From Mesotoga prima MesG1.Ag.4.2 (GTDB lineage Bacteria; Thermotogota; Thermotogae; Petrotogales; Kosmotogaceae), in the NCBI RefSeq assembly GCF_000147715.2, contig NC_017934.1, positions 1,798,001 to 1,862,000 of the forward strand: a DNA stretch of 64,000 nucleotides. Reading direction: 5' to 3'. Shown here in pieces: positions 1 to 64,000 of this stretch. The notes beneath the pieces are model-generated. The model was not told where the DNA came from. It saw only the letters and a program-made list of their open reading frames with translations, and made no database searches. Position 1 is the first letter of the stretch, and every line of letters starts with the position of its first letter. Both the position numbers and the translations under genes were made by a program.

Positions 1-869
1 CTATCATGGTTCCGTTCGTGACCACATACGGTGATGTCGACAGAGGGAAGCCGCTTGCGAGATATTCCGACGATCATGTTCTTCTTGCGATCAACTATGG
101 CAATTTTGCGAAGACTTATGGACTGGAAGTTGGAAGTCCCGTCTATATGGGTCTAGTCGAGAAGGGGGCTTACAAGGATGAGCTGGAGATAAGACATCTT
201 GTGAGAAGCGACGTAAGGGAAGATTACGCGAGCGATGAGATTTTCGCGAACTTCAGAGAGATTACCCTCGGAGATATTGCTCCAGGTAAGCTTTACAGAT
301 GCTCCCATCCCTCGATAGACGATCCCAGGGCTCCGTACGCATCGGCTCTTATCGAGCAGGCCGGTATCAAGACTGTCATCAATCTCTCCGACTCGGATGA
401 AGAGCTCGCATCAAATCTTGAATACTCGGAGTACTACAAGTCCATCAGCGAGGCCGGCAACCTAATCAATTTGAATATGGGTGTCGATCCTCTCGCAGAC
501 GACTTTGCGAAGAAGCTCGGAGAAGGCCTTAGATTCATGATAGCTCACGAGCCTCCGTACCTGATTCACTGTGTCGAAGGCAAGGATAGGGCCGGAATCG
601 CATCTGCTCTGCTTGGCGCAATCATGAACGCCAAGACCGACGAGATCTATGCCGATTATGTCAAGTCTTACGAGAACTACTATAATGTAGTACCGGGAAC
701 CGCAGCTTACGAAGCAGTAAGAAAGATCATCGTTGATCTCTTCGTTATAATGAACGACGGCAATCCCGTCGACGATCTCAACGTGAAGAGCGTTGCTTTA
801 GACTACCTGACGAAGAAGGCCGGTCTCTCTTACACCGAGATCGCTGCAATTCAGGATATTCTTAGATAG
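1..869 (+). CDS. Tyrosine-phosphatase-like protein with a SAM-hydroxide-adenosyltransferase-like N-terminal segment (5' partial)
   Basis: The reading frame is open to the left edge, so the first visible ATG at 6 need not be the start. The C-terminal ~200 residues carry the protein tyrosine/serine phosphatase signature: an HCVEGKDRAG P-loop, which fits CX5R, followed by helices typical of the Y_phosphatase3 group. The first ~75 residues contain a stretch (LLAINYGNFAKTYGL) that resembles the C-terminal beta-barrel domain of SAM-dependent hydroxide adenosyltransferases, where NYGN-like motifs line the adenosine site. A fusion of these two folds is therefore likely, but most of the N-terminal domain would lie outside the window. 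No signal peptide can be judged. The gene ends in a strong hairpin terminator at 894-914. Phosphatase assignment is firm; the N-terminal domain is inference. Confidence 0.72.
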   Translation, partial: IMVPFVTTYGDVDRGKPLARYSDDHVLLAINYGNFAKTYGLEVGSPVYMGLVEKGAYKDELEIRHLVRSDVREDYASDEIFANFREITLGDIAPGKLYRCSHPSIDDPRAPYASALIEQAGIKTVINLSDSDEELASNLEYSEYYKSISEAGNLINLNMGVDPLADDFAKKLGEGLRFMIAHEPPYLIHCVEGKDRAGIASALLGAIMNAKTDEIYADYVKSYENYYNVVPGTAAYEAVRKIIVDLFVIMNDGNPVDDLNVKSVALDYLTKKAGLSYTEIAAIQDILR

Positions 870-893
870 TTTTATAGAGAGTGTTATTATCGA

Positions 894-922
894 GGGGCGG
901 TCTAGAACCGCCCCTTTTCTTA
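894..922 (+). terminator. Rho-independent terminator after the phosphatase gene
   Basis: A perfect 8-bp GC-rich stem (GGGGCGGT at 894-901 pairs with ACCGCCCC at 907-914) closes a 5-nt loop. TTTTCTT follows at once. It lies 25 bp after the stop codon. Confidence 0.9.
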
Positions 923-944
923 GAGATTATGGTGGTGTTCTAGA

Positions 945-1514
945 ATGTGGGATGCGCTTAATCAGATTGAGCTTTCGGTTATGGATTCGCTTAATGCAGT
1001 TATGTCTGGACAGTTTATGGATCTCTTTCTCTCGTTCATGCTGTTTCTCGAGAGGGGAGCCTTAGTATGGATCCTGCTTACGGTCTTTCTCCTCCTAGAT
1101 AAGAAATACCGTAGGGCAGGTTATATGACTTCGCTGGGACTCGGTATAAGTTTACTGATTGCCTTCGTTATCTTTAAGCCCGTTTTCGGGCGGCTGCGGC
1201 CGCTCGAGTTTATCGAGGGGTATACTATCATCTTTCCAATTCCCGAGACTTATTCCTTTCCGTCTTCTCCGGTTGCCGTCGCTTTTGCCTACACTGCAGT
1301 CTTATGGAACAGCGTCAAAATGCTCAGGGTCCCGCTAGCTCTACTTTCTTCTCTAATAGCTCTGGCAGAGGTTTACGTCTATTTCAGCTATTTCTCGGAT
1401 GTTATTGCCGGTGCCCTTATCGGTATAGCATGCGGAATTCTCACCGTATGGCTCTTCGATAAGTACACTATTATCAAGCCCGAGAGAAACGACAAGTCTG
1501 ACAGCTTAGAGTAA
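945..1514 (+). CDS. PAP2-superfamily-like membrane protein with lost catalytic residues
   Basis: This 189-aa protein has about five hydrophobic segments and the layout of a PAP2/DedA-unrelated lipid phosphatase. Motif 1 is kept: K78-PVFGRL-R85-P86 fits KX6RP. Motif 2, normally PSGH, reads P106-S-S-P109, so the histidine is gone. Motif 3, normally SRX5HX3D, aligns as E142...S148...D152, so both the arginine and the nucleophilic histidine are replaced and only the aspartate remains. The fold and membrane topology look intact and the gene is uninterrupted, so it is not an obvious pseudogene. It is probably a non-catalytic lipid-binding or scaffold descendant of PAP2. The nearest neighbour upstream is terminated separately. 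Confidence 0.72.
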   Translation: MWDALNQIELSVMDSLNAVMSGQFMDLFLSFMLFLERGALVWILLTVFLLLDKKYRRAGYMTSLGLGISLLIAFVIFKPVFGRLRPLEFIEGYTIIFPIPETYSFPSSPVAVAFAYTAVLWNSVKMLRVPLALLSSLIALAEVYVYFSYFSDVIAGALIGIACGILTVWLFDKYTIIKPERNDKSDSLE

Positions 1515-1534
1515 CTACGTTTCTAGTAGGTGAT

Positions 1535-2323
1535 TTACCAGTCGACCGCTGCCCTGAAGAGGTCGGTGTTGCCTGGAACGATTCCCATAAGGGTTCCTGT
1601 AAATGCATATGCGCTGGAAATCGCTACTACTTTACCTCCCCCGATATTGGATGCTACTACAATCGGTATGGGAGGAGTAGCCTCCGGTACATAGGTCACT
1701 TCATCGCCACTGGGTACATAGGTAGTGAAGATTGCAGATGATTCCGCAAAGATCGCGACTGTCGCATTCCCTTCCACAGTAAGCTTGGTAGCCATCATCA
1801 TGGCGATCTTCGCAGAGAGGGTAGATGCAAGCGGGTGGGTCGTGAAGTTATCGGTTGTTATCATCATCTTGTTTCCGCCGATGTTGTTGACGGTATCCGT
1901 TACAAGCCCCCACACAAAACCTATGCCAGTATTGAGGCCGTCGGAAAGAGCATCTAGAAAGAAGGTGCTTGCCGGCGGAACCTCAGCAAGGATATCCATC
2001 ATAATTATCTTGCCTTTTTTGCTGAGCTGTGTTTCCAGTTTGTCTATGTCCGAAGTAGAATAACTAGCGCCGGGCATCGAAAGGATAACTATCGCGTAGT
2101 TCTGCGGTTCAAACCCCTCGACAGAGGAGTATTTGTAGTCGTAACCCTTGGCCGCGAGAATAGCAATTATTCCATCGAAAAATTCGCTCTCTTCCCCTCC
2201 AAATCTGTTTGCATGGGAGTCATCTATAAGAACAATCTTTGGAAGAGGCTTATCTCCCCATATGCATCCCGAAAGAAGAAAGATCAGAACAACTATCATG
2301 AGCGGTACGAAGAAACGTTTCAT
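1535..2323 (-). CDS. Lipoprotein with a glutamine-amidotransferase-like (DUF4350-type) fold
   Basis: The start is the ATG at 2323, preceded by GGAGGTGAG five bases upstream; an ATG 24 bp further out lacks a Shine-Dalgarno. The first ~20 residues form a lipoprotein signal ending in the lipobox LLSGC, so the mature protein should be anchored outside the cytoplasmic membrane. The body opens with a beta strand and a DDSHANRFGG segment, then a Rossmann-like alternation (YAIVILSMPGAS, GKIIMMDILAE), ending in GGGKVVAISSAYAFTG. This resembles class I amidotransferase-like domains used in DUF4350 and ThuA-type proteins, without a visible catalytic Cys-His pair. Function is unknown. The gene converges on the PAP2-like gene, 20 bp apart. 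Confidence 0.6.
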   Translation of the reverse strand: MKRFFVPLMIVVLIFLLSGCIWGDKPLPKIVLIDDSHANRFGGEESEFFDGIIAILAAKGYDYKYSSVEGFEPQNYAIVILSMPGASYSTSDIDKLETQLSKKGKIIMMDILAEVPPASTFFLDALSDGLNTGIGFVWGLVTDTVNNIGGNKMMITTDNFTTHPLASTLSAKIAMMMATKLTVEGNATVAIFAESSAIFTTYVPSGDEVTYVPEATPPIPIVVASNIGGGKVVAISSAYAFTGTLMGIVPGNTDLFRAAVDW

Positions 2324-2347
2324 TTTCTCACCTCCCATCGAGTTCAT

Positions 2348-2837
2348 ACGATTGGAGTCGAAAGTTAGATTATACGCGTTGAAGTATAGGGAATTAAGCT
2401 GGAGAGACGGTAGGCTATTTCTAGTCTAAGAGATTTCCGAATCGAGTCTAAAGAAACTCCATTCAGACGGGAATGTGTACTTGGAAGTGCTTTGTGCTTT
2501 TCATTTAGATACTGAAATAAATCGGACACTTAAATGAATTTCTTCTGTGAATGCTCCGGCATGATCAGGCTACCTTTGAAGGCTGTGTAACAACTCGAAT
2601 CTCAAAATCGGATAATCGATACTTGCCGCAGGATATCGCCTCTGCCGGTTTTAGGACGCCAAAAGAGGTCAGACAATTATGAAGCGAAAAGCCGCCGTGT
2701 ATTTGGCCTTTTCTCTACATCGGATTGACCAGGGTTAGATGATAAGCTGAAGGATTCCTGTGAACTAGGTCTCATTAGTTTATAATGTGTATGCGGAATA
2801 GGCTAGAATTCGATTAAATCACTTTGGGAGTGTTTAT
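2348..2837. other. Intergenic region with a candidate promoter only
   Basis: About 490 bp between divergent genes. I see no coding sequence, tRNA or recognisable riboswitch. The only regulatory-looking element is a TATAAT hexamer near the right end (listed separately). Confidence 0.4.
2758..2786 (+). promoter_or_regulatory. Candidate promoter of the B12-sensor/diguanylate cyclase unit
   Basis: A perfect TATAAT lies at 2781-2786, about 50 bp before the ATG. The -35 position 17 bp upstream is only a poor match (CTGTGA). This is a sequence-match inference. Confidence 0.35.
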
Positions 2838-3944
2838 ATGCAGAGAGTATCGGATGATTTTGGAAAAAATCTGAGTGTTTCAGCCTCGGCGGCTATGGAG
2901 TACGAGTCTCAGGGAGAGAAGATGCTAAAGAGGGTTAACGAGCTTATGGCGGCGAGAGAGGACATTTCTGAACTTCTCGGTATGAATCCGCTATACATAA
3001 TGTATGACAACAACTCGAATCATCTCCAATTCATCTCAAACGTCATTAAGCTGAACGACTACGATCTCCTGGCGAAGTCTCTACCCTGGGTATATAAGAC
3101 TTACACCTCGAGGGATTTCTCTGTCGAATTCTTTCCTGAAGTCTTGAAGGCCTGGATGAAGGCGATAGATGAGTTTCTAACTCCGGAAAGCGCCGCTCAG
3201 GTAATCGAAGTATATCTTGAAATGTTGGATTCACATAATGCGGCTGTAGAACATGCTCAGGAGGGTCTGATCCAGATGAAGGTTGACGAGGACTGGAAGG
3301 CTATCGAGAGGCAAACCGTCTTAGCCCTGCTCACAGGCGATTATAAAAAGCTTAGAGAGATTGCTAACCGTGAAATCAATAGCGAAAAATTGCTCGCCGA
3401 TTTCTATTTGAAGGTAGTTCAGCCTGCAATGTACGAGATAGGTTACCTATGGCAGACCGGTGAGATATCCATTGCCGAGGAACATCTCGCGACTTCTCTT
3501 ATGAATAGGCTTATGGCAAGCACATACAGCATGATCGAGACCGTACCTTCGCACCCCAGAAGAAAGGCCGTTGTGCTCAGTTCGCAGAACGAATACCACG
3601 AGCTTGGAGCAAGGATACTTGCCGACCTTCTTGAACTGAGCGGCTGGAATGTCAGCTATCTCGGAGCAAATACACCGGTGTCCGAAGTGCTCAAGCATCT
3701 GAAGAAGAATCTTCCTTTTTTGCTGGCGATCTCCGTTACGATGTCCTTCAATCTCGATCTCACGAAAAAGCTAATTCAGTCCGTTCACAATGATAGTGAC
3801 TTCAAAACAATGAGGATCATGGTCGGAGGTCTGGTAATCAACGAATCAGAGGATCTCTGGAAGAGACTGGGTGCCGATGGAACTGCCGAATCGGCCGATG
3901 AGGCTATCGAGCTTGCCAAACAATGGTGGAAAGAGCGTGAATGA
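2838..3944 (+). CDS. Cobalamin-binding sensor protein, CarH-like photoreceptor/B12 module without a DNA-binding domain
   Basis: This 368-aa cytoplasmic protein ends in a B12-binding helical cap (about 160-235) plus a Rossmann B12-binding domain (about 242-368). The cap contains W205-X9-E215-H216, the exact Wx9EH spacing that contacts adenosylcobalamin in CarH-type light sensors. The Rossmann part has E252-Y-H254-E-L-G257, a close version of DXHXXG, whose histidine is the lower axial ligand. GANTPVSEVLK and MVGGLVINES match the later core of the fold. The first ~150 residues are helical and do not look like the MerR-type DNA-binding domain of CarH. The stop overlaps the start of a diguanylate cyclase gene by 8 bp, so the sensor probably controls c-di-GMP synthesis. 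Whether light, B12 or redox is sensed is inference. Confidence 0.78.
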   Translation: MQRVSDDFGKNLSVSASAAMEYESQGEKMLKRVNELMAAREDISELLGMNPLYIMYDNNSNHLQFISNVIKLNDYDLLAKSLPWVYKTYTSRDFSVEFFPEVLKAWMKAIDEFLTPESAAQVIEVYLEMLDSHNAAVEHAQEGLIQMKVDEDWKAIERQTVLALLTGDYKKLREIANREINSEKLLADFYLKVVQPAMYEIGYLWQTGEISIAEEHLATSLMNRLMASTYSMIETVPSHPRRKAVVLSSQNEYHELGARILADLLELSGWNVSYLGANTPVSEVLKHLKKNLPFLLAISVTMSFNLDLTKKLIQSVHNDSDFKTMRIMVGGLVINESEDLWKRLGADGTAESADEAIELAKQWWKERE

Positions 3945-4872
3945 GCTAAGAGAGGCTATCCTTTCGAATAAAGATGATTTCTTTTCCGCTCTCGAGAATC
4001 TATCTGGAGCAATCCTTATTCTCTTTGACAACGAAGGCAAGATCCTTGATCACAGCCCCTCTCTGATTTCTTTGGTGGAGAAAAGTGATACTCTCAAAGG
4101 CGAGAATATTTGCAATCTTGTTGTGGACAATTCCCAAGCACTATTGAAGAGATTTGGAGCGAAGCCTGTAAGAATCGGTCTTAGCGATTCAAGATCGAAC
4201 ATTCATCTAGTGAGCGGATTTGTCATGCTTGTCGACGAGTCAAGGAGGCTGTTTCTAGGCGTGAAGATTGGCCTTTCGGCCGGAGACATTATGGAGAGCA
4301 TGTCGAAGGTTACGGATGAGCTCGCATCGCTTACGAGAGAGCTAGCGCGTAAGAACAAAGAGCTTCAGGCTGCAAATAAAGAGATAGAAAGGCTGATGAA
4401 CTGCGACCCGCTGACTGGATTGTCGAACAGACGTGAATTCATGAACAGGCTAGATAAAGAGATAGAGAGCTTATGCTCGACCTGCAAGCCTCTTTCCATA
4501 ATAATGGCAGACATAGACGACTTCAAGAGAGTCAACGATACTAGAGGCCACCCCGAAGGCGACAGAGTTCTACAGCTGTTCGCTGATGTTCTAAACGAAA
4601 TAATCTCACCAAGACGGACTACCGTGAGATACGGTGGCGAGGAATTCATTGTAATGCTTCCCGAAACGACATCAGAAGAGGCTACCGAGATCGCAGAAGA
4701 GGTTCGGAAGAACTTCGAGAGAGAGACTGAGAAAAAGCTCGGATTGACAGTCACGGCCAGCTTCGGGGTCGCCACATTTAAGCCTTCAGACACGAAGTCA
4801 AGCATACTAAAACGTGTCGACGACGCTCTTTATAGTGCAAAATCCGGTGGAAAAAACAGAGTGGTGCGTTGA
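3937..4872 (+). CDS. Diguanylate cyclase with N-terminal PAS-like domain
   Basis: The likely start is GTG at 3937, inside the end of the upstream gene and after GGTGGAAAG; in-frame ATGs further upstream lie deep in the sensor gene. The ~311-aa product has a PAS-like segment (about 20-125; LILFDNEGKILDHSPSLI), a coiled-coil helix (about 135-170) and a GGDEF domain (about 170-311). The active-site loop reads RYGGEEF and the entry motif DPLTGLSNRREF is intact, so it should make c-di-GMP from two GTP. The RxxD product-inhibition site is not visible at the usual place (RRTT instead), so it may not be feedback-inhibited. Translational coupling to the B12 sensor implies a two-protein signalling module. 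Confidence 0.85.
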   Translation: MNELREAILSNKDDFFSALENLSGAILILFDNEGKILDHSPSLISLVEKSDTLKGENICNLVVDNSQALLKRFGAKPVRIGLSDSRSNIHLVSGFVMLVDESRRLFLGVKIGLSAGDIMESMSKVTDELASLTRELARKNKELQAANKEIERLMNCDPLTGLSNRREFMNRLDKEIESLCSTCKPLSIIMADIDDFKRVNDTRGHPEGDRVLQLFADVLNEIISPRRTTVRYGGEEFIVMLPETTSEEATEIAEEVRKNFERETEKKLGLTVTASFGVATFKPSDTKSSILKRVDDALYSAKSGGKNRVVR

Positions 4873-5637
4873 AAGCGGGCATATCTGCTGAAGAAGGCCA
4901 GTTCCCATTGAAACAAGACGCAAGGCGCCGAAAAACATCGGCGGACGCAATGCCGACTCCATTGAGAAGTGATTCTGGGAAGAGCATCCCAGGAAGTGAT
5001 GCGCCGAAAGATCCCGGCGGAAGTGATGCCCGGAGGATCATCCGGGGAAGTGAGGCTGCTTCGCAGGAGGGAAAAAAACCAGTCTGCTGCGCAGGCCAGT
5101 CAAAAGGCGAGAATCGTCGCCGCCAGTGAAGGCTTCGCCTTCGCCAGCACCACCTCACGGGAGAAGAACCGCTGAATGCTGCAAATAGCCGTCCTTGGTC
5201 CTTCGCCCGCGCCAAGAAGCACCGGTTCTTCGTTCCGAGGCTGCGCGTCCAGGTTGGAACCAGATCCCGAAACAAGTTCGGGATGACAATGTGAGGGACT
5301 TCCCAAACGCGCTGCCCGAATAACTTTCTCAATTACAGAAAAACCCTGAATCTATGAGCCTTTTCCGTTCGCGGGACTCCATACCTTGTAATCGATACTC
5401 CGTGCTCGGCGTCATGAACTTGTTTCAGCATCTATGTTCTTCTACAATAAATCGAAAAAGAGTCTTGTCGACAGTTTCCATTGCTCTTGATAGAAGGGAA
5501 ACAGAGCCCACGGCGCTTGTTTACTCCTTAAATGCTTCAATTTAGGTAACTTCTCCGATCAAAAAAATTATACTCATGAGCACTATAGTATAATTGTCTT
5601 GAAAAGAATTGTACTTGCGCACAATTTGGAGGGCAAA
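4873..5637 (+). repeat. Repeat-rich intergenic region, including hairpin array A1 (4917-5180) and a REP-like palindrome
   Basis: No gene is supported here. From 4917 to about 5085 lies a chain of separate inverted repeats joined by near-constant 9-nt linkers: GACGCAAGG, then a CGCCG/CGGCG hairpin, GACGCAATG, then after GAAGTGAT a CTGGGA/TCCCAG hairpin, GAAGTGATG, a CGCCG/CGGCG hairpin, GAAGTGATG, a CCCGG/CCGGG hairpin, GAAGTGAG and a short GCTGCTTCGC hairpin. At 5099-5205 follows a block (GGCGA/TCGCC and GAAGGC/GCCTTC hairpins) repeated almost exactly at 6937-7041 and partly at 24370-24445. A TCCCGAAACAAGTTCGGGA palindrome sits at 5265-5283. The stretch to the Fic gene resembles repeat tails at 36700 and 38700. 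Confidence 0.75.
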
Positions 5638-6786
5638 ATGATACCGGATCAGTTTTCCTCTAATTCACCAGGAAAAGTGAAGAAGATAGTCGGTCCGAGC
5701 TTCACATACTGGGCGTTTGTACCTAATCCCTTACCACCAAAGCTCGTATATGACAATGACCTTCTGTTTTTTCTCGGTGAAGCAAATCGAGCGATGGGAG
5801 AGTTTTCGGGGTTTCTTTCTGGGAGTCCAGGATCGCGATTATTGATCAGGCCTCTCTTTCGCAGGGAAGCCGTTGCTTCGTCACAGATCGAGGGAACGAC
5901 TTCGGACATTGAAGATCTCTACTTTTTTGAAGCTGACCAAAATAGTGTTCCCTTGGCAGATGATGTTCGGGAGGTGTCGAATTATCTAAAGGCACTTGAG
6001 TATGGTCTTGAACGCCTGAAGTCTTTGCCGATTTCAACACGACTTTTCAAGGAGTTACATTCCGTGCTCATGTCGGGAGTGCGCGGAGGCTATTCATATC
6101 CCGGAGAATTAAGGAGAACGCAGAACTGGATTGGAAAACCGGGCTGCACTTTGAATGAAGCTGATTATGTACCCCCACCTCCCGAAGAGCTGAACGATTG
6201 TCTTGGCGAACTGGAGAATTTCATCAACTCTGAATCTAGACTACCTCCACTTGTTAGGTTGGCTTTGGTTCATTATCAGTTTGAAGCCATCCATCCATTT
6301 GTGGACGGAAATGGGAGGGTTGGGAGGCTATTGATCTCTTTACTCAAAACTTATTGGGGACTGATGGATCAACCGGGATTGTATCTCAGCGGCTATTTCG
6401 AAGCTAATCGACAGGAATACTATTCAAGACTGAGAAGCGTAAGCTTTGAGGGCGACTGGAATGGATGGATTTTCTTCTTTCTCAAGGCGATCCTTCAGCA
6501 GTCTGAGCTAGGAAAGAATAAGCTGAAGGAGATCATGGATCTTAGAAGCAACTGGATAGGTCGTCTAAAACCTGTTTCTTCAGCCCTTCCACTAGCGCTA
6601 ATTGATTCTCTATTCGAGAATCCTGTAATTACAATTCCGCTAGCTGCTGAAAGACTAAACGTGACTTACGTTAGCGCCAGAAGGGCGGTCACTGCTTTGT
6701 GTGAGAAGGGAGTCCTTTCACAAACAGATCAAAGCAAATACGGAAAGAAATACATTGCTTCAGAGTTGATTGAGATTGTTAAATGA
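5638..6786 (+). CDS. fic: Fic-family protein adenylyltransferase (class II, self-inhibited)
   Basis: The start is ATG 5638, with GGAGG five bases upstream; a TTG at 5599 in frame has no Shine-Dalgarno. The 382-aa product carries the full Fic core H219-PFVDGNGRVG-R230 (HPFx[D/E]GNGRxxR), which transfers AMP from ATP to target hydroxyls. The N-terminal domain holds S81-S-Q-I-E85-G86, the (S/T)xxxE(G/N) inhibitory helix that blocks the ATP site, so the enzyme is class II and intramolecularly repressed. The C-terminal ~70 residues form a winged-helix-like segment (VTYVSARRAVTALCEKGVL). This matches the widespread Fic/DUF4172-like architecture. The target is unknown. The gene stands alone between repeat blocks, as expected for an accessory cassette. 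Confidence 0.9.
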   Translation: MIPDQFSSNSPGKVKKIVGPSFTYWAFVPNPLPPKLVYDNDLLFFLGEANRAMGEFSGFLSGSPGSRLLIRPLFRREAVASSQIEGTTSDIEDLYFFEADQNSVPLADDVREVSNYLKALEYGLERLKSLPISTRLFKELHSVLMSGVRGGYSYPGELRRTQNWIGKPGCTLNEADYVPPPPEELNDCLGELENFINSESRLPPLVRLALVHYQFEAIHPFVDGNGRVGRLLISLLKTYWGLMDQPGLYLSGYFEANRQEYYSRLRSVSFEGDWNGWIFFFLKAILQQSELGKNKLKEIMDLRSNWIGRLKPVSSALPLALIDSLFENPVITIPLAAERLNVTYVSARRAVTALCEKGVLSQTDQSKYGKKYIASELIEIVK

Positions 6787-7075
6787 AGACTCGTCCTCCA
6801 GAAGTACCAAGTATATTGGAGATGCTGCTTTTGGCAGGAAGCATTCTCAGGTCCACCGTCAAAGGTTCTCCGTCCTCCGAGGAGACTAAGAGCAGAAGTG
6901 ATGCGGCTTTCAGCGGGAAGCACTCAGAAGCCGGTCAAAAGGCGAGAATCATCGCCGCCAGTGAAGGCTTCGCCTTCGCCAGCACCACCTCACGGGAGAA
7001 GAACCGCTGAATGCTGCAAATAGCCGTCCTTGGTCCTTCATGGACCCGTCCTTCGAAGAGCAGTTGCAAGTTGCT
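6787..7075 (+). repeat. Intergenic repeat block before group II intron copy 1
   Basis: No gene. It contains GAAGTGATG followed by a CGGCTTTCAGCGG hairpin near 6895-6925 and a block at 6937-7041 almost identical to 5099-5205. It ends in CAGTTGCAAGTTGCT, the 5' exon of the intron. Confidence 0.7.
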
Positions 7076-8973
7076 GTGTGCCAAGAAGGCGAAGAAGGAA
7101 ACTTCAAGCCATGCTTAATTGAAGATGAGGGAGGGCCCCTCGAAGCCGCCATGCAGGTGGAGGCTTCAAACCACCGTAAGCTGCTGTGGTAAAGAGCCAT
7201 GGTAGTGAACGTTACGGGAAAAGGCGGGACAGTGATCCCGTCAGGTGAGTACCAGAGGAGACGAATACAAGTGAATCACCGTGAACGTGTCGTAACAACT
7301 ACTAGTGTCATCTAAACCGGGAGGTGCAACTATCCCGGGATAAGTCTGGAGGAAACCTGCTTACTGTCCAGATGGTGACCGGCATATAGGTGGCGTGACC
7401 CTGGTACAGGCTTTGATTAGGAACTTGGGAACCTGGATCTGGATGTTAAGGGAAAAGCCGCAAGTGGAAGAACCCACGAGGGTGAAAGTACCGATGCCAG
7501 ATTCAGGGGCGGAACAGTCCGTAGTAGTGATGAAGCTCCTGTAATGGGAGTGGAGCGAAGGGACTGTGTTATCCAGTTTTGTTGGTTAGTCAACCAACTC
7601 TGTGCAGACAACCGAAAGGGAGGAACTGTGAACAGAGACAAGGAAGGAGCCAGCAGACAAGATGAGGTCGTATGAAATCCCCAAGAAAGTAGTACTGGAA
7701 GCATTCAAGAAAGTGAAAGAGAACAGAGGGGCAGAAGGAATAGACGAGGTAAGCCTGGAAGAGTTCGAAGCCGATCTTGACAACAATCTCTACAAGATTT
7801 GGAATCGAATGACCTCGGGCAGTTACTTTCCACCTCCAGTAAAAGCTATAGAGATAGAAAAGAAGAGTGGAGGAAAGAGAGTACTGGGAATCCCCACAGT
7901 GGGGGACAGAGTAGCCCAGATGGTAGCCAAAATCTATCTCAATCCCCTGGTAGATCCATACTTCCATAAGGACTCCTACGGATACAGGGAGGGAAAGTCA
8001 GCGATAGATGCCCTTGAAGTAACGAGGCAGAGATGCTGGCGGTATGACTGGGTACTGGAATTCGACATTAAAGGACTGTTCGACAACATAGACCATGAAC
8101 TACTAATGAGGGCAGTCAAGAAACATGTGAAGATTCCATGGCTAATACTCTACATAGGGAGATGGCTGAAAGCACCCTTTATGCAAGCGAATGGAAGAGT
8201 CGAAGAGAGGAGCAAGGGAACGCCACAGGGAGGAGTAATAAGCCCTGTACTGGCTAACCTCTTCATGCATTACGCCTTCGACAAGTGGATGGAGAGAACT
8301 CATCCGGATAAGCCCTTTGCCAGATACGCAGATGATGGAGTGATACACTGTAGAACTCTGGAGGAAGCCAGGCTTCTTCTTGAAAGTCTCAAAGAAAGAA
8401 TGGAAGAATGCAAACTAAAGCTTCATCCAGAGAAGACCCGTATTGTCTACTGCAAAGACGATAAAAGGAAGGACGAGTATCCAAACACAAGCTTTGACTT
8501 TCTAGGATACACCTTCAGAGTCCGTAGCTGCAAAGACAGAAATGGGAGAATCTTCTACGGCTTCAATCCTGCAGTGAGTGAACAGGCAAAGAAGGCGATG
8601 AGACAGAAGATCCGGAGAATGAGACTTCAAACCAAGTCATACCTGAGTATTGAAGAACTCTCAGAAAGAATCAACCCGGTAATAAGAGGTTGGATAAACT
8701 ACTATGGACACTTTCGCAAATTTGAGATGTATACAGTACTGAGTCGGCTACACAAAGCCTTAGTTCAGTGGGTAAGAAACAAATACAAGAAAAGGAGAGG
8801 TCGTACAAAAGCGGGTAAATGGCTAGAAGCTCTTGCTCGCAGGGAGCCTCATCTATTTGTACACTGGACAATGGGGATATTCTATATGGCTGGATAATGG
8901 GAGCCGGATGAATCGAGAGATTCAAGTCCGGTTCTGAGAGAGCCTGGGGGTGAAATCCCCCTGGGCTACTCAC
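7076..8973 (+). mobile_element. Group II intron, copy 1 of a 1898-bp element
   Basis: The 5' end GTGTGCC matches the GUGYG group II consensus. The 3' end is an intact domain V (8901-8934, starting GAGCCGGATG and ending CCGGTTCTGAG) and domain VI (a CCTGGGGG/CCCCCTGGG stem with a candidate branch-point A near 8968), finishing in CTCAC. Boundaries come from comparing three copies, all exactly 1898 bp, with different flanks. The 5' exon is TTGCAAGTTGCT and the 3' exon CTGTTCCAAGTTGC, a tandem CAAGTTG motif also present at the other two sites. The maturase ORF is inside domain IV. The intron looks functional. Confidence 0.93.
7662..8897 (+). CDS. ltrA: Group II intron reverse transcriptase/maturase (copy 1)
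   Basis: This 411-aa multifunctional protein binds its own intron RNA to help splicing and copies it at the insertion site. The RT domain runs from about 20 to 300, with catalytic D135 (FDIKGLFDNIDH), the QGGVISP box (about 189) and Y222-A-D-D225. The maturase-specific domain (NPVIRGWINYYGHFRKFEMY) follows at about 325-370. No HNH endonuclease domain follows, so priming would use a nascent strand or replication fork. Compared with copies 2 and 3 it differs by about a dozen substitutions (for example GFNPA for SFTPA). GGAAGGAG lies 13 bp before the ATG, a rather long gap. Confidence 0.95.
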   Translation: MRSYEIPKKVVLEAFKKVKENRGAEGIDEVSLEEFEADLDNNLYKIWNRMTSGSYFPPPVKAIEIEKKSGGKRVLGIPTVGDRVAQMVAKIYLNPLVDPYFHKDSYGYREGKSAIDALEVTRQRCWRYDWVLEFDIKGLFDNIDHELLMRAVKKHVKIPWLILYIGRWLKAPFMQANGRVEERSKGTPQGGVISPVLANLFMHYAFDKWMERTHPDKPFARYADDGVIHCRTLEEARLLLESLKERMEECKLKLHPEKTRIVYCKDDKRKDEYPNTSFDFLGYTFRVRSCKDRNGRIFYGFNPAVSEQAKKAMRQKIRRMRLQTKSYLSIEELSERINPVIRGWINYYGHFRKFEMYTVLSRLHKALVQWVRNKYKKRRGRTKAGKWLEALARREPHLFVHWTMGIFYMAG

Positions 8974-9366
8974 CTGTTCCAAGTTGCAAGCTGAAGCCCA
9001 GAGAAAGGAGTCAAATGCCGTCATTCCGACAAAGCTCCTGGTCGGAATCTTGATGCTCTTGCTTCACGATTTCGATCAACGAAGAACAGGTTTTTTATTC
9101 CGAGAACGGAGAACCATTCAACGGCGAACCAGTTTCTCTTGCTCTTTCCTACCACCAACCCGATACCCCCAACCACGGTTTCCCGAAGAGCAGATCCCGA
9201 AACAAGTTCGGGATGACAGAGTAAGGGACTTTCGAAAGCCGATATCGAGATAACTTCCTCAGTTACAGTGAAACCCTGAATTGGTGAGCCGGTTTTGTTC
9301 ACGAAACCCCAGACTCGAAACCCGAGCCCCGTTTTGTTAGGTCTTTTTACTTACAACTTGGAACTG
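8974..9366 (+). repeat. Spacer between two inverted group II introns, made of interspersed repeats
   Basis: No gene. It holds an ATTCCGAC/GTCGGAAT hairpin (about 9023-9048), a GTGAACGGAGAACC-type repeat (about 9105), and a TCCCGAAACAAGTTCGGGA palindrome (9195-9213). From about 9180 to 9350 it is nearly identical to 39199-39370, the sequence abutting intron copy 3. Confidence 0.75.
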
Positions 9367-11264
9367 GTGAGTAGCCCAGGGGGATTTCACCCCCAGGCTC
9401 TCTCAGAACCGGACTTGAACCTCTCGATTCATCCGGCTCCCATTATCCAGCCGTATAGAATATCCCCATTGTCCAGTGTACAAATAGACGAGGCTCCCTG
9501 CGAGCAAGAGTTTCTAGCCATTTACCCGCTTTTGTACGACCTCTCCTTTTCTTGTACTTGTTTCTTACCCACTGAACTAAGGCTTTGTTAAGTTGACTCA
9601 GTACTGTATACATCTCAAATCTGCGAAAGTGTCCATAGTAGTTTATCCAACCTCTTATTACCGGGTTGATTCTTTCTGAGAGTTCTTCAATACTCAGGTA
9701 TGACTTGGTTTGAAGTCTCATTCTCCGGATCTTCTGTCTCATCGCCTTCTTTGCCTGTTCACTCACTGCAGGGGTGAAGCTGTAGAAGATCCTCCCGTTT
9801 CTGGCTTTGCAGCTACGGACTCTGGAGGTGTATCCTAGAAAGTCAAAGCTTGTATTTGGATACTCGCCCTTCCTTTTATCGTCTTTGCAGTAGACAATAC
9901 GGGTCTTCTCTGGATGAAGCTCTAGTTTGCATTCTTCCAGTCTTTCTTTGAGACTTTCAAGAAGAAGCCTGGCTTCCTCCAGAGTTCTACAGTGTATCAC
10001 TCCATCATCTGCGTATCTGGCAAAGGGCTTATCCGGATGAGTTCTCTCCATCCACTTGTCGAAGGCGTAATGCATGAAGAGGTTAGCCAGTACAGGGCTT
10101 ATTACTCCTCCCTGTGGCGTTCCCTTGCTCCTCTCTTCGACTCTTCCATTCGCTTGCATAAAGGGTGCTTTCAGCCATCTCCCTATGTAGAGTATTAGCC
10201 ATGGAATCTTCACATGTTTCTTGACTGCCCTCATTAGTAGTTCATGGTCTATGTTGTCGAACAGTCCTTTAATGTCGAATTCCAGTACCCAGTCATACCG
10301 CCAGCATCTCTGCCTCGTTACTTCAAGGGCATCTATCGCTGACTTTCCCTCCCTGTATCCGTAGGAGTCCTTATGGAAGTATGGATCTACCAGGGGATTG
10401 AGATAGATTTTGGCTACCATCTGGGCTACTCTGTCCCCCACTGTGGGGATTCCCAGTACTCTCTTTCCTCCACTCTTCTTTTCTATCTCTATAGCTTTTA
10501 CTGGAGGTGGAAAGTAACTGCCCGAGGTCATTCGATTCCAAATCTTGTAGAGATTGTTGTCAAGATCGGCTTCGAACTCTTCCAGGCTTACCTCGTCTAT
10601 TCCTTCTGCCCCTCTGTTCTCTTTCACTTTCTTGAATGCTTCCAGTACTACTTTCTTGGGGATTTCATACGACCTCATCTTGTCTGCTGGCTCCTTCCTT
10701 GTCTCTGTTCACAGTTCCTCCCTTTCGGTTGTCTGCACAGAGTTGGTTGACTAACCAACAAAACTGGATAACACAGTCCCTTCGCTCCACTCCCATTACA
10801 GGAGCTTCATCACTACTACGGACTGTTCCGCCCCTGAATCTGGCATCGGTACTTTCACCCTCGTGGGTTCTTCCACTTGCGGCTTTTCCCTTAACATCCA
10901 GATCCAGGTTCCCAAGTTCCTAATCAAAGCCTGTACCAGGGTCACGCCACCTATATGCCGGTCACCATCTGGACAGTAAGCAGGTTTCCTCCAGACTTAT
11001 CCCGGGATAGTTGCACCTCCCGGTTTAGATGACACTAGTAGTTGTTACGACACGTTCACGGTGGTTCACTTGTATTCGTCTCCTCTGGTACTCACCTGAC
11101 GGGATCACTGTCCCGCCTTTTCCCGTAACGTTCACTACCATGGCTCTTTACCACAGCAGCTTACGGTGGTTTGAAGCCTCCACCTGCATGGCGGCTTCGA
11201 GGGGCCCTCCCTCATCTTCAATTAAGCATGGCTTGAAGTTTCCTTCTTCGCCTTCTTGGCACAC
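9367..11264 (-). mobile_element. Group II intron, copy 2 (inverted relative to copy 1)
   Basis: The same 1898-bp element on the minus strand: 5' GTGTG at 11264 and 3' CTCAC at 9367. Domain V carries one change relative to copies 1 and 3 (GGTTC for GATTC), which turns an A-U pair into a G-U wobble and so preserves the stem. The 5' exon reads TTGCAAGATGCA and the 3' exon CAGTTCCAAGTTG. It faces copy 1 head-out with only 393 bp between them, forming a near-2-kb inverted repeat. Confidence 0.93.
9443..10678 (-). CDS. ltrA: Group II intron reverse transcriptase/maturase (copy 2)
   Basis: The 411-aa protein is full length with the same D135, QGGVISP, Y222ADD and maturase-domain features as copy 1. 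It shares with copy 3 the variants KGEYPN, YSFTPA, HFRRFEMY, SQLNKALVQ and FYTAG, and has private changes (KERLEECKLELHP, GYTSRV). The two minus-strand copies are therefore more closely related to each other than to copy 1. Confidence 0.95.
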   Translation of the reverse strand: MRSYEIPKKVVLEAFKKVKENRGAEGIDEVSLEEFEADLDNNLYKIWNRMTSGSYFPPPVKAIEIEKKSGGKRVLGIPTVGDRVAQMVAKIYLNPLVDPYFHKDSYGYREGKSAIDALEVTRQRCWRYDWVLEFDIKGLFDNIDHELLMRAVKKHVKIPWLILYIGRWLKAPFMQANGRVEERSKGTPQGGVISPVLANLFMHYAFDKWMERTHPDKPFARYADDGVIHCRTLEEARLLLESLKERLEECKLELHPEKTRIVYCKDDKRKGEYPNTSFDFLGYTSRVRSCKARNGRIFYSFTPAVSEQAKKAMRQKIRRMRLQTKSYLSIEELSERINPVIRGWINYYGHFRRFEMYTVLSQLNKALVQWVRNKYKKRRGRTKAGKWLETLARREPRLFVHWTMGIFYTAG

Positions 11265-11906
11265 TGCATCTTGCAACTGATCCTTTGCTCTTTCCAACCT
11301 CCGACCTCCGACCCCCAACCACGGTTTCCCCTTCAAAACCAAGATCCCGAAACAAGTTCGGGATGACCCTGAACAGGAGACCCCAAACAGGAGCATTTTG
11401 GCGCAGGGTTTCAGGACAGGCTCAGTGGGATGACAACTGACGGTTATTGCGAAAAGGCTAGATTCCGTCATTCCGACAAAGCTCCTGGTCGGAATCTTGA
11501 TGCTACTGCTTACGATTTCAACCAAGAACGAAGAACAGATCCTCGCTCTTGAACGAGCAACGGGTTCTCCTCGGTGAACGGAGAACGATTCAACGGTCAA
11601 CCACTTTCTCTTGCTCTTTAGAATCTCCAACGAAGGTTTCTCAAAAGACCTTAGATTCTTCATCTCAAAGAGAGGAAGCGAACTACAGTGTTTTCTGCCT
11701 TCAGCGCGCGGTCGAAGTTGCCTGTCAAGATATCATCGACGAATCTATCAATGCAACTGAATAACCGACCTATTATGTGTAGATTGAAACCAAGGCGAGT
11801 TTTTTTCTACAAAAATGGTCTTTCCAGCGTGAAGTTGTGATAAAATCACGATAGTAGACGGAGTCAAGATTGTACCAGATACCTGTGAACAGGAGGGGTG
11901 ATTGTT
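11265..11906 (+). repeat. Intergenic repeats and leader of the small membrane protein gene
   Basis: A REP-like palindrome lies at 11345-11363 and an ATTCCGAC/GTCGGAAT hairpin at about 11469-11496. A GTGAACGGAGAACG repeat and a CTTTCTCTTGCTCTTT tail follow (about 11570-11622). Between 11700 and 11890 I see no gene; TAAAAT at 11841 could be a -10 element for the next gene, but its -35 is poor. Confidence 0.6.
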
Positions 11907-12089
11907 ATGTCAAGAACTGTATTGATGCTCGCCGGTGTGGTAGTCCTGGTTATGGCTCTTCTAGCTTCATTCAACGTCGGAGGTATTGTAATACCCGCCT
12001 GGTACGTTTCATTGAAATGGATAGGCGGTGCTATTATGATCCTTGTTGCTTATATGGATAAGGGCAAGAAGGCTAAGTCGGACTCTTAG
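11907..12089 (+). CDS. Small two-helix membrane protein
   Basis: The ATG at 11907 has AGGAGG ten bases upstream, which supports it over the earlier in-frame ATG at 11898. The ~60-aa product is nearly all hydrophobic: one segment at about 4-24 (VLMLAGVVVLVMALLASF) and a second at about 33-50, separated by a short GGIVIPAWY loop and ending in a charged KGKKAKSDS tail. A strong terminator follows 9 bp after the stop, so it is a single-gene transcript. No family is recognised. Confidence 0.68.
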   Translation: MSRTVLMLAGVVVLVMALLASFNVGGIVIPAWYVSLKWIGGAIMILVAYMDKGKKAKSDS

Positions 12090-12097
12090 TATTACAA

Positions 12098-12127
12098 GGC
12101 CCGGAGGATTCTCCGGGCCGTTTATTT
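12098..12127 (+). terminator. Rho-independent terminator of the small membrane protein gene
   Basis: A perfect 9-bp stem GGCCCGGAG (12098-12106) pairs with CTCCGGGCC (12111-12119), with a 4-nt loop and a GTTTATTT tail. Confidence 0.9.
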
Positions 12128-12162
12128 GTGATATCTCGTTATGAATCCTTTCGTTTGAAGTT

Positions 12163-12321
12163 TCACTTTCTTATTTCAAGATCTTTCAGTATCTTTGGCG
12201 CTTCATGAAGCTCTGAATTTGGCACATCATACTGGTCGCCACGGCTGTCTTTCTCTTCAACGAAGAACTCCGGTATTACATTGTGCCTGCGAATCAAATT
12301 ATATTCTGAGGCTTTGAGGCG
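12163..12321 (-). pseudogene. In-frame coding-like extension after the SIR2 gene stop codon
   Basis: Immediately after the TAG of the SIR2-domain gene the same reading frame stays open for 52 codons and ends in TGA at 12163-12165. The peptide (RLKASEYNLIRRHNV near its start, ELHEAPKILKDLEIRK at its end) has a normal charged, protein-like composition. It has no ATG and no Shine-Dalgarno of its own. It is most simply the former C-terminus of the SIR2 protein cut off by a nonsense change, or a remnant of a following gene fused in frame. Coding status is inference. Confidence 0.4.
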
Positions 12322-14403
12322 CTATGACCGTTCTTTTTCTTTAAGCGGTTTGACTAGTTTTTTGATTTCGGGGGAGTCGACTCCTGACTTTTCGATTGCC
12401 AAGAGGATTTCTCCAATAGCGGGATTAGATCTCTGACCGTCACCAAGATTAGGTACTCTGCTCAGTCTGTCTAGTTCTCTTTCGATTGTTTCAACGACTT
12501 TCATAAGAACAGATGTGGAGGTTGTTCGAAGAGAGTTAGAGATGATCTTCGCAGTTTCTGCTTTCAGAACGGGATTTATCAGCCACCCATTATCCAGGAC
12601 GATCCTAACACGGTCATCGTCAGAGCACGAAGGGTCTTCGGATACAGCATAAAGCAGTATACGCCACAGGATAGGGGCCCTGGATCGTCTCCACCATTCG
12701 TAATAGAAGTTCCTGTCTTTGTTGTCGGTTTTTATCAAGTGAAGGATCGTATCACGTACGAAATCTATATAGATATGAAGCCATTCCGGGCTCGATTCCG
12801 GCTCGCTCTCTTCGATGGTCTTTCTCGCGCTGCAAATGCTGTCGTACTCTCTTACCGAGCCGTTGATTACCGACATGTCTGTGACGGCCTTCATTAGCTG
12901 CGAGGTAAGAATCGAAAGGATGTCTTCATGTAGTATATCAAGGTTTGGTTCAATGATCTCGGACCAAAATTTCTTCAAGCAATCGGTTTTGACGAGAGGC
13001 TCAAGATCGTATTGCCTGTGAAAGAGGGAAAGCTTCGCCGGTTTTCCAGTCTGAGAAAGAGAGAAGAAGCTCTGTATGGCCTTCGTGATTATCCATGGGT
13101 TTGTGGTGACATCGACCTTCTTCAGGGCTTTCAGCATTGCGAGACATGGAGTTTCTCCTTTGTGCCAGTTGTTGAGGATCAGATTCAACCATTCTGCCTG
13201 ACAGGTATCTGGAATCTCCAGATCACTGTCTGCCATTTGTTCCACGATCGAAGAGACCAGATATGGGTTCAAGGATGATCTTCTAGAGGCCAAGAAAGTC
13301 AGGTGTTCCTGGCTGCTGCTTACGAAAGCAGTTTTTACGAACCAGCGGGTTAGAGACTTTTCGATCTCTGTGAGCGGCTCTTCCTCGCGGAAGAGATTAT
13401 CCAGCATCGCTTTCGAATCGAGCCATTCCACCCATGCGAAGCCCTCAGCGAAACGACAAAAGACCTCTGTGAGGTCTTCACGGTTGAGACAGTATGTTAG
13501 GTAACTGTCGACCTTTTGATCTATTCCGGGTTTCTTGCCGGCAATGCTTTTAATTCTGTCGGTATGGATTTCAAGATCTGAACTGGCCAGGGAAGTCCAG
13601 TTTTCAAGAGCCTTCTGAAGTTCGTAATGAACTTTCTTCTTTTCGGGTGTTAGGGGATAGGAGACGGGAATCACATTGATCTCTTTCCACCTCTCGGCAT
13701 CGCTCGCGCTGACAAGTGCGTATCTATTCGATTGCCTTATGTCCAGTCCTCTTGCCAGATAATCGACTATGGTATCTCTGTGACTGTACCCTATGAAAAG
13801 AATCGTGTAGTCCGATAGGTACAGATCCCTAAGAAAGTCCCTCGCCCAACCTTCGGTTAGGTAAGCTCTTCCGAAGTCCCTGTTCGTAACGACAAGCCAT
13901 CTAGAATCCTGTTCCACGTTTCCGTGAAGATATACTATTCCCCTGAAGTCATCGCCCCTCGGTAGAGCGGGCGCTCTGAAGATATCGAAGCCGTCGTATC
14001 TCTCTCCGTAATTCTTCAAAACGGTTAGAAAGTGCGCGTCGTAATTTGTCGTTACGATTTTGAGGTCCCGGGCGCTCTTGAATAGAAGAGGAATAAGGTT
14101 GTGAAGCTGCGACGGTCTAGAGGTTTCTCTACTCATAATCTGTTTTACGATTTCGTGGACGCCCTGTCCGCCATTCTTGGAGTTTAGACTGCCGAGAAAG
14201 ACGTCCGGAGGTTGGACTCGCTGCTGTTTGACGTAGTATTTTTGGCCGTAGCTTTTCGCGACGGCTTTTGCGAGGTCGACAAAACCGGGTATGTTTGAAG
14301 GAGAGGCCATTGAAACGCCGGCACCCGCGAAGACTACCAGCCTTTCTTCCTCCTGCGCCCTTATTAATTCTGTAGGAATATCTACATGGTCTGTTAAGAG
14401 CAT
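12322..14403 (-). CDS. SIR2-domain protein with long helical C-terminal region, candidate antiphage NADase
   Basis: The start ATG 14403 follows GGGAGGAATA. The first ~290 of 693 residues form a SIR2_2-type domain: FAGAGVS (25-31) for NAD binding, T118-T-N120-Y-D122 in the catalytic pocket, the catalytic H160 in IVYLHGN, and ILFIGYSHRD near the end of the Rossmann fold. The zinc-ribbon cysteines of deacetylase sirtuins are absent, as is usual for defence SIR2 proteins that destroy NAD. Residues ~300-693 are helix-rich (many W/L/E, no transmembrane segment) and resemble no domain I can name; they would be the sensor part, as in the single-gene DSR systems. No partner gene is adjacent. Antiphage function is inference. 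Confidence 0.75.
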   Translation of the reverse strand: MLLTDHVDIPTELIRAQEEERLVVFAGAGVSMASPSNIPGFVDLAKAVAKSYGQKYYVKQQRVQPPDVFLGSLNSKNGGQGVHEIVKQIMSRETSRPSQLHNLIPLLFKSARDLKIVTTNYDAHFLTVLKNYGERYDGFDIFRAPALPRGDDFRGIVYLHGNVEQDSRWLVVTNRDFGRAYLTEGWARDFLRDLYLSDYTILFIGYSHRDTIVDYLARGLDIRQSNRYALVSASDAERWKEINVIPVSYPLTPEKKKVHYELQKALENWTSLASSDLEIHTDRIKSIAGKKPGIDQKVDSYLTYCLNREDLTEVFCRFAEGFAWVEWLDSKAMLDNLFREEEPLTEIEKSLTRWFVKTAFVSSSQEHLTFLASRRSSLNPYLVSSIVEQMADSDLEIPDTCQAEWLNLILNNWHKGETPCLAMLKALKKVDVTTNPWIITKAIQSFFSLSQTGKPAKLSLFHRQYDLEPLVKTDCLKKFWSEIIEPNLDILHEDILSILTSQLMKAVTDMSVINGSVREYDSICSARKTIEESEPESSPEWLHIYIDFVRDTILHLIKTDNKDRNFYYEWWRRSRAPILWRILLYAVSEDPSCSDDDRVRIVLDNGWLINPVLKAETAKIISNSLRTTSTSVLMKVVETIERELDRLSRVPNLGDGQRSNPAIGEILLAIEKSGVDSPEIKKLVKPLKEKERS

Positions 14404-14997
14404 TATTCCTCCCGCCGTCTCTCTTTCTAATAACCTTCATTCACAAATTGAGACCCTTGAATAGAGAGCGTCCTTGATGCAATGATACTCCATTGCCGAA
14501 CACGGTGTCGAGGAAGGTGCTTAATCCAAGAGGCTTTACCTAGAGAGAAAAACCGAATCTGGCGTCTTTCATGCCTGTCTTGAACGGTGGGAAAATGCGT
14601 AATTCTCACGCCGTTTTCTTCGTATGTAACTCCGCCCACCTTCATGTAGGGAAATTTCTTTGCGAACAAATGGGATCTAGATTTGGTTTGCCTGATGACT
14701 GTGAGACAAGCTCCAGGTGACATCTTGAACATCAGTTATTGATTTACCCAGTGATTTGTCGAGAAGACTATCAAGCGGAGATTACCTGAAAGCCTTTCTT
14801 CGGTGCCTTGTCAAGACGCTCTTTTCAAATGTCTCGCAGTAGTTCTAGAAGCCACTTGTTTCGCATACATGACTTACTTTTGCTTTCCATTAAGTGATTA
14901 GGCATCTCGAATATTCAGAATCTACTGTGGAAAAAACTGCACTCTAGAATTCTCTATGGATAGTAATCGGGTCAAATTCTTTCAGGAGGTAAGTATT
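14404..14997. other. Intergenic region with a possible gene remnant
   Basis: About 590 bp between divergent genes. A 101-codon minus-strand ORF inside it is listed separately as a weak remnant. I see no clear promoter or RNA gene; the last 100 bp before 14998 are AT-rich. Confidence 0.4.
14427..14732 (-). pseudogene. Possible remnant of a metallo-beta-lactamase-fold hydrolase
   Basis: A 101-codon ORF contains KVGGVTYEENGVRITHFPTV, which resembles the beta-strand before the conserved histidine of secreted MBL-fold hydrolases (usually HFPxxH). The residues after it do not continue the fold and there is no Shine-Dalgarno. If real, it is a decayed internal fragment. Low certainty. Confidence 0.25.
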
Positions 14998-16401
14998 ATG
15001 AAGAAAGCACTGCTACTTTTCTCGCTTGTGGTTCTATTTGCGTTAACGGCTCTTGCGGGTCCAAAGTATGTTTTCCTGTTTATTGGCGATGGCATGGCTC
15101 TTCCACAGATCAACGCAGCACAACTATTTCTAAGTTCATCATTTGAGGATGCGGTAACTCCTAAGCTAAACATGCTTAGGTTTCCAGTCCAGGGTATGAC
15201 GACAACCTACTCCTCAAACTCCTTCATAACCGACTCAGCCTCGGCCGGTACTGCGATAGCAACAGGAAGGAAGACGAATGATGGCGTTATTAGCATGGAT
15301 CCAACACTTACTGAATCCTACCAAACGGTTGCAGAATTTGCCAAAAGCAGGGACATGAAAGTCGGGATCATTTCAAGCGTCTCCATCGACCATGCCACGC
15401 CGGCAGTTTTTTACGCTCATGAGAAATCAAGAAACAATTACTACTCAATTGGGCTTCAGGCAGTAACAAGTAATTACGACCTCTTCGGTGGCGGAACTTT
15501 CAACAGGCCTGACAACAAAGGTAAAGACAGAAATCTCTTTGAGATAGCTGTAGAAAATGGATTCACGGTTGTAAGAACTCAGGAAGAGTTCGAATCACTT
15601 GAATCAGTTGAAGGAAAGGTCATTATCACAAACGAAGTAATTCCTGGCAGCGGAGCGATGGCTTACGAAATCGATAGAGAGAACGAATTCTCTCTGGCAG
15701 ATATTACTGCAAAAGCAATACAACTTCTCTCAAATGACAATGGCTTCTTCATAATGGTCGAGTCAGGCAAGATAGACTGGGCGTGTCACGCAAACGACGC
15801 AGCAGCATCAGTTGGAGATACGATAGCTTTCGATAAGGCAATAGCGGAAGCAATAAAGTTCTACAATGAACATCCGGAAGATACCCTTATTGTTGTTACC
15901 GGTGATCACGAAACGGGAGGACTCACACTAGGTTTTGCTGGAACAAAGTACGTTGCCAACGTTCCAACAATCGGAAATCAGAAGATGTCCTACGAGGCCT
16001 TCGATGCTCTCCTCTCTTCTGAAAAGGCTCTGGGCAAACTCAACACGTTCGAAGATCTTCTCGTTCTTGTTGAGGACAACTTTGGTCTTGTGACCACTGG
16101 CAAACCTCAGGGCATCCCTCTAAACGATACAGAGATTGAAAGACTTCGGGAAGCCTTCGGTTACTACGTGAATGGTAGCGTACCAAAGGATAGCAGAACA
16201 TACATCCTCTACGGTGGTTACAATCCAGTTAGCGTAACACTCACTCATATTCTGAATGAAAAAGCCGGACTCGGTTGGACATCTTACTCGCATACCGGTG
16301 TTCCAGTTGCAACATTCGCCATGGGTGTTGGCCAAGAAATGTTCGCAGGTTTCTACGACAATACCGATATCGGCAAGAATCTCTTCAAACTCCTAGACTA
16401 A
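14998..16401 (+). CDS. phoA: Secreted alkaline phosphatase
   Basis: The ATG at 14998 has AGGAGGT 7 bp upstream. The 467-aa precursor begins with a classical signal peptide (MKKALLLFSL, then a hydrophobic run to LTALA, cleavage near G21). The alkaline phosphatase active site is complete: D31 in FLFIGDGM, the nucleophile S80 in TDSASAGTAIATGRK, the metal ligands in VESGKIDWACHANDA and GDHETGGL, and a late SHTG histidine. It hydrolyses phosphate monoesters outside the cytoplasm. It is followed by its own terminator and a YibE/F-like gene. No Pho-box-like site was identified, so regulation is open. Confidence 0.93.
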   Translation: MKKALLLFSLVVLFALTALAGPKYVFLFIGDGMALPQINAAQLFLSSSFEDAVTPKLNMLRFPVQGMTTTYSSNSFITDSASAGTAIATGRKTNDGVISMDPTLTESYQTVAEFAKSRDMKVGIISSVSIDHATPAVFYAHEKSRNNYYSIGLQAVTSNYDLFGGGTFNRPDNKGKDRNLFEIAVENGFTVVRTQEEFESLESVEGKVIITNEVIPGSGAMAYEIDRENEFSLADITAKAIQLLSNDNGFFIMVESGKIDWACHANDAAASVGDTIAFDKAIAEAIKFYNEHPEDTLIVVTGDHETGGLTLGFAGTKYVANVPTIGNQKMSYEAFDALLSSEKALGKLNTFEDLLVLVEDNFGLVTTGKPQGIPLNDTEIERLREAFGYYVNGSVPKDSRTYILYGGYNPVSVTLTHILNEKAGLGWTSYSHTGVPVATFAMGVGQEMFAGFYDNTDIGKNLFKLLD

Positions 16402-16422
16402 TAGTATCGATAAATGTAGTGG

Positions 16423-16457
16423 CCAGTGCGCAGAAAAACGCACTGGTCTCTTGTTCT
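16423..16457 (+). terminator. Terminator-like hairpin between alkaline phosphatase and YibE/F-like genes
   Basis: A perfect 8-bp stem CCAGTGCG (16423-16430) pairs with CGCACTGG (16439-16446), followed by the U-rich TCTCTTGTTCT. The next gene starts only 20 bp later, so some read-through or a promoter further up may feed it. Confidence 0.75.
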
Positions 16458-16474
16458 GATTGGAGATGAGAAAA

Positions 16475-17689
16475 GTGAGCATAAGTGGATCCAAAAAACG
16501 GTACGAGCTGCTCTTTGTATTGATCCTGGTGGCTGTGAACATTGTGCTCATCATCATGCCAAACAGGTATGATAAGAGTTCAAATTACAGCTACACAGTT
16601 GGAAAGATTGTTGAAGTAGACAATACCGAACTCAAGCAGTATGGACTGATAAAACAGGGGAGTCAGTATTTGACCGTTGAGATCAAACGCGGCGAACTGA
16701 AAGGTCAGGTTTTTGAAACAGACAACAACCTTATAGGTAAAATGGAACTTGATAAAGTACTCAGTGAAGGCGATACCGTCTATGTCGAATACTCAACCAT
16801 CGGTGACGGATCAATCTACGTTAAGGTCGTTGATTTCTACCGTCTTGGTACTGAAATGCTTCTTTTCACAGTATTCGGAGTAATGCTTATACTCTTCGCG
16901 GGGTTCACCGGACTCAAAACACTACTCTCGTTCACCACGACGCTTCTGGTTCTGTGGAAAGTGATGATTCCGCTCTATTTACAAGGCTTCAATCCTGTAC
17001 TGATAGCTTTCGCAATTGTTTCAGCACTCACTTTGGCAATCATCTTTCTTGTTGGAGGATTCACCCGTAAGGGATTTGTTGCCTTCCTTGGATCGATATC
17101 GGGAGTCTTGGTAACCCTGATTCTTTCTTTAAGCTTTTCAGACCCATTTTACATAAACGGTTCGGTGATGCCGTTTGCGGAAACACTGCTTTATTCAGGT
17201 TTTGCACACCTTGATCTGAACCAGCTCTTTCTGGCCAGCATTTTTATCGGGAGTTCAGGGGCAGTAATGGATATCGGTATGGATCTTTCTGCATCTATGC
17301 AAGAAGTGGTATTCAAAAACCCCGACATTACCACAAGAGAACTGATGTTTTCCGGATTTCGTGTAGGTAGGGCGGTGGTAGGCACAATGACGACCACTCT
17401 TCTTTTTGCCTACTCAGGTGGCTATCTGACACTACTCATGGCCTTCATGGCGCAGGGTGTGAATACATCAGCGATGCTGAATCTCAACTATTTTTCGTCA
17501 GAAGTACTCATAACTGTAATCGGGAGTTTTGGGCTGGTTCTTACCGCGCCTCTCACAGCCATAATCGGAGCCTTCGTATTCACCAGAAAAGGGAGCGAGC
17601 TTCTTATCCCAGCGAACCAAGAAGCCGGACAAAGTGTGGACAAGAAGGCTCGAGAACTTGGGCCCGCCATTAACGATTCCGTCGATTGA
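16475..17689 (+). CDS. YibE/F-like integral membrane protein
   Basis: The best start is GTG 16475, with GGAG nine bases upstream; the ATG at 16466 touches that Shine-Dalgarno and is less likely. The ~404-aa protein opens with one transmembrane helix, then an extracytoplasmic domain of ~100 residues (beta-rich, OB-like: EVDNTELKQYG, TVEIKRGELKGQ, GDTVYVEYS). About seven transmembrane helices follow (LLFTVFGVMLILFAGF onward). The conserved run SSGAVMDIGMDLSASMQE with buried aspartates is typical of YibE/F (PF07907). Its substrate is unknown in the family. The last codons run into a truncated repeat-protein gene, suggesting a rearrangement just downstream. Confidence 0.85.
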   Translation: MSISGSKKRYELLFVLILVAVNIVLIIMPNRYDKSSNYSYTVGKIVEVDNTELKQYGLIKQGSQYLTVEIKRGELKGQVFETDNNLIGKMELDKVLSEGDTVYVEYSTIGDGSIYVKVVDFYRLGTEMLLFTVFGVMLILFAGFTGLKTLLSFTTTLLVLWKVMIPLYLQGFNPVLIAFAIVSALTLAIIFLVGGFTRKGFVAFLGSISGVLVTLILSLSFSDPFYINGSVMPFAETLLYSGFAHLDLNQLFLASIFIGSSGAVMDIGMDLSASMQEVVFKNPDITTRELMFSGFRVGRAVVGTMTTTLLFAYSGGYLTLLMAFMAQGVNTSAMLNLNYFSSEVLITVIGSFGLVLTAPLTAIIGAFVFTRKGSELLIPANQEAGQSVDKKARELGPAINDSVD

Positions 17690-18312
17690 GGAATGGCTGG
17701 TACACCGACGGGGAAAAGTTGAGTGAGGATCTTCCATACACATTTAACACATCTGATTGGCTGCCGACACAGGGTGTGACCGATACCCTTCCGATAGTAG
17801 CCTGGTTCCCGCCAGTCTTCTATCATTTCAACGTAGTTGCAAATCCTCCCGAAGGCGGGGAAGTCATGGAAAGTGGTGTATTCATATACGGCGCTCCAAT
17901 GACGCTGGGTGCAATTCCTAATGACAATTACGTATTCAGGAACTGGACTTTCGAGGGAGCTGAGTTCAGCGATAATCCATTGTGGGAAGGGAATTCCACC
18001 TTCTTCCTTGCTAGATCGACTTGTATCGGCTGCACTGAATTCACCATAGTCGGCAATTTCGACCTGGATGTGCCCGACACAATTACTGTGAACTTGAGAG
18101 CCGAGCCACCTGAGGGTGGTGAAGTAAGCGGCGGAGGCAAATTTTCAAAAGGATCGAGCACTACTATCAGCGCCGTGCCAAATTCCGGATATGAGTTTAG
18201 TGGCTGGTACTTTGATCCATGTGGGAGCCCTTTCAGTGATTCTCAGACTTTGACTCTAAGCAATTTGCAGGTTGATTGGGCTCTTTTTGCGTCTTTCCAC
18301 AAGCCTTTTTAG
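17686..18312 (+). pseudogene. 5'-truncated gene for an InlB B-repeat/Flg_new-type surface protein
   Basis: This 208-codon frame starts at a TTG overlapping the YibE/F stop and has no signal peptide, although its contents are of a secreted protein. It holds one partial and two complete repeats of the form PPEGGEV-GxxFxxGxxxTIxAxPNxxYxFxxW (about 55-95 and 140-185), the beta-grasp module known as Listeria-Bacteroides or InlB B repeat. The first residues (GWYTDGEKL) look like the tail of another such repeat. The 5' part, including the export signal, appears to have been deleted where it now joins the YibE/F gene. It may still be translated by coupling, but would stay cytoplasmic. Confidence 0.65.
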
Positions 18313-18373
18313 ATCGAAGCTCTCTTTTTGAGACATAGCTTTTTAGTTTATTTGATTTTGTGTACAAAGAAGG

Positions 18374-18410
18374 AGCCTGAGGAGAGAATCCTCAGGCTTC
18401 TATCTTTTCA
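18374..18410. terminator. Hairpin between convergent genes, overlapping the VOC stop codon
   Basis: A perfect 10-bp stem AGCCTGAGGA (18374-18383) pairs with TCCTCAGGCT (18389-18398). Weak U-rich tails lie on both sides, so it could serve both strands. Confidence 0.65.
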
Positions 18411-18745
18411 ACAAAACCGATTCTGAAACCGTCCGGATCTCTGATGACGAATTTAAGGATTCCATAGGGAGTCGTTTCGAGAGGAGTATCGATCTCAACA
18501 GTGTCTTTGATTCTATTCCACAGCTCCTCGACACCGGTGATTCGGAAGTTCAAGATGTCTGAATTCCTGTTTCTTTTCAATCCCGGAGTTTCGATTATCC
18601 CAAAGCCGGCCGTTCCATCGAGTTTATAGGACTGCCAGTTGGTCTGTTCGTAAAAAATATCCGGTTCGAACCCGAGGATCTCTTCGTAGAAGACTCTTGC
18701 TCTCTCAAGAGAGCTAACAGATATAGTAGCAACTTGAATTTCCAT
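18392..18745 (-). CDS. VOC-family (glyoxalase/bleomycin-resistance fold) protein
   Basis: A 117-aa single-domain protein with GGGAGG eight bases before the ATG. It shows the two beta-alpha-beta-beta-beta modules of the VOC fold: ATISVSSLERARVFYEEILGF at the start and FVIRDPDGFRIGFVEK at the end, where the second module usually supplies the metal-binding glutamate. The usual first-module histidine is replaced by Q/T residues (VATISV), so metal binding may be incomplete. Such short VOC proteins act in resistance, isomerisation or thiol addition; the substrate cannot be told. Confidence 0.8.
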   Translation of the reverse strand: MEIQVATISVSSLERARVFYEEILGFEPDIFYEQTNWQSYKLDGTAGFGIIETPGLKRNRNSDILNFRITGVEELWNRIKDTVEIDTPLETTPYGILKFVIRDPDGFRIGFVEKIEA

Positions 18746-18771
18746 TTAAGCCTCCCAATATTAATTTGTTT

Positions 18772-18817
18772 TAAGAAGAATGAGGCCGGCGATAAAACCT
18801 ATCAGAGTCCGACCTCA
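18772..18817 (-). terminator. Terminator of the FtsX-like permease operon
   Basis: On the minus strand TGAGGTCGG (18817-18809) pairs with CCGGCCTCA (18789-18781) with one mismatch, followed by TTCTTCTTAA. It lies 27 bp after the permease stop. Confidence 0.65.
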
Positions 18818-18843
18818 GTCAAACTGAAAGATTCATTTCTACA

Positions 18844-21348
18844 TCACTCTATAGTTCTGATCGATTCGGTTATACTTAGAGACGTCACCTTTCTCGACGA
18901 AGCGAGCGTGGTCAGTATTCCTGCCCCTATCGCGCCGGCAACCGCTAGAACAATTCCCATCCATGGTATCGACCAGTTGAGATGACTCATCTCGGATCTC
19001 AAGAGCGAATAGACCGTGTAAGAGAGAATCAGGCCTAGAACGACAGACGATATGGCACTTATGAATCCGAAGATCAGGCCTTCGTAAGTAAGCATGGCCT
19101 TGAGTTGTTTTCCGGTCATGCCCACCGCTCTGAGTATTCCAAACTCTCTGCGACGCAGGATGATAGTAGTGTTCATGGTGTTTGTTATACCGCAGATGCC
19201 TATGAAGCCAACTATTGCAATAAGCCCGTACACTAGGGTTGAAAGTGTGCTGATCGCGTCTTCAGCCTCTTTCTTGTATTCACTGTATGAGATGAAGGTA
19301 GAGTTCCTGTATCTGTCGGCGATCTCTTCGATTGTTGATTCGAGAGCTTCAGCGTCGCTTCCCCTTCGAAGGTATATATCTACATACGAGTAGTGGTCCA
19401 TGTAGTCCATCATGGTGAGATGGACATTGCCGTTCTCAGGCCTGAAAACCTCAATTATCTTCTCGCTGCATGCCGCAACAAGTATTCCGCCCTCGACCGT
19501 GTAGCCGACGACTGATGGCAGCTCCTGCACCACAGCGGCAACGACGAACTCCGAGGCGACGGGAACTTGTACCATAGACTCGTTCAGATAGTACGTCTTG
19601 AGCAAAACTCTGTCTCCTGCCTCGATTCCGTGCTTGTTGCTGTTTTCTATGTCGATAATGATTACCGGTTCGGAAGTTGCTCTCGTCAAATCTATCGATC
19701 CCGAAATGACTTTCGTCTTCATCAGCTCGATACCGAGATCGTTGTAAGCGAGGAGAGCCATGAACATTCCGCTATTATCAACTATTGTCGCGCGCATTCC
19801 AGCCTCAGGGGTGGAGAAGGTTGCGAATGACTTGTTATCAAGGTCGCGGTCTTCCCATTCGGTGAGCAGTCTTCCCGTAATGAACTTCGCAGCCGCTACT
19901 GTCTGTACATCTTCAAATGAGAGTATCTCTTCGATCGTTTCCTCATCGGGTCCGTCATCGTACATGCTTGCCACTCTTATTGAGAAATCCGACTTCACAA
20001 CGCCCCGCGCAATTCTCTCAGTATCGAAGTTTGCGGCAAAGTACGAGAAGGCTATGAAAAGAGTTGCCGCCATCGTCATTGAAATGACAGAAATAATCGT
20101 CGTGCGAAGATTTCTCCTCATGTTTCTTTTCGCAAGTTTCAACGGGATCTTCTCTCCAAACGAACTTTGTCCTTTAACGATCCCTCTGACTTCGAAGTCA
20201 GAGGGTTCGACACCGTACTGTCTCATCGCCTCTACGGGTGAGACTTTCCCCGCCCTTAGTGCGGGAATAAGAGAAGATACGACTACCGACAGGAATCCGA
20301 GAATGGCTCCAAGTAAGAGTGATAGGGGTGAAATCATGGTTGCGAAGCCGCCTAGCCCCGTAAGCTGAGATCCCGCATAGAGCGCTATGGCGAAGGAAAG
20401 CAAAACGCCTGTCGCCAGTCCTAAGGGAATACCAACAAGACTTACGAGGATCGATTCTCGGAAGACGACCTTCCTTATCTGTGCGGGAGTGGCACCGGCC
20501 GCCCTGAGAAGCCCGAATTCACGTATTCTTTCGAGAACGGATATTTGTACGGTGTTATAGATAGAGACCATTGAAGCCACTGCGACGAGCAGTCCCAGAA
20601 CGACGGCCGGCCAGTTGACGGGAGATAGGTTCTCAAGAAAGTAGATCAACGAACCGTTGTAAGTTGTCTTATCTCTTATTTCGAGATCCGAGGCAACCTT
20701 CAGTGCGGCAACTCTTATTCCGTTGTTTGGTGCTTCAACGGTGAAATAGGCGTTCTTCACCACTCTCGACTCTTCAGAAATCTCTGAAAACTCCTCAGGT
20801 GAGATTTCCACAAAGGCCTTTGACATTGCACTCTCCTGTCTAGCCTTTGATACTATCCCTACTACTTCATAGGTACGTTTCTTGCCTCCAATATCAAGTG
20901 AGACCATTTGGCCGGTTTCCGGAGTGATTCCCAGAAGCTGTGCCGAAAATGAGTCTAACGCTATCTCTCCAGGCCTTTCCGGGAGACGGCCTTCTTTTAC
21001 ACTCTTTCCTCTCAGGTTGAGCGTCAGCTCATTGGCCTCTTCAATAAACAGAGAAGCCCTTTCTTCGGGGAATTCAATTGTTCCGGCTATTTTCTGAATA
21101 CCCAGCTCTTCAATCAAAACATGTATCTTCAGGTCCATGAGCTCAGATTCACTTGTCTCCACTACTTTGCCATGGTATCTCCCCACAGAGTTCTCCATGC
21201 TCTGGAGCTCCGAAGCTTCGATGCTTTCGAAAGTGATCATGATTGCGGTTATGAAGGCTACGGCAAGGGCCACTCCCAGGAGTGTGTACAACGTTCTCCT
21301 AAGTCGTCTCGAAAGGTACTTTCTGCTTAGTTCTGTATAACGTTTCAT
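18844..21348 (-). CDS. FtsX/MacB-type ABC transporter permease
   Basis: The 834-aa protein has the double-FtsX layout: an N-terminal helix (about 18-36), an extracytoplasmic domain (about 40-240), three helices with FtsX motifs (about 255-380; SVLERIREFGLLRAAGATPAQIRK), then a second helix and extracytoplasmic domain (about 420-710) and three more helices with RRREFGILRAVGMTGKQLKAML. This fits MacB/LolC-like or BceB-like exporters that move lipoproteins or peptides mechanically rather than by a pore. Its start overlaps the ATPase stop by 4 bp. The adjacent two-component genes suggest regulated envelope-stress or antimicrobial-peptide detoxification. Confidence 0.88.
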   Translation of the reverse strand: MKRYTELSRKYLSRRLRRTLYTLLGVALAVAFITAIMITFESIEASELQSMENSVGRYHGKVVETSESELMDLKIHVLIEELGIQKIAGTIEFPEERASLFIEEANELTLNLRGKSVKEGRLPERPGEIALDSFSAQLLGITPETGQMVSLDIGGKKRTYEVVGIVSKARQESAMSKAFVEISPEEFSEISEESRVVKNAYFTVEAPNNGIRVAALKVASDLEIRDKTTYNGSLIYFLENLSPVNWPAVVLGLLVAVASMVSIYNTVQISVLERIREFGLLRAAGATPAQIRKVVFRESILVSLVGIPLGLATGVLLSFAIALYAGSQLTGLGGFATMISPLSLLLGAILGFLSVVVSSLIPALRAGKVSPVEAMRQYGVEPSDFEVRGIVKGQSSFGEKIPLKLAKRNMRRNLRTTIISVISMTMAATLFIAFSYFAANFDTERIARGVVKSDFSIRVASMYDDGPDEETIEEILSFEDVQTVAAAKFITGRLLTEWEDRDLDNKSFATFSTPEAGMRATIVDNSGMFMALLAYNDLGIELMKTKVISGSIDLTRATSEPVIIIDIENSNKHGIEAGDRVLLKTYYLNESMVQVPVASEFVVAAVVQELPSVVGYTVEGGILVAACSEKIIEVFRPENGNVHLTMMDYMDHYSYVDIYLRRGSDAEALESTIEEIADRYRNSTFISYSEYKKEAEDAISTLSTLVYGLIAIVGFIGICGITNTMNTTIILRRREFGILRAVGMTGKQLKAMLTYEGLIFGFISAISSVVLGLILSYTVYSLLRSEMSHLNWSIPWMGIVLAVAGAIGAGILTTLASSRKVTSLSITESIRTIE

Positions 21349-22070
21349 ACCTTCTGACCTCCCAGGGCCGAAGAAAAGACGTTGCCCACGTCTGTATTCG
21401 AGTAGTCCGAAACGATCTCGCCGTCCTCCAGGGTGATTATTCTGTTGGCTCTTTCTGCAATATCCTCTTCATGAGTCACTATTACGAGAGTCTGGTGGAA
21501 TTTCCTCGCGCTTATTTTAAGCAGGTCCATGACTTCCTGGCTCGTCTTGCTGTCGAGATTTCCTGTCGGTTCGTCGGCAAAGACGATTGCCGGTTTCGTT
21601 ATGAGAGCCCTGGCTATGGCCACCCTTTGTTGCTGGCCGCCTGAAAGGGCAGACGGGAGGTGACCGACCCTGTCTTCTAGTTTCATAAGCCTTATGAGTT
21701 CGTTCAGATAGGGCTCATCGACCTTTCTTTCGTCCAGGATCAGCGGGAGTTCTATGTTTTCCCTGGCAGTCAGGACGGGAATCAGGTTGAAAAACTGAAA
21801 GACAAACCCGATTCTTCTTCTTCTGAAGATCGAAAGTTGCGTATCCGTCATGGCGTAGAGATTCTTGCCGTCTATGTGGACGCTTCCCGCGGTAGGCCGA
21901 TCAAGCCCCGCAAGCAGATGAAGGAGCGTACTCTTTCCCGAGCCACTAGGCCCGACTATCGCGATGAACTCGCCCTCCTCGACGGAAAGCTCCGCCCCTT
22001 TTAGCGCAGTGACTGCGTTCGCGCCAGATCCATATACTTTTCTCAGTCCAGTAGTTTTGAGTACTTCCAT
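21345..22070 (-). CDS. ABC transporter ATP-binding protein (MacB/LolD type)
   Basis: The 241-aa ATPase shows Walker A GPSGSGKST, Q-loop FQFFNLIPVLTARENIELPL, signature LSGGQQQRVAIARAL, Walker B IVFADEPTGNLD and switch VTHE. This sequence style marks the subfamily that partners FtsX-type permeases. The start has AAGGAGG upstream and the stop overlaps the permease start by 4 bp. It is 93 bp behind the histidine kinase gene, enough for an extra promoter between them. Confidence 0.93.
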   Translation of the reverse strand: MEVLKTTGLRKVYGSGANAVTALKGAELSVEEGEFIAIVGPSGSGKSTLLHLLAGLDRPTAGSVHIDGKNLYAMTDTQLSIFRRRRIGFVFQFFNLIPVLTARENIELPLILDERKVDEPYLNELIRLMKLEDRVGHLPSALSGGQQQRVAIARALITKPAIVFADEPTGNLDSKTSQEVMDLLKISARKFHQTLVIVTHEEDIAERANRIITLEDGEIVSDYSNTDVGNVFSSALGGQKV

Positions 22071-22163
22071 AATCCGCCTCCTTATTGATTTCTGTTCAGA
22101 GTTTAAGGAGTCTTTCTTATTCGTAGATGAAGGATAAGCTTAAGAAATCGCAAGGTTAAGCCC

Positions 22164-23420
22164 TCATTCTCCCCGTCTTACGGGGAGCTCTATTGTGAAA
22201 GTCGACCCTCTTTCCGTAGATGACTTCAGCTTTATGTCGCCTTGGTGTCTCTCAATAATCGCTTTAGCCAGCGATAGCCCGAGCCCTGAACCCTTTTTCG
22301 ATCTGCCGGCAGAACTGCCCCGGTAGAAACTCTGAAAGATCTTCGATGAATCTTCTTGCGGGATCCCAGGGCCTTCGTCCGAGACGCTTATATAGGCGTA
22401 GGTCTCGCTCCCTGAAATTGACACAGATACCGAGCCGCCTTCAGGAGAGTAATCGATGGCGTTCTTAAGGAGATTGCCAATAGCTTGCGTAATCCACTTC
22501 TCATCACAGAAGACAATAGCCGACGATTCGGTATTCAGTGAAATCTCGATCTTCTTTCTGCGAGCTATCTCGATGTAGTTTCTCATTATATCTCTCGCCA
22601 GTTCTGCGAGATCTGCCTTTCTGAAACTAAATCTGATAGCGCCCGATTCTATCCTTGCTATGTTGAGAACGTCACCGATGAGCCATTCCATTCTCTCGAT
22701 ATCTTCGCCGCTTCTACCCAGAAACTCTTCAATCTGTTCTCTTTCCATATTTTTGCCGTCTAGCATTAATTCATTCATCGTTTTTAGGGAGGCAAGTGGC
22801 GTCTTGAGTTCATGCGATATGAAAGAGATGAAGGCCCTCATCTTGTCGCGCTCGGAATCAACGCTTTCCATGGTCTTCTCCAGTCTTCTGCTGAGCGCGT
22901 TCAGTTGTGCCGAGAGAATGGCCGTGTCCCCCTCGCCATCGAAAATCGATTTACCATCGTATCTCCCGCTCATCAGGGCGTCCAATCTCAGCGATGTTTC
23001 TTTCAGAAAGTCGGACTGTTTTTTCGCTATGAGGGAGAGCAGTGAAACCCAAAGAAGAACAAGAGTTATAGAAGAGAGCGAAATTATCGTAATTATCCTG
23101 GAGCGGAAATTCTTGTAAGTAGATCCATAGCTTTCGGGAGGCGCTTCTGTGTATCCATAGGGCTTGAGAAGATTCAGCGCAGCTTCGAAGTCCTCCGGCC
23201 GACTCTCAGAAAGCAGCCTCTGAAACGTCTCATCCGAAAGACCACCCAGCGAAACCAGCCTTCCAATTAACGAGATCTCCCTTTCATACTGACGACTTCT
23301 CTGTTCCTGCAATGCAGACCATATGAGCAGCACGGCGATAATGACGACCGCGAGAGAGATCACAATGCCGGCAACTGAGGCCAGTCTATTGGCTTTTTCT
23401 CTGAAGAGGAATCTTAACAT
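22164..23420 (-). CDS. Membrane sensor histidine kinase
   Basis: The 418-aa protein has a transmembrane helix at about 13-34, a ~75-residue extracytoplasmic sensor loop, a second helix at about 112-134, a HAMP-like linker, a dimerisation box with phospho-acceptor FISHELKTPLASL, and a catalytic ATPase domain (NLLKNAIDYSPEGG, DEGPGIP, GSGLGLSLAKAI). It autophosphorylates and passes phosphate to the adjacent response regulator. Its ATG directly follows the regulator's TAG stop with no gap, so the pair is translationally coupled. The small sensor loop would suit sensing of membrane damage; the signal is unknown. Confidence 0.93.
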   Translation of the reverse strand: MLRFLFREKANRLASVAGIVISLAVVIIAVLLIWSALQEQRSRQYEREISLIGRLVSLGGLSDETFQRLLSESRPEDFEAALNLLKPYGYTEAPPESYGSTYKNFRSRIITIISLSSITLVLLWVSLLSLIAKKQSDFLKETSLRLDALMSGRYDGKSIFDGEGDTAILSAQLNALSRRLEKTMESVDSERDKMRAFISFISHELKTPLASLKTMNELMLDGKNMEREQIEEFLGRSGEDIERMEWLIGDVLNIARIESGAIRFSFRKADLAELARDIMRNYIEIARRKKIEISLNTESSAIVFCDEKWITQAIGNLLKNAIDYSPEGGSVSVSISGSETYAYISVSDEGPGIPQEDSSKIFQSFYRGSSAGRSKKGSGLGLSLAKAIIERHQGDIKLKSSTERGSTFTIELPVRRGE

Positions 23421-24110
23421 CTACTTCCCTCCATTCCACCTGTAACCCAGGCCTCTCAGCGTTTCAATAAGCTTCGGCTTTGAGGGATCTTCCTCCACCT
23501 TCTCTCTGAGCTTTCGGATATGAACAGAGAGGGTGTTGTCATCAATGAATTCACCGTCTACATCCCATACCTTCTGAAGGAGCCGATCCCTTCCGAGGAC
23601 AATACCTTCGTTCTCCATAAGAGTTCTGAGTATTTTGAACTCCGTTGGAGTGAGTATGATCTCTTTCCCGGATCTGTAAGCCCTCAGCTTAGAGGTGTTC
23701 AGTTCTAAGGGGCCTGACTTTAGCGAACCACCTTCCTCAACGGAACGCTTCTGGATTCTCCGTGCATTGGCTTTGATTCGCGATATGAGCTCCCTTAGTC
23801 TGAATGGTTTCGTTACGTAATCGTCCGCCCCGCTCTCGAGACCCATTACGATATTCACTTCCTCGTCCCTTGCAGTAAGGAAGATTATTGGCATCTCTGA
23901 TCTTTCGCGTATCTTCTTGCAGAGTTCAAATCCGTTTCCGTCGGGGAGCATTACATCTAGGAGCGCCAGATCAAAGTCTCCGCTCTCTAGCATTTCGAGA
24001 GCATACGACACACTCCCGGCTAAGGTCGTTGCCCACCCCTCCTGCGTGAGCGCATAGCTTATGCCGTTCGCAAGGTTTTCGTCGTCTTCAACTAGCAGAA
24101 TCCTGAGCAA
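23421..24110 (-). CDS. OmpR-family response regulator
   Basis: The likely start is TTG 24110 (MLRILLVEDD), preceded by GGAAGTGAT; GTG 24119 is an alternative. A longer ORF to 24479 runs into the upstream hairpin repeats and is not real N-terminus. The ~229-aa protein has a receiver domain with acidic pair VEDDE, phospho-acceptor D in LALLDVMLPDGNG, and K in YVTKPFR. A winged-helix DNA-binding domain follows (LTPTEFKILRTLMENEG ... IDDNTLSVHIRKLREKV ... TLRGLGYRW). It should activate its own operon and the adjoining exporter. Confidence 0.92.
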   Translation of the reverse strand: MLRILLVEDDENLANGISYALTQEGWATTLAGSVSYALEMLESGDFDLALLDVMLPDGNGFELCKKIRERSEMPIIFLTARDEEVNIVMGLESGADDYVTKPFRLRELISRIKANARRIQKRSVEEGGSLKSGPLELNTSKLRAYRSGKEIILTPTEFKILRTLMENEGIVLGRDRLLQKVWDVDGEFIDDNTLSVHIRKLREKVEEDPSKPKLIETLRGLGYRWNGGK

Positions 24111-24161
24111 TCGTATCACTTCCGAATGGCCATGACCGGTCCTTGTAGATCCGGCGTTTCT

Positions 24162-24167
24162 ATTATA
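24162..24167 (-). promoter_or_regulatory. Candidate -10 element for the response regulator operon
   Basis: On the minus strand a perfect TATAAT lies about 45-50 bp before the start codon, in an AT-rich stretch that ends abruptly where the GC-rich hairpin array begins. No convincing -35 was found. Confidence 0.4.
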
Positions 24168-24185
24168 TATGGAATGTAAATGTAT

Positions 24186-24618
24186 AGAAAAGCGCTGAAA
24201 AACATCGGCGGGCGCAATGCCGACTCCATTGAGAAGTGATGCTGGGAAGAGCATCCCCGGAAGTGATGCGCCGAAAGATCCCGGCGGAAGTGATGCCCGG
24301 AGGATCATCCGGGGAAGTGAGGCTGCTTCGCAGGAGGGGAAAGGGAGCCAGTGTGCTGCGCTGGCCGGCCAAAAGGCGAGAATCATCGCCGCAAGTGAAG
24401 GCTTCGCCTTCGCCAGTACCACTTCGCGGGAGAAGAGCCGCTGAACGCTTAAAATCAAGAACACGCTGATCGCTGTCAAGAGCCGTGCTTGGTCCGTCGT
24501 TGTTTGTTAGAATAAGAGAGGCGGGGGATGCAAGATAAGTCCAGTCCTTCGAGAAGAGCATGAAGATCAGATCCTAGCTCTGTAAGTAAAAACTGACTCT
24601 CCTCGGTGAACGAAGAAC
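24186..24618 (+). repeat. Hairpin array A2 and flanking interspersed repeats
   Basis: From 24190 to about 24345 the same order of hairpins and linkers as array A1 (4917-5085) is repeated: GCGCAATG, GAAGTGATG, a CTGGGA/TCCC hairpin, GAAGTGATG, CGCCG/CGGCG, GAAGTGATG, CCCGG/CCGGG, GAAGTGAG. The GGCGA/TCGCC and GAAGGC/GCCTTC hairpin block follows. No gene is present. The end (CTCCTCGGTGAACGAAGAAC) is the repeat into which IS copy 1 inserted. Confidence 0.8.
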
Positions 24619-25955
24619 GGTTCTGTCTCTTTTTTTGTGTAAACCCCTTTTTTGTAATGGGTTTAAGAATCAGCTTATGTACTTAGCTAATCTTTCATAC
24701 TTTATCACAAGTTGAGTAAGGATCCTGGACCAATCAAGAGTTCTTACTGTCCATTTCTTTGTTATGTTCATTATTGCTAGATAAGCCATCTTTAAGAGAG
24801 AATTGTCTGTTGGAAAGACTCCTTTGTTCTTCGTCACCTTCCTGAGTTGTCTATTAACTGATTCAATGGGATTAGTTGTATAAACCAATCTTCTCAGTTC
24901 CTCTGGATATTGAAAGAAGGTTGAGAGAGTTTCCCAGTTATCTTTCCAGCTTTTTATTGACAAGTGGTATTTGTCGCCCCACTTCTCTTCTAGTGCAAGC
25001 AATGCATTCCATCCTGCCTCTCTTGTAGGTGCCTGATAAATTGTCTTGAGATCGCGTGCTAGAGGTCTACGATCCCTCCAGGTAACATATCTCATGGTGT
25101 TTCTTATCTGGTGAACTATGCACTTCTGAACCTCTGAGAATGGATATACAGCCTCTATGGCTTCTTCCATTCCGCTTAATGCATCTATTGAGAAGATTGC
25201 CACGTCTTCAACCCCGCGATTCTTCAATTCGTTGAGAATGCTTAGCCAGTAGCTTGCTCCTTCTGTTTCACTTATCCACATGCCTAGAATGTCTTTGTGG
25301 CCATTTAGGGATACTCCTAAGGCTATATAGAGTGCTTTCTTCCTTACCTGGTTGCTTTCAACGACCCTGAAGAATACGGCATCCATGTAGACTATCGCAT
25401 ACGCAGATTCTAATGGTCTGTTTCTCCATTCGGAGACCAGTGGCAGTATCTTGTCCGTTATCCTGCTTACGCTCTCTGCAGACAATCTGGAACCGTAGAT
25501 ATCCTCTATATGACTCTGAATATCTCTTACTGTCATTCCCCTTGCATACATGGAGATTATCTGATCCTCTATACCAGAAATGTCCCTCTGGTGTTTCTTC
25601 ACAACAACCGGTTCAAATTCACCTTTCCTGTCTCTTGGTATCTCAAGTTCTATTTCTCCGTAATCGCTCCTAACTGTCTTCTTGCTATGTCCATTCCTGG
25701 AATTGTCAGTCTCTTTGTTCTTGTAGTCATGCTTCGAATATCCAAGCTCATCTTCCAGTTCTCCTTCAAGCATTTCTTTGATTACGTCACCAAACAATTC
25801 CTTCATTGCCTCTTGAACATCTCCAACGTTTTCAAATCCATTCTTCTCGATTAACGACTTGATCTTTTCTCTGTCAAATTTCATCTTCTTTTCCCTCCAA
25901 TCTTCTCTTCCATTCTAGAGGGTTTACACAATCTTCTTTACATACTCCGAAGAAC
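24611..25955 (-). mobile_element. IS256-family insertion sequence, copy 1, with 8-bp target duplication
   Basis: The element itself is 24619-25947 (1329 bp), bounded by imperfect inverted repeats that share TTGTGTAAACCC sixteen bases from each tip, as in IS256. An exact 8-bp duplication CGAAGAAC flanks it (24611-24618 and 25948-25955). Copy 2 at 48667-49995 has the same length and a different duplication, which fixes the ends. It interrupts an interspersed repeat of the GTGAACGGAGAACC type. Confidence 0.95.
24670..25884 (-). CDS. IS256/Mutator-family transposase (copy 1)
   Basis: The 404-aa DDE enzyme cuts and joins the element ends. Catalytic residues sit in YMDAVFFRV, IFSIDALSGMEEAI and TTNPIESVNRQLRK; the C-x2-H motif KCIVHQIRN between the second D and the E is the family marker. 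The N-terminal ~150 residues contain helix-turn-helix-like DNA-binding segments (GMTVRDIQSHIEDIYG). The protein reads identically to copy 2, suggesting recent movement. A good Shine-Dalgarno (GGAGGGAAAAGAAG) precedes the ATG. Confidence 0.97.
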   Translation of the reverse strand: MKFDREKIKSLIEKNGFENVGDVQEAMKELFGDVIKEMLEGELEDELGYSKHDYKNKETDNSRNGHSKKTVRSDYGEIELEIPRDRKGEFEPVVVKKHQRDISGIEDQIISMYARGMTVRDIQSHIEDIYGSRLSAESVSRITDKILPLVSEWRNRPLESAYAIVYMDAVFFRVVESNQVRKKALYIALGVSLNGHKDILGMWISETEGASYWLSILNELKNRGVEDVAIFSIDALSGMEEAIEAVYPFSEVQKCIVHQIRNTMRYVTWRDRRPLARDLKTIYQAPTREAGWNALLALEEKWGDKYHLSIKSWKDNWETLSTFFQYPEELRRLVYTTNPIESVNRQLRKVTKNKGVFPTDNSLLKMAYLAIMNITKKWTVRTLDWSRILTQLVIKYERLAKYIS

Positions 25956-26914
25956 CGCTCAACGGTCAATCAGTGTCTCTTGCTCTTCCGACCCCGTACG
26001 CCCAACCTCTAACCTCGTTTTTTGTGATCCCTTCTTAAATCCCCGCTTGAGCGGGGGGGACCGCTTGCGGTGGGGAGTGTGCTCTTTGAACAACGTTTTG
26101 AATAGATTGGCCTGTTCGAAATTGAACGATATATTCACTACTTCACGTTATTTGGTCTGTGATCCATATGTATGCACCTACCAGCAACCAGGAATGAACA
26201 TCGAACAACCGCTCTAAAATGACTATTTGAGAGCATCAACTTTTCTCGCATACAAAGACCAACACCCTCCGCCACTACGTGGCCCTCCTCCCTCAAGGGA
26301 GGATTTAAGATCAGGATCATTAGGAGCCAAATATAAACTCGTGCAAAAAAGCAGCTAATTTATGGTATTTGACTCCCTGACGTATAGGTAATGAAGAGCT
26401 CTAAAGAGGGGATTTAGGAGCGAAGATCAGAATTAGTGAGAAAGAAGATTGTTGAGAGCTTCGCATGGAGAATATAAGAGAGTTGATAATTCTGAGAACG
26501 TCATATCTCATCATGCTTAAGCAAGAGCCATCCTTGGCCCTTCGTCCCAGATCATAGACCTGTCCTCAGACAAGATCGAGATAGGACGAGGAAGATAATT
26601 TCGAGACATTCGCTATGCTCACTAGAAGGCGAGAGAAACGTCTCGCCCGGTTCTCCTTATCTCGTGGTCCTTAACGAAGAACTTTGACACAAAGTGTCGA
26701 AGAAGCATTTTTCCAGCGTAAGCCTTCAGTGTTTCTTATCCAGGTGGCTCTTTCCTTCTCGAAGGACGCCTTTTCACAACGTTTTACGACCAGAGAGGAG
26801 AGGGTGTCTTTTCTTGCGCTAGCGAGCATCACTTCCAGACGAAGTCGGCCTCACTTCTGATCTTGATGCCACAAACCCGTTACCCCCTAACACGTTTCTT
26901 ACAATAAAGCATTC
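25948..26914. repeat. Intergenic repeats downstream of IS copy 1, including a CCCCGC/ACCGC double hairpin and array A7
   Basis: About 970 bp with no supported gene. At 26035-26087 a CCCCGC/GCGGGG hairpin followed by ACCGC/GCGGT appears again, inverted, at 52260-52308. At about 26815-26872 a minus-strand mini-array has GAAGTGAGG, a CCGAC/GTC-GG hairpin, GAAGTGATG and a CTCGCTAGCG element. The rest (26100-26800) is low in recognisable structure. Confidence 0.6.
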
Positions 26915-27424
26915 CTAATTTGAATAAATTACATCGGCAAATTCCTGAAGCTCATCCGGAGAGATCAAGTAGTAAATATCCTCGGATTTCATGACGAAGG
27001 CTTTCGATCTTGCAGTCATGATGAAGGCCTTGGAGCCATTTCTGAGTCGGAACCAGCCCACTTTGTATAGGCCTGTAGATGCTCCGTTGGTTCTTACCGT
27101 CGGCTCGAAGTCCCTCTCTTCAGTCCAGTCGATAATTCCAACGATTTCAGCTGAATCTATTGCTATCGTCTTTCTTCCGAAGGGAAGTGCATTCAGAACA
27201 ACGTTTTCGCCGTCAAATTTCACGGCGTTTGTGAATGGAAATATCAGGAAGAGAAATATGAAGAAGACGAACAGACTGCCTATGATTATTAGTGAAATAG
27301 TCTTCTGCCAGCCCTTTGTCTTGAATAGAGAGAAAACGAATATCACCGCAACAAAAACAACGATTCCAATATTCAGCATAATCGCAGATGTGGGTAATGA
27401 AAACTTGAACACGATTGTCTCCAT
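26915..27424 (-). CDS. Membrane protein with C-terminal bacterial PH-like domain
   Basis: The start is ATG 27424 with GAGGAGG eight bases upstream. The ~169-aa product has two transmembrane helices (about 13-33 and 43-63) and a cytoplasmic beta-rich domain (about 70-165): VKFDGENVVLNALPFGRKTI, EIVGIIDW, RLRNGSKAFIMTARSKAFVMKSEDIYYLIS. The pattern of a two-helix hairpin plus FDGENV...SKAFVM matches bacterial PH domain proteins (bPH_5 type). Function unknown; such proteins are often membrane-associated regulators. Confidence 0.65.
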   Translation of the reverse strand: METIVFKFSLPTSAIMLNIGIVVFVAVIFVFSLFKTKGWQKTISLIIIGSLFVFFIFLFLIFPFTNAVKFDGENVVLNALPFGRKTIAIDSAEIVGIIDWTEERDFEPTVRTNGASTGLYKVGWFRLRNGSKAFIMTARSKAFVMKSEDIYYLISPDELQEFADVIYSN

Positions 27425-27587
27425 ATCTTGCCTCCTCACAAGAAATTCGATTCAATTATTACACATTCGAGTGCTCCTGATCTTCATATGATCGTTGACA
27501 TCATGACTTTGTGGCGGTTCGGACAGAGAGCTCTTTATCTGAAGGGTTCAAACTGCAAAACTTCTATCGTAACGCCGTTCGACCTCC

Positions 27588-27953
27588 ATGAAGAAGCAAT
27601 ACCTGGTGTCTCTAGCCGTGATTATGGTATTGCTGCTTGGCGGATGTTTTTCATTTGACGACATGCTAGACGGAACGTGGAGTGGTGTTCTGAATGATTA
27701 TTATGGGAACCACAATGTTGTTCTCATAGTGAACTCGAACAATACCGGATGGATATCTTTCGACAATGACCCGTACAACGTGGACATAGTAAGTAGAAGA
27801 GCCAACCGGAGTTTTGTCGGAGAGTACGGCTGGTACGACTCCTATTGGATCGAGAGAACCATTCAGGCCGAAATGATAAACTACGGCACATTGCGGATAA
27901 AGATATACGATAATTTCGGCGATCTCATCAGCGATGGCTTCCTGTATAAGTAG
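27588..27953 (+). CDS. Small lipoprotein of unknown function
   Basis: The 121-aa product begins MKKQYLVSL, has a hydrophobic core and a clear lipobox LLLGGC (Cys about 20), so it is exported and lipid-anchored. The mature part is a short beta-rich domain with GTWSGVLNDYYGNHNVVLIVN, similar in style to lipocalin-like or DUF-type stress lipoproteins in which GTWxG opens a small beta barrel. No obvious Shine-Dalgarno precedes the ATG. It is divergent from the PH-domain gene. Confidence 0.62.
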   Translation: MKKQYLVSLAVIMVLLLGGCFSFDDMLDGTWSGVLNDYYGNHNVVLIVNSNNTGWISFDNDPYNVDIVSRRANRSFVGEYGWYDSYWIERTIQAEMINYGTLRIKIYDNFGDLISDGFLYK

Positions 27954-28525
27954 CCTTGTACTTACGGCTTAAGTACGGCCGCCCTGATACAAAAAAGCTA
28001 GTATTATTCCTGAAACTATAACTTTCAAACTTCGGTCTGGGAGTTTTCTTTTGTACGGTAGATTCCGAATCCAAGCATTATATTTCACCGGTTCTAGTCA
28101 GGGCAAGCAAGTTTAATCAATATAACTCAAACGACCTTATCACTTTTTCTTTCCGCTATTGCTTTGCAAATTTTAGATGTCAAAACGTGTTAATTTCCGA
28201 AGATCTCTTCATAAGCGAGTTATTGCAGATATCTGGAACCTGCCAGGAGTAGTCAATGAAAGAGATTTGGCTTGCATTTGTTCATTATTCGAAGCGCGAA
28301 GTTTTCTTCGAGTAGATATCTGGCATTTGCTCTGATTTCGAAGGTCTTTATGATAGTATCTTGAAGGCATTTATCTTGTGACTATATTAACTATCTTCGA
28401 TCGTTTTCTTCTATGCCAATAAGGTTATCCGAGAACGGTCCCGGAATGCTGCTTTCAAAAATTATTTCGTGGTTTTTCACTTCCAGAAAGGTTATTAGAA
28501 AGTGAATCCAAGAGGAGATGGTTGT
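27954..28525. other. Intergenic region without recognised features
   Basis: About 570 AT-rich bases. I see no hairpin repeats, terminators or open reading frames here, in contrast to most long spacers of this window. The sulfatase promoter must lie in its right part. Confidence 0.4.
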
Positions 28526-30136
28526 ATGGAAATTCAAAGTTCCAGGTTACTGAGAAAAGTGCTTATTGGAGCCACCGGAAGCGCTCTCGCTCTCACATCT
28601 GCGCTTGCGGCCAACTATGAAGACACTATGCCGCTCGAAACCGTGAAGCCGGCCCCGAATCTGGAGGAGGTATTACCTCATCCGGAGCAGAGAGAAGAAG
28701 CAATGGCGAAGTTGGCCGAATTTGAGAGCAGAACTGGGAAACGGCCCAACATACTTGTATACCTAATGGATGATGTCGGTTGGGGGGACCTTGGTGTTTA
28801 TGGTGGAGGTGTCGCTGTAGGAGCGCCGACTCCAAACATGGATGCACTTGCAAGAGACGGACTCATGCTTACTTCTGCTTATTCGCAACCTTCTTCTTCA
28901 CCAACCAGGGCGACTCTTCTTACGGGACAGCTCCCAGTCAGGCATGGAATACTAAGGCCAACGCTGTACAACGAGCCCGGAGGACTGACAAATGCAGTTA
29001 CACTTGCCCAGTTGTTGAGCGATGCCGGTTACGTTACTCAAGCTGTTGGAAAATGGCACATGGGAGAGAATCCCGGTTCTCAGCCTCAAAACGTTGGATT
29101 TGATGACTTCTCGGGTTTTCTCAGTGTGTCGGACCTGTACACAGAGTGGCGGGATCCATACTTCTACCCCGAAATTGCCACCAGCGAAGAGAGAACCGAG
29201 ATGATACGGGAGTGGGCTTTCGAGAAGTACTGGGTTCACGCAGAAAAGGGCGGCACAATCGAACAGGTTAAAGAGATAGATATCGAGGTATCTTCACATC
29301 TAGACGAGTACTGGAAAGACTACTCGATTGAATTTATTGAAAAGATGGCCGATAGCGACCAGCCGTTCTTCCTTTACCACTGCACGAGGGGAGCTCACTT
29401 TGACAACTATCCCAGAGACGAGTATGAGGGGTCGTCTCCGGCCAAGCAGGTTTACAAAGACACAATAGTCGAACTTGACGACATACTGGGTGAGCTGGTC
29501 GCAGCGCTCGAGAGAACTGGACAACTCGAGAACACACTGATTTTCATCGCGTCCGACAACGGCCCAGAGATGGAATCATGGCCGGACAGCGCTTATTCGC
29601 CGTTTAGAGGTGCGAAAGGTTCAACCTGGGAAGGTGGCGTCAGAGTACCCGCAATCTTCTACTGGAAGGGAATGATAGAACCTGGACGGGCCTCCGACGG
29701 CCTCTTCGACATTGCCGATATCTTCAATACATGCCTTACACTTGCGGGCGCAACCGATTCTATCCCTACAGACAGGTTTATCGACGGAGTAGACCAGACT
29801 TCATTCCTCCTAGCCGAGGAGGGACTCTCAAACAGGAAGTACATCTACTACTGGCTTATGAGCTACTTCTCTGCCGTAAGGGTAGCCGAGTACAAATACG
29901 TACAGTTTGCCGAATCGGATTCGGGAGAGGGAATCGTTAATCCCGGAGGCTTTACCGGTTACATAATGGCCTTCCCGTATTATCACCTGTACAATCTCTA
30001 TCTGGATCCGAAGGAAGAACACAACGTCTCCATAAGAAAACTGGTTTTCACAGATCTCTTCTTGGAAGCCATGAAGAAACATATTGACACATTCCTTGAA
30101 TATCCACCTGTAGTTGAAATCATTACGGGTCACTAG
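28526..30136 (+). CDS. Arylsulfatase-type sulfatase, Ser-type active site
   Basis: The ATG at 28526 has GAGGAGA upstream and is preferred over GTG 28502. The 536-aa protein begins with an export signal (RKVLIGATGSALALTSALA). The sulfatase core is clear: metal ligands D82-D83 in YLMDDVGWGDLG, the activation motif S124-S-P-T-R128 in SSSPTRATLLTG, GKWHMG, and ASDNGPE. The residue turned into formylglycine is Ser, not Cys, so it needs an anaerobic radical-SAM maturase. That enzyme is encoded 40 bp downstream. It probably removes sulfate from a polysaccharide or other ester outside the cytoplasm. Confidence 0.92.
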   Translation: MEIQSSRLLRKVLIGATGSALALTSALAANYEDTMPLETVKPAPNLEEVLPHPEQREEAMAKLAEFESRTGKRPNILVYLMDDVGWGDLGVYGGGVAVGAPTPNMDALARDGLMLTSAYSQPSSSPTRATLLTGQLPVRHGILRPTLYNEPGGLTNAVTLAQLLSDAGYVTQAVGKWHMGENPGSQPQNVGFDDFSGFLSVSDLYTEWRDPYFYPEIATSEERTEMIREWAFEKYWVHAEKGGTIEQVKEIDIEVSSHLDEYWKDYSIEFIEKMADSDQPFFLYHCTRGAHFDNYPRDEYEGSSPAKQVYKDTIVELDDILGELVAALERTGQLENTLIFIASDNGPEMESWPDSAYSPFRGAKGSTWEGGVRVPAIFYWKGMIEPGRASDGLFDIADIFNTCLTLAGATDSIPTDRFIDGVDQTSFLLAEEGLSNRKYIYYWLMSYFSAVRVAEYKYVQFAESDSGEGIVNPGGFTGYIMAFPYYHLYNLYLDPKEEHNVSIRKLVFTDLFLEAMKKHIDTFLEYPPVVEIITGH

Positions 30137-30176
30137 AACGAATAAGGAAATAGCTCGCATAGAGGGAGAGCAGTAA

Positions 30177-31415
30177 ATGGCAGAGGGCGCAGTCGATAGG
30201 AGAACGAGGGAAAGTATAAATGCGTTTCACGTTATGGTCAAACCCACGGGAGCCCTATGCAATCTCGACTGCGCCTACTGCTTTTATTTGCATAAACAGG
30301 AGCTTATAAACAGCAGAAACGTTATAAGCGACGAGGTCCTGGAGAGGTTCATCTATGAATACATCAACTCACAGACAGTTCCAGAGATAGTCTTCACCTG
30401 GCAGGGAGGGGAGCCCACACTACTTGGAATCGACTTCTTCAAAAAGGTTGTCGATTACGAGAGGCTTTACTGTCCTCCGGGCAAGAAGATTGCCAACGAT
30501 CTCCAGACAAACGGAACGCTGCTGGATGAAAAGTGGTGCTCGTTTCTCAAAGAACACAACTTTCTCGTTGGAATAAGCATCGACGGCCCGGAGAGACTGC
30601 ATAACGTCTACAGAAAAAGCAGGAGCGGCGGTCCGACCTTCCAGAAGGTCCTCAATGCTGTAAGACTTTTGCACAAGTACGAGATTCTTTTCAATACCCT
30701 GACCGCGGTTAACAGAATAAACGCGAAGTATCCTGGAGAGGTGTATCGCTTTTTGAGGGATACAGCCGGTTCAACCAGAATGCAGTTCATCCCTATAGCA
30801 GAACCGAAGGTATTCAAAAGTTCGCCCACTACATTCATTCCCGAAGACAGTATGCCGATTACAGGATCTACTGAAGCCCTGCCAGGTAAGCACGCTTCGC
30901 TCGTTGCCGACTGGTCGGTCGTTCCTGAAGACTACGGGAGTTTTCTCAACGGGGTTTTCGATATCTGGTACAGGGAGGATATTGGCAAGGTTTTTGTCTT
31001 CCTCTTTGAGTGTGCCCTTGCCCAGTGGCTCGGGATGGAGGCATCGTTGTGCATCTTCTCTGAAACTTGCGGAAAGGCACTTGCGCTGGAGGCCGATGGA
31101 AGCCTGTACTCCTGCGATCACTTTGTCTATCCCGAGCACAGGCTCGGAAACATTAAGGACCGGAGGTTGCTCGAAATGGTGACTTTGACATCACAGACTG
31201 TCTTCGGGGTTTCGAAAGCTGCCACACTGCCGGAATACTGCAACAAGTGCGAATACCTTTTCGCCTGTCACGGAGAATGCCCGAAGAACAGATTTGTCAA
31301 AACGCCAGACGGAGAACCGGGACTGAACTACCTTTGCTCCGGACTGAAAAAATACTTCTCCCATATAGATCCATACATGAAAAAGCTTGCCGAAGAGTAT
31401 CGGTCGAGAAAGTGA
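30177..31415 (+). CDS. Anaerobic sulfatase-maturating enzyme (radical SAM, SPASM)
   Basis: The 412-aa cytoplasmic enzyme oxidises the active-site Ser of the preceding sulfatase to C-alpha-formylglycine. The radical-SAM cluster motif is C28-NLD-C32-AY-C35. FTWQGGEPTLLG is the conserved anSME segment after it. The C-terminal SPASM domain binds two more 4Fe-4S clusters, with cysteines in SLCIFSETCGKALALEADG, YSCDHFVYPEHRLGN and CNKCEYLFACHGECPKNRF. A GGGAGAG Shine-Dalgarno supports the ATG. The gene order sulfatase then maturase makes a self-contained unit. It converges on the marR gene with 18 bp between stops. Confidence 0.95.
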   Translation: MAEGAVDRRTRESINAFHVMVKPTGALCNLDCAYCFYLHKQELINSRNVISDEVLERFIYEYINSQTVPEIVFTWQGGEPTLLGIDFFKKVVDYERLYCPPGKKIANDLQTNGTLLDEKWCSFLKEHNFLVGISIDGPERLHNVYRKSRSGGPTFQKVLNAVRLLHKYEILFNTLTAVNRINAKYPGEVYRFLRDTAGSTRMQFIPIAEPKVFKSSPTTFIPEDSMPITGSTEALPGKHASLVADWSVVPEDYGSFLNGVFDIWYREDIGKVFVFLFECALAQWLGMEASLCIFSETCGKALALEADGSLYSCDHFVYPEHRLGNIKDRRLLEMVTLTSQTVFGVSKAATLPEYCNKCEYLFACHGECPKNRFVKTPDGEPGLNYLCSGLKKYFSHIDPYMKKLAEEYRSRK

Positions 31416-31433
31416 GAGAGTCCGGAACTCATC

Positions 31434-31871
31434 TTACCGAAGTGTGTTCAGTGATTCAAGTAACTTGTCCAGGACTGAGTTCACCGTGTCTCTTTTCTTC
31501 TCCGAAATTGAATTAGCAGTCGGACCATAGCTCTCTCTAAGCACTGCCATGGACTTTTGAAATATCTCTCTTCCCTTTGCTGTTATTGAGACGATGTTTG
31601 CCCGCTTGTCTTCAGAGGACTGTTCTCTCGTTATGAGCTGCTTCTTCTCCAGTCCGACACATATCACCATGGTGTTCGTTGTGTCCGTTTCGAGATGTGA
31701 GGAGAGCTGCTTCTGGGTCATCTCTCCGCGGCTTGAAAGAACGAGCAGTGCGCCGAACTGTGGGTAGGTAATACCATGAGGTTCCAGGGCAAGCCGTGCA
31801 TGTCTGCTGAGGTTTATGTGCAACGAAGCAATTTTCTCGAATAGGCTTCCAATCTTGTCATCGAAGATCAT
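31434..31871 (-). CDS. MarR-family transcriptional regulator
   Basis: A 145-aa winged-helix repressor. The recognition region reads MTQKQLSSHLETDTTNTMVICVGLEKKQLITREQSSEDKRANIVSIT, with the D-x-R of the wing (EDKRAN) typical of MarR, flanked by dimerisation helices. Its start lies 14 bp inside the preceding membrane-protein gene, so it is the last gene of a three-gene operon. A 12-bp perfect palindrome upstream of the operon (32268-32279) is a candidate autoregulatory site. Confidence 0.88.
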   Translation of the reverse strand: MIFDDKIGSLFEKIASLHINLSRHARLALEPHGITYPQFGALLVLSSRGEMTQKQLSSHLETDTTNTMVICVGLEKKQLITREQSSEDKRANIVSITAKGREIFQKSMAVLRESYGPTANSISEKKRDTVNSVLDKLLESLNTLR

Positions 31872-32100
31872 CGGACAACCTCAGAAACCTCTTCAGCAGC
31901 CTCTTGGTTGCTATAACAAGTCCTAGAGTAGCAAATGCAATCCCTGCAAGAATAATGGAGCTATACGGTGCAAAAGAGCAGACAGAATAGTAGCCGACGC
32001 AGTTTGGCTTTGAAGCTTCCCACGGGAAAAGCGTGACAATCGCTGGTACGAGCGGAGAAAGCGCCACAGCCAACAGGATGCGGTTGATCAGTTTTCTCAT
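31858..32100 (-). CDS. Small membrane protein, partner of MarR and Cys-rich protein
   Basis: An 80-aa protein with two transmembrane helices (about 7-25 and 46-65). The short external loop holds two cysteines (KPNCVGYYSVCSF), which could form a disulfide or bind a metal. It overlaps the upstream gene by ATGA and the marR gene by 14 bp, so all three are co-translated. GGAGG precedes the start. In this loop style it resembles small four-Cys membrane proteins of Thermotogota, but I do not recognise a named family. Confidence 0.72.
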   Translation of the reverse strand: MRKLINRILLAVALSPLVPAIVTLFPWEASKPNCVGYYSVCSFAPYSSIILAGIAFATLGLVIATKRLLKRFLRLSDDLR

Positions 32101-32228
32101 TTCCTCCGATTCCTCCTTCTCTTCCTTTCACAGGCAGGAAGCGACCCGAGTCTTTCGTGTTTTTCCCGGCATCTGTCGCATATACCGTGGAACTCGCACT
32201 TCGTTTCTCTGCATGAGCAGTCATTCAT
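32097..32228 (-). CDS. Cys-rich mini-protein (DUF6485-like)
   Basis: This 43-aa gene is shorter than usual ORF cut-offs. ATG 32228 has AAGGTGA seven bases upstream, and its TGA overlaps the next ATG (ATGA). The peptide has six cysteines in a CSCxxxxCxxHGxCxxCxxxH...LPxC pattern (C4, C6, C11, H14, C17, C20, H24, C33), which matches the small putative metal-binding family DUF6485 of anaerobes, followed by a very basic tail (ERKRRRNRRK). It probably binds zinc or an Fe-S cluster. It leads the operon with the two-Cys-loop membrane protein and MarR. Function is unknown. Confidence 0.72.
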   Translation of the reverse strand: MNDCSCRETKCEFHGICDRCREKHERLGSLPACERKRRRNRRK

Positions 32229-32267
32229 ATCAGATTCACCTTCTTCATTCAACACCGATATTAATAA

Positions 32268-32279
32268 TAATCATGATTA
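32268..32279. promoter_or_regulatory. Candidate MarR operator
   Basis: The perfect 12-bp palindrome TAATCATGATTA lies 40 bp before the first gene of the marR operon, in AT-rich DNA where the promoter is expected. Confidence 0.45.
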
Positions 32280-32438
32280 CGATAATCAGTATTGAATGAG
32301 AAACAAAGAGTTTTTTGTGAGACACCAGTCGGTAGATAGACATGACCGCTAGAAGAAAGCACTTGAGGAAATAAGCAGACATGAGAAAACGTGGGCGACC
32401 CTTAGTTGAAAGAGTAGAAAAAATGGACTAGAATTTGG

Positions 32439-32454
32439 TTAAGTATTCACTTAA
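32439..32454. promoter_or_regulatory. Candidate ArsR-family operator
   Basis: The inverted repeat TTAAGT-ATTC-ACTTAA lies 23 bp before the regulator's start, close to the style of metal- or redox-sensing ArsR/SmtB sites. Confidence 0.55.
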
Positions 32455-32476
32455 TTGGATTGGAGAAAACATTTTT

Positions 32477-32827
32477 GTGAATCTCGAAATCAATGTATTG
32501 AAGGCACTTGCAGATAATACAAGGTACGAAATTATTAAGCTGCTTCTTCGGAGGGAGTTCTGCGTTAGAGCTCTTTCAAGAAGACTCGGTATTTCCGAGC
32601 CAGCCGTCTCTCAGCATCTTAAGGTGCTTCGGAGCGCGCATCTTGTCAAGGGTCATAAGAAAGGATATTTCACCCATTATTCTGTGGACAGAGGAAAGTT
32701 GAAGGAGTTGTCGAATCAACTTGCTGAGCTCTGTGAAGAATCTTCAGATACTCTTCTCTCTGACAGCATTGCAATTCTGCAGGAATCGATTAGCGGTAGT
32801 TTGGACTCCAGTGGGGAAAGCGATTAG
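32477..32827 (+). CDS. ArsR-family transcriptional regulator
   Basis: The likely start is GTG 32477 (MNLEINVLKALADNTR), with GGAG 11 bp upstream; the longer frame from 32435 would cover the operator. The ~116-aa winged-helix protein shows LKALADNTRYEIIKLLLRR, the recognition helix SEPAVSQHLKVLRSAHLVKG and the wing KGYFTHYSV. I see a single C near residue 30 (REFCVRA) and no ELCVCD metal box. It is followed after 59 bp by an ABC exporter pair, its likely target together with itself. Confidence 0.87.
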   Translation: MNLEINVLKALADNTRYEIIKLLLRREFCVRALSRRLGISEPAVSQHLKVLRSAHLVKGHKKGYFTHYSVDRGKLKELSNQLAELCEESSDTLLSDSIAILQESISGSLDSSGESD

Positions 32828-32886
32828 GTTTCTAGGATAAGTCTATAGGGATTTGGTGAAATATACAAGTTTGGGGGGTAATCGCT

Positions 32887-33852
32887 TTGGGAATTATTGA
32901 AGTCTCCGGCCTTTCAAAAAACTACAACGGCTTCACTGCCGTGAAAAGTATCGACTTCTCGGTTGAAAAGGGAGAGGTATTCGGTTTCCTTGGACCTAAC
33001 GGAGCCGGAAAGACTACTACGATAAACATGCTCACGGGTCTGGCAAGACCCACTTCGGGAAGGATCGATATTGCAGGCAAAGACGGTATCAGAGAGATCA
33101 AGAAGGTTCAGAGATTGATCGGGATTGTTCCTGATGAGAGCAACCTTTACGATGATCTTAGCGGCTATGAGAACCTTGTCTTCTGTTCGGCTCTCTATGG
33201 GGTTAGAAAGTCTGAAAGAGAAGAAAAGGCGAGGTCTCTGCTGAAGCAGTTTGGTCTTGATGATACAGGAAAGAGACCTTTCAAGGCTTTTTCAAAGGGG
33301 ATGAAAAGAAAGCTCACGATCGCCGCGGGCTTAATTCACGATCCAGAGATTCTCTTCCTCGATGAACCCACTACAGGTATCGACGTCGAAAGCGCAAGGC
33401 AGATAAGGTCTTTGGTAAGAGAACTGAACGACCGGGGAACCACGATCTTTCTGACCACGCATTACATAGAAGAGGCCGAAAGGTTGTGCGATAGGATTGG
33501 TTTCATCGTCGGGGGAAGAATTGTAAAGATAGGTACCGTGGCCGACCTGATGAAAGAAGCTCAGAGAGAAAATATTGTTGAATTCACTCTTGGAAGTGAT
33601 CCCGTTGATCTCAAGAAGCAATTGATTGAAGAGTTCAGCAACGTGACTATAAACCTCCGACCTGGTAACACACTTAGAATAACCTCTTTGGAGCCAATAA
33701 AACTGATGCCGTTTATGAGCTTCTTCGGTTCCCGTGGGATTGATGTGTACGAGGCGAAGATAGTCAGACCGTCCCTTGAGGAGGTCTTTGTTAAAGTGAC
33801 CGGAATAGAGGTTGAGAAGATGAAGACAGAGAAAGAGGGGAAGAAAAAATGA
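32887..33852 (+). CDS. ABC-2-type exporter ATP-binding protein
   Basis: Starts at TTG 32887 after GGGGGGTAA. The 321-aa protein has Walker A GPNGAGKTT, signature FSKGMKRKLTIAAGL, Walker B ILFLDEPTTGID and switch LTTHY. A ~90-residue C-terminal extension (VEFTLGSDPVDLKKQL ... YEAKIVRPSLEEVFVKVTG) is typical of CcmA/DrrA-type ATPases. It overlaps the permease start by 4 bp. It probably exports a drug or lipid under control of the ArsR regulator. Confidence 0.93.
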   Translation: MGIIEVSGLSKNYNGFTAVKSIDFSVEKGEVFGFLGPNGAGKTTTINMLTGLARPTSGRIDIAGKDGIREIKKVQRLIGIVPDESNLYDDLSGYENLVFCSALYGVRKSEREEKARSLLKQFGLDDTGKRPFKAFSKGMKRKLTIAAGLIHDPEILFLDEPTTGIDVESARQIRSLVRELNDRGTTIFLTTHYIEEAERLCDRIGFIVGGRIVKIGTVADLMKEAQRENIVEFTLGSDPVDLKKQLIEEFSNVTINLRPGNTLRITSLEPIKLMPFMSFFGSRGIDVYEAKIVRPSLEEVFVKVTGIEVEKMKTEKEGKKK

Positions 33853-34580
33853 GTGGAGTAGCCTACTGGACAATCCTTATGAAGGATATGAAGAACTACT
33901 ATTTGAAGCCACCAAACATAAGCTGGGGAATTGTGTTTCCTATCTCATGGACCCTCATGTTCTTTGTGCGATCGGGAAGCGACGTAGAAATAAGAGACAT
34001 TTTGCCGGGGGTTATGGCTCTCTCCGTTCTCTTTGGGACTACATCGATGCTTGCAGTTACGATAACTTTCGAACGAAAAAGTAGGTCATTTGAACGCTTG
34101 CTTCTAGCTCCCATAAGCCTCAAGCTTCTAATGCTTGCAAAAACCACTGGGGCAATACTTTTCGGAATTATCAACGCTTTTGTTCCGGTTCTCTTTGCCC
34201 TCTTGATTGTCGACCTATCTGGAATAAACTGGTTCCTGGTTTCAGTTAGTGTGCTGCTAATTGCCGTGACTTCGACCTTTCTTGGTCTTTTCATAGCAGT
34301 TTCGGCTAGCGAAGTATTCGAAGCGCAGACGTTTTCTAACTTCTTCCGTTTTCCTATGATGTTTCTTTGTGGTCTCTTCATCCCTATAGAGAATCTGCCG
34401 GCGTTTTTGAGACCATTTTCCTTCGTCCTTCCACTGACCTATGGTGCCGATTCTCTTAAACACGCTATAAACAGAAATGGAATCATAGATCCTCTGGCGA
34501 GCGTTTTTATATTGCTGGGCTTTGCCGCACTGCTCTTTTTAATAAGTACGCGGAATATTGAGAGAAGATGGATCTACTAG
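33849..34580 (+). CDS. ABC-2-type transporter permease
   Basis: A 243-aa protein with six predicted transmembrane helices: about 25-41 (WGIVFPISWTLMFF), 55-75, 98-120, 132-152, 165-182 and 217-237. The conserved ABC-2 segment FPMMFLCGLFIPIENLPAFLRPFSFVLPLTYGADSLK lies before the last helix. It pairs with the upstream ATPase (ATGA overlap). Substrate unknown. Confidence 0.9.
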   Translation: MSGVAYWTILMKDMKNYYLKPPNISWGIVFPISWTLMFFVRSGSDVEIRDILPGVMALSVLFGTTSMLAVTITFERKSRSFERLLLAPISLKLLMLAKTTGAILFGIINAFVPVLFALLIVDLSGINWFLVSVSVLLIAVTSTFLGLFIAVSASEVFEAQTFSNFFRFPMMFLCGLFIPIENLPAFLRPFSFVLPLTYGADSLKHAINRNGIIDPLASVFILLGFAALLFLISTRNIERRWIY

Positions 34581-34671
34581 AGTCCAGGGTTAAATGAGTC
34601 TGATTTTTCAGTAATCCTTTGGGACCAAGTACAATGTCTTCTTTTCGGTTGAAGCTGCGCCGATTACTCTG

Positions 34672-36237
34672 TCAAGAGCCTTTCTGAAATTCGACTCTGT
34701 TCTTTCCTTTGCCTTTCGCTGCGTATAACAGGTGGTCGGTCTTTTGAATGAAATGAGTCGCATCTTCGCCTGACCAGCTGGAGACACCAGCGCTCATCGT
34801 CACCTTAGGATATGTGGTCTTGGCCAGCTCATCCCGGAGACGATCTGCGGTAGAACTTGCCATTTGCAAATCGCTTGAGGGCAAAAGAACAAGAAATTCC
34901 TCGCCACCATACCTGAAAACGAAGTCAACCTTTCTTAGAGAAGACCTGATTATGCCCGCCACATTCTTGAGAAGGATGTCCCCCTGCAGGTGACCATAAG
35001 TATCGTTGACGTTTTTGAAGTTGTCAAGATCTATCATGATCATGGATAGAGGAGTCCCGTATCTTGTGGCTCTATTTATCTCTCTTTCTATTATGGGGTA
35101 CATCTTCTTCTGGTTGAGGAGGCCGGTCAATGGATCTATCTCGGCCTGTTTCTCGAGTAGCTCATTTGCCTTCTTGAGTTTGCTGTCGATTTCGAGAAGT
35201 TCTTCATATTGCTTTTCGATAGTTGTCTTTGCTTCCTGAAGTTCTAAGTTCTGATTGCTCAGTAACTGTATTTCGTGCATCTTCTGCTGAAATCTGAATG
35301 AAGCCGCCAGCTCAGCGGCCCTGGCACTGCAGGTTTCCTTGTAAGTTCTTTGGGACAAGAGGTCAAGTTCCCTGTACGTTTCGAGAGCCAGCCCCTCTTC
35401 TCCAAGCTCTTCATGAATCTTAATCTTATTTCTTAGTGCGCCAGGCACTTTCGACATGCTTCCAGACTCTTTCTGATACTCTATATAACTTTCGATTTTT
35501 TCCAGAGCCTTTGCATAGTTGCCAGTTCCCATGTAGTACTGAGCCTTAAGAAAATCGAATTCAGCAGACCCTGCAGGATCTTCGATTTCTTTGACTAGAG
35601 GTTCGGTTTTCTTGAAGATCGCGGGAACTTCGTCATACCTTTCCGCGCTGATCAGCACTTCGGAGAGATTGAAGTAGCTGTTGCAGAGATCTGCTTTCTT
35701 TCGTAGAGAGAGCTTTATTTCTATCGCCTTGTTCAAGCAATCCATGGCTTCTTCAAATCTTTCCAGACCTTTCAGTGCGACGGCTTTATTGTTCTGAAAG
35801 TTAGCTACTGCGAGATCATCACCTATTGCTCTAGCGTATTCTAGAGCCTTGTCGGTGTACTCGAGAGATTCTTCAAAACGCTCCATGTAGACATATACGC
35901 CACCAATGTTTCCAATCACGTCGTTGACATCGTCGGCCGTTCCGAACTCCTTGAAAAGGTCAACTGCCTTCAATGCATACTCGATAGATGCATCATAATT
36001 GCCCACAACGCATGAGTACTTAATCATGTTATGCGTAATGTTTGCCAGCTCGATACATGCCGGGGCTTCAATTCTAGAAAGCTCGGCTTTAACAGTCTCC
36101 GATGCGAGAAGAGGCTTGCCCTCTTTGAACATAGTCTGAGAAAGCTCATTCAAAATTTTGAGCTTTTGCCGGAAATCCTTATCGGGGACTTCTGAATAGG
36201 CTTTCATAATCTCTTTGATCGATCTCTTCTCGGTCAT
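34672..36237 (-). CDS. TPR-repeat diguanylate cyclase
   Basis: The start is ATG 36237, with GGAGG five bases before it; an ATG three bases earlier touches the Shine-Dalgarno too closely. The ~521-aa cytoplasmic protein has about seven tetratricopeptide repeats (about 30-320, for example DVNDVIGNIGGVYVYMERFEESLEYTDKALEYA), a coiled coil (about 330-365) and a C-terminal GGDEF domain with RYGGEEF. The inhibitory site is present (RKVD five residues before GGEEF), so c-di-GMP should feed back, unlike the cyclase at 3937. TPRs probably receive the signal through a protein partner. It is a single gene next to a long repeat-filled spacer. Confidence 0.92.
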   Translation of the reverse strand: MTEKRSIKEIMKAYSEVPDKDFRQKLKILNELSQTMFKEGKPLLASETVKAELSRIEAPACIELANITHNMIKYSCVVGNYDASIEYALKAVDLFKEFGTADDVNDVIGNIGGVYVYMERFEESLEYTDKALEYARAIGDDLAVANFQNNKAVALKGLERFEEAMDCLNKAIEIKLSLRKKADLCNSYFNLSEVLISAERYDEVPAIFKKTEPLVKEIEDPAGSAEFDFLKAQYYMGTGNYAKALEKIESYIEYQKESGSMSKVPGALRNKIKIHEELGEEGLALETYRELDLLSQRTYKETCSARAAELAASFRFQQKMHEIQLLSNQNLELQEAKTTIEKQYEELLEIDSKLKKANELLEKQAEIDPLTGLLNQKKMYPIIEREINRATRYGTPLSMIMIDLDNFKNVNDTYGHLQGDILLKNVAGIIRSSLRKVDFVFRYGGEEFLVLLPSSDLQMASSTADRLRDELAKTTYPKVTMSAGVSSWSGEDATHFIQKTDHLLYAAKGKGKNRVEFQKGS

Positions 36238-37630
36238 CATTGCCTCCCACACATCTGCCGTGCAAAATTCTTTGCTCTTCTTCAACGATACAGAAATTAG
36301 AAGCGCTTGCAAACAAACAGAGAGTGACTTGAAAATTGTTCGATTGCATAATTTATTACATGATTACACAAGGTTATTTCATATGATTGAAAGCTATGCC
36401 ACACTCACCAAGCAATTTCATGCCATCGTTTACCGAGGTTTGACGTCGGTGGTCAGAAGTAGGAAGAGCAAGAGAAACTGGTTCGCCGAGAAAAGCCACT
36501 TCACGCTTGAGAGTACACGCTGTACGCTGATGAAGACCACGCTGTCCGTCAACGGTCCACCGTCCCCGCCGAGAATCGCGGTTCCTCGTTCCGACGCTAC
36601 GCGTCCAGGCTCTTCGTTCTTGGAATTAATCTCGAAACAAGTTCGGGATGACAGAGTAAGGGACTTCCAAAAGCCGATGTCGGGGTAGCTTTCTCAATTA
36701 CAGAAAAACCCTAAACTGATGGCCGATTCTGTTCACGAGACCCCATACCCTGTAATCGAAACCTCGTTCGCGGCGTCATGCTGAACTTGTTTCAGCATCT
36801 CTATCCTAAGAACCGCTGTACGCTCATGAAAAGCACGTTGCCCGTCAACGGTCTACCGTCCCCGCCAAGAATACGGGTTCTTCGACGGTACATGTCCGGG
36901 TTCTTCGTTCTTGGAACAGATCCCGAAACAAGTTCGGGATGACAGAGTAAGGGACTTCCGAAAGCCGATGTCGGGATGGCTTCCTCAGTTGCAGCAAAAC
37001 CTTGAATTGTAAGCCAGTTCTGTTCACAAGACCCATACCCTGTAATCGATACCCCGTTCTCGGCGTCATGAACTTGATTCAGAATCTCGCTCTTTCCAGC
37101 GTTCAGCGTTTCTTAGCAAGCGGGAAGCGGCTCTTCTCGATGAACGGAGAACCGCTCAACGGTCGACTAGTTTCTCTTGAACTTTCGAACGCCCAGCCAC
37201 GGTTTCTCCAAAGCCCAGATCCTGAACAGGAGCACTTCACTGACAAAATGAGTTCGTCTGATGAGATTACTTCAATTTGCTTGCTCTTTTTTTGGTTTTT
37301 GCCTCCTGGTGTGTAAGCGCCAGCATCGCTTCCCCGGATGACCTTCCGGGCATCACTTCCTCGCGCCAGAGAGCCCACTTCCTGCCGGAGGCAGCATCAC
37401 TTCTGATCTTGATGCCACCAACCTCCGACCACCAACCGCGGTCTTGCAACTGATTCTTTCCTCTGAAAAGAAGCGTCGATACTGCCTTCTTGAATATGAT
37501 CCCCACTCTAGTTCTTATCGCTGCTACTCTTAGTGTGTGATAACATCTAAGTGTCCCTCATCATTGTCGGCTTTTCGGGAAGTTCCGTATGAATGGTTTC
37601 CAGATGTATAGATAACAGGGGGTTTTTGAA
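36238..37630. repeat. Long repeat-filled intergenic region with two REP palindromes and hairpin array A3
   Basis: About 1.4 kb without a gene. REP-like palindromes lie at 36629-36647 (one base changed, TCTCGAAA) and 36921-36939. Each is followed by the same ~170-bp tail (AAGGGACTTCC..., GTTCAC.AGACC..., GGCGTCATG). Array A3 on the minus strand (37305-37403) reads GAAGTGATG, CTGCC/GGCAG, GAAGTGGG, CTC/GAG, GAAGTGATG, CCCGG/CCGGG, GAAGCGATG, CTGG/CCAG. A ~100-bp segment before it (37202-37305) is repeated at 41355-41450. The FNT promoter lies in the last 100 bp. Confidence 0.75.
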
Positions 37631-38476
37631 ATGGAAAGGTCTGTTGTAAGTCCTTCGGAAAATGCTGAGAGTTTTGTCGAGATAGGTTTTGCGAAAACCA
37701 ATTTGACTATCGTGAAGGAATTCGTGCTGGGTATTCTGGGCGGTGCATTCATTGCATTTGCGGCGCAGGGGTCCAACGTGGCGATACACACTATCGGTTC
37801 AGTGGGACTTTCCAAGACCCTGGCAGGCGCATTATTTGCGACGGGCCTTATGATGGTAGTCGTTTCCGGAGCAGAGCTTTTCACGGGTAACAGTCTTATT
37901 GTCATTTCCTGTTTGCAAAAGAAGTCGAAATGGGTTTCTATGTTCAGGAACTGGCTCTTCGTTTACTTAGGAAACTTTGCGGGTTCCTTACTTATAGCTT
38001 ACTTCGTTCTCCATTCAGGCCAGCTCGGCTTTTCCGAAGGTCTGCTGGGTGGATATACAATCAAGATTGCGGCTTATAAGACGGGTCTTAGTTTCGAAAG
38101 CGCATTCTTTATGGGGATTTTGTGCAACTGGCTCGTCTGCATAGCCATATGGATGGCATCCGCATCCAAAGACATAGCCGGCAAGATTCTCGCCATCTTC
38201 TTCCCGATATGGCTTTTCATTACCTCAGGCTTTGAACATTCCGTGGCAAACATGTATTATATTCCCGCAGGAATTCTCGCAAAGGCAAATGAAGAATTTG
38301 CCAAGGCCGCGATTTCTCTTGGAGTCAGTGCTGAGCAGATCGCCAATCTAAACTGGGGAACTCTCTTCACGAAGAATCTAATACCGGTGACTCTTGGAAA
38401 CATCGTAGGAGGCGCTTTCTTTGTCGGTACAATCTACTGGTTTGTCTACTTGAAGAAAGGAAAGTCGGCACAATAA
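37631..38476 (+). CDS. Formate/nitrite transporter (FNT) family channel
   Basis: The 281-aa protein has six transmembrane helices and the pentameric FNT signature: GGAFIAFAAQGSN in helix 1, GAELFTGNSLIVI at the slit, YFVLHS, then FFMGILCNWLVCIAIWMA with the C-N-W-L-V-C segment, and FEHSVANMYYIPAGI with the channel histidine. It moves formate, nitrite or hydrosulfide as the acid with a proton. GGGGG upstream is a weak Shine-Dalgarno. No formate-lyase or nitrite gene is adjacent, so the solute is open. Confidence 0.93.
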   Translation: MERSVVSPSENAESFVEIGFAKTNLTIVKEFVLGILGGAFIAFAAQGSNVAIHTIGSVGLSKTLAGALFATGLMMVVVSGAELFTGNSLIVISCLQKKSKWVSMFRNWLFVYLGNFAGSLLIAYFVLHSGQLGFSEGLLGGYTIKIAAYKTGLSFESAFFMGILCNWLVCIAIWMASASKDIAGKILAIFFPIWLFITSGFEHSVANMYYIPAGILAKANEEFAKAAISLGVSAEQIANLNWGTLFTKNLIPVTLGNIVGGAFFVGTIYWFVYLKKGKSAQ

Positions 38477-39371
38477 TGGTGATCCCGGACTGTAAGCTTC
38501 AAAGAAAGCGTAAGTATAAATTTGATTTGTTGGAAAAGCGATAAGAAAGGGCAGCGTACTTAATTTAATAGTGAGGTCGACGCCCAGATCCCGAAACAAG
38601 TTCGGGATGACAATTTGAGGGACTTCCCAAAACCGCTGTCTGGATAACTACCTCATTTGCAGCAAAACCTTGAATTGGTAAGCCAGTTCTGTTCACAAGG
38701 CCCCGATCCTGTAATCGAAACCCCTTTCTCGGCGTCATCTGAACTTGTTTCAGCATCTCTATCCTAAGAATCGCTGTACGCTTAAGAGTAAAAACCCGCT
38801 GAGCGCTGTAAAGAGCAACCGTTGGCCCTTCGTCCAAAACCATGAACCCGTCCTTCGAAAGCGCATGAAGAACAGATCCTCTCTCTGGAACGAAGAACAG
38901 GTTTTCTTCGGAGAACGGAGAACCATTAAACGGCAGACCAGTTTCATTTGCTTTTCCAACCTCCGACCCCGACGCGGTCTTCAAAAGTGCAGATCCCGAA
39001 ACAAGTTCGGGATGACAGTTATCGGCTTTTTCGAAGACGTCGCATCCCGTCATTCTGAACTTGATTCAGAATCTCTCGTTTTTTCACTTTGATCAGGAAT
39101 GAAGAACAGGTTTTCTTCGGAGAACGGAGAACCATTAAACGGCGAACCGGTTTCACTTAGCTCTTTCCAACCACCAACCTGCTACCCCCAGCCACGGTTT
39201 CCCGAAGAGCAGATCCCGAAACAAGTTCGGGATGACAGAGTAAGGGACTTCCGAAAGCCGATATCGAGATAACTTCCTCAGTTACAGTGAAACCCTGAAT
39301 TGGTGAGCCGGTTTTGTTCACGAAACCCCAGACTCGAAACCCGAGCCCCGTTTTGTTAGGTCTTTTTACTG
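38477..39371 (+). repeat. Repeat-filled intergenic region with three REP palindromes
   Basis: No gene. Palindromes of the TCCCGAAACAAGTTCGGGA family lie at 38589-38607, 38994-39012 and 39214-39232, all in the same orientation. GTGAACGGAGAACC-type repeats lie near 38910 and 39120, and a TTCTGAACTTGATTCAGAA hairpin near 39053. From 39199 to 39370 it duplicates 9180-9350, the sequence beside intron copy 2. Confidence 0.78.
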
Positions 39372-41269
39372 GTGAGTAGCCCAGGGGGATTTCACCCCCA
39401 GGCTCTCTCAGAACCGGACTTGAATCTCTCGATTCATCCGGCTCCCATTATCCAGCCGTATAGAATATCCCCATTGTCCAGTGTACAAATAGACGAGGCT
39501 CTCTGCGAGCAAGAGTTTCTAGCCATTTACCCGCTTTTGTACGACCTCTCCTTTTCTTGTACTTGTTTCTTACCCACTGAACTAAGGCTTTGTTTAGCTG
39601 ACTCAGTACTGTATACATCTCAAATCTGCGAAAGTGTCCATAGTAGTTTATCCAACCTCTTATTACCGGGTTGATTCTTTCTGAGAGTTCTTCAATACTC
39701 AGGTATGACTTGGTTTGAAGTCTCATTCTCCGGATCTTCTGTCTCATCGCCTTCTTTGCCTGTTCACTCACTGCAGGGGTGAAGCTGTAGAAGATCCTCC
39801 CGTTTCTGGCTTTGCAGCTACGGACTCTGAAGGTGTATCCTAGAAAGTCAAAGCTTGTATTTGGATACTCGCCCTTCCTTTTATCGTCTTTGCAGTAGAC
39901 AATACGGGTCTTCTCTGGATGAAGCTTTAGTTTGCATTCTTCCATTCTTTCTTTGAGACTTTCAAGAAGAAGCCGGGCTTCCTCCAGAGTTCTACAGTGT
40001 ATCACTCCATCATCTGCGTATCTGGCAAAGGGCTTATCCGGATGAGTTCTCTCCATCCACTTGTCGAAGGCGTAATGCATGAAGAGGTTAGCCAGTACAG
40101 GGCTTATTACCCCTCCCTGTGGCGTTCCCTTGCTCCTCTCTTCGACTCTTCCATTCGCTTGCATAAAGGGTGCTTTCAGCCATCTCTCTATGTAGAGTAT
40201 TAGCCATGGAATCTTCACATGTTTCTTGACTGCCCTCATTAGTAGTTCATGGTCTATGTTGTCGAACAGTCCTTTAATGTCGAATTCCAGTACCCAGTCA
40301 TACTGCCAGCATCTCTGCCTCGTTACTTCAAGGGCATCTATCGCTGACTTTCCCTCCCTGTATCCGTAGGAGTCCTTATGGAAGTATGGATCTACCAGGG
40401 GATTTAGATAGATTTTGGCTACCATCTGGGCTACTCTGTCCCCCACCGTGGGGATTCCCAGTACTCTCTTTCCTCCACTCTTCTTTTCTATCTCTATAGC
40501 TTTTACTGGAGGTGGAAAGTAACTGCCCGAGGTCATTCGATTCCAAATCTTGTAGAGATTGTTGTCAAGATCGGCTTCGAACTCTTCCAGGCTTACCTCG
40601 TCTATTCCTTCTGCCCCTCTGTTCTCTTTCACTTTCTTGAATGCTTCCAGTACTACTTTCTTGGGGATTTCATACGACCTCATCTTGTCTGTTGGCTCCT
40701 TCCTTGTCTCTGTTCACAGTTCCTCCCTTTCGGTTGTCTGCACAGAGTTGGTTGACTAACCTACAAAACTGGATAACACAGTCCCTTCGCTCCACTCCCA
40801 TTACAGGAGCTTCATCACTACTACGGACTGTTCCGCCCCTGAATCTGGCATCGGTACTTTCACCCTCGTGGGTTCTTCCACTTGCGGCTTTTCCCTTAAC
40901 ATCCAGATCCAGGTTCCCAAGTTCCTAATCGAAGCCTGTACCAGGGTCACGCCACCTATATGCCGGTCACCATCTGGACAGTAAGCAGGTTTCCTCCAGA
41001 CTTATCCCGGGATAGTTGCACCTCCCGGTTTAGATGACACTAGTAGTTCTTACGACACGTTCACGGTGATTCACTTGTATTCGTCTCCTCTGGTACTCAC
41101 CTGACGGGATCACTGTCCCGCCTTTTCCCGTAACGTTCACTACCATGGCTCTTTACCACAGCAGCTTACGGCGGTTTGAAGCCTCCACCTGCATGGCGGC
41201 TTCGAGGGGCCCTCCCTCATCTTCAATTAAGCATGGCTAGAAGTTTCCTTCTTCGCCTTCTTGGCACAC
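39372..41269 (-). mobile_element. Group II intron, copy 3
   Basis: The 1898-bp intron on the minus strand: 5' GTGTG at 41269, 3' CTCAC at 39372, same domain V and VI as copy 1. Its 5' exon reads TTCCAAGTTGTA and 3' exon CAGTAAAAAG. Its surroundings are a duplicate of those around copy 2, but it is inserted 14 bp away in the CAAGTTG tandem, so the two were separate insertions rather than one copied block. Confidence 0.93.
39448..40683 (-). CDS. ltrA: Group II intron reverse transcriptase/maturase (copy 3)
   Basis: A full-length 411-aa protein with D135, QGGVISP, Y222ADD and an intact maturase domain. It shares the diagnostic variants of copy 2 (KGEYPN, YSFTPA, SQLNKALVQ, FYTAG), keeps copy-1 residues at KERMEECKLKLHP and GYTFRV, and has private changes (WQYDW, YIERW). 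No disruption is visible. Confidence 0.95.
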   Translation of the reverse strand: MRSYEIPKKVVLEAFKKVKENRGAEGIDEVSLEEFEADLDNNLYKIWNRMTSGSYFPPPVKAIEIEKKSGGKRVLGIPTVGDRVAQMVAKIYLNPLVDPYFHKDSYGYREGKSAIDALEVTRQRCWQYDWVLEFDIKGLFDNIDHELLMRAVKKHVKIPWLILYIERWLKAPFMQANGRVEERSKGTPQGGVISPVLANLFMHYAFDKWMERTHPDKPFARYADDGVIHCRTLEEARLLLESLKERMEECKLKLHPEKTRIVYCKDDKRKGEYPNTSFDFLGYTFRVRSCKARNGRIFYSFTPAVSEQAKKAMRQKIRRMRLQTKSYLSIEELSERINPVIRGWINYYGHFRRFEMYTVLSQLNKALVQWVRNKYKKRRGRTKAGKWLETLARREPRLFVHWTMGIFYTAG

Positions 41270-41644
41270 TACAACTTGGAACTTACATCTTGCAACTGAT
41301 CCTTTGCTCTTTCCAACCCCCAACCCGCAACCCCCGACCACGGTTTTTCAAGAGCTCAGATCCTGAACAAGAGCACTTCAGTGACAAAATAAGTTCGTTC
41401 TGATCAGATCACTTTAATTTGCATGCTCTTTTTCTTTGGTTTTTGCCTCCTGGCACGTAAGCGCCAGCATCACTTCCCCGGATGATCTTCCGGGCATCAC
41501 TTCCTCGCGCCAGCGAGCCTCACTTCCTGCCGGAGGCAGCATCACTTCTAATCTTGATGCCACTAACCTGCTACCCCCAGCCACGGTCTTCGTACGACGA
41601 CGGCGATATGCTATCATTTTTACACCACATTCAGGGATGGTGAA
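41270..41644 (-). repeat. Intergenic repeats with hairpin array A4
   Basis: The minus-strand array (41449-41548) has the cleanest hairpins of the window: GAAGTGATG, CTGCC/GGCAG, GAAGTGAGG, CTCGC/GCGAG, GAAGTGATG, CCCGG/CCGGG, GAAGTGATG, CTGGC/GCCAG. No gene is present. The segment before it duplicates 37202-37305. Confidence 0.8.
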
Positions 41645-42832
41645 ATGATGTTTGAATGCAGGAGAATAAGCAATCAGAAGGATTATCTTGATCTTATGAA
41701 GTTCTCTTTCGGTATTACAGAAAATTGGATGAGGGTCGCTTCGAAACATGCTGGTGAGATCTTCAATAACGATCTAAGGGACCCCTTTGGGGCCTATGAC
41801 GGTTCTACTCTTGCCGCCGAGTATCTTCTACTTTCTTTGAAGATGCGACTCAGAGATTCCGTCATTCCGATGGGTGGAATCGGCAACGTGTGTACAAGTC
41901 CCCTTTACAGGGGTAAGGGCGCAGTCAAATTCCTTCTGCAGAAATCACTCGAGACTATGAGAGAGAAGGGGCAGGCCGTATCTCTGCTCTATCCCTTTAG
42001 CAGGAGCTTCTACAGAAAGCTCGGATGGGAGGAGTTTGACACGATGCTCAGGGCGAAGTTCTCCCCAGGTTCTATAGATCTTCCCGATCAGAAGGTCGAA
42101 GTGAAGATTGAGGAGATGGAAGATGCCGACGGTGAAATCAGGGAGTTCTACAACGAGTACGCAAGCAGTCACTACAGCATGATCTTGAGAGACGAAGAGA
42201 TGTGGAAAAGCGATTTCGAGTTTCGAACCGATAACGATGTTTCCAAGAAATTCGTGAAGTTCAAGCGAGAAGGAAGGACTACGGGGATGCTCCGCTACGT
42301 CTTTCTCTACGATAAGTTTGACAAGGACAGCGGACTTAAGTTTTTAGTCACGATCTTCCTTGCGGACGATGTCGAAACAAGGCATGCAATGTTCCGTTTC
42401 TTGAAAGGTCTTTCTCTTCAAATCGATCAGATCCACGCCTTCCTTCCGCCTGATTTCCTTCTCTGGCCGTATCTAAAGGAAAGGCCGTCCGAGATGAAGA
42501 TAGTACCCAGGACTATGATCAGAATCGTAGACCTCCAGCTACTAAATGGTCTGAGAATCGATGCTCCGGACATGCGGGTCGGAATCAAAATCGACGACAG
42601 TCAGGCATCCTGGAACGACGGAGTTTTCGAACTATGCGTTGAGAATGGAGAACTTAGCTTCTCGCCGAGTGACTCTTTTGATCTTGAGTGTGATATCTCG
42701 ACCTTGTCTTCAGTTGTTGGCGGCAGCACTAATTTCAAAGAGATGATAGAGTTCGGCAGGGTTAAGGTATCGGACGGCTACAAAGGTCAGGATCTTCCAA
42801 AGAGCTTGCCCTTCGAGCTTCAACACTTCTAG
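41645..42832 (+). CDS. Eis-like GNAT N-acetyltransferase
   Basis: The 395-aa protein begins at ATG 41645 (or 41648) behind GGTGAA. The first GNAT domain has the acetyl-CoA binding segment GIGNVCTSPLYRGKGAVKFLLQKSLETM and SLLYPFSRSFYRKLGWEEF. A second, degenerate GNAT domain (about 150-290) and a C-terminal SCP2-like sterol-carrier fold (about 300-395, FELCVENGELSFSPSD ... LSSVVGGS) complete the Eis architecture. The family acetylates aminoglycosides or other amines; the real substrate here is unknown. It ends in a perfect terminator. Confidence 0.88.
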   Translation: MMFECRRISNQKDYLDLMKFSFGITENWMRVASKHAGEIFNNDLRDPFGAYDGSTLAAEYLLLSLKMRLRDSVIPMGGIGNVCTSPLYRGKGAVKFLLQKSLETMREKGQAVSLLYPFSRSFYRKLGWEEFDTMLRAKFSPGSIDLPDQKVEVKIEEMEDADGEIREFYNEYASSHYSMILRDEEMWKSDFEFRTDNDVSKKFVKFKREGRTTGMLRYVFLYDKFDKDSGLKFLVTIFLADDVETRHAMFRFLKGLSLQIDQIHAFLPPDFLLWPYLKERPSEMKIVPRTMIRIVDLQLLNGLRIDAPDMRVGIKIDDSQASWNDGVFELCVENGELSFSPSDSFDLECDISTLSSVVGGSTNFKEMIEFGRVKVSDGYKGQDLPKSLPFELQHF

Positions 42833-42853
42833 TATTATCCTGACACCAATGAA

Positions 42854-42890
42854 TATGCCCCGGCTCGATCCGGGGCATACTTATTCTTCT
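42854..42890. terminator. Bidirectional terminator
   Basis: A perfect 10-bp stem TATGCCCCGG (42854-42863) pairs with CCGGGGCATA (42870-42879), loop CTCGAT, with TTATTCTT after it. It serves the acetyltransferase and probably the convergent SDR operon. Confidence 0.9.
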
Positions 42891-42903
42891 ATGCTTTGTA
42901 GCA

Positions 42904-43665
42904 TCAAACCAAACCAAGTCCACCGTCGGACATTATCACCTGGCCCGTTATCCAGTTCGATTCATCCGAAGCCAGGAATACCATGAGGCCTGTATGGTCT
43001 TCGGGATGACCAATCCTCCCGGCCGGAGTCTTTTCCTCTATTCTTTTCAGTACTTCGGGATGTTGAGAATAGAAGGGAGAAGTAAATGGAACGGTCTCTG
43101 TTGGACCGGGGGCAATGACGTTTACCTGAATATTGGCCGAGGCTAGTTCAAGCGCCATTACCTTTGAAATCGCAATAATCCCCGCTTTTGCTGCGCAGTG
43201 GCCTGCGTGCTCCTTTTCCGGAAAGAGGCCTCCGACCGAGGCCAGGTTGATGATCTTTCCGCCGCCGTTTTTCGACATCATCTTAGCAACAACCTGCGAC
43301 AACATGAAGACTATTCTCACATTGACATGCCACTGCTTGTCAATCTCTTCTATTGGGTGATCGACAAATGGTGCCCTGTATATGTAGGCTGGGCAGTTAA
43401 AAAGGATGTCGACCTTCCATGTCTTTTCTTCCAGTAGATCTGAGATCTCATTCACATCTCTTTGACTGTCTATGTTTGCGCATATCGTCGAACAGAATCC
43501 CTTTCTCGATTCTTCAAGTTTCTTCTTCAAAGCTTCGAGCCTTTCCTCGTCTCTATCCAGCAGAATAACCTTTGCACCCTCGTTTACAAATGCATTGGCA
43601 GCGGAGCTTCCAACTCTGCCAGCTCCGAAGATAAGGGCCGTCTTTCCGGTCAGTCTCTCACTCAT
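42904..43665 (-). CDS. Short-chain dehydrogenase/reductase-like protein with catalytic Tyr replaced by His
   Basis: The 253-aa Rossmann protein has the NAD(P)-binding loop G14-AGRVG19, and acidic LLDRDEERL after strand 2 suggesting NAD(H). S143 (NLAS) and K160 are in place, but the usual Tyr of YxxxK is H156 (HCAAK; codon CAC at 43200-43198, one base from TAC). The NNAG box also differs (FNCPAY). The cofactor site looks intact, so it could use another acid/base or be inactive. It is the last gene of the gntR-ABC-phosphorylase operon, 6 bp after the phosphorylase stop. Confidence 0.85.
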   Translation of the reverse strand: MSERLTGKTALIFGAGRVGSSAANAFVNEGAKVILLDRDEERLEALKKKLEESRKGFCSTICANIDSQRDVNEISDLLEEKTWKVDILFNCPAYIYRAPFVDHPIEEIDKQWHVNVRIVFMLSQVVAKMMSKNGGGKIINLASVGGLFPEKEHAGHCAAKAGIIAISKVMALELASANIQVNVIAPGPTETVPFTSPFYSQHPEVLKRIEEKTPAGRIGHPEDHTGLMVFLASDESNWITGQVIMSDGGLGLV

Positions 43666-43671
43666 TGTTCA

Positions 43672-44484
43672 TTACCCCCGCTCTGCAATCGGAGGAAGGG
43701 TGAAATTCCTCCCCCGCTTCACTGAGATCTTTTTCCAGTTATTGAATTTATAAGCTGCTTCGCAGGCTGCTCTTATAGCGTTTTTGTTCGAAGGAGGAGT
43801 CTCCGGTCTTTCACCTCGTGAGATGTTGGATCCTGCGGTGCATATGGCGGCGGCGTTGATCTTCAGAAGAGAAGAAAGCACATAGAGAGTAGCCGCTTCC
43901 ATGTCGAGCTGCAAGGCACCTGCCGCGATCCATTCTTCAAGTTTTCCGTAGATAGATGATGGGAAGTCTTCTCTTAAGAGATCGGGCTTTGTTGCATAGA
44001 AGGAATCGAGTGAAAGACCGATTCCCACGTGATAGTCCACTCCGGCCTCTTCACAGGCTGAGATCAGCGCCGTAAGTAGCCGGTAATCGGCTACGGCGGG
44101 GAAGTTCTCAGGAATGAAGAGGTTTGCTGTCCCCGAGTATCTTATGCAACTCGAAAGCACAATCAAGTCTCCCGGTTTCACATCGTCGGCAAGTCCTCCG
44201 GAGGTTCCGACACGGATGATTGTCTTAACGCCCAGCCTGTTTAGCTCGACCACTGCGATCTCAGTCGAGGGTCCTCCGATTCCGCTTGAACATACAGTAA
44301 GCGGCAGGCCTTTATAGGTTCCGGTAACGGTTATGTAGTCTCTGTTGTTTCCTATTTCCTCCACATTACTCAGACACTCTGCGATCTCGTATACTCTTGC
44401 CGGATCACCGGGCAGAAGAGCTATCTCGGGAATAGAGTCGCTGGAAATCTGCAAGTGGTTTTTCGCCTTCTTCGAATTATTCAT
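43672..44484 (-). CDS. Nucleoside phosphorylase (uridine phosphorylase-like)
   Basis: The 270-aa NP-I family enzyme cleaves a nucleoside with phosphate to give a base and ribose-1-phosphate. LLPGDPARVYEIAE is the phosphate-binding N-terminus; SSGIGGPSTEIAVVELNRLGVKTIIRVGTSGGL contains the phosphate loop; QLDMEAATLYVLSSLLKI holds the Met-Glu ribose contacts. The pattern is closest to uridine phosphorylase. GGATGA precedes the ATG. Placement in an operon with an ABC importer suggests salvage of an imported nucleoside or nucleoside-like sugar. Confidence 0.85.
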   Translation of the reverse strand: MNNSKKAKNHLQISSDSIPEIALLPGDPARVYEIAECLSNVEEIGNNRDYITVTGTYKGLPLTVCSSGIGGPSTEIAVVELNRLGVKTIIRVGTSGGLADDVKPGDLIVLSSCIRYSGTANLFIPENFPAVADYRLLTALISACEEAGVDYHVGIGLSLDSFYATKPDLLREDFPSSIYGKLEEWIAAGALQLDMEAATLYVLSSLLKINAAAICTAGSNISRGERPETPPSNKNAIRAACEAAYKFNNWKKISVKRGRNFTLPPIAERG

Positions 44485-44488
44485 GAAA

Positions 44489-45331
44489 TCATCCTTTCAA
44501 CCCCGTTCCGCTTATCCCCCTTACGAAGTACTTCTGGAGGAACAGGAAGAGAATTACCGGCGGCAGACTGCCGGCGATGGCCGAGCTGAAGAGATTTGCC
44601 CAACTTGTATTTTCCGTTGATCTATGTGCGGCGATGGCTACCTGTACAACTTCGAATCTGCTTGAATGGGTTGCTACAAGAGGCCAGAACAGCGAGTTCC
44701 ACTGGAACATGAAGACCATTACGATTACCGTGACTATGGCCGGAACGCTCAGCGGAAGGACTATCCTCCAGTAGATTCTGAACCAGGACGCGCCGTCTAT
44801 TCTTGCCGCTTCCATTATCTCTGAAGGCACTTCAGAGAAGAACTGCCTGAAAAGGAATATCGCAAGGCCGTTGGCTACGCCCGGAAGAATGAGCGCCCAG
44901 TATGTGTTGTCTATATGTAGCTGTTTTATGAGTATATAAAGCGGTATGACAATAGACTCGAAGGGAACCATGAAGGTTATCAGCACTATTGTGAAGAGCG
45001 CAGCCTTGCCTCTGAATTCGAACTTCGCAAGCGCGAAGCCTGCCATGGAGGAAACCAGGACCGTAAGAACTATGGTTGAGACTGAAACGAAAAGGCTGTT
45101 CATGAGAGCCCTGCCAAAGTTGAGGTTCACAAATATATGTACGAAATTCTCCAGCGTCGGTTGAGTCGGAATGAAACTCTTCCAGGTCAGAGGATTGGCG
45201 TACTCGTAGAGCGGACTGGCAGGCCTCAAAGCGGATGCAACGACCCAGATGAGTGGGATCAGAAAGAAAAGACTTATAATGCCGAGAACGGCAAAGAGAA
45301 TAAGTGTTTTCCAAAGGCTTCGCTTCTTCAT
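44489..45331 (-). CDS. Sugar ABC transporter permease, MalG type
   Basis: A 280-aa protein with six transmembrane helices. The coupling loop EAARIDGASWFRIYWRIVLPLS is the EAA motif that contacts the ATPase. The N-terminal helix and the ALRPASPLYEY segment are typical of the MalG/UgpE group. No ATPase gene is in this operon, so it probably uses a shared MsmK/UgpC-like ATPase encoded elsewhere. It lies 4 bp before the phosphorylase gene. Confidence 0.9.
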   Translation of the reverse strand: MKKRSLWKTLILFAVLGIISLFFLIPLIWVVASALRPASPLYEYANPLTWKSFIPTQPTLENFVHIFVNLNFGRALMNSLFVSVSTIVLTVLVSSMAGFALAKFEFRGKAALFTIVLITFMVPFESIVIPLYILIKQLHIDNTYWALILPGVANGLAIFLFRQFFSEVPSEIMEAARIDGASWFRIYWRIVLPLSVPAIVTVIVMVFMFQWNSLFWPLVATHSSRFEVVQVAIAAHRSTENTSWANLFSSAIAGSLPPVILFLFLQKYFVRGISGTGLKG

Positions 45332-45340
45332 GATTCCACC

Positions 45341-46213
45341 TCAATACTCGAATCGAGCTCTTGTAAACCTCAGCTCGAAGAAACTGAAAACAAGGATGAT
45401 TCCCAGCAAGATCGTAGTGATCGCAGAGGCCCTTCCCATGTCGAGATTTACGAAGGCGCTCTTGTAAGACTCGTACATCAGGAGATTTGTCGAGCCCATG
45501 GGGCCGCCCTTGGTAATTATGTAGACCGGCGCGAAACTAAGAAAATTGAAGGCCGTATTTGCGACGAGAACAAATGAAATGGTCCTAGTAAGCAGAGGCA
45601 ACGTTATCTTGAAAGTCTTCCTCAGAGTTGAGGCCCCGTCGATCTCGGCAGCTTCGTACAGCGTCTCGGGAATGTTCTGCAATCCTGCAAGGAAGTACAT
45701 CATCCAGTAGCCCGAGCTTCTCCAGACGTTAAGAAGTATCAGCCCCCAAAGCGCCTGATCGGGAGAGGCGAAGAAGGGCTGAGGTTTGAAGCCGAACATG
45801 GTCAGAAAGCTGTTTGCCAGCCCGTTATACGGATCGAGGACTATCATCCAGATTACCGAGACAACGGCGAACGAGATCGCCGTCGGCAAGAAGAAGACAG
45901 TCCTGAAGAACTTGGTGAAGAAGTGGCTGGAATTCAGAAGCAACGCCATCAACAATGAGGTCAGGACAATCAAGGGATTTACGATTATCGAGTACAAGAG
46001 AGTAACAGAAAAGGATTTCCAGAAAACGGGATCATGCTTGAAGAGGTATTCATAGTTTTCGAACCCTACGAATGACTTTGTCCCGGTGTAACTCGTCATA
46101 GTAAGGCTCTCAATAACCGAGACGCCTATTGGCCAGATCTTGAATACAAGAAGAAATACCAGCGCGGGCAGAACAAAAAGCCACGCTACTTTGTTATTTC
46201 GAAACATCTGCAC
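45341..46213 (-). CDS. Sugar ABC transporter permease, MalF type
   Basis: The 290-aa partner permease has six transmembrane helices and the EAA loop EAAEIDGASTLRKTFKITLPLL. The loop YNGLANSFLTMFGFKPQPFFASPDQALWGLILLNVW is typical of the UgpA/MalF group. It lies 9 bp before the MalG-type gene. Confidence 0.9.
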   Translation of the reverse strand: MQMFRNNKVAWLFVLPALVFLLVFKIWPIGVSVIESLTMTSYTGTKSFVGFENYEYLFKHDPVFWKSFSVTLLYSIIVNPLIVLTSLLMALLLNSSHFFTKFFRTVFFLPTAISFAVVSVIWMIVLDPYNGLANSFLTMFGFKPQPFFASPDQALWGLILLNVWRSSGYWMMYFLAGLQNIPETLYEAAEIDGASTLRKTFKITLPLLTRTISFVLVANTAFNFLSFAPVYIITKGGPMGSTNLLMYESYKSAFVNLDMGRASAITTILLGIILVFSFFELRFTRARFEY

Positions 46214-46255
46214 ACCATCCGGAATAATCTAGATTCAGGCACGATCCCTGGAAAA

Positions 46256-47500
46256 CTATCTGTACTTTCTAAGTTCTCTGTCGATTCGTACGGCGACCTC
46301 TTCAAGGGTGCTTCTTGGATCGGCACCGTAGTGAATAGAGTTGAATGCCTCCCGCAGCATTAGCTCGTACTGAGAGTATCCGGGTGTTCTAGGTCTCGGG
46401 ACTGCGGTGGTCTCCATTTCTTTAACGAAGAGCTGCCACATTGGGTTATCGAAAACCTCGGGAAGGGCCTCGTAAACATCTGGCCTTGCCGGTGCAATAC
46501 CGTTCAGCTTGTGCCAGGTTATTACAGCTTCCTTGCCGGTAATATACTTTGTGAAGGCCAGAGCCTCCTCAAGCTTCTTTGTCTTGGAGTTAATTCCAAC
46601 ATGCCAACTGCCTGTCGGGGTGACTGCAACTCCGCCCTCGAAATAGGGGAAGGGGGAAAGTCCATAATCCACGTCGGGATACTGGAGCATCCTTCTCAAG
46701 TTCCACTCGTTTCCAAGCATCATTGCGGCTCTGCCAGTTCCGAAATACTCTCGTGAAATGGCCGAGTCGTTGAGCCCTTGGGGACTGACCTTCCATTCGT
46801 TGAAGAGTTTCCAGTAGAAGGTGGTTCCTTCAACGAACTCATCTGAAGTGATATATCCCTGAGATTCAAGACCGTCGTCAGAAAGGACTTTCGCGCCTAG
46901 TGACTGAACCATGGGGAAGATCAGATACGGTCTGTCTATCTGTTCAATCACAAGACCCCAGATATCTGTAAGTCCGTCACCGTTGGTGTCTTTGGTGAGT
47001 TTCTTCGCAATTTCGGCCACCTCTTCCCACGTAAGTCTCTCTTCTATTGTCTCCGGCAGAAATGGAACACCGTATTCCTCGAAGATAGCTTTATTGTAGA
47101 ATATGCCGGCCGATGAAGTTCCGTAAGGAACCGAATAGAAAGTGCCCTGATAGCTGCCCTCTTCTATAGAGGCATCGAACCACGCAGACATCTCCTCATC
47201 GCTGAAGTGTTCATCCAGGGGAAGGAGATAACCTCGTGCCGCATAAGAGGCCGTGTTTGGACCATCCACAATATACACATCCGGTGTACCGTCGCCAGCC
47301 GCAAGTCTGACTTCAATCGTCTGGAAGAGCTGGCCGAAGGGGACCAGTTGAATGTCCACGTCGATTCCTGTCTCTTCTTTGAACGCATTGACGAGCTGCA
47401 TAACCTGATCCTGGGGCCACCCCATCCATAGGACCTCAATGGTTGTGGCTGAAAGCATAACACCCAGTAATAGAACCGTCACCAGTAAAAGCTTTCTCAT
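46256..47500 (-). CDS. Extracellular solute-binding protein of the sugar ABC transporter
   Basis: The 414-aa protein starts with a signal peptide (MRKLLLVTVLLLGVMLSATT) and no lipobox Cys near the cut site, so it may be soluble or tethered otherwise. The body (VLWMGWPQDQVMQLVNAFKEETGIDVDIQLVPFGQLFQTI ... VPYGTSSAGIFYNKAIFEEYGV) is the family 1 (MalE/UgpB) fold. Such proteins bind sugars or sugar derivatives. A strong GGAGGTG Shine-Dalgarno lies 30 bp after the regulator gene. Confidence 0.9.
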   Translation of the reverse strand: MRKLLLVTVLLLGVMLSATTIEVLWMGWPQDQVMQLVNAFKEETGIDVDIQLVPFGQLFQTIEVRLAAGDGTPDVYIVDGPNTASYAARGYLLPLDEHFSDEEMSAWFDASIEEGSYQGTFYSVPYGTSSAGIFYNKAIFEEYGVPFLPETIEERLTWEEVAEIAKKLTKDTNGDGLTDIWGLVIEQIDRPYLIFPMVQSLGAKVLSDDGLESQGYITSDEFVEGTTFYWKLFNEWKVSPQGLNDSAISREYFGTGRAAMMLGNEWNLRRMLQYPDVDYGLSPFPYFEGGVAVTPTGSWHVGINSKTKKLEEALAFTKYITGKEAVITWHKLNGIAPARPDVYEALPEVFDNPMWQLFVKEMETTAVPRPRTPGYSQYELMLREAFNSIHYGADPRSTLEEVAVRIDRELRKYR

Positions 47501-47530
47501 TTCCCTACACCTCCTGTTTAGCTATCTATC

Positions 47531-48271
47531 TCAACGTCTTCTGATGAGCTTGAAAGTGAATTTTCCCGACGGAAAGTAACTCTTCGAATACAGAACCTTT
47601 CTATCCAAAACGTCGTAATGAATCTGCTCCAGTAAGAGAAGTGAAGTACCCACGTCGACCTTGAGCCTTTCAGATAGGACTTCGTCACAACTTGAAGGAA
47701 TTAAATCGCACTCGGCATATCTGATATCGATATTATAGTGTTTACCCAGTCCCTCAAAGACAGAATTGTGAATTCTGTCGGGATCTATATCTTTCACTAT
47801 GGACTTCGGAATGTAATCAATGCAAACGGCAACGGGCATTTCCGAAGCGTATTTGGTAGTCTCAAGAACATGAACCAGACAGCCGACTTCCAGGTCGAGG
47901 AACTCACAGATTTTTTCTTCGCAAACACACTGATCGAATCGGCTTATCTCGCTTCTGGCAGAATGACCCTGGGATTCGATAAAGCTCCCTATGCTTGAGA
48001 GCCTCTCGATTCCTCCCCTAATGATCGGATATCTATCTGTAACGAAAGTCCCAATTCCATGCTTCTTAAGTAGCAAACCCTCTCTTTGAAGGAGGCCGAT
48101 AGCTTCTCTCAGGGAATTCCTGCTAACCCCAAGCTCATGAGCAAGGTCCGGTTCCGAGGGCAATCACTCTCCTGCTTTGAGTTCACCATTCAAGATCAGT
48201 TTTCTCAGTTCGCTATGAATCTTCCCAGAAAGTGAGACATGGGAATTGTGGTCGATACCTATCTCCCTCAT
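47531..48271 (-). pseudogene. GntR/HutC-family regulator interrupted by an in-frame TGA
   Basis: The gene opens at ATG 48271 with a normal GntR N-terminus (IHSELRKLILNGELKAGE). At codon 36 a TGA (48166-48164) stands where the family has Arg in GERLPSEPDLA; a CGA-to-TGA change would explain it. The rest (210 codons; PSEPDLAHELGVSRNSLREAIGLLQREGLL, then a UTRA effector domain to 47531) is intact. Translation could restart at TTG 48163 but would lose the first DNA-binding helix. So the regulator is probably non-functional, or the base is a sequencing error. A palindromic operator lies just upstream and the ABC operon follows. Confidence 0.82.
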
Positions 48272-48291
48272 TCGCACCGCCTCTTGAATGT

Positions 48292-48307
48292 TGTAGGATG
48301 TCCTACA
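48292..48307. promoter_or_regulatory. Operator of the GntR regulator
   Basis: A perfect inverted repeat TGTAGGA-TG-TCCTACA lies 20 bp before the regulator's ATG, next to a TATATT -10-like element on the minus strand. It is the expected autoregulation site for the whole operon to 42904. Confidence 0.7.
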
Positions 48308-48666
48308 GCTTAATATACACTATTCATCTTCAGAAACAAAGACTGTGGAACCCTTTTAGTTTGCGATTTGCCATCATCAGTCCACTGTACTAGGAATCGG
48401 AATTCCGGCGAAGATCGTGCTGGAGCGCAAGGCAGGGCAGGGACATCCCAGGTCGCAATGCCGGCTAAGAACATGCCGGGACGCGAGGCCGACTGCTTCG
48501 GGAAGTGATGCCCTTATAGAACATTGGACGCAATACACTGAGGAGCATCAGTGGACGCAAGGCTGGGCAAGAACTGCCCAGGTCGCAATGCTCGCTTCGC
48601 GGGGAAAGAGCGGATGAACACTGATGAAAGCCACGTTGCCGGTCAACGGTTCTCCCTGCCGAGCGG
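48308..48666 (+). repeat. Intergenic region with hairpin array A5
   Basis: No gene. Array A5 (48404-48610) uses mainly the second linker type: GTCGCAATG, CCGGC/GCCGG, GACGCGAGG, CCGA/TCGG, GAAGTGATG, then CACTGA/TCAGTG, GACGCAAGG, CTGGGC/GCCCAG (48563-48581), GTCGCAATG and a CTCGCTTCGCGG hairpin. It borders IS copy 2. Confidence 0.78.
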
Positions 48667-50003
48667 GAGTATGTAAAGAAGATTGTGTAAACCCTCTAGA
48701 ATGGAAGAGAAGATTGGAGGGAAAAGAAGATGAAATTTGACAGAGAAAAGATCAAGTCGTTAATCGAGAAGAATGGATTTGAAAACGTTGGAGATGTTCA
48801 AGAGGCAATGAAGGAATTGTTTGGTGACGTAATCAAAGAAATGCTTGAAGGAGAACTGGAAGATGAGCTTGGATATTCGAAGCATGACTACAAGAACAAA
48901 GAGACTGACAATTCCAGGAATGGACATAGCAAGAAGACAGTTAGGAGCGATTACGGAGAAATAGAACTTGAGATACCAAGAGACAGGAAAGGTGAATTTG
49001 AACCGGTTGTTGTGAAGAAACACCAGAGGGACATTTCTGGTATAGAGGATCAGATAATCTCCATGTATGCAAGGGGAATGACAGTAAGAGATATTCAGAG
49101 TCATATAGAGGATATCTACGGTTCCAGATTGTCTGCAGAGAGCGTAAGCAGGATAACGGACAAGATACTGCCACTGGTCTCCGAATGGAGAAACAGACCA
49201 TTAGAATCTGCGTATGCGATAGTCTACATGGATGCCGTATTCTTCAGGGTCGTTGAAAGCAACCAGGTAAGGAAGAAAGCACTCTATATAGCCTTAGGAG
49301 TATCCCTAAATGGCCACAAAGACATTCTAGGCATGTGGATAAGTGAAACAGAAGGAGCAAGCTACTGGCTAAGCATTCTCAACGAATTGAAGAATCGCGG
49401 GGTTGAAGACGTGGCAATCTTCTCAATAGATGCATTAAGCGGAATGGAAGAAGCCATAGAGGCTGTATATCCATTCTCAGAGGTTCAGAAGTGCATAGTT
49501 CACCAGATAAGAAACACCATGAGATATGTTACCTGGAGGGATCGTAGACCTCTAGCACGCGATCTCAAGACAATTTATCAGGCACCTACAAGAGAGGCAG
49601 GATGGAATGCATTGCTTGCACTAGAAGAGAAGTGGGGCGACAAATACCACTTGTCAATAAAAAGCTGGAAAGATAACTGGGAAACTCTCTCAACCTTCTT
49701 TCAATATCCAGAGGAACTGAGAAGATTGGTTTATACAACTAATCCCATTGAATCAGTTAATAGACAACTCAGGAAGGTGACGAAGAACAAAGGAGTCTTT
49801 CCAACAGACAATTCTCTCTTAAAGATGGCTTATCTAGCAATAATGAACATAACAAAGAAATGGACAGTAAGAACTCTTGATTGGTCCAGGATCCTTACTC
49901 AACTTGTGATAAAGTATGAAAGATTAGCTAAGTACATAAGCTGATTCTTAAACCCATTACAAAAAAGGGGTTTACACAAAAAAAGAGACAGAACCCCGAG
50001 CGG
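48659..50003 (+). mobile_element. IS256-family insertion sequence, copy 2, with 8-bp target duplication
   Basis: The element is 48667-49995 (1329 bp), identical in length and ends to copy 1, flanked by the exact 8-bp duplication CCGAGCGG (48659-48666 and 49996-50003). It sits 9 bp from the 3' end of the group IIC intron. Confidence 0.95.
48730..49944 (+). CDS. IS256/Mutator-family transposase (copy 2)
   Basis: A 404-aa transposase that reads identically to the one at 24670-25884: DDE residues in YMDAVFFRV, SIDALSGMEEAI and NPIESVNRQLRK, and KCIVHQIRN. GGAGGGAAAAGAAG precedes the ATG. The gene is intact, so the element should be active. Confidence 0.97.
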   Translation: MKFDREKIKSLIEKNGFENVGDVQEAMKELFGDVIKEMLEGELEDELGYSKHDYKNKETDNSRNGHSKKTVRSDYGEIELEIPRDRKGEFEPVVVKKHQRDISGIEDQIISMYARGMTVRDIQSHIEDIYGSRLSAESVSRITDKILPLVSEWRNRPLESAYAIVYMDAVFFRVVESNQVRKKALYIALGVSLNGHKDILGMWISETEGASYWLSILNELKNRGVEDVAIFSIDALSGMEEAIEAVYPFSEVQKCIVHQIRNTMRYVTWRDRRPLARDLKTIYQAPTREAGWNALLALEEKWGDKYHLSIKSWKDNWETLSTFFQYPEELRRLVYTTNPIESVNRQLRKVTKNKGVFPTDNSLLKMAYLAIMNITKKWTVRTLDWSRILTQLVIKYERLAKYIS

Positions 50004-50011
50004 TTCAAAAC

Positions 50012-51947
50012 ATCGAGTAGGAGAGGGGCGGAGCCCCTCGCCCTCTCACAGAACCGTGCGTACGGGCCACGTACACGGCTCATGGATCAAGTATCGGAAA
50101 TTTCGACAGGGGATGATGGTATTTTGTCATATCGACTAGGTTCATCTCTTCAAAGAACCTGTTGGGGATGGCGTAATTGGCTGCTTTTGAGTGAGAAGAT
50201 CGCCATTTGTTCATTCTCATGTTGACTTTCTCTTTCCATCCGGTCCTTCTGAGAACTCTGTTCAGTTTCTTGGTGGTCTTCCACTGGTGTAGTATGATGG
50301 CTCTTAGCCTTCTCCTTATCCAGCTCAGAAGTCCCCTCAAAATGGATTGGAAATCCACTATCCTGAAATAGCTGGCGAATCCCCTCAACAGTGGATTGAG
50401 CTGTTTCACTATCTCCTTTACCGGCCTGCTCTGATTCCTTCTTGTAAGTTTCCTGACCTTTTCCTTGAATCTCTTCAATCTGGATTTCTCTATCCCCACT
50501 CTCTCGCCTTTTATTTCGAAGCCAAGAAAGTGAAATCCATCTTCAAGTGTTGTGATTCTCGTCTTGTTTCTGTTGACCTTGAGCTTCATGTCAATCTCCA
50601 GTATGTTTATCGCGATTGCCAGAAACTCTCGGGCTTCTTCCTGGGTTTTCGAGAAGATCAGTATGTCGTCTGCGTATCTGACTATCCTTATTCCTCTGGC
50701 TTTCATCTTCTGATCGAATTCGTTCAGATAGATGTTAGCCAGCAGCGGGCTTATTACTCCTCCCTGTGGACTGCCAGTCTCTGTTGCCTTCCAGACTCCA
50801 TCTTCCATTACTCCGCTCTTCAGTATTGCCCGTATGAGTTTGAGTATCTTTCCATCACTCACTCTCTCGGCTACGGAGTCTATTATCTTCTCATGATCCA
50901 GAGTGTCGAAACATTCACTGAGGTCAAGTTCCACTACATTACACAGTCCGTATTTGGATGCGAAGGCTTTCGCCTTCTCCACTGCCTGCCAGGCATTTCT
51001 TCCCTTTCTGTAACCGTAACTGGAGGGATGGAATCCTTCCTCGAATATCGGTTCGAGTACCTCCTTGAGAGATTGCTGTACAACCCTGTCCCTTACGGCA
51101 GGTATTCTCAATTGCCTCGTTTTACCGTCGGCTTTCGGGATTTCTACCCTCCTGAGTGACATGGGTTTGTATTCGCCTCTCTTGATTTCTCCGGATAGTC
51201 TCTCGATTTCTTCGAGAAGTTTCTCTCCAAATGTTTCTACGCTTACTCCGTCTATCCCAGGGGCTCCTCTGTTGGATTTTACCCTGCCATAGGCTTTTAA
51301 AAGGTTCTTCTCCAAATAGACTTTGTCGATTAGACTGTAATACTTCATCTCTTTCTCCTGTATGCTCTCTTCCAACAGTTGTAGTCTCAGATGTTATTGC
51401 GACAACTAATGACTGGCTTCTCTACCCTTTCGGGAATATGTACCTTGTCTTTAACTGTCTAACCTGAATCTCTTCACTGTCTTCCGATCACATTTCTTCG
51501 ATCCTTCCCCCCTTCGCAAGTGATGGAGCCTTTCGACTTCCCCATCACCCCCTTGGCTTTTAGCCAAGGTCCCTTCCCCTTTCGGAGAGGTTCTTCACTA
51601 CTACGGGTTCATCTGCCATCCTCCTGAGCTTTCCGTTAACTTGGATCACCTCCTTGCTAACGGTTACCCCTTTCGGACTCATGAGGACTTCCCCGGGTAA
51701 GATACACCACTTTCATCCGAATCCTGCCATCCAAACCTTTACAGCTGGAGTCAGGGCTTTCCCTTATCTGGCAGGGTTACCCTACTGTAACGGCCATCCC
51801 TGGTTCACTTTCGTTCAGTTCCGGACTTTGCCTCGGGCTTCCTTCAGATTCACCGTTACCAGTGACACCCTTGCCTCTGGCTAATGCTTCTTTGACTCCC
51901 CGCATTCGGGTCTTTCACCCTATAGTTGTGTATCATGCCGGGCGCAC
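50012..51947 (-). mobile_element. Group IIC intron inserted directly behind a REP-like palindrome
   Basis: The 5' end GTGCGCCCGGCATG (51947 leftward) and the 3' end CCTACTCGAT (to 50012) are diagnostic for bacterial class C introns. Domain V (GAGCCGTGTACG...ACGGTTCTGTGAG) and a GAGGGGC/GCCCCTC domain VI are present. The length is 1936 bp. Three bases upstream of the 5' end lies the palindrome TCCCGAAACAAGTTCGGGA (51952-51970). Class C introns target the DNA just after hairpins such as terminators, so here this repeat is the target. The 3' exon is the repeat that also received IS copy 2. Confidence 0.92.
50080..51348 (-). CDS. Class C group II intron reverse transcriptase/maturase
   Basis: The start is ATG 51348 (AGGAGA five bases upstream); a TTG nine codons earlier lacks one. 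The ~422-aa protein has the RT core (NRGAPGIDGVSVETF, SSYGYRKGRNAWQAV, VVELDLSECFDTLDH, GSPQGGVISPLLANIYLNEFD and RYADDILIF) and a maturase domain (LNPLLRGFASYFRIVDFQS ... SWIRRRLRAIILHQWK ... RRTGW). There is no endonuclease domain, as usual in class C. It differs clearly from the three 1898-bp introns. Confidence 0.94.
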   Translation of the reverse strand: MKYYSLIDKVYLEKNLLKAYGRVKSNRGAPGIDGVSVETFGEKLLEEIERLSGEIKRGEYKPMSLRRVEIPKADGKTRQLRIPAVRDRVVQQSLKEVLEPIFEEGFHPSSYGYRKGRNAWQAVEKAKAFASKYGLCNVVELDLSECFDTLDHEKIIDSVAERVSDGKILKLIRAILKSGVMEDGVWKATETGSPQGGVISPLLANIYLNEFDQKMKARGIRIVRYADDILIFSKTQEEAREFLAIAINILEIDMKLKVNRNKTRITTLEDGFHFLGFEIKGERVGIEKSRLKRFKEKVRKLTRRNQSRPVKEIVKQLNPLLRGFASYFRIVDFQSILRGLLSWIRRRLRAIILHQWKTTKKLNRVLRRTGWKEKVNMRMNKWRSSHSKAANYAIPNRFFEEMNLVDMTKYHHPLSKFPILDP

Positions 51948-52668
51948 CAGATCCCGAAACAAGTTCGGGATGACAATGTTAGGCGATCACGAAAACATCA
52001 CATCACGTCATTCTGAACTTGATTCAGAATCTCGATGATCAAAGAGCTGCTGTACGCTTAAAATCAAAAACCCGCTGGTTGCTGATGAAAACCGCGTTGT
52101 CCGTCAACGGTCCACCGTCCTCCGAATCGCGCGCGGAATGCCGGCGAAAATTGCGCAGGAACTCAAGGCCGGCTGAGTCGGGAAGTGATGTTCGCTGGCG
52201 CGAGGAAAGACACCCTCTCCTCTCTGGTTGCAAAACTTTGTGAAAAGGCGTCTTTAGAGAAGAGCACACACCCCACCGCAAGCGGTCCCCCCGCTCGAGC
52301 GGGGATTTAGAAGCCGGACTCGAAAAGAACATACCAGCAAGGATGCCTCCGGCAGGAAGCCTCTCAGGTCCACCGTCAAAGGTTCTCCGTTCTCCGAGGA
52401 GACCAAGAGCATAAGTGATGCCGCTTTCAGCGGGAAGCATTAGGAGCTAGTCAAAAGGCGGGAATCATCGCCGCTAGTACTACTTCGTGGTGCCAGTCTC
52501 AGCTTAAAGCTGAGGCCAGTCACTGCAAGCAACGGCAACATAGTGACTTTCATTTTGCTTGCAGTATTGGCTATTATCAGAACTTCAACTGACAAGCGCG
52601 TAAGAGGCAGCCGAAAGGACCGGCACATATACTAATCTCCTGGCACAGTCTGATACATAATGGCAGTC
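51948..52668 (+). repeat. Intergenic repeats with REP palindrome and hairpin array A6
   Basis: No gene is supported. The REP-like palindrome (51952-51970) and a TTCTGAACTTGATTCAGAA hairpin (about 52012-52030) come first. Mini-array A6 (52127-52210) follows with AATG, CCGGC/GC.GG, CTCAAGG, CCGGCT/AGTCGG, GAAGTGATG, TCGC/GCGA. The CCCCGC/ACCGC double hairpin (52260-52308) is inverted relative to 26035-26087. Then AAGTGATG with CCGCTTTCAGCGG (about 52410) and CTCAGCTTAAAGCTGAG (about 52499). Confidence 0.7.
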
Positions 52669-53649
52669 TCAATATGAGTGCTCTTGAAGGAAGTGGTACA
52701 AGATCTCTGAAGTCGTGAAAGCGAGGGCGGTAACGGTGTCGGCCGCCCCGTAGTATATGGCGATTCTGCCCGTTTCGGGGTCCTGAAGGCTTGCGCAGGG
52801 GAAGGTGACGTTGGGTACGTCGCCAATGTTTTCGTAAGGCATTCTCGGGTTAAGTATGTAGTGTTTCGACCTTTTGATTACTTTCCAGGGCCTTTCCAGA
52901 TCGAGGAGAGCGACGCCGGCACTGTACACGAAGCCGTTGCAGGATGTCCATACTCCGTGATAGATTAGCAGCCAACCTTCCGAGGTTTCTATCGGAATAG
53001 GTCCGGCCCCAACCTTGGTCGATTGCCAGCCGGCGGTGGGTGACATTACATGCCTGTGGCAGCCCCAATGAATCATGTCGGGGCTCTCGCTGTAGAAGAT
53101 GTCTCCAAAGGGAGTGTGGCCGTTGTCGCTCGGCCGGCTCAACATTGCAAACTTTCCTTTGATCTTCCTCGGGAAGAGGACCCCGTTTCTGTTGAAGGGA
53201 AGGAATGCATTCTCAAGCTGATAAAATCTCTCGAAATCGTAAGTGTAGGCAACGCCTATGGTAGGCCCGTGATAACCGTTGCACCAGGTTACGTAGTATC
53301 TGTCTTCCAGGAAGACGACTCTGGGATCGTATCCGTAAACGAATCGGCCGATTTCCGGGTCTTCGGCATTAAATTCGATTCTCTCCTGATCAATGTTCCA
53401 CGACAATCCGTCTTCGCTTCTTCCCGAGTGAAGCTCCATGACAAGCTCTTTCGTATCTATACGGAATACTCCCCTGAATTCATCTTTGTAGGCTACGACC
53501 GCGCTGTTGAAGATGCTGTTTGCGCCTCTCACCGTTTCCCGTGTGATGAGGGGGTTTTTCGAGTATCTCCAGACCGGTTCTAGACAATCTTTGGGTTTCT
53601 CTTCCCAGGGGAGATTTTTGAGTTTGTGGCCGAGTATTGTGATCGACAA
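52669..53649 (-). CDS. GH130 glycoside phosphorylase (beta-mannoside type)
   Basis: The 326-aa five-bladed beta-propeller starts at TTG 53649 behind a purine-rich GGAGAGG. Hallmarks are [57 protein letters not shown] with the catalytic Asp, [20 protein letters not shown] and [18 protein letters not shown]130 enzymes use phosphate to release alpha-mannose-1-phosphate from beta-1,4- or 1,2-mannosides, saving one ATP. It is the last gene of the oligosaccharide operon, after LacI, and fits growth on beta-mannan fragments. Exact linkage cannot be told. Confidence 0.9.
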
Positions 53650-53672
53650 AGAGATCCTCTCCTTCCTCTCTC

Positions 53673-54668
53673 CTATATGGCTTTAACCGAGTCCCTTTCG
53701 ACAAGGGCCGTGGGCAGAACTATATTCCTGAATACTCTCTTCTGGGTGAGTCTCAATCTCTCTATGAGCAGCTGGGCCGCAGCGCTTCCCATTTCGATTC
53801 TCGGTTGTGAGACGGTGGTTAATGCGGGGATCGTATAGGGCGCGTGAACGGAATCGTCGAACCCGATCACGGATACGTCGTCTGGGACACGAACACCGTT
53901 TTTGTGAAGCTCCTGCATTGCCCCCATTGCCACGTGGTCGTTGACGGCAAAGATCGCCGTGAAATCGATACCGAAATCCCGAAGGTAATCACGGATCGCC
54001 TCCTGCCCGTGGTGAGGTTCGAAGCCCCCTATCCTCGCGACTTTCAGATCGAAATCCGAGGTCCTCGAAGCGAATTTTCTCAGCCCCTTCAACCTATCCT
54101 TTGAAGCATGCACTCCTTCCTGCCCCGGGAGAAAGAGGACCCGTCTGTGCCCCTTTTCGTAAAGGAATTTCGCAACGTTGTATGCTGCAAAGGAGTTGTC
54201 TATGTTTACGGAATCGGCCTTTATTTCTCTTATTGGGGAGTCGACGGCGACAACGACTATCCCGCTCTCTATGAACCTGTTGAGCATGTGCTCGTCGCTG
54301 TGAAGAGTCGCAACTATGACTCCATCTACCTTTCGCTGGAAGTATTCGTTCAGAATCTCCTGTTCACGACTGACCATTTCTCTGGCCATGGCAAGCATCA
54401 CGTTGAAACCGTTTTTGTGAGCATAATCCTCCACTCCCATGAAAATTTCGCCGTAATGGTTTCCCATGGTGTTGGGCAGGAGGACGCCCAGGGTTCTGTA
54501 TAGGCTCTTCTTTCGAATCGAAGGCATGGGATGGTAGTTGAGTCTGTTGATGACCCTCAACACGCGCAGCTTCGTATCTTCGGAAACATAGCCGCTTCCG
54601 TTCAATACCCGAGAGACGGTCGCTATCGAAACCTCAGCTTCGGCAGCCACATCCTTTATCGTCACCAT
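53673..54668 (-). CDS. LacI-family transcriptional repressor
   Basis: The 331-aa protein has the LacI helix-turn-helix and hinge ([46 protein letters not shown]) and a periplasmic-binding-like effector domain ([24 protein letters not shown] ... [28 protein letters not shown]). It lies between the GH1 and GH130 genes (14 and 23 bp gaps), so it is part of the operon it probably represses. The inducer should be a mannoside or cellobioside. I did not identify its operator. Confidence 0.93.
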
Positions 54669-54682
54669 CCAGTCCTTTCCCC

Positions 54683-56050
54683 CTATTCGATGAGCAGGGT
54701 TTCGTCAAAAATGTCGTACGGCTCTTTCAGCATCTTCTTGAAACCATTAACCGAGCCCTGCTTTATGATTTCTTTCAAAAGGTAGTAGGAAGGTCTCGGA
54801 GTGAGGCTTCCATCATTGAAGTCCACACTGACCAGTCCGAAACGCATCCCAAGGCCGGAGGCCCATTCGTAGTTGTCGGTGAGAGACCAGTGCATGTACC
54901 CCTTTACGCTGAAGCCCTCTTCAATAAGCTTTTCCACTGCTTTCAGGTGACCTATGAGATAGTATGGTCTCAGTCCGTCCGTGGCATCGGCGATTCCATT
55001 CTCGGTTACGAAGACTGGAACGTCGTACCTTCTCATAGTCGTCTTCAGTATATTGTACAACCCTTCGGGGTAGATCTCCCAGCCGAAATCACTCGTCGGT
55101 CTGCCCGATCTGGAAAGCGAGTTGGGCTTGCAGCCCTGTCCGAATCCCGGCAGGAGTTTGTAACCTATGTCGCTCTCTTCATCGCTTTCTACTACCATCC
55201 GTGAATAGTAATTCAAACCAAGGAAGTCCGTTCTATCTTTTATGCGGTCGATAAATTCAAACTGAGCTTTCAGGGCAGAATCGACCGCCCTTTCCTCCCC
55301 GTCTATCCAGCTCATAGCGTAGATCAGTCCTACCGGAGAGCTCGTTTCTTTCTTTAGTTCCTCGTATCCAAGAAGATGGGCATTGATCAGATTGTCGCGG
55401 GCTACCCCCGCCAGTTCGGGCCTGATTATCGAGGGAGGGAACCCGGAGGCCCTGTTTCTGTAGCCAAGCGTAGCCAAGACGTTCGGTTCATTCTCGGTCG
55501 ACCACATGTCGACGATATCTCCAAGTCTCCTTCCGCAGAGAGCGGCGAATTTACGGAATTCCTCCGCAGCGCGGGGATCGGCCCAGCCCCCGGCGGTGAA
55601 ATCGGAGTATCTGTTGACCCTAATCGGTTCGTGGAGCCAAATGGGGAGTGAGAAATGGTTGAGATTTACCATCACCTTCATTCCCCGGTTTCTTATGTCC
55701 TCGATGATCCCTCTGTAATGCTCTAACGCTTCAGTGTTGCATATGTCATCCAAATCATCTGTCCATCTCTCGAAAGTCGGTTTGGGGAGGATTCTAGACC
55801 ACTCCAGACCTATTCGTATTATCTTCATTCCCGCGTCGGCCGCAAGTCTGTGGAACTCCTCGAAACCTGTCCAGTAATTCGGCCCGCTTTCGGGAAACGT
55901 CCCGCTAACTATCCCGTTTTCGATGTTCAATTTATCATGAGCCCAAGCGTACCAATCCGAGCCGCGGTCGATGCTCTCGGGAGAGTTCCTACCCATTTCA
56001 AACTGAAATCCCGAAAGAGAGGCACCGAACAGGAAATCTTCGCCAAACAT
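54683..56050 (-). CDS. GH1 beta-glycosidase of the archaeal type
   Basis: The start is ATG 56050 (AAAGGAGATG five bases upstream); the longer frame would overlap oppF. The 455-aa TIM barrel has the acid/base E188 in STENEPN (TxNEP) and nucleophile E350 in VFVTENG. Its N-terminus (FGASLSGFQFEMG ... YAWAHDKLNIENGIVSGTFPESGPNYW) follows the Pyrococcus/Sulfolobus beta-glycosidase pattern rather than bacterial BglA, in which this part reads FxWGxAT(A/S)SYQ. That suggests gene transfer from archaea. It would hydrolyse imported beta-gluco- or manno-oligosaccharides in the cytoplasm. Confidence 0.9.
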   Translation of the reverse strand: MFGEDFLFGASLSGFQFEMGRNSPESIDRGSDWYAWAHDKLNIENGIVSGTFPESGPNYWTGFEEFHRLAADAGMKIIRIGLEWSRILPKPTFERWTDDLDDICNTEALEHYRGIIEDIRNRGMKVMVNLNHFSLPIWLHEPIRVNRYSDFTAGGWADPRAAEEFRKFAALCGRRLGDIVDMWSTENEPNVLATLGYRNRASGFPPSIIRPELAGVARDNLINAHLLGYEELKKETSSPVGLIYAMSWIDGEERAVDSALKAQFEFIDRIKDRTDFLGLNYYSRMVVESDEESDIGYKLLPGFGQGCKPNSLSRSGRPTSDFGWEIYPEGLYNILKTTMRRYDVPVFVTENGIADATDGLRPYYLIGHLKAVEKLIEEGFSVKGYMHWSLTDNYEWASGLGMRFGLVSVDFNDGSLTPRPSYYLLKEIIKQGSVNGFKKMLKEPYDIFDETLLIE

Positions 56051-56054
56051 GTCT

Positions 56055-56957
56055 TCATCTCCTTTGTACGGCAACATAGTGATCCTCTTCAACTTCCACC
56101 ATTTCATGTTCCGCATCCATGATGGGATCGAAACACTTCCGTCCGTCTATTTTCTTTTTGTGATCGCTTTCAATATCCTCCCACTTCTTGTCGAGCCTCG
56201 GTACTGAAGAGAGAAGTTTGCATGTGTAATAGTGCTGGGGGTTGAAGAAAACTTTGTCAGTTCTTCCCATTTCTACGACATGACCTTTGAACAGTATCAC
56301 AGCTCTTTCGCTTAAATAGTAGCCGAGAGACAGGTCATGAGTTATGAAGAGGATTGAAAGCCCCTTCTTTTTGAGGTCTGCGAGCAGGTTCAAAACGTCT
56401 ATTCTTGTAGAGGCGTCGAGCATGCTTATCAGTTCGTCGGCAACGAGAAGGTTCACGTCCAGCAGCAGGGCCCTGGATATGAGAATTCTCTGGAGCTGCC
56501 CGCCGCTGAGCTGATGAGGATACTTGCCCAGAATCTGATCCGGATCAAGGCCAACCAGTTTCAGGACCGTGTGGACCTTGTCCATCCAGTCGCTGTAGTG
56601 CATCTTCGCAAAGAAGACCGATCTAAGATTCTCGAAGACTCTGTCAACTTTGAAGATAGGATTATACGAGCTGAAGGGATCCTGAAAGACACCCTGGACC
56701 TTTCTGTAATAGTCTCTTAGCTCTGCGCCCTTCAGCCCGCTTATATCGCGTCCGTCAAGTCGTATTTCCCCTTGGGTGATTGTCAACAATCTCAAGATCA
56801 TCTTTCCTATGGTGCTTTTTCCGCTCCCGCTTTCGCCTATGAGCGAGGTGACCTCTCCCTCTTCGATCTTGAATGAGACGTTGTTTACGGCCTTGAGCCT
56901 TCCTGAAGAGAACATTCCCGTCTTGAAGACCTTAGTCAGATTAATGAGCTCAAGCAT
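56055..56957 (-). CDS. oppF: Oligopeptide/oligosaccharide ABC transporter ATPase, OppF type
   Basis: A 300-aa ATPase with Walker A GESGSGKST, signature LSGGQLQRILISRAL, Walker B LLVADELISMLDAS (commonly DEPVSALD) and switch ITHDLS. The tail lacks the usual Cys cluster of the OPP C-terminal domain. It is adjacent to oppD without a gap, and four bases before the GH1 gene. In Thermotogales, Opp-like transporters linked to glycosidases carry cello- and manno-oligosaccharides rather than peptides. Confidence 0.93.
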   Translation of the reverse strand: MLELINLTKVFKTGMFSSGRLKAVNNVSFKIEEGEVTSLIGESGSGKSTIGKMILRLLTITQGEIRLDGRDISGLKGAELRDYYRKVQGVFQDPFSSYNPIFKVDRVFENLRSVFFAKMHYSDWMDKVHTVLKLVGLDPDQILGKYPHQLSGGQLQRILISRALLLDVNLLVADELISMLDASTRIDVLNLLADLKKKGLSILFITHDLSLGYYLSERAVILFKGHVVEMGRTDKVFFNPQHYYTCKLLSSVPRLDKKWEDIESDHKKKIDGRKCFDPIMDAEHEMVEVEEDHYVAVQRR

Positions 56958-57914
56958 CTAGTTCACTCCCCAGCAGGCCACCCAGTGTGAAGGCTCAATT
57001 TCAACCATGGGCGGTTCCTCTTCGCACTTTTCGAAGGCGATGGGACATCTGTCCTTGAATCTGCAGCCCCGCGGGGGCGAGAGGAGTTGAGGGGGTTTTC
57101 CAGGGATCCCTTTCAGTCTCTTATCTGTGTAGTGAACGCCGACCTCCGGCAGAGACGAGATAAGCATCTTCGTGTAGGGATGGACGGGCCTTTTTATTAT
57201 CACTTCCGTGGCGGCCCGCTCGACAAGCTTACCCGCGTACATTATAAGAATAGAATCGGCTATCTGGTAGAGGATCGAGATGTCATGGGTAACGAAGATG
57301 ATGCTTTTGACGAAACCCTTGTCCCTGAACTCCACGATCATCTCGGCCACTGCTCGCTGAGTCGAGACATCCAGGGCCGATGTGACCTCGTCGGCTATCA
57401 GCAGAGAGGGATTCAGAAGCGTCGAGATAACCATTACGGCCCTCTGCTTCATTCCGCCCGACAGTTCCACGGGATACATCTTCAGGACCGAACTATCCAG
57501 ACCCACGAGATCCAGCCTCCTGTTGAGTTCGGGGAGAGTTTTTTCGTAACCCACGCCGTGACAGGCGAGAAGATCTGAGATGAGTCTCTTGAGCTTCACG
57601 GTGGGATTCAAGGCGTTCATAGCATACTGAGGGATTATCGAGATTCTCTTGTATCTGAAGTCGTTCATCTTTCTTTGATCGCCGATTGGAAGAGGGCTTC
57701 CGTCAAGAGAGGCACTGCCTTCCACGAGTTTCATCGGGAGGCGAAGCATTATGAGGGAGTTGCTGAGAGTCGACTTTCCACAGCCCGATTCTCCGGCAAT
57801 TCCTGCGATCTCCCCATCACGAAGATCGAAGCTCACACCGTCCAGTGCCTTTATATCTCCCTTAAGAGTCTGGTAATAGACTCTAAGGCCATCCACGCTT
57901 AGAGACATCGTCAC
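56958..57914 (-). CDS. oppD: Oligopeptide/oligosaccharide ABC transporter ATPase, OppD type
   Basis: A 318-aa ATPase with GESGCGKST, LSGGMKQRAVMVISTLL, Walker B LLIADEVTSALDVS and switch VTHDI. The C-terminal OPP domain is present (KGIPGKPPQLLSPPRGCRFKDRCPIAFEKC), which can carry an Fe-S cluster. It overlaps oppC by 4 bp. Confidence 0.94.
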   Translation of the reverse strand: MTMSLSVDGLRVYYQTLKGDIKALDGVSFDLRDGEIAGIAGESGCGKSTLSNSLIMLRLPMKLVEGSASLDGSPLPIGDQRKMNDFRYKRISIIPQYAMNALNPTVKLKRLISDLLACHGVGYEKTLPELNRRLDLVGLDSSVLKMYPVELSGGMKQRAVMVISTLLNPSLLIADEVTSALDVSTQRAVAEMIVEFRDKGFVKSIIFVTHDISILYQIADSILIMYAGKLVERAATEVIIKRPVHPYTKMLISSLPEVGVHYTDKRLKGIPGKPPQLLSPPRGCRFKDRCPIAFEKCEEEPPMVEIEPSHWVACWGVN

Positions 57915-58759
57915 AGCTCCCTCAGTTTAGGATTGAAGACTTCGTCCAGTCCAGTATTCATAAAGTAGAGCGCGCCGACGATAGCCGTAATGGCTACTCC
58001 GGGAGGTATCAGCCACCACCACATTCCGAGCTGAATTGCGCTCCAAAGAACCGCATTCTGCATCATTAGCCCTAGAGAAATCCCCTGCGTCGGGCCGAGC
58101 CCGATGAAATCAAGCGTAACGGCTGCGAGAATAGCGCCTCCGAACTGGAGTATGAAGGTCATGAAAAGATAGGACATCATGTTTGGAGCGATCTCCCCAA
58201 AGATTATCCTCATGGGTTTCATGCCAGTTATTCTTGCGAGGTCCACAAAGTCCCTTGTTCTCAAAGTAAACGTCTGGGCCCTTATCGCTCTCGCCGCCCA
58301 CGGCCAAGAAGTGAGCCCTATAAATATGCTCTGGACGAGTATTCCCCTGTATGGCAGATAAGCCGCAACAATTAGAAGGAGGGCCAGCGTCGGTATCACG
58401 GTGACCACATTGGTCAACATATTGAGCAGCTCGTCGATCATGCCTCCATGGTAGCCGGCTACGAAGCCGATTAGGACTCCCAGAAGCGTAGCGAGACCTC
58501 CGGCAACCAATCCGACCAGGAAGGTTGATCTCAGCCCGTAAACCGTCTGCGAGAAAACATCCTGCCCGAAGGTTGTGGTCCCTAACCAGAACTCTTTTGA
58601 AGGAGGGTGGTAACCTGGCCCCGCATAATCGAGCGGTCCGTACTTCGCGAAGAGAGGTCCGAAGATCGCGAGTAAGATGAAGATCACCAGTATGAAAAAG
58701 CCGACCTTCAGACGTCCGTTCCTCAGGGCGAAGTATAGAAATTCATTCTTTGTCTTCAT
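57911..58759 (-). CDS. oppC: Opp-type ABC transporter permease, OppC type
   Basis: A 282-aa protein with six transmembrane helices and the EAA-like loop LARITGMKPMRIIFGEIAPNMMSY. LGTTTFGQDVFSQTVYGLRSTFLVGLVAG is the family's first conserved block. It overlaps oppB and oppD by 4 bp each. Confidence 0.93.
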   Translation of the reverse strand: MKTKNEFLYFALRNGRLKVGFFILVIFILLAIFGPLFAKYGPLDYAGPGYHPPSKEFWLGTTTFGQDVFSQTVYGLRSTFLVGLVAGGLATLLGVLIGFVAGYHGGMIDELLNMLTNVVTVIPTLALLLIVAAYLPYRGILVQSIFIGLTSWPWAARAIRAQTFTLRTRDFVDLARITGMKPMRIIFGEIAPNMMSYLFMTFILQFGGAILAAVTLDFIGLGPTQGISLGLMMQNAVLWSAIQLGMWWWLIPPGVAITAIVGALYFMNTGLDEVFNPKLREL

Positions 58760-59748
58760 ACAGTCTCTCCTTCTGCCGTGTGCCTGATTCTCGGATCGAT
58801 CAGTATATACGCGATATCCAGAATGATGTTAGCCAACAACACGCCGACGATTATGAACAGAAAACAGCCCTGTATTAGGAAGTAATCTTGATTCATTATC
58901 GCTTCCTTTAGAAGATGTCCGATGCCGGGGTATGAAAAGACGACTTCGGTAGCAAGAGCCCCGGCAACTATGACACCTAGCTGGAGAGCCAGTCCTGTGA
59001 TCTGAGGAAGAACCGCGTTCTTATAGGCATACTGTCTGACCAGTCTTCCCGAGGCACCCAGAGATTCAAGGTACCTGGAATACTCGGCCTCGAGTTCGTA
59101 GATGATCATGTTACGCATTCCGATGGCCCAGCCTCCAAATTGCACGAGAAAGAGAGAGCTGAAGGGAAGTATCCAGTGCTTCAGGAAATCCCAGATGAAG
59201 GTCCAGCTCCAGTTGGGGACCATTGAAAAACTGTAGGCGCCCGCTATGGGAAGAACGTCTAGCGCGACCCCAAAGAACCAGGCCAGAAGTATACCGAGCC
59301 ACATGTAGGGCGTGGCCGTAAGCACGTACCAGATGGGCAAGACGATGCCGTCTAGTTTCTTTTTCCTGGCGGCAAAGGCGCCGAACTTGTTCCCGGCTAT
59401 ATAACTCAACATTATTGCGGGAATCAAAAGGGCAAGATCAAAGGGCAGGGCCCTGGCTATTACCCTCGTAACGGGAGCGCCTGTAACATATAAGCTGACT
59501 CCGAGATCGCCTCTGAAAAGGCCCGCCCAAAAAGCGAAATACTGATGAAGAGGTGACTTGTCCAGCCCGTAGATCTCGTTAAGGTAGCCGGCGATTACCT
59601 CGGTTGTATCCGATCTGGTGGAAAACCTAGACAGTAGATTCGTAATTGGATTGCCGGGCATGAATCGCGGTATCATCCAGTCTATCGTAACCGCAAATAC
59701 AAATGTCAGCAGGTAGATTATTATCTTTCTTCTGAAATAGGCTCCCAC
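58756..59748 (-). CDS. oppB: Opp-type ABC transporter permease, OppB type
   Basis: A 330-aa protein with six transmembrane helices. It shows WMIPRFMPGNPI near the N-terminus, the loop LGASGRLVRQYAYKNAVLPQITGL and EVVFSYPGIGHLLKEAI. It opens the oppBCDF-GH1-lacI-GH130 transcription unit, separated from oppA by 480 bp with a terminator. Confidence 0.93.
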   Translation of the reverse strand: MGAYFRRKIIIYLLTFVFAVTIDWMIPRFMPGNPITNLLSRFSTRSDTTEVIAGYLNEIYGLDKSPLHQYFAFWAGLFRGDLGVSLYVTGAPVTRVIARALPFDLALLIPAIMLSYIAGNKFGAFAARKKKLDGIVLPIWYVLTATPYMWLGILLAWFFGVALDVLPIAGAYSFSMVPNWSWTFIWDFLKHWILPFSSLFLVQFGGWAIGMRNMIIYELEAEYSRYLESLGASGRLVRQYAYKNAVLPQITGLALQLGVIVAGALATEVVFSYPGIGHLLKEAIMNQDYFLIQGCFLFIIVGVLLANIILDIAYILIDPRIRHTAEGETV

Positions 59749-60179
59749 AGTCTGAGTCTCCTTCCTTTACCCTACCCACGTGATGGAGAGCTTCATCTTC
59801 TTGCCCAACCAAAAGTTATTTTCAGTTGAAAGTGCGATACTCAATTCCTTCCGATCACCCATTCAGATTCAAGAGTCTTTAGGCTCTCGCTTGACAGAGA
59901 GAGGTGATTAGACAGGTTTTTCTTTCTTCATAAATTGCTGAAAGTTGGTTTTTTAATAATGTTTAGAGACTGCGCGTATGAAGACCCGGGTGCAACCTTA
60001 TACTCATAGGCAGTCCGGCATCTCGATCTCTCCAGTCTGTACCATTATCGCTATTGTCTTTCGGTATTCGGACGTCTTGCCAGAACACTCTTGTTCGTCG
60101 CTCAGCGAAAAACAACACTCGGAGCCCGAACATGACAGGTTGAATCTCGCATGAGCCAAACCGTTTAATCTCAGTCTGC
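59749..60179. other. Intergenic region between oppA and oppB
   Basis: About 430 bp without genes or interspersed repeats. It probably holds a second promoter for oppB, since a terminator closes oppA. I could not identify promoter hexamers or a LacI operator. Confidence 0.4.
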
Positions 60180-60180
60180 C

Positions 60181-60213
60181 AAAAGCCCCCACGGGCCGGA
60201 AGTCCATGGGGGC
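60181..60213 (-). terminator. Terminator of oppA
   Basis: On the minus strand GCCCCCA (60213-60207) pairs with TGGGGGC (60191-60185), and GGAC/G.CC pairs extend it. A TTTT run follows. It should give high binding-protein expression relative to the permeases downstream. Confidence 0.8.
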
Positions 60214-60228
60214 GAAGATTATACTCTG

Positions 60229-61905
60229 TTACTTAGCCTCCAGGGCTGTCAGCATGAATATACCACCGAGCTGCCATTTTCCGTTCCACGTACATGGATA
60301 GTAGTGAGGGCCGTGTTCGCTCGGCCAGTTGGTCCAAACATTGGTACTTGCCTGGAACCACATTCCGTTGAACCAGAGGGGAACGTAGGGAATCTCTTTC
60401 AAGAAAAGCTCTTCCAGTTCCGACATGATCTTTTGACCAGTCTCGTAGTCATCGACAGGCGTTCTGTCGAAGGCTTCCATCAACTCAAAGGCCTTGGGAT
60501 TGTTGTATTTTCCGTAGTTGCCCTGAGTCTGCTGCTCTCTGATATCCCAGAATAGCCAGTAGTAGTAACTCCATACTGTGTTAGACAGGTTGCTGTTGAA
60601 GTTGTTTATCGCCATATCGAAGTTGCCGCCGTAAAGCTCGTCCTGATACCTCGAATAGTCGGGGAACTCGGCCTTTGCGTTAATGCCCACGGCGTTCAGG
60701 TTGTTGGCAATTATCTTTATCGACTCCATCCAGTCGGTCCAGCCGAATGGAACTATTATAGAGAGCTCTATCTCGGAACCGTCCGGCGCCTCGACGAATC
60801 CGTCTCCGTTAATGTCCTTGTAGCCCGCATCGGCAAGGACCTTTTTGGAAACCGATGGATCGTACTTGAATCCATACTGCTCGACAACCTTTTCATCGTA
60901 ATACTTCATCCAGGCGTCGATAGGAAGGAAGCCAAGTGGGTTAGACTTGATTACCTGGTTCTCGAAAACCCTTGTGACTATGTCGTCGGCGTTTATTGCC
61001 CAGGCAACGGCCTTCCTGAAGTTAACATCATCCATTGGCTTTCTGCTGTTGTTTAGAAAGAGAACTGCCGTATTGTCGGAAAGCATGTAAGGCGGGCCAT
61101 CGAAATATGTGTGGATTCCGTAAGCGGATTTGACGGCTGGGACTCCTGGAAGGAAGAAGTTACTGATATCCAGTTCCCCTTTGAAGATCATACCGAGAGC
61201 CACGTTGTTTCCCGAAACGGTGAGATAGACTATTCTCTTGGGCGTAGGCTTTATTCCCAGCTGCTCGATAGCCCACCAGTTTTCGTTTCTCAAATAGATC
61301 ATTCTGTCCTGACCGTAACCTTCGGCTGTGTAGCAACCCGTTCCAATGGGCCCCTCGTTCGCTCCAGTCAGAATTTCGGCTTCCGTCTTGTTTTTCCATA
61401 TGTGCTCGGGAACCATGGGCAACTGGTAGAGCTGGAAGGACCATTGCTGATACAGCGGTTCGGTGAAGTGGACACGTACAGTCAGTCTGTCTACTATCTC
61501 CACTTCCTTCATCCAGTTCCACATAGAGCTGTAATGGACTCCGGGATACTTCTTTGCGATGTCAAATGTGAATTTCACATCTTCGGCATTGAACTCCTCT
61601 CCATCCGTCCAGTATACTCCGTCTCGAAGCTTCAGCTCGTAGGTCTTTTCGTCTATCCATCCTCCATCCACCGCAAGCCAGGGTATCATCTCGTTGCTCA
61701 GAGGATCGAACATAAACAGGTATTCATAGATTAGACCGTTGGTTCCGGTCATAATCGCCCATGGGGTGAATGGGTTCCAGTTGTTTGGTGGACTCCAAAG
61801 GCCTCCACCGGCGTACAGAGTTTCTTTTCGATCGTAAACTTGACCAATTGCGAGGCTACTAACGAGTATGATGGCCAGAAGTAGTAAAATGAACCTCTTT
61901 TTCAT
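60229..61905 (-). CDS. oppA: Extracellular solute-binding protein family 5 (OppA/oligosaccharide type)
   Basis: A 558-aa precursor with AAAGGAGG upstream and a signal peptide (MKKRFILLLLAIILVSSLAIG) without lipobox Cys. The body has family 5 hallmarks: WDLKLRDGVYWTDGEEFNAEDVKFTFD-type segment near 90-115, MDDVNFRKAVAWAINADDIV, LGFLPIDAWM, and the C-terminal LFLKEIPYVPLWFNG. It is rich in Trp and Tyr, as in the Thermotogales proteins that bind cellobiose or mannobiose. It stands as its own transcript ahead of oppB. Confidence 0.92.
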   Translation of the reverse strand: MKKRFILLLLAIILVSSLAIGQVYDRKETLYAGGGLWSPPNNWNPFTPWAIMTGTNGLIYEYLFMFDPLSNEMIPWLAVDGGWIDEKTYELKLRDGVYWTDGEEFNAEDVKFTFDIAKKYPGVHYSSMWNWMKEVEIVDRLTVRVHFTEPLYQQWSFQLYQLPMVPEHIWKNKTEAEILTGANEGPIGTGCYTAEGYGQDRMIYLRNENWWAIEQLGIKPTPKRIVYLTVSGNNVALGMIFKGELDISNFFLPGVPAVKSAYGIHTYFDGPPYMLSDNTAVLFLNNSRKPMDDVNFRKAVAWAINADDIVTRVFENQVIKSNPLGFLPIDAWMKYYDEKVVEQYGFKYDPSVSKKVLADAGYKDINGDGFVEAPDGSEIELSIIVPFGWTDWMESIKIIANNLNAVGINAKAEFPDYSRYQDELYGGNFDMAINNFNSNLSNTVWSYYYWLFWDIREQQTQGNYGKYNNPKAFELMEAFDRTPVDDYETGQKIMSELEELFLKEIPYVPLWFNGMWFQASTNVWTNWPSEHGPHYYPCTWNGKWQLGGIFMLTALEAK

Positions 61906-63398
61906 ATACCCAACCTCCTTTACTTAGCCTTAAGGGCTCCGCTAACATAATATTCCTGAAAACATTTACATATTAAAGCGATCTCAGGCCGATATTTCTC
62001 AGAAATCTGGAATTATCATCGAACTATGCGTAATGCTTTCTACATTCACAAATAATTAACGCTATTTCAAGGTAAACCGTGTAGCCTTCCGCATGCATTA
62101 TCTGAATTATCTTTAGTGAAGTTCGTGTAAGTGTTATTCTCTCACAATAGAGTGACAAAGATGAATTTGTTTTTGCCGTTTTATGCGGAGAATGTTTTTC
62201 GAAGGACCCAAATGAAATCCTCGCATATGAAAATGGTTTTCATGTATCGGTTCGTTAGGGTCGAAATCCTTATGGCAAGAACCCGCCCTTGGATAAGATC
62301 AAACTTAGATCCCGAAACAAGTTCGGGATGACAGCTAACGGTTACTCCGAAAAGGCTAGATTCCATCGTTCCGACAAAGCTCCTGGTCGGAATCTCGATG
62401 CTATTGCTTCCCGGCTCTCCCCGATGGACAGAGAATCGTTTAACTGAGGACCACTTTCTTTTGCTCTTTCAAACCACGGACCTCCAACCCCCAACCCCGG
62501 TCTTTCAATTCCCGAAACAATTTCAGGCTGACAGTGTTAGGCGATTACGAAAACTTCACATACCGTCATCAAGAAGCCCGACCTTGATCCTTCCAAGAGC
62601 ATGGACCCGTCCTTCGGGAAGAACGGTTCTTCGTTGCTAAGCGTCCGGGTTGTTCGTGGTTTGCCTTCCCGATCAGGTGAGGACTTCTGCGACATCGTAT
62701 CCTTGTCATTCAGGTCTTTCAATTGATCTTCAAAGGGTTTGGTTAGTTTTTGGTCGACACTTTACGTAGCTCGTTAAGGAAACGTTCACATTCTTTTCGA
62801 CCAGCCGTTCAGTTTGTTCACGGGCGGGACCGTTCCGAGCGTACCGTACGCAGCCGATAACAATCCATAAGAGCCCGCTCGAAAGAATGACTCACCGAGT
62901 ACAGCGTCGAAGGGCTCTGACGAATCGCTCTTTCATCGGTTTGGGCAACAAGATTGTTTTAGGTTTCTCATGCAGCCGTGTGGCATTGGAGGATTCACTT
63001 TTTCTACTCAGGCAGCGTTATCTTTCCCGACAACTGGTCTTTGGTGGCTTTCAATACGTTTTGGGAAGCGGGTCGTCCAGAAGGTTTCTGCCCCAGAGCG
63101 GCAACTGAACTCTCGGAACAATCAAACGCAAGATTTGCCAGTGCCGATTTGCTCTGCTTCTTTATCGATCTCAGGAGTGACTGGATATACGGCGCATCCC
63201 AGCCACCAAGTGTTTTCTTGCTTCCGGCATACTCACACTCCGGCTGGCTGTGATTAAACTTTTCAGGGACTTGGCTACCAATTCAGCGAATGATTCGACT
63301 CTGTCGGCACATCGATAATGGCTGTCAGTCTTGTGCCTTGACAGTGTTCCCGAATAAAAACCAGGCGTGAATACAGGCCCTTTCTGGAGTTTCTATCA
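61906..63398. repeat. Intergenic region with REP palindrome, hairpins and a decayed coding-like stretch
   Basis: About 1.5 kb. A REP-like palindrome lies at 62310-62328, and a TTCCGAC/GTCGGAA hairpin at 62369-62392. A GGACAGAGAATC-type repeat with CTTTCTTTTGCTCTTTC tail follows (about 62425-62470). 62640-63000 has no clear repeat. The part from 63004 to 63360 is coding-like on the minus strand but broken (listed separately). Confidence 0.55.
63004..63245 (-). pseudogene. Decayed coding-like fragment of unknown family
   Basis: On the minus strand one frame stays open for about 80 codons to a TAG at 63004, containing YAGSKKTLGGWDAPYIQSLL and ending SGKITLPE. It has no start codon or Shine-Dalgarno. 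A neighbouring frame just upstream contains GTRLTAIIDV. Together these vaguely recall BadF/NagK-type sugar kinases (GTKT and GGW motifs) broken by frameshifts, but the similarity is too weak to name. Confidence 0.25.
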
Positions 63399-64000
63399 TT
63401 AAGCAGGGGAGGGGGAGTTCATGTGCTCGATCAAAGGTATCGCATAGGCATTCCAGGCCTGGATCGTACAACCGCCAGCGGGAAGTATTTCCGGTAACGC
63501 CCCGTACATTTCGCTTTTTAGAGAGTTCTCAAGAGACAAGATGAACTTTTCAGAAAGGTCCGGCCTTCCGTATCTAATTCCCGCTTCTATGGCAAGGAGA
63601 GTGGGAAGTGACCAGACAATATCGTTTTTGTCTCCCTCTCCATAATCGCCTGCTTCGAAGGTTTTTAGAGGGAGCGAGTGTATCAGCCCCGGCTCTTTGA
63701 AGTAGCCTATCTTCTCCATTTTTGCCAGCAATCTCTCCCCGATTTCTCTCCGGATGAGACCCATGGACAGTGGGTAAATTTGTATAAAGTGACCCTCGAA
63801 ATTCCCGCTTTTTTCGGTGAGGGCATCGTAAAAAAGGCCATCTTTGCCGTACCAGTCTTTTAGAAACTCACGATCGTATCTTTCAAGGAGCCAAGCCGCG
63901 AACTGAGAGTTTTTGAGATCTTTCATCATGTTCGAGTCGCGTAGCTCTTTCAGCATAGAGTATAGCCAGCAGGCGGAATCCAGCAGAGCAAATTCGCCAC
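63399..64000 (-). CDS. C-terminal part of a glucosidase-like (alpha/alpha)6-barrel protein (5' partial)
   Basis: The frame is open to the right edge, continuing upstream of the first ATG (63956) with LLDSACWLYSMLKELRDSN, so the gene begins outside the window. The visible 200 residues look like the helical barrel end of glycogen-debranching/amylo-alpha-1,6-glucosidase or related GH families: FLKDWYGKDGLFYDALTEKSGN, HFIQIYPLSMGLI, and GGCTIQAWNAYAIPLIEHM, where a QAW segment near the C-terminus is conserved. No signal for export is visible. It lies in the glycan-use region on the same strand as oppA. Substrate and exact family are uncertain. Confidence 0.7.
   Translation of the reverse strand, partial: GEFALLDSACWLYSMLKELRDSNMMKDLKNSQFAAWLLERYDREFLKDWYGKDGLFYDALTEKSGNFEGHFIQIYPLSMGLIRREIGERLLAKMEKIGYFKEPGLIHSLPLKTFEAGDYGEGDKNDIVWSLPTLLAIEAGIRYGRPDLSEKFILSLENSLKSEMYGALPEILPAGGCTIQAWNAYAIPLIEHMNSPSPA

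Follow-up and report, generated by a model that had tools for sequence, protein, structure and literature searches.

Two overlapping genes of Mesotoga prima MesG1.Ag.4.2 appear to encode a c-di-GMP switch that responds to light and is divided between two proteins, in which photolysis of adenosylcobalamin (AdoCbl) in the first product would switch the diguanylate cyclase encoded by the second in trans; we assign this reading a probability of about 0.6. The window, a stretch of 64,000 nucleotides (G000:C1:1798001-1862000), belongs to a genome of 2.98 Mb on two contigs. As judged from sequence and model comparisons, the sensor is photocobilin-like; its domains stand in the opposite order to those of the solved photocobilins, and its enzyme is encoded by a separate gene. 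The features of the pair are listed below by window position.

2838-3944, + strand: sensor gene, photoglobin plus cobalamin-binding domain (CBD), 368 aa (ORF, Pfam matches, AlphaFold model with mean pLDDT 88.3)
2883-3263, + strand: predicted all-helical photoglobin, about residues 16-142 (profile match of alignments A5 and A7; helices in model)
3009-3011, + strand: Asn58, at the place of the bilin-holding Asp270 of the photocobilin SasPcob (gapless alignment; 18/18 A5 rows)
3087-3089, + strand: Trp84, at the place of SasPcob Trp296 (gapless alignment; invariant in A5 and A6)
3312-3518, + strand: B12-binding_2 four-helix bundle, residues 159-227 (PF02607, E 1.6e-15, passes the cut-off)
3450-3485, + strand: W205-x9-E215-H216 adenosyl-binding motif (sequence, conservation in relatives)
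3564-3908, + strand: B12-binding Rossmann domain, residues 243-357 (PF02310, E 1.4e-17, passes the cut-off)
3597-3599, + strand: lower-ligand His254 of the Rossmann domain (E252-Y-H254-E-L-G257 motif, alignment)
3937-3944, + strand: overlap of sensor stop and cyclase start, 8 nt, GTGAATGA (identical in G012, G009, G008 and G006)
3937-4872, + strand: diguanylate cyclase gene, 311 aa, with PAS-like, coiled-coil and GGDEF regions (PF00990, E 6.6e-43; model; Foldseek)
3994-4272, + strand: PAS-like presumed receiver, about residues 20-112 (beta/alpha order in model; hhalign to kinases of the split class)
4279-4404, + strand: coiled-coil linker helix, residues 115-156, 42 residues (model)
4633-4647, + strand: GGEEF active-site motif, no RxxD upstream (sequence, alignment)

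Domain composition of the sensor

The C-terminal half of the sensor carries G202-x2-W205, E215-H216, E252-x-H254-x2-G257 and G276-x3-P280, at positions that in CarH and photocobilins serve to bind cobalt and the adenosyl group (PMC11796333, PMC10979010). The W-x9-EH motif, which the sequence-only reading had picked out, is present and is not a chance motif, since both Pfam cut-offs are passed and G-x2-W-x9-EH is kept in 39 of 40 surveyed CBD-matching ORFs from relatives of several phyla (two genomes being listed twice, and the sole exception being a broken C-terminal fragment in genome G015). Light-responsive CBDs are marked by a signature of GxxW, EH, GxxH and GxxxP (PMC11796333). The sensor has three of these four elements of the SignatureFinder signature (GxxW, EH and GxxxP); the strict signature fails, with the Gly of GxxH replaced (N251-x2-H254). 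Binding of AdoCbl by the sensor is very likely. The two other CBDs of the same genome lack G-x2-W-x9-EH, one being a corrinoid protein with DLHDIG and the other having W-x13-EH. The locus C1:2130495-2131076 (L003), beside an aldo/keto reductase, encodes a cobalamin-binding paralogue that carries W-x13-EH and ExHEIG; similar proteins were also found in other genomes of the genus.

The nearest structures to residues 151-368 of the AlphaFold model were photocobilins (VIA-align Z of 26.3, 26.2 and 25.8), whereas other CBDs scored 23.4 (CtMerR) and below, with CarH at 19.9. The best sequence matches of the sensor were likewise photocobilins, and the NCBIfam CarH model gave 59 bits, below its cut-off of 400. 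The sensor had earlier been described as CarH-like; its fold is indeed the CarH-type AdoCbl photosensory fold, but its nearest relatives are photocobilins and not CarH (Z 26 versus 20). The Pfam scan of the sensor found no DNA-binding domain, and hence no MerR domain, as that reading had stated; residues 1-148 hold a globin instead. Directly after Trp205 stands Gln206, and an equivalent of CarH His132 is absent. Since His132 makes the bis-His light state of CarH and SasPcob has Gln at this place (PMC11796333), that state would not be available to the sensor, as in SasPcob.

The CarH-like description had left the N-terminal half unexplained, and neither Pfam nor NCBIfam gave a match in residues 1-148. 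Stand-alone genes of the same domain, of about 140-165 aa, were found in Bacteroidota and Muiribacteriota, the one from Alkaliflexus being 34% identical to the sensor N-terminus over 132 positions. Alignment A5 (18 rows) combined 5 N-termini of the genus with 13 stand-alone relatives, and alignment A7 held 14 N-termini of other fused sensors, with the window sequence excluded. The A7 profile matched allophycocyanin (E 3.6e-11) and the photocobilins 8J2X (1.4e-6) and 8J2Y (1.4e-5), and its HMM found the window sensor at E 6.1e-6 among 1015 ORFs. Comparison of A5 with A7 by hhalign scored 62.7 (E 1.1e-9), whereas 100 column-shuffled controls reached no more than 22.0 and the reversed control 11.6. 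Because the A5-A7 match lies far above the shuffled controls and A7 in turn matches allophycocyanin and photocobilins, the N-terminal domain is, by profile comparison, a photoglobin (a phycobiliprotein-like globin) fused to the CBD. The link is made only through the profile of fused photoglobins: a direct search with A5 found no significant match among solved structures (best E 0.11, with a phycocyanin at 1.4), and matches in the whole-model structure comparison cover only the CBD half, so that the globin assignment rests on profiles. A CarH lacking its DNA-binding domain was ruled out as a description of the protein, the N-terminal half being a photoglobin.

Photoglobins, as reportedly treated by Schneider et al. 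in 2022, are said to be non-heme globins associated with B12-binding and signalling domains. They have been placed beside phycobiliproteins and other bilin-binding globins (PMC10151467). Invariant columns of A5 include Asp57, Asn58, Asn61, Phe65, Trp84, Val85 and Tyr89, and a D-N-x2-N-H motif is strongly conserved in photoglobin alignments A5 and A6. In SasPcob, Trp296 touches both corrin and bilin and Asp270 holds the bilin (PMC10979010); the correspondence of residue numbers was worked out from the matches and that paper. Of these two photocobilin traits, the globin Trp contacting the corrin is present as Trp84, and the bilin-holding Asp is absent, its place being taken by Asn58. This Asp is not universal among photocobilins, AbPcob having His (PMC10979010).

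Searches for heme oxygenase (PF01126) found none in the 38 genomes of the order, and those for ferrochelatase (PF00762) none in the window's own genome; both searches matched in control genomes. Cobalamin adenosyltransferase (PF01923) is encoded by the own genome, and 31 of the 38 genomes have it. The organism can make AdoCbl, and probably does not make biliverdin. Taken together, Asn at the bilin Asp place and the missing heme oxygenase and ferrochelatase suggest that the sensor globin probably binds no biliverdin. These same observations, with Asn in every A5 row, count against a receptor with two ligands, whose globin would bind a bilin, or another linear tetrapyrrole acquired from the surroundings, and which would integrate red and green light like SasPcob. 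We consider such a receptor improbable, even with the strongly conserved D-N-x2-N-H motif and Trp84 of the photoglobin and with AbPcob still binding some biliverdin despite its His (PMC10979010).

The gene pair and its cyclase

The cyclase reading frame is open from 3871, with the GTG at 3937 as the start that agrees in phase with the overlap. The overlap of sensor stop and cyclase start reported from the sequence alone was confirmed at 8 nt, and the same overlap occurs in all five genus members that carry the pair. The translational coupling proposed along with it may follow from this overlap; the gene order is reversed in G074. The gene upstream of the sensor (1535-2347) lies on the opposite strand and the next large same-strand gene downstream of the cyclase begins only at 5599, so the pair looks like a unit of its own. 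A promoter consensus scan of the stretch returned 6 promoter-like sites against 3.2 expected, and we give it no weight as evidence. Elsewhere in the window, two near-identical group II intron reverse transcriptase/maturases of 411 aa stand opposed at 7662-8897 (+) and 9443-10678 (-). A tyrosine phosphatase gene at 6-869 (+), whose first 46 residues match the C-terminal domain of SAM hydroxide adenosyltransferase, begins at the window edge and may belong to a longer fusion.

The GGDEF domain of the cyclase has an intact GG[DE]EF motif in the form GGEEF. In the model, the region before the coiled coil shows strands and helices in PAS order, and Foldseek ranked PAS-GGDEF-EAL and phytochrome-cyclase structures highest. 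The RxxD feedback site is absent from its canonical place (SPRRTTVRYGGEEF), as had been noted for this cyclase, and is also absent in the four genus members aligned. It is not missing from the system as a whole, since two of the nine partner cyclases aligned (L036 and L006) have it; the loss therefore appears local. The own genome has 18 GGDEF matches, and a PilZ search of it found none. Two other GGDEF genes, at C1:1832696-1833145 (window about 34696-35145, -) and C1:1908999-1909448, have identical scores and ORF lengths (563 aa) and are probably a recent duplication.

The full sensor was found in 6 of the 38 genomes of the order, namely 5 of 10 genus genomes and G015 of the sister genus, and in 9 of 103 Thermotogota genomes (E 1e-25), which adds G066, G074 and G076. 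Frame changes and a stop interrupt the G015 gene in its assembly, and it was read in pieces; the G076 sensor was included in the count even though A7 did not recover its globin half (E 3.7). In all nine, the immediate neighbour of the sensor is a same-strand GGDEF gene, and a pair conserved in relatives, whose absence was to have spoken against the proposal, is thus in evidence. The flanking DNA shared between G012 and the window extends over 4.9 kb. In G006, G009 and G008 only the pair aligns to the window and not the flanks, which suggests that the pair stays together while its surroundings change; these genomes are 65-71% identical at the DNA level, and blastn could miss diverged flanks. 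Relative to G012, dN/dS is 0.085 for the sensor and 0.089 for the cyclase, indicating purifying selection. The pair is dispensable, being absent from 5 of the 10 genus genomes, three of which are at least 98% complete. That sensor and cyclase form a functional pair is highly probable. At locus L061, an EAL-like gene (read from sequence), a sensor gene and a GGDEF gene stand in a row on one strand, placing genes for making and breaking c-di-GMP beside one sensor.

Effectors beside related sensors

Outside Thermotogota, 27 loci were counted (L006-L010 and L083-L104), after L105 and L106, which repeat L006 and L009, and L013 and L015, which repeat L004 and L005, had been dropped. A signalling effector lies beside the sensor in 22 of them, comprising 21 HisKA kinases and one GGDEF protein. 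None was found beside the sensor in L100, L102 and L103, and the contig-edge loci L009 and L104 were counted as misses. HATPase_c was detected at 20 of the 21 kinase loci, the remaining one presumably being L084, which is cut by a contig end. The globin is fused to the CBD at 12 of the 27 loci, encoded by a separate gene at 13 and was not found at 2. In Bacteroidota (L007, L008, L083-L099 and L101), the sensor, whether fused or split, adjoins a histidine kinase. The counts cover matches passing the survey thresholds, which were E 1e-30 in one survey (21 of 247 genomes, all 21 examined, one being that of L007) and E 1e-40 in the other (3 of 293 genomes, all 3 examined, one being that of L006). 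At L102, the end of a fused photoglobin-CBD ORF lies 4 nt from an ORF on the same strand that, as read from sequence, resembles DNA photolyase. The motif-bearing stand-alone CBD at L039 (G028) has no globin and no effector nearby, and adjoins a PAP2-like gene.

Profile comparison of the effector N-termini, in which Pfam recognises at most a weak PAS domain, linked part of the two effector classes. The PAS-like region of the cyclases of the genus, G015 and Motiliproteus scored 48.9 by hhalign against the N-termini of 14 kinases beside stand-alone CBDs (shuffled maximum 14.8 of 60 controls). The same region scored 14.5 against kinases beside fused sensors and 18.0 against the N-termini of other Thermotogota cyclases, with a shuffled maximum of 18.2 in each case, and the kinases of the fused-sensor class matched those of the split class at 38.5 (shuffled maximum 16.7). 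A receiver common to all partner effectors was therefore ruled out, as fused-sensor kinases and the other Thermotogota cyclases do not rise above shuffled controls. A common receiver is supported for part of the family, linking the kinases of split-globin loci with the cyclases of the genus, G015 and Motiliproteus, where general PAS kinship could also account for the match. A tree of 35 CBDs did not resolve the placement of the sensor relative to split and fused forms; its starred branches force at least four label changes for pairing with a cyclase.

Signal, proposed mechanism and known systems

DNA photolyase (PF00875) is present in the own genome and in 16 of the 38 genomes of the order overall; of the 6 among these 38 that carry the sensor, 5 have photolyase, and G008 has the sensor without it. 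Light sensing had been called unexpected in an anaerobe, and the photolyase of the own genome makes it less so. As a sign of light exposure photolyase is only suggestive, since it follows kinship. The organism presumably lives anaerobically in dark habitats, which counts in favour of a sensor of B12 supply, one that would report the availability of AdoCbl (holo versus apo) rather than light and tune the cyclase by it. The own genome, with its cobalamin adenosyltransferase and two other CBD proteins, fits such a sensor too, and AdoCbl binding alone lowers the activity of the photocobilin-cyclase AbDPcob relative to the apo form (PMC10979010). Against it stand the E-H/W adenosyl pocket of photoreceptor type, kept in relatives of several phyla, and the photolyases of the own genome and beside the relative in L102; we regard it as rather unlikely.

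In darkness, AdoCbl withstands oxygen. This counts against a redox or oxygen sensor, in which cobalamin chemistry would report oxygen to the anaerobe and switch the cyclase, and the sequence holds no pointer to oxygen sensing. We judge this explanation very improbable, although sensing oxygen would be useful to an anaerobe and cobalamin sensors can respond to it, as shown by CarH, whose light-driven monomerisation is effective only with oxygen (PMC11796333). Crystals of CtMerR lose the adenosyl group under anaerobic illumination (PMC11796333), so a lack of oxygen is no bar to the photochemistry.

Light is probably the natural signal, and we infer AdoCbl binding, its photochemistry, the sensor-cyclase contact and the sign of the response. 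In the proposed pathway, AdoCbl would be held between the helical bundle (W205 and E215-H216) and the Rossmann domain, with His254 as lower ligand, and the photoglobin would pack over the corrin edge as in photocobilins. Cleavage of the Co-C bond by light would release the adenosyl group, shifting the E-H helix and changing the dimer contact. The changed sensor would then relay the signal by touching the PAS-like domain of the cyclase, from which it would travel through the coiled coil to the GGEEF domain and alter c-di-GMP output. With its globin pocket degenerate for biliverdin, the protein would sense by B12 (green light) alone. In analogy to AbDPcob, which when loaded with AdoCbl shows inhibition of its cyclase in the dark and a more than 10-fold activation on illumination (PMC10979010), light should raise c-di-GMP. 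Stand-alone photocobilins also change cyclase activity in trans when mixed, and signs of response differ, SasPcob without biliverdin departing from the others (PMC10979010). More tentatively, the protein may be a bilin-free photocobilin of an anaerobe, its globin acting as a structural relay or a holder of another ligand, AdoCbl alone reading light without oxygen, and the PAS-like receiver plugging the sensor into cyclases or kinases across phyla.

A precedent exists for such a sensor acting on a cyclase, light control having already been shown for AbDPcob (PMC10979010), a photocobilin-diguanylate cyclase of Acidimicrobiaceae (8J2Y). Like the window pair, AbDPcob controls a GGDEF domain through a CarH-type CBD and photoglobin and lacks the bilin Asp, with His where the window sensor has Asn. 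It differs in being one polypeptide with the globin after the CBD, whereas the window has overlapping separate genes, the globin before the CBD, and a cyclase with its own PAS and coiled coil. SasPcob, from Saccharothrix (8J2W/8J2X), is likewise a stand-alone sensor and the nearest solved CBD (Z 26.3), shares the Gln after Trp (no bis-His state) and keeps the Trp at position 296; its globin is C-terminal and binds biliverdin via Asp270. It acts on a cyclase in trans in vitro (PMC10979010). CarH/LitR of Thermus shares the CBD fold, W-x9-EH and lower His, while the window sensor lacks the MerR domain and the His132 equivalent and has a globin. The photoglobin/CBD/histidine kinase loci of Bacteroidota share the sensor modules, an adjacent effector and, in the split class, a related kinase PAS; their output is a histidine kinase and their globin is often a separate gene.

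To our knowledge, SasPcob has no known cognate cyclase gene. Photocobilins and the photocobilin-cyclase fusion are published, and CBDs at either end are mentioned (PMC10979010). The main text of the two photocobilin papers makes no mention of Mesotoga, Thermotogota, Bacteroidota or histidine kinases, and no paper naming the sensor-cyclase pair came up among the literature searched. We file the pair as a new form of photocobilin, globin-first and split from its cognate PAS-cyclase, whose bilin pocket has changed and whose output is exchangeable; its host is presumably an anaerobe. As a natural two-gene photocobilin-cyclase switch, it would allow target finding by stand-alone photocobilins to be tested with a cognate pair. 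Kinases and cyclases are exchanged downstream of related PAS domains, which suggests that the receiver is modular and could serve in optogenetics. If the proposed reading is true, Thermotogota would have B12-based light sensing that works without oxygen and without biliverdin.
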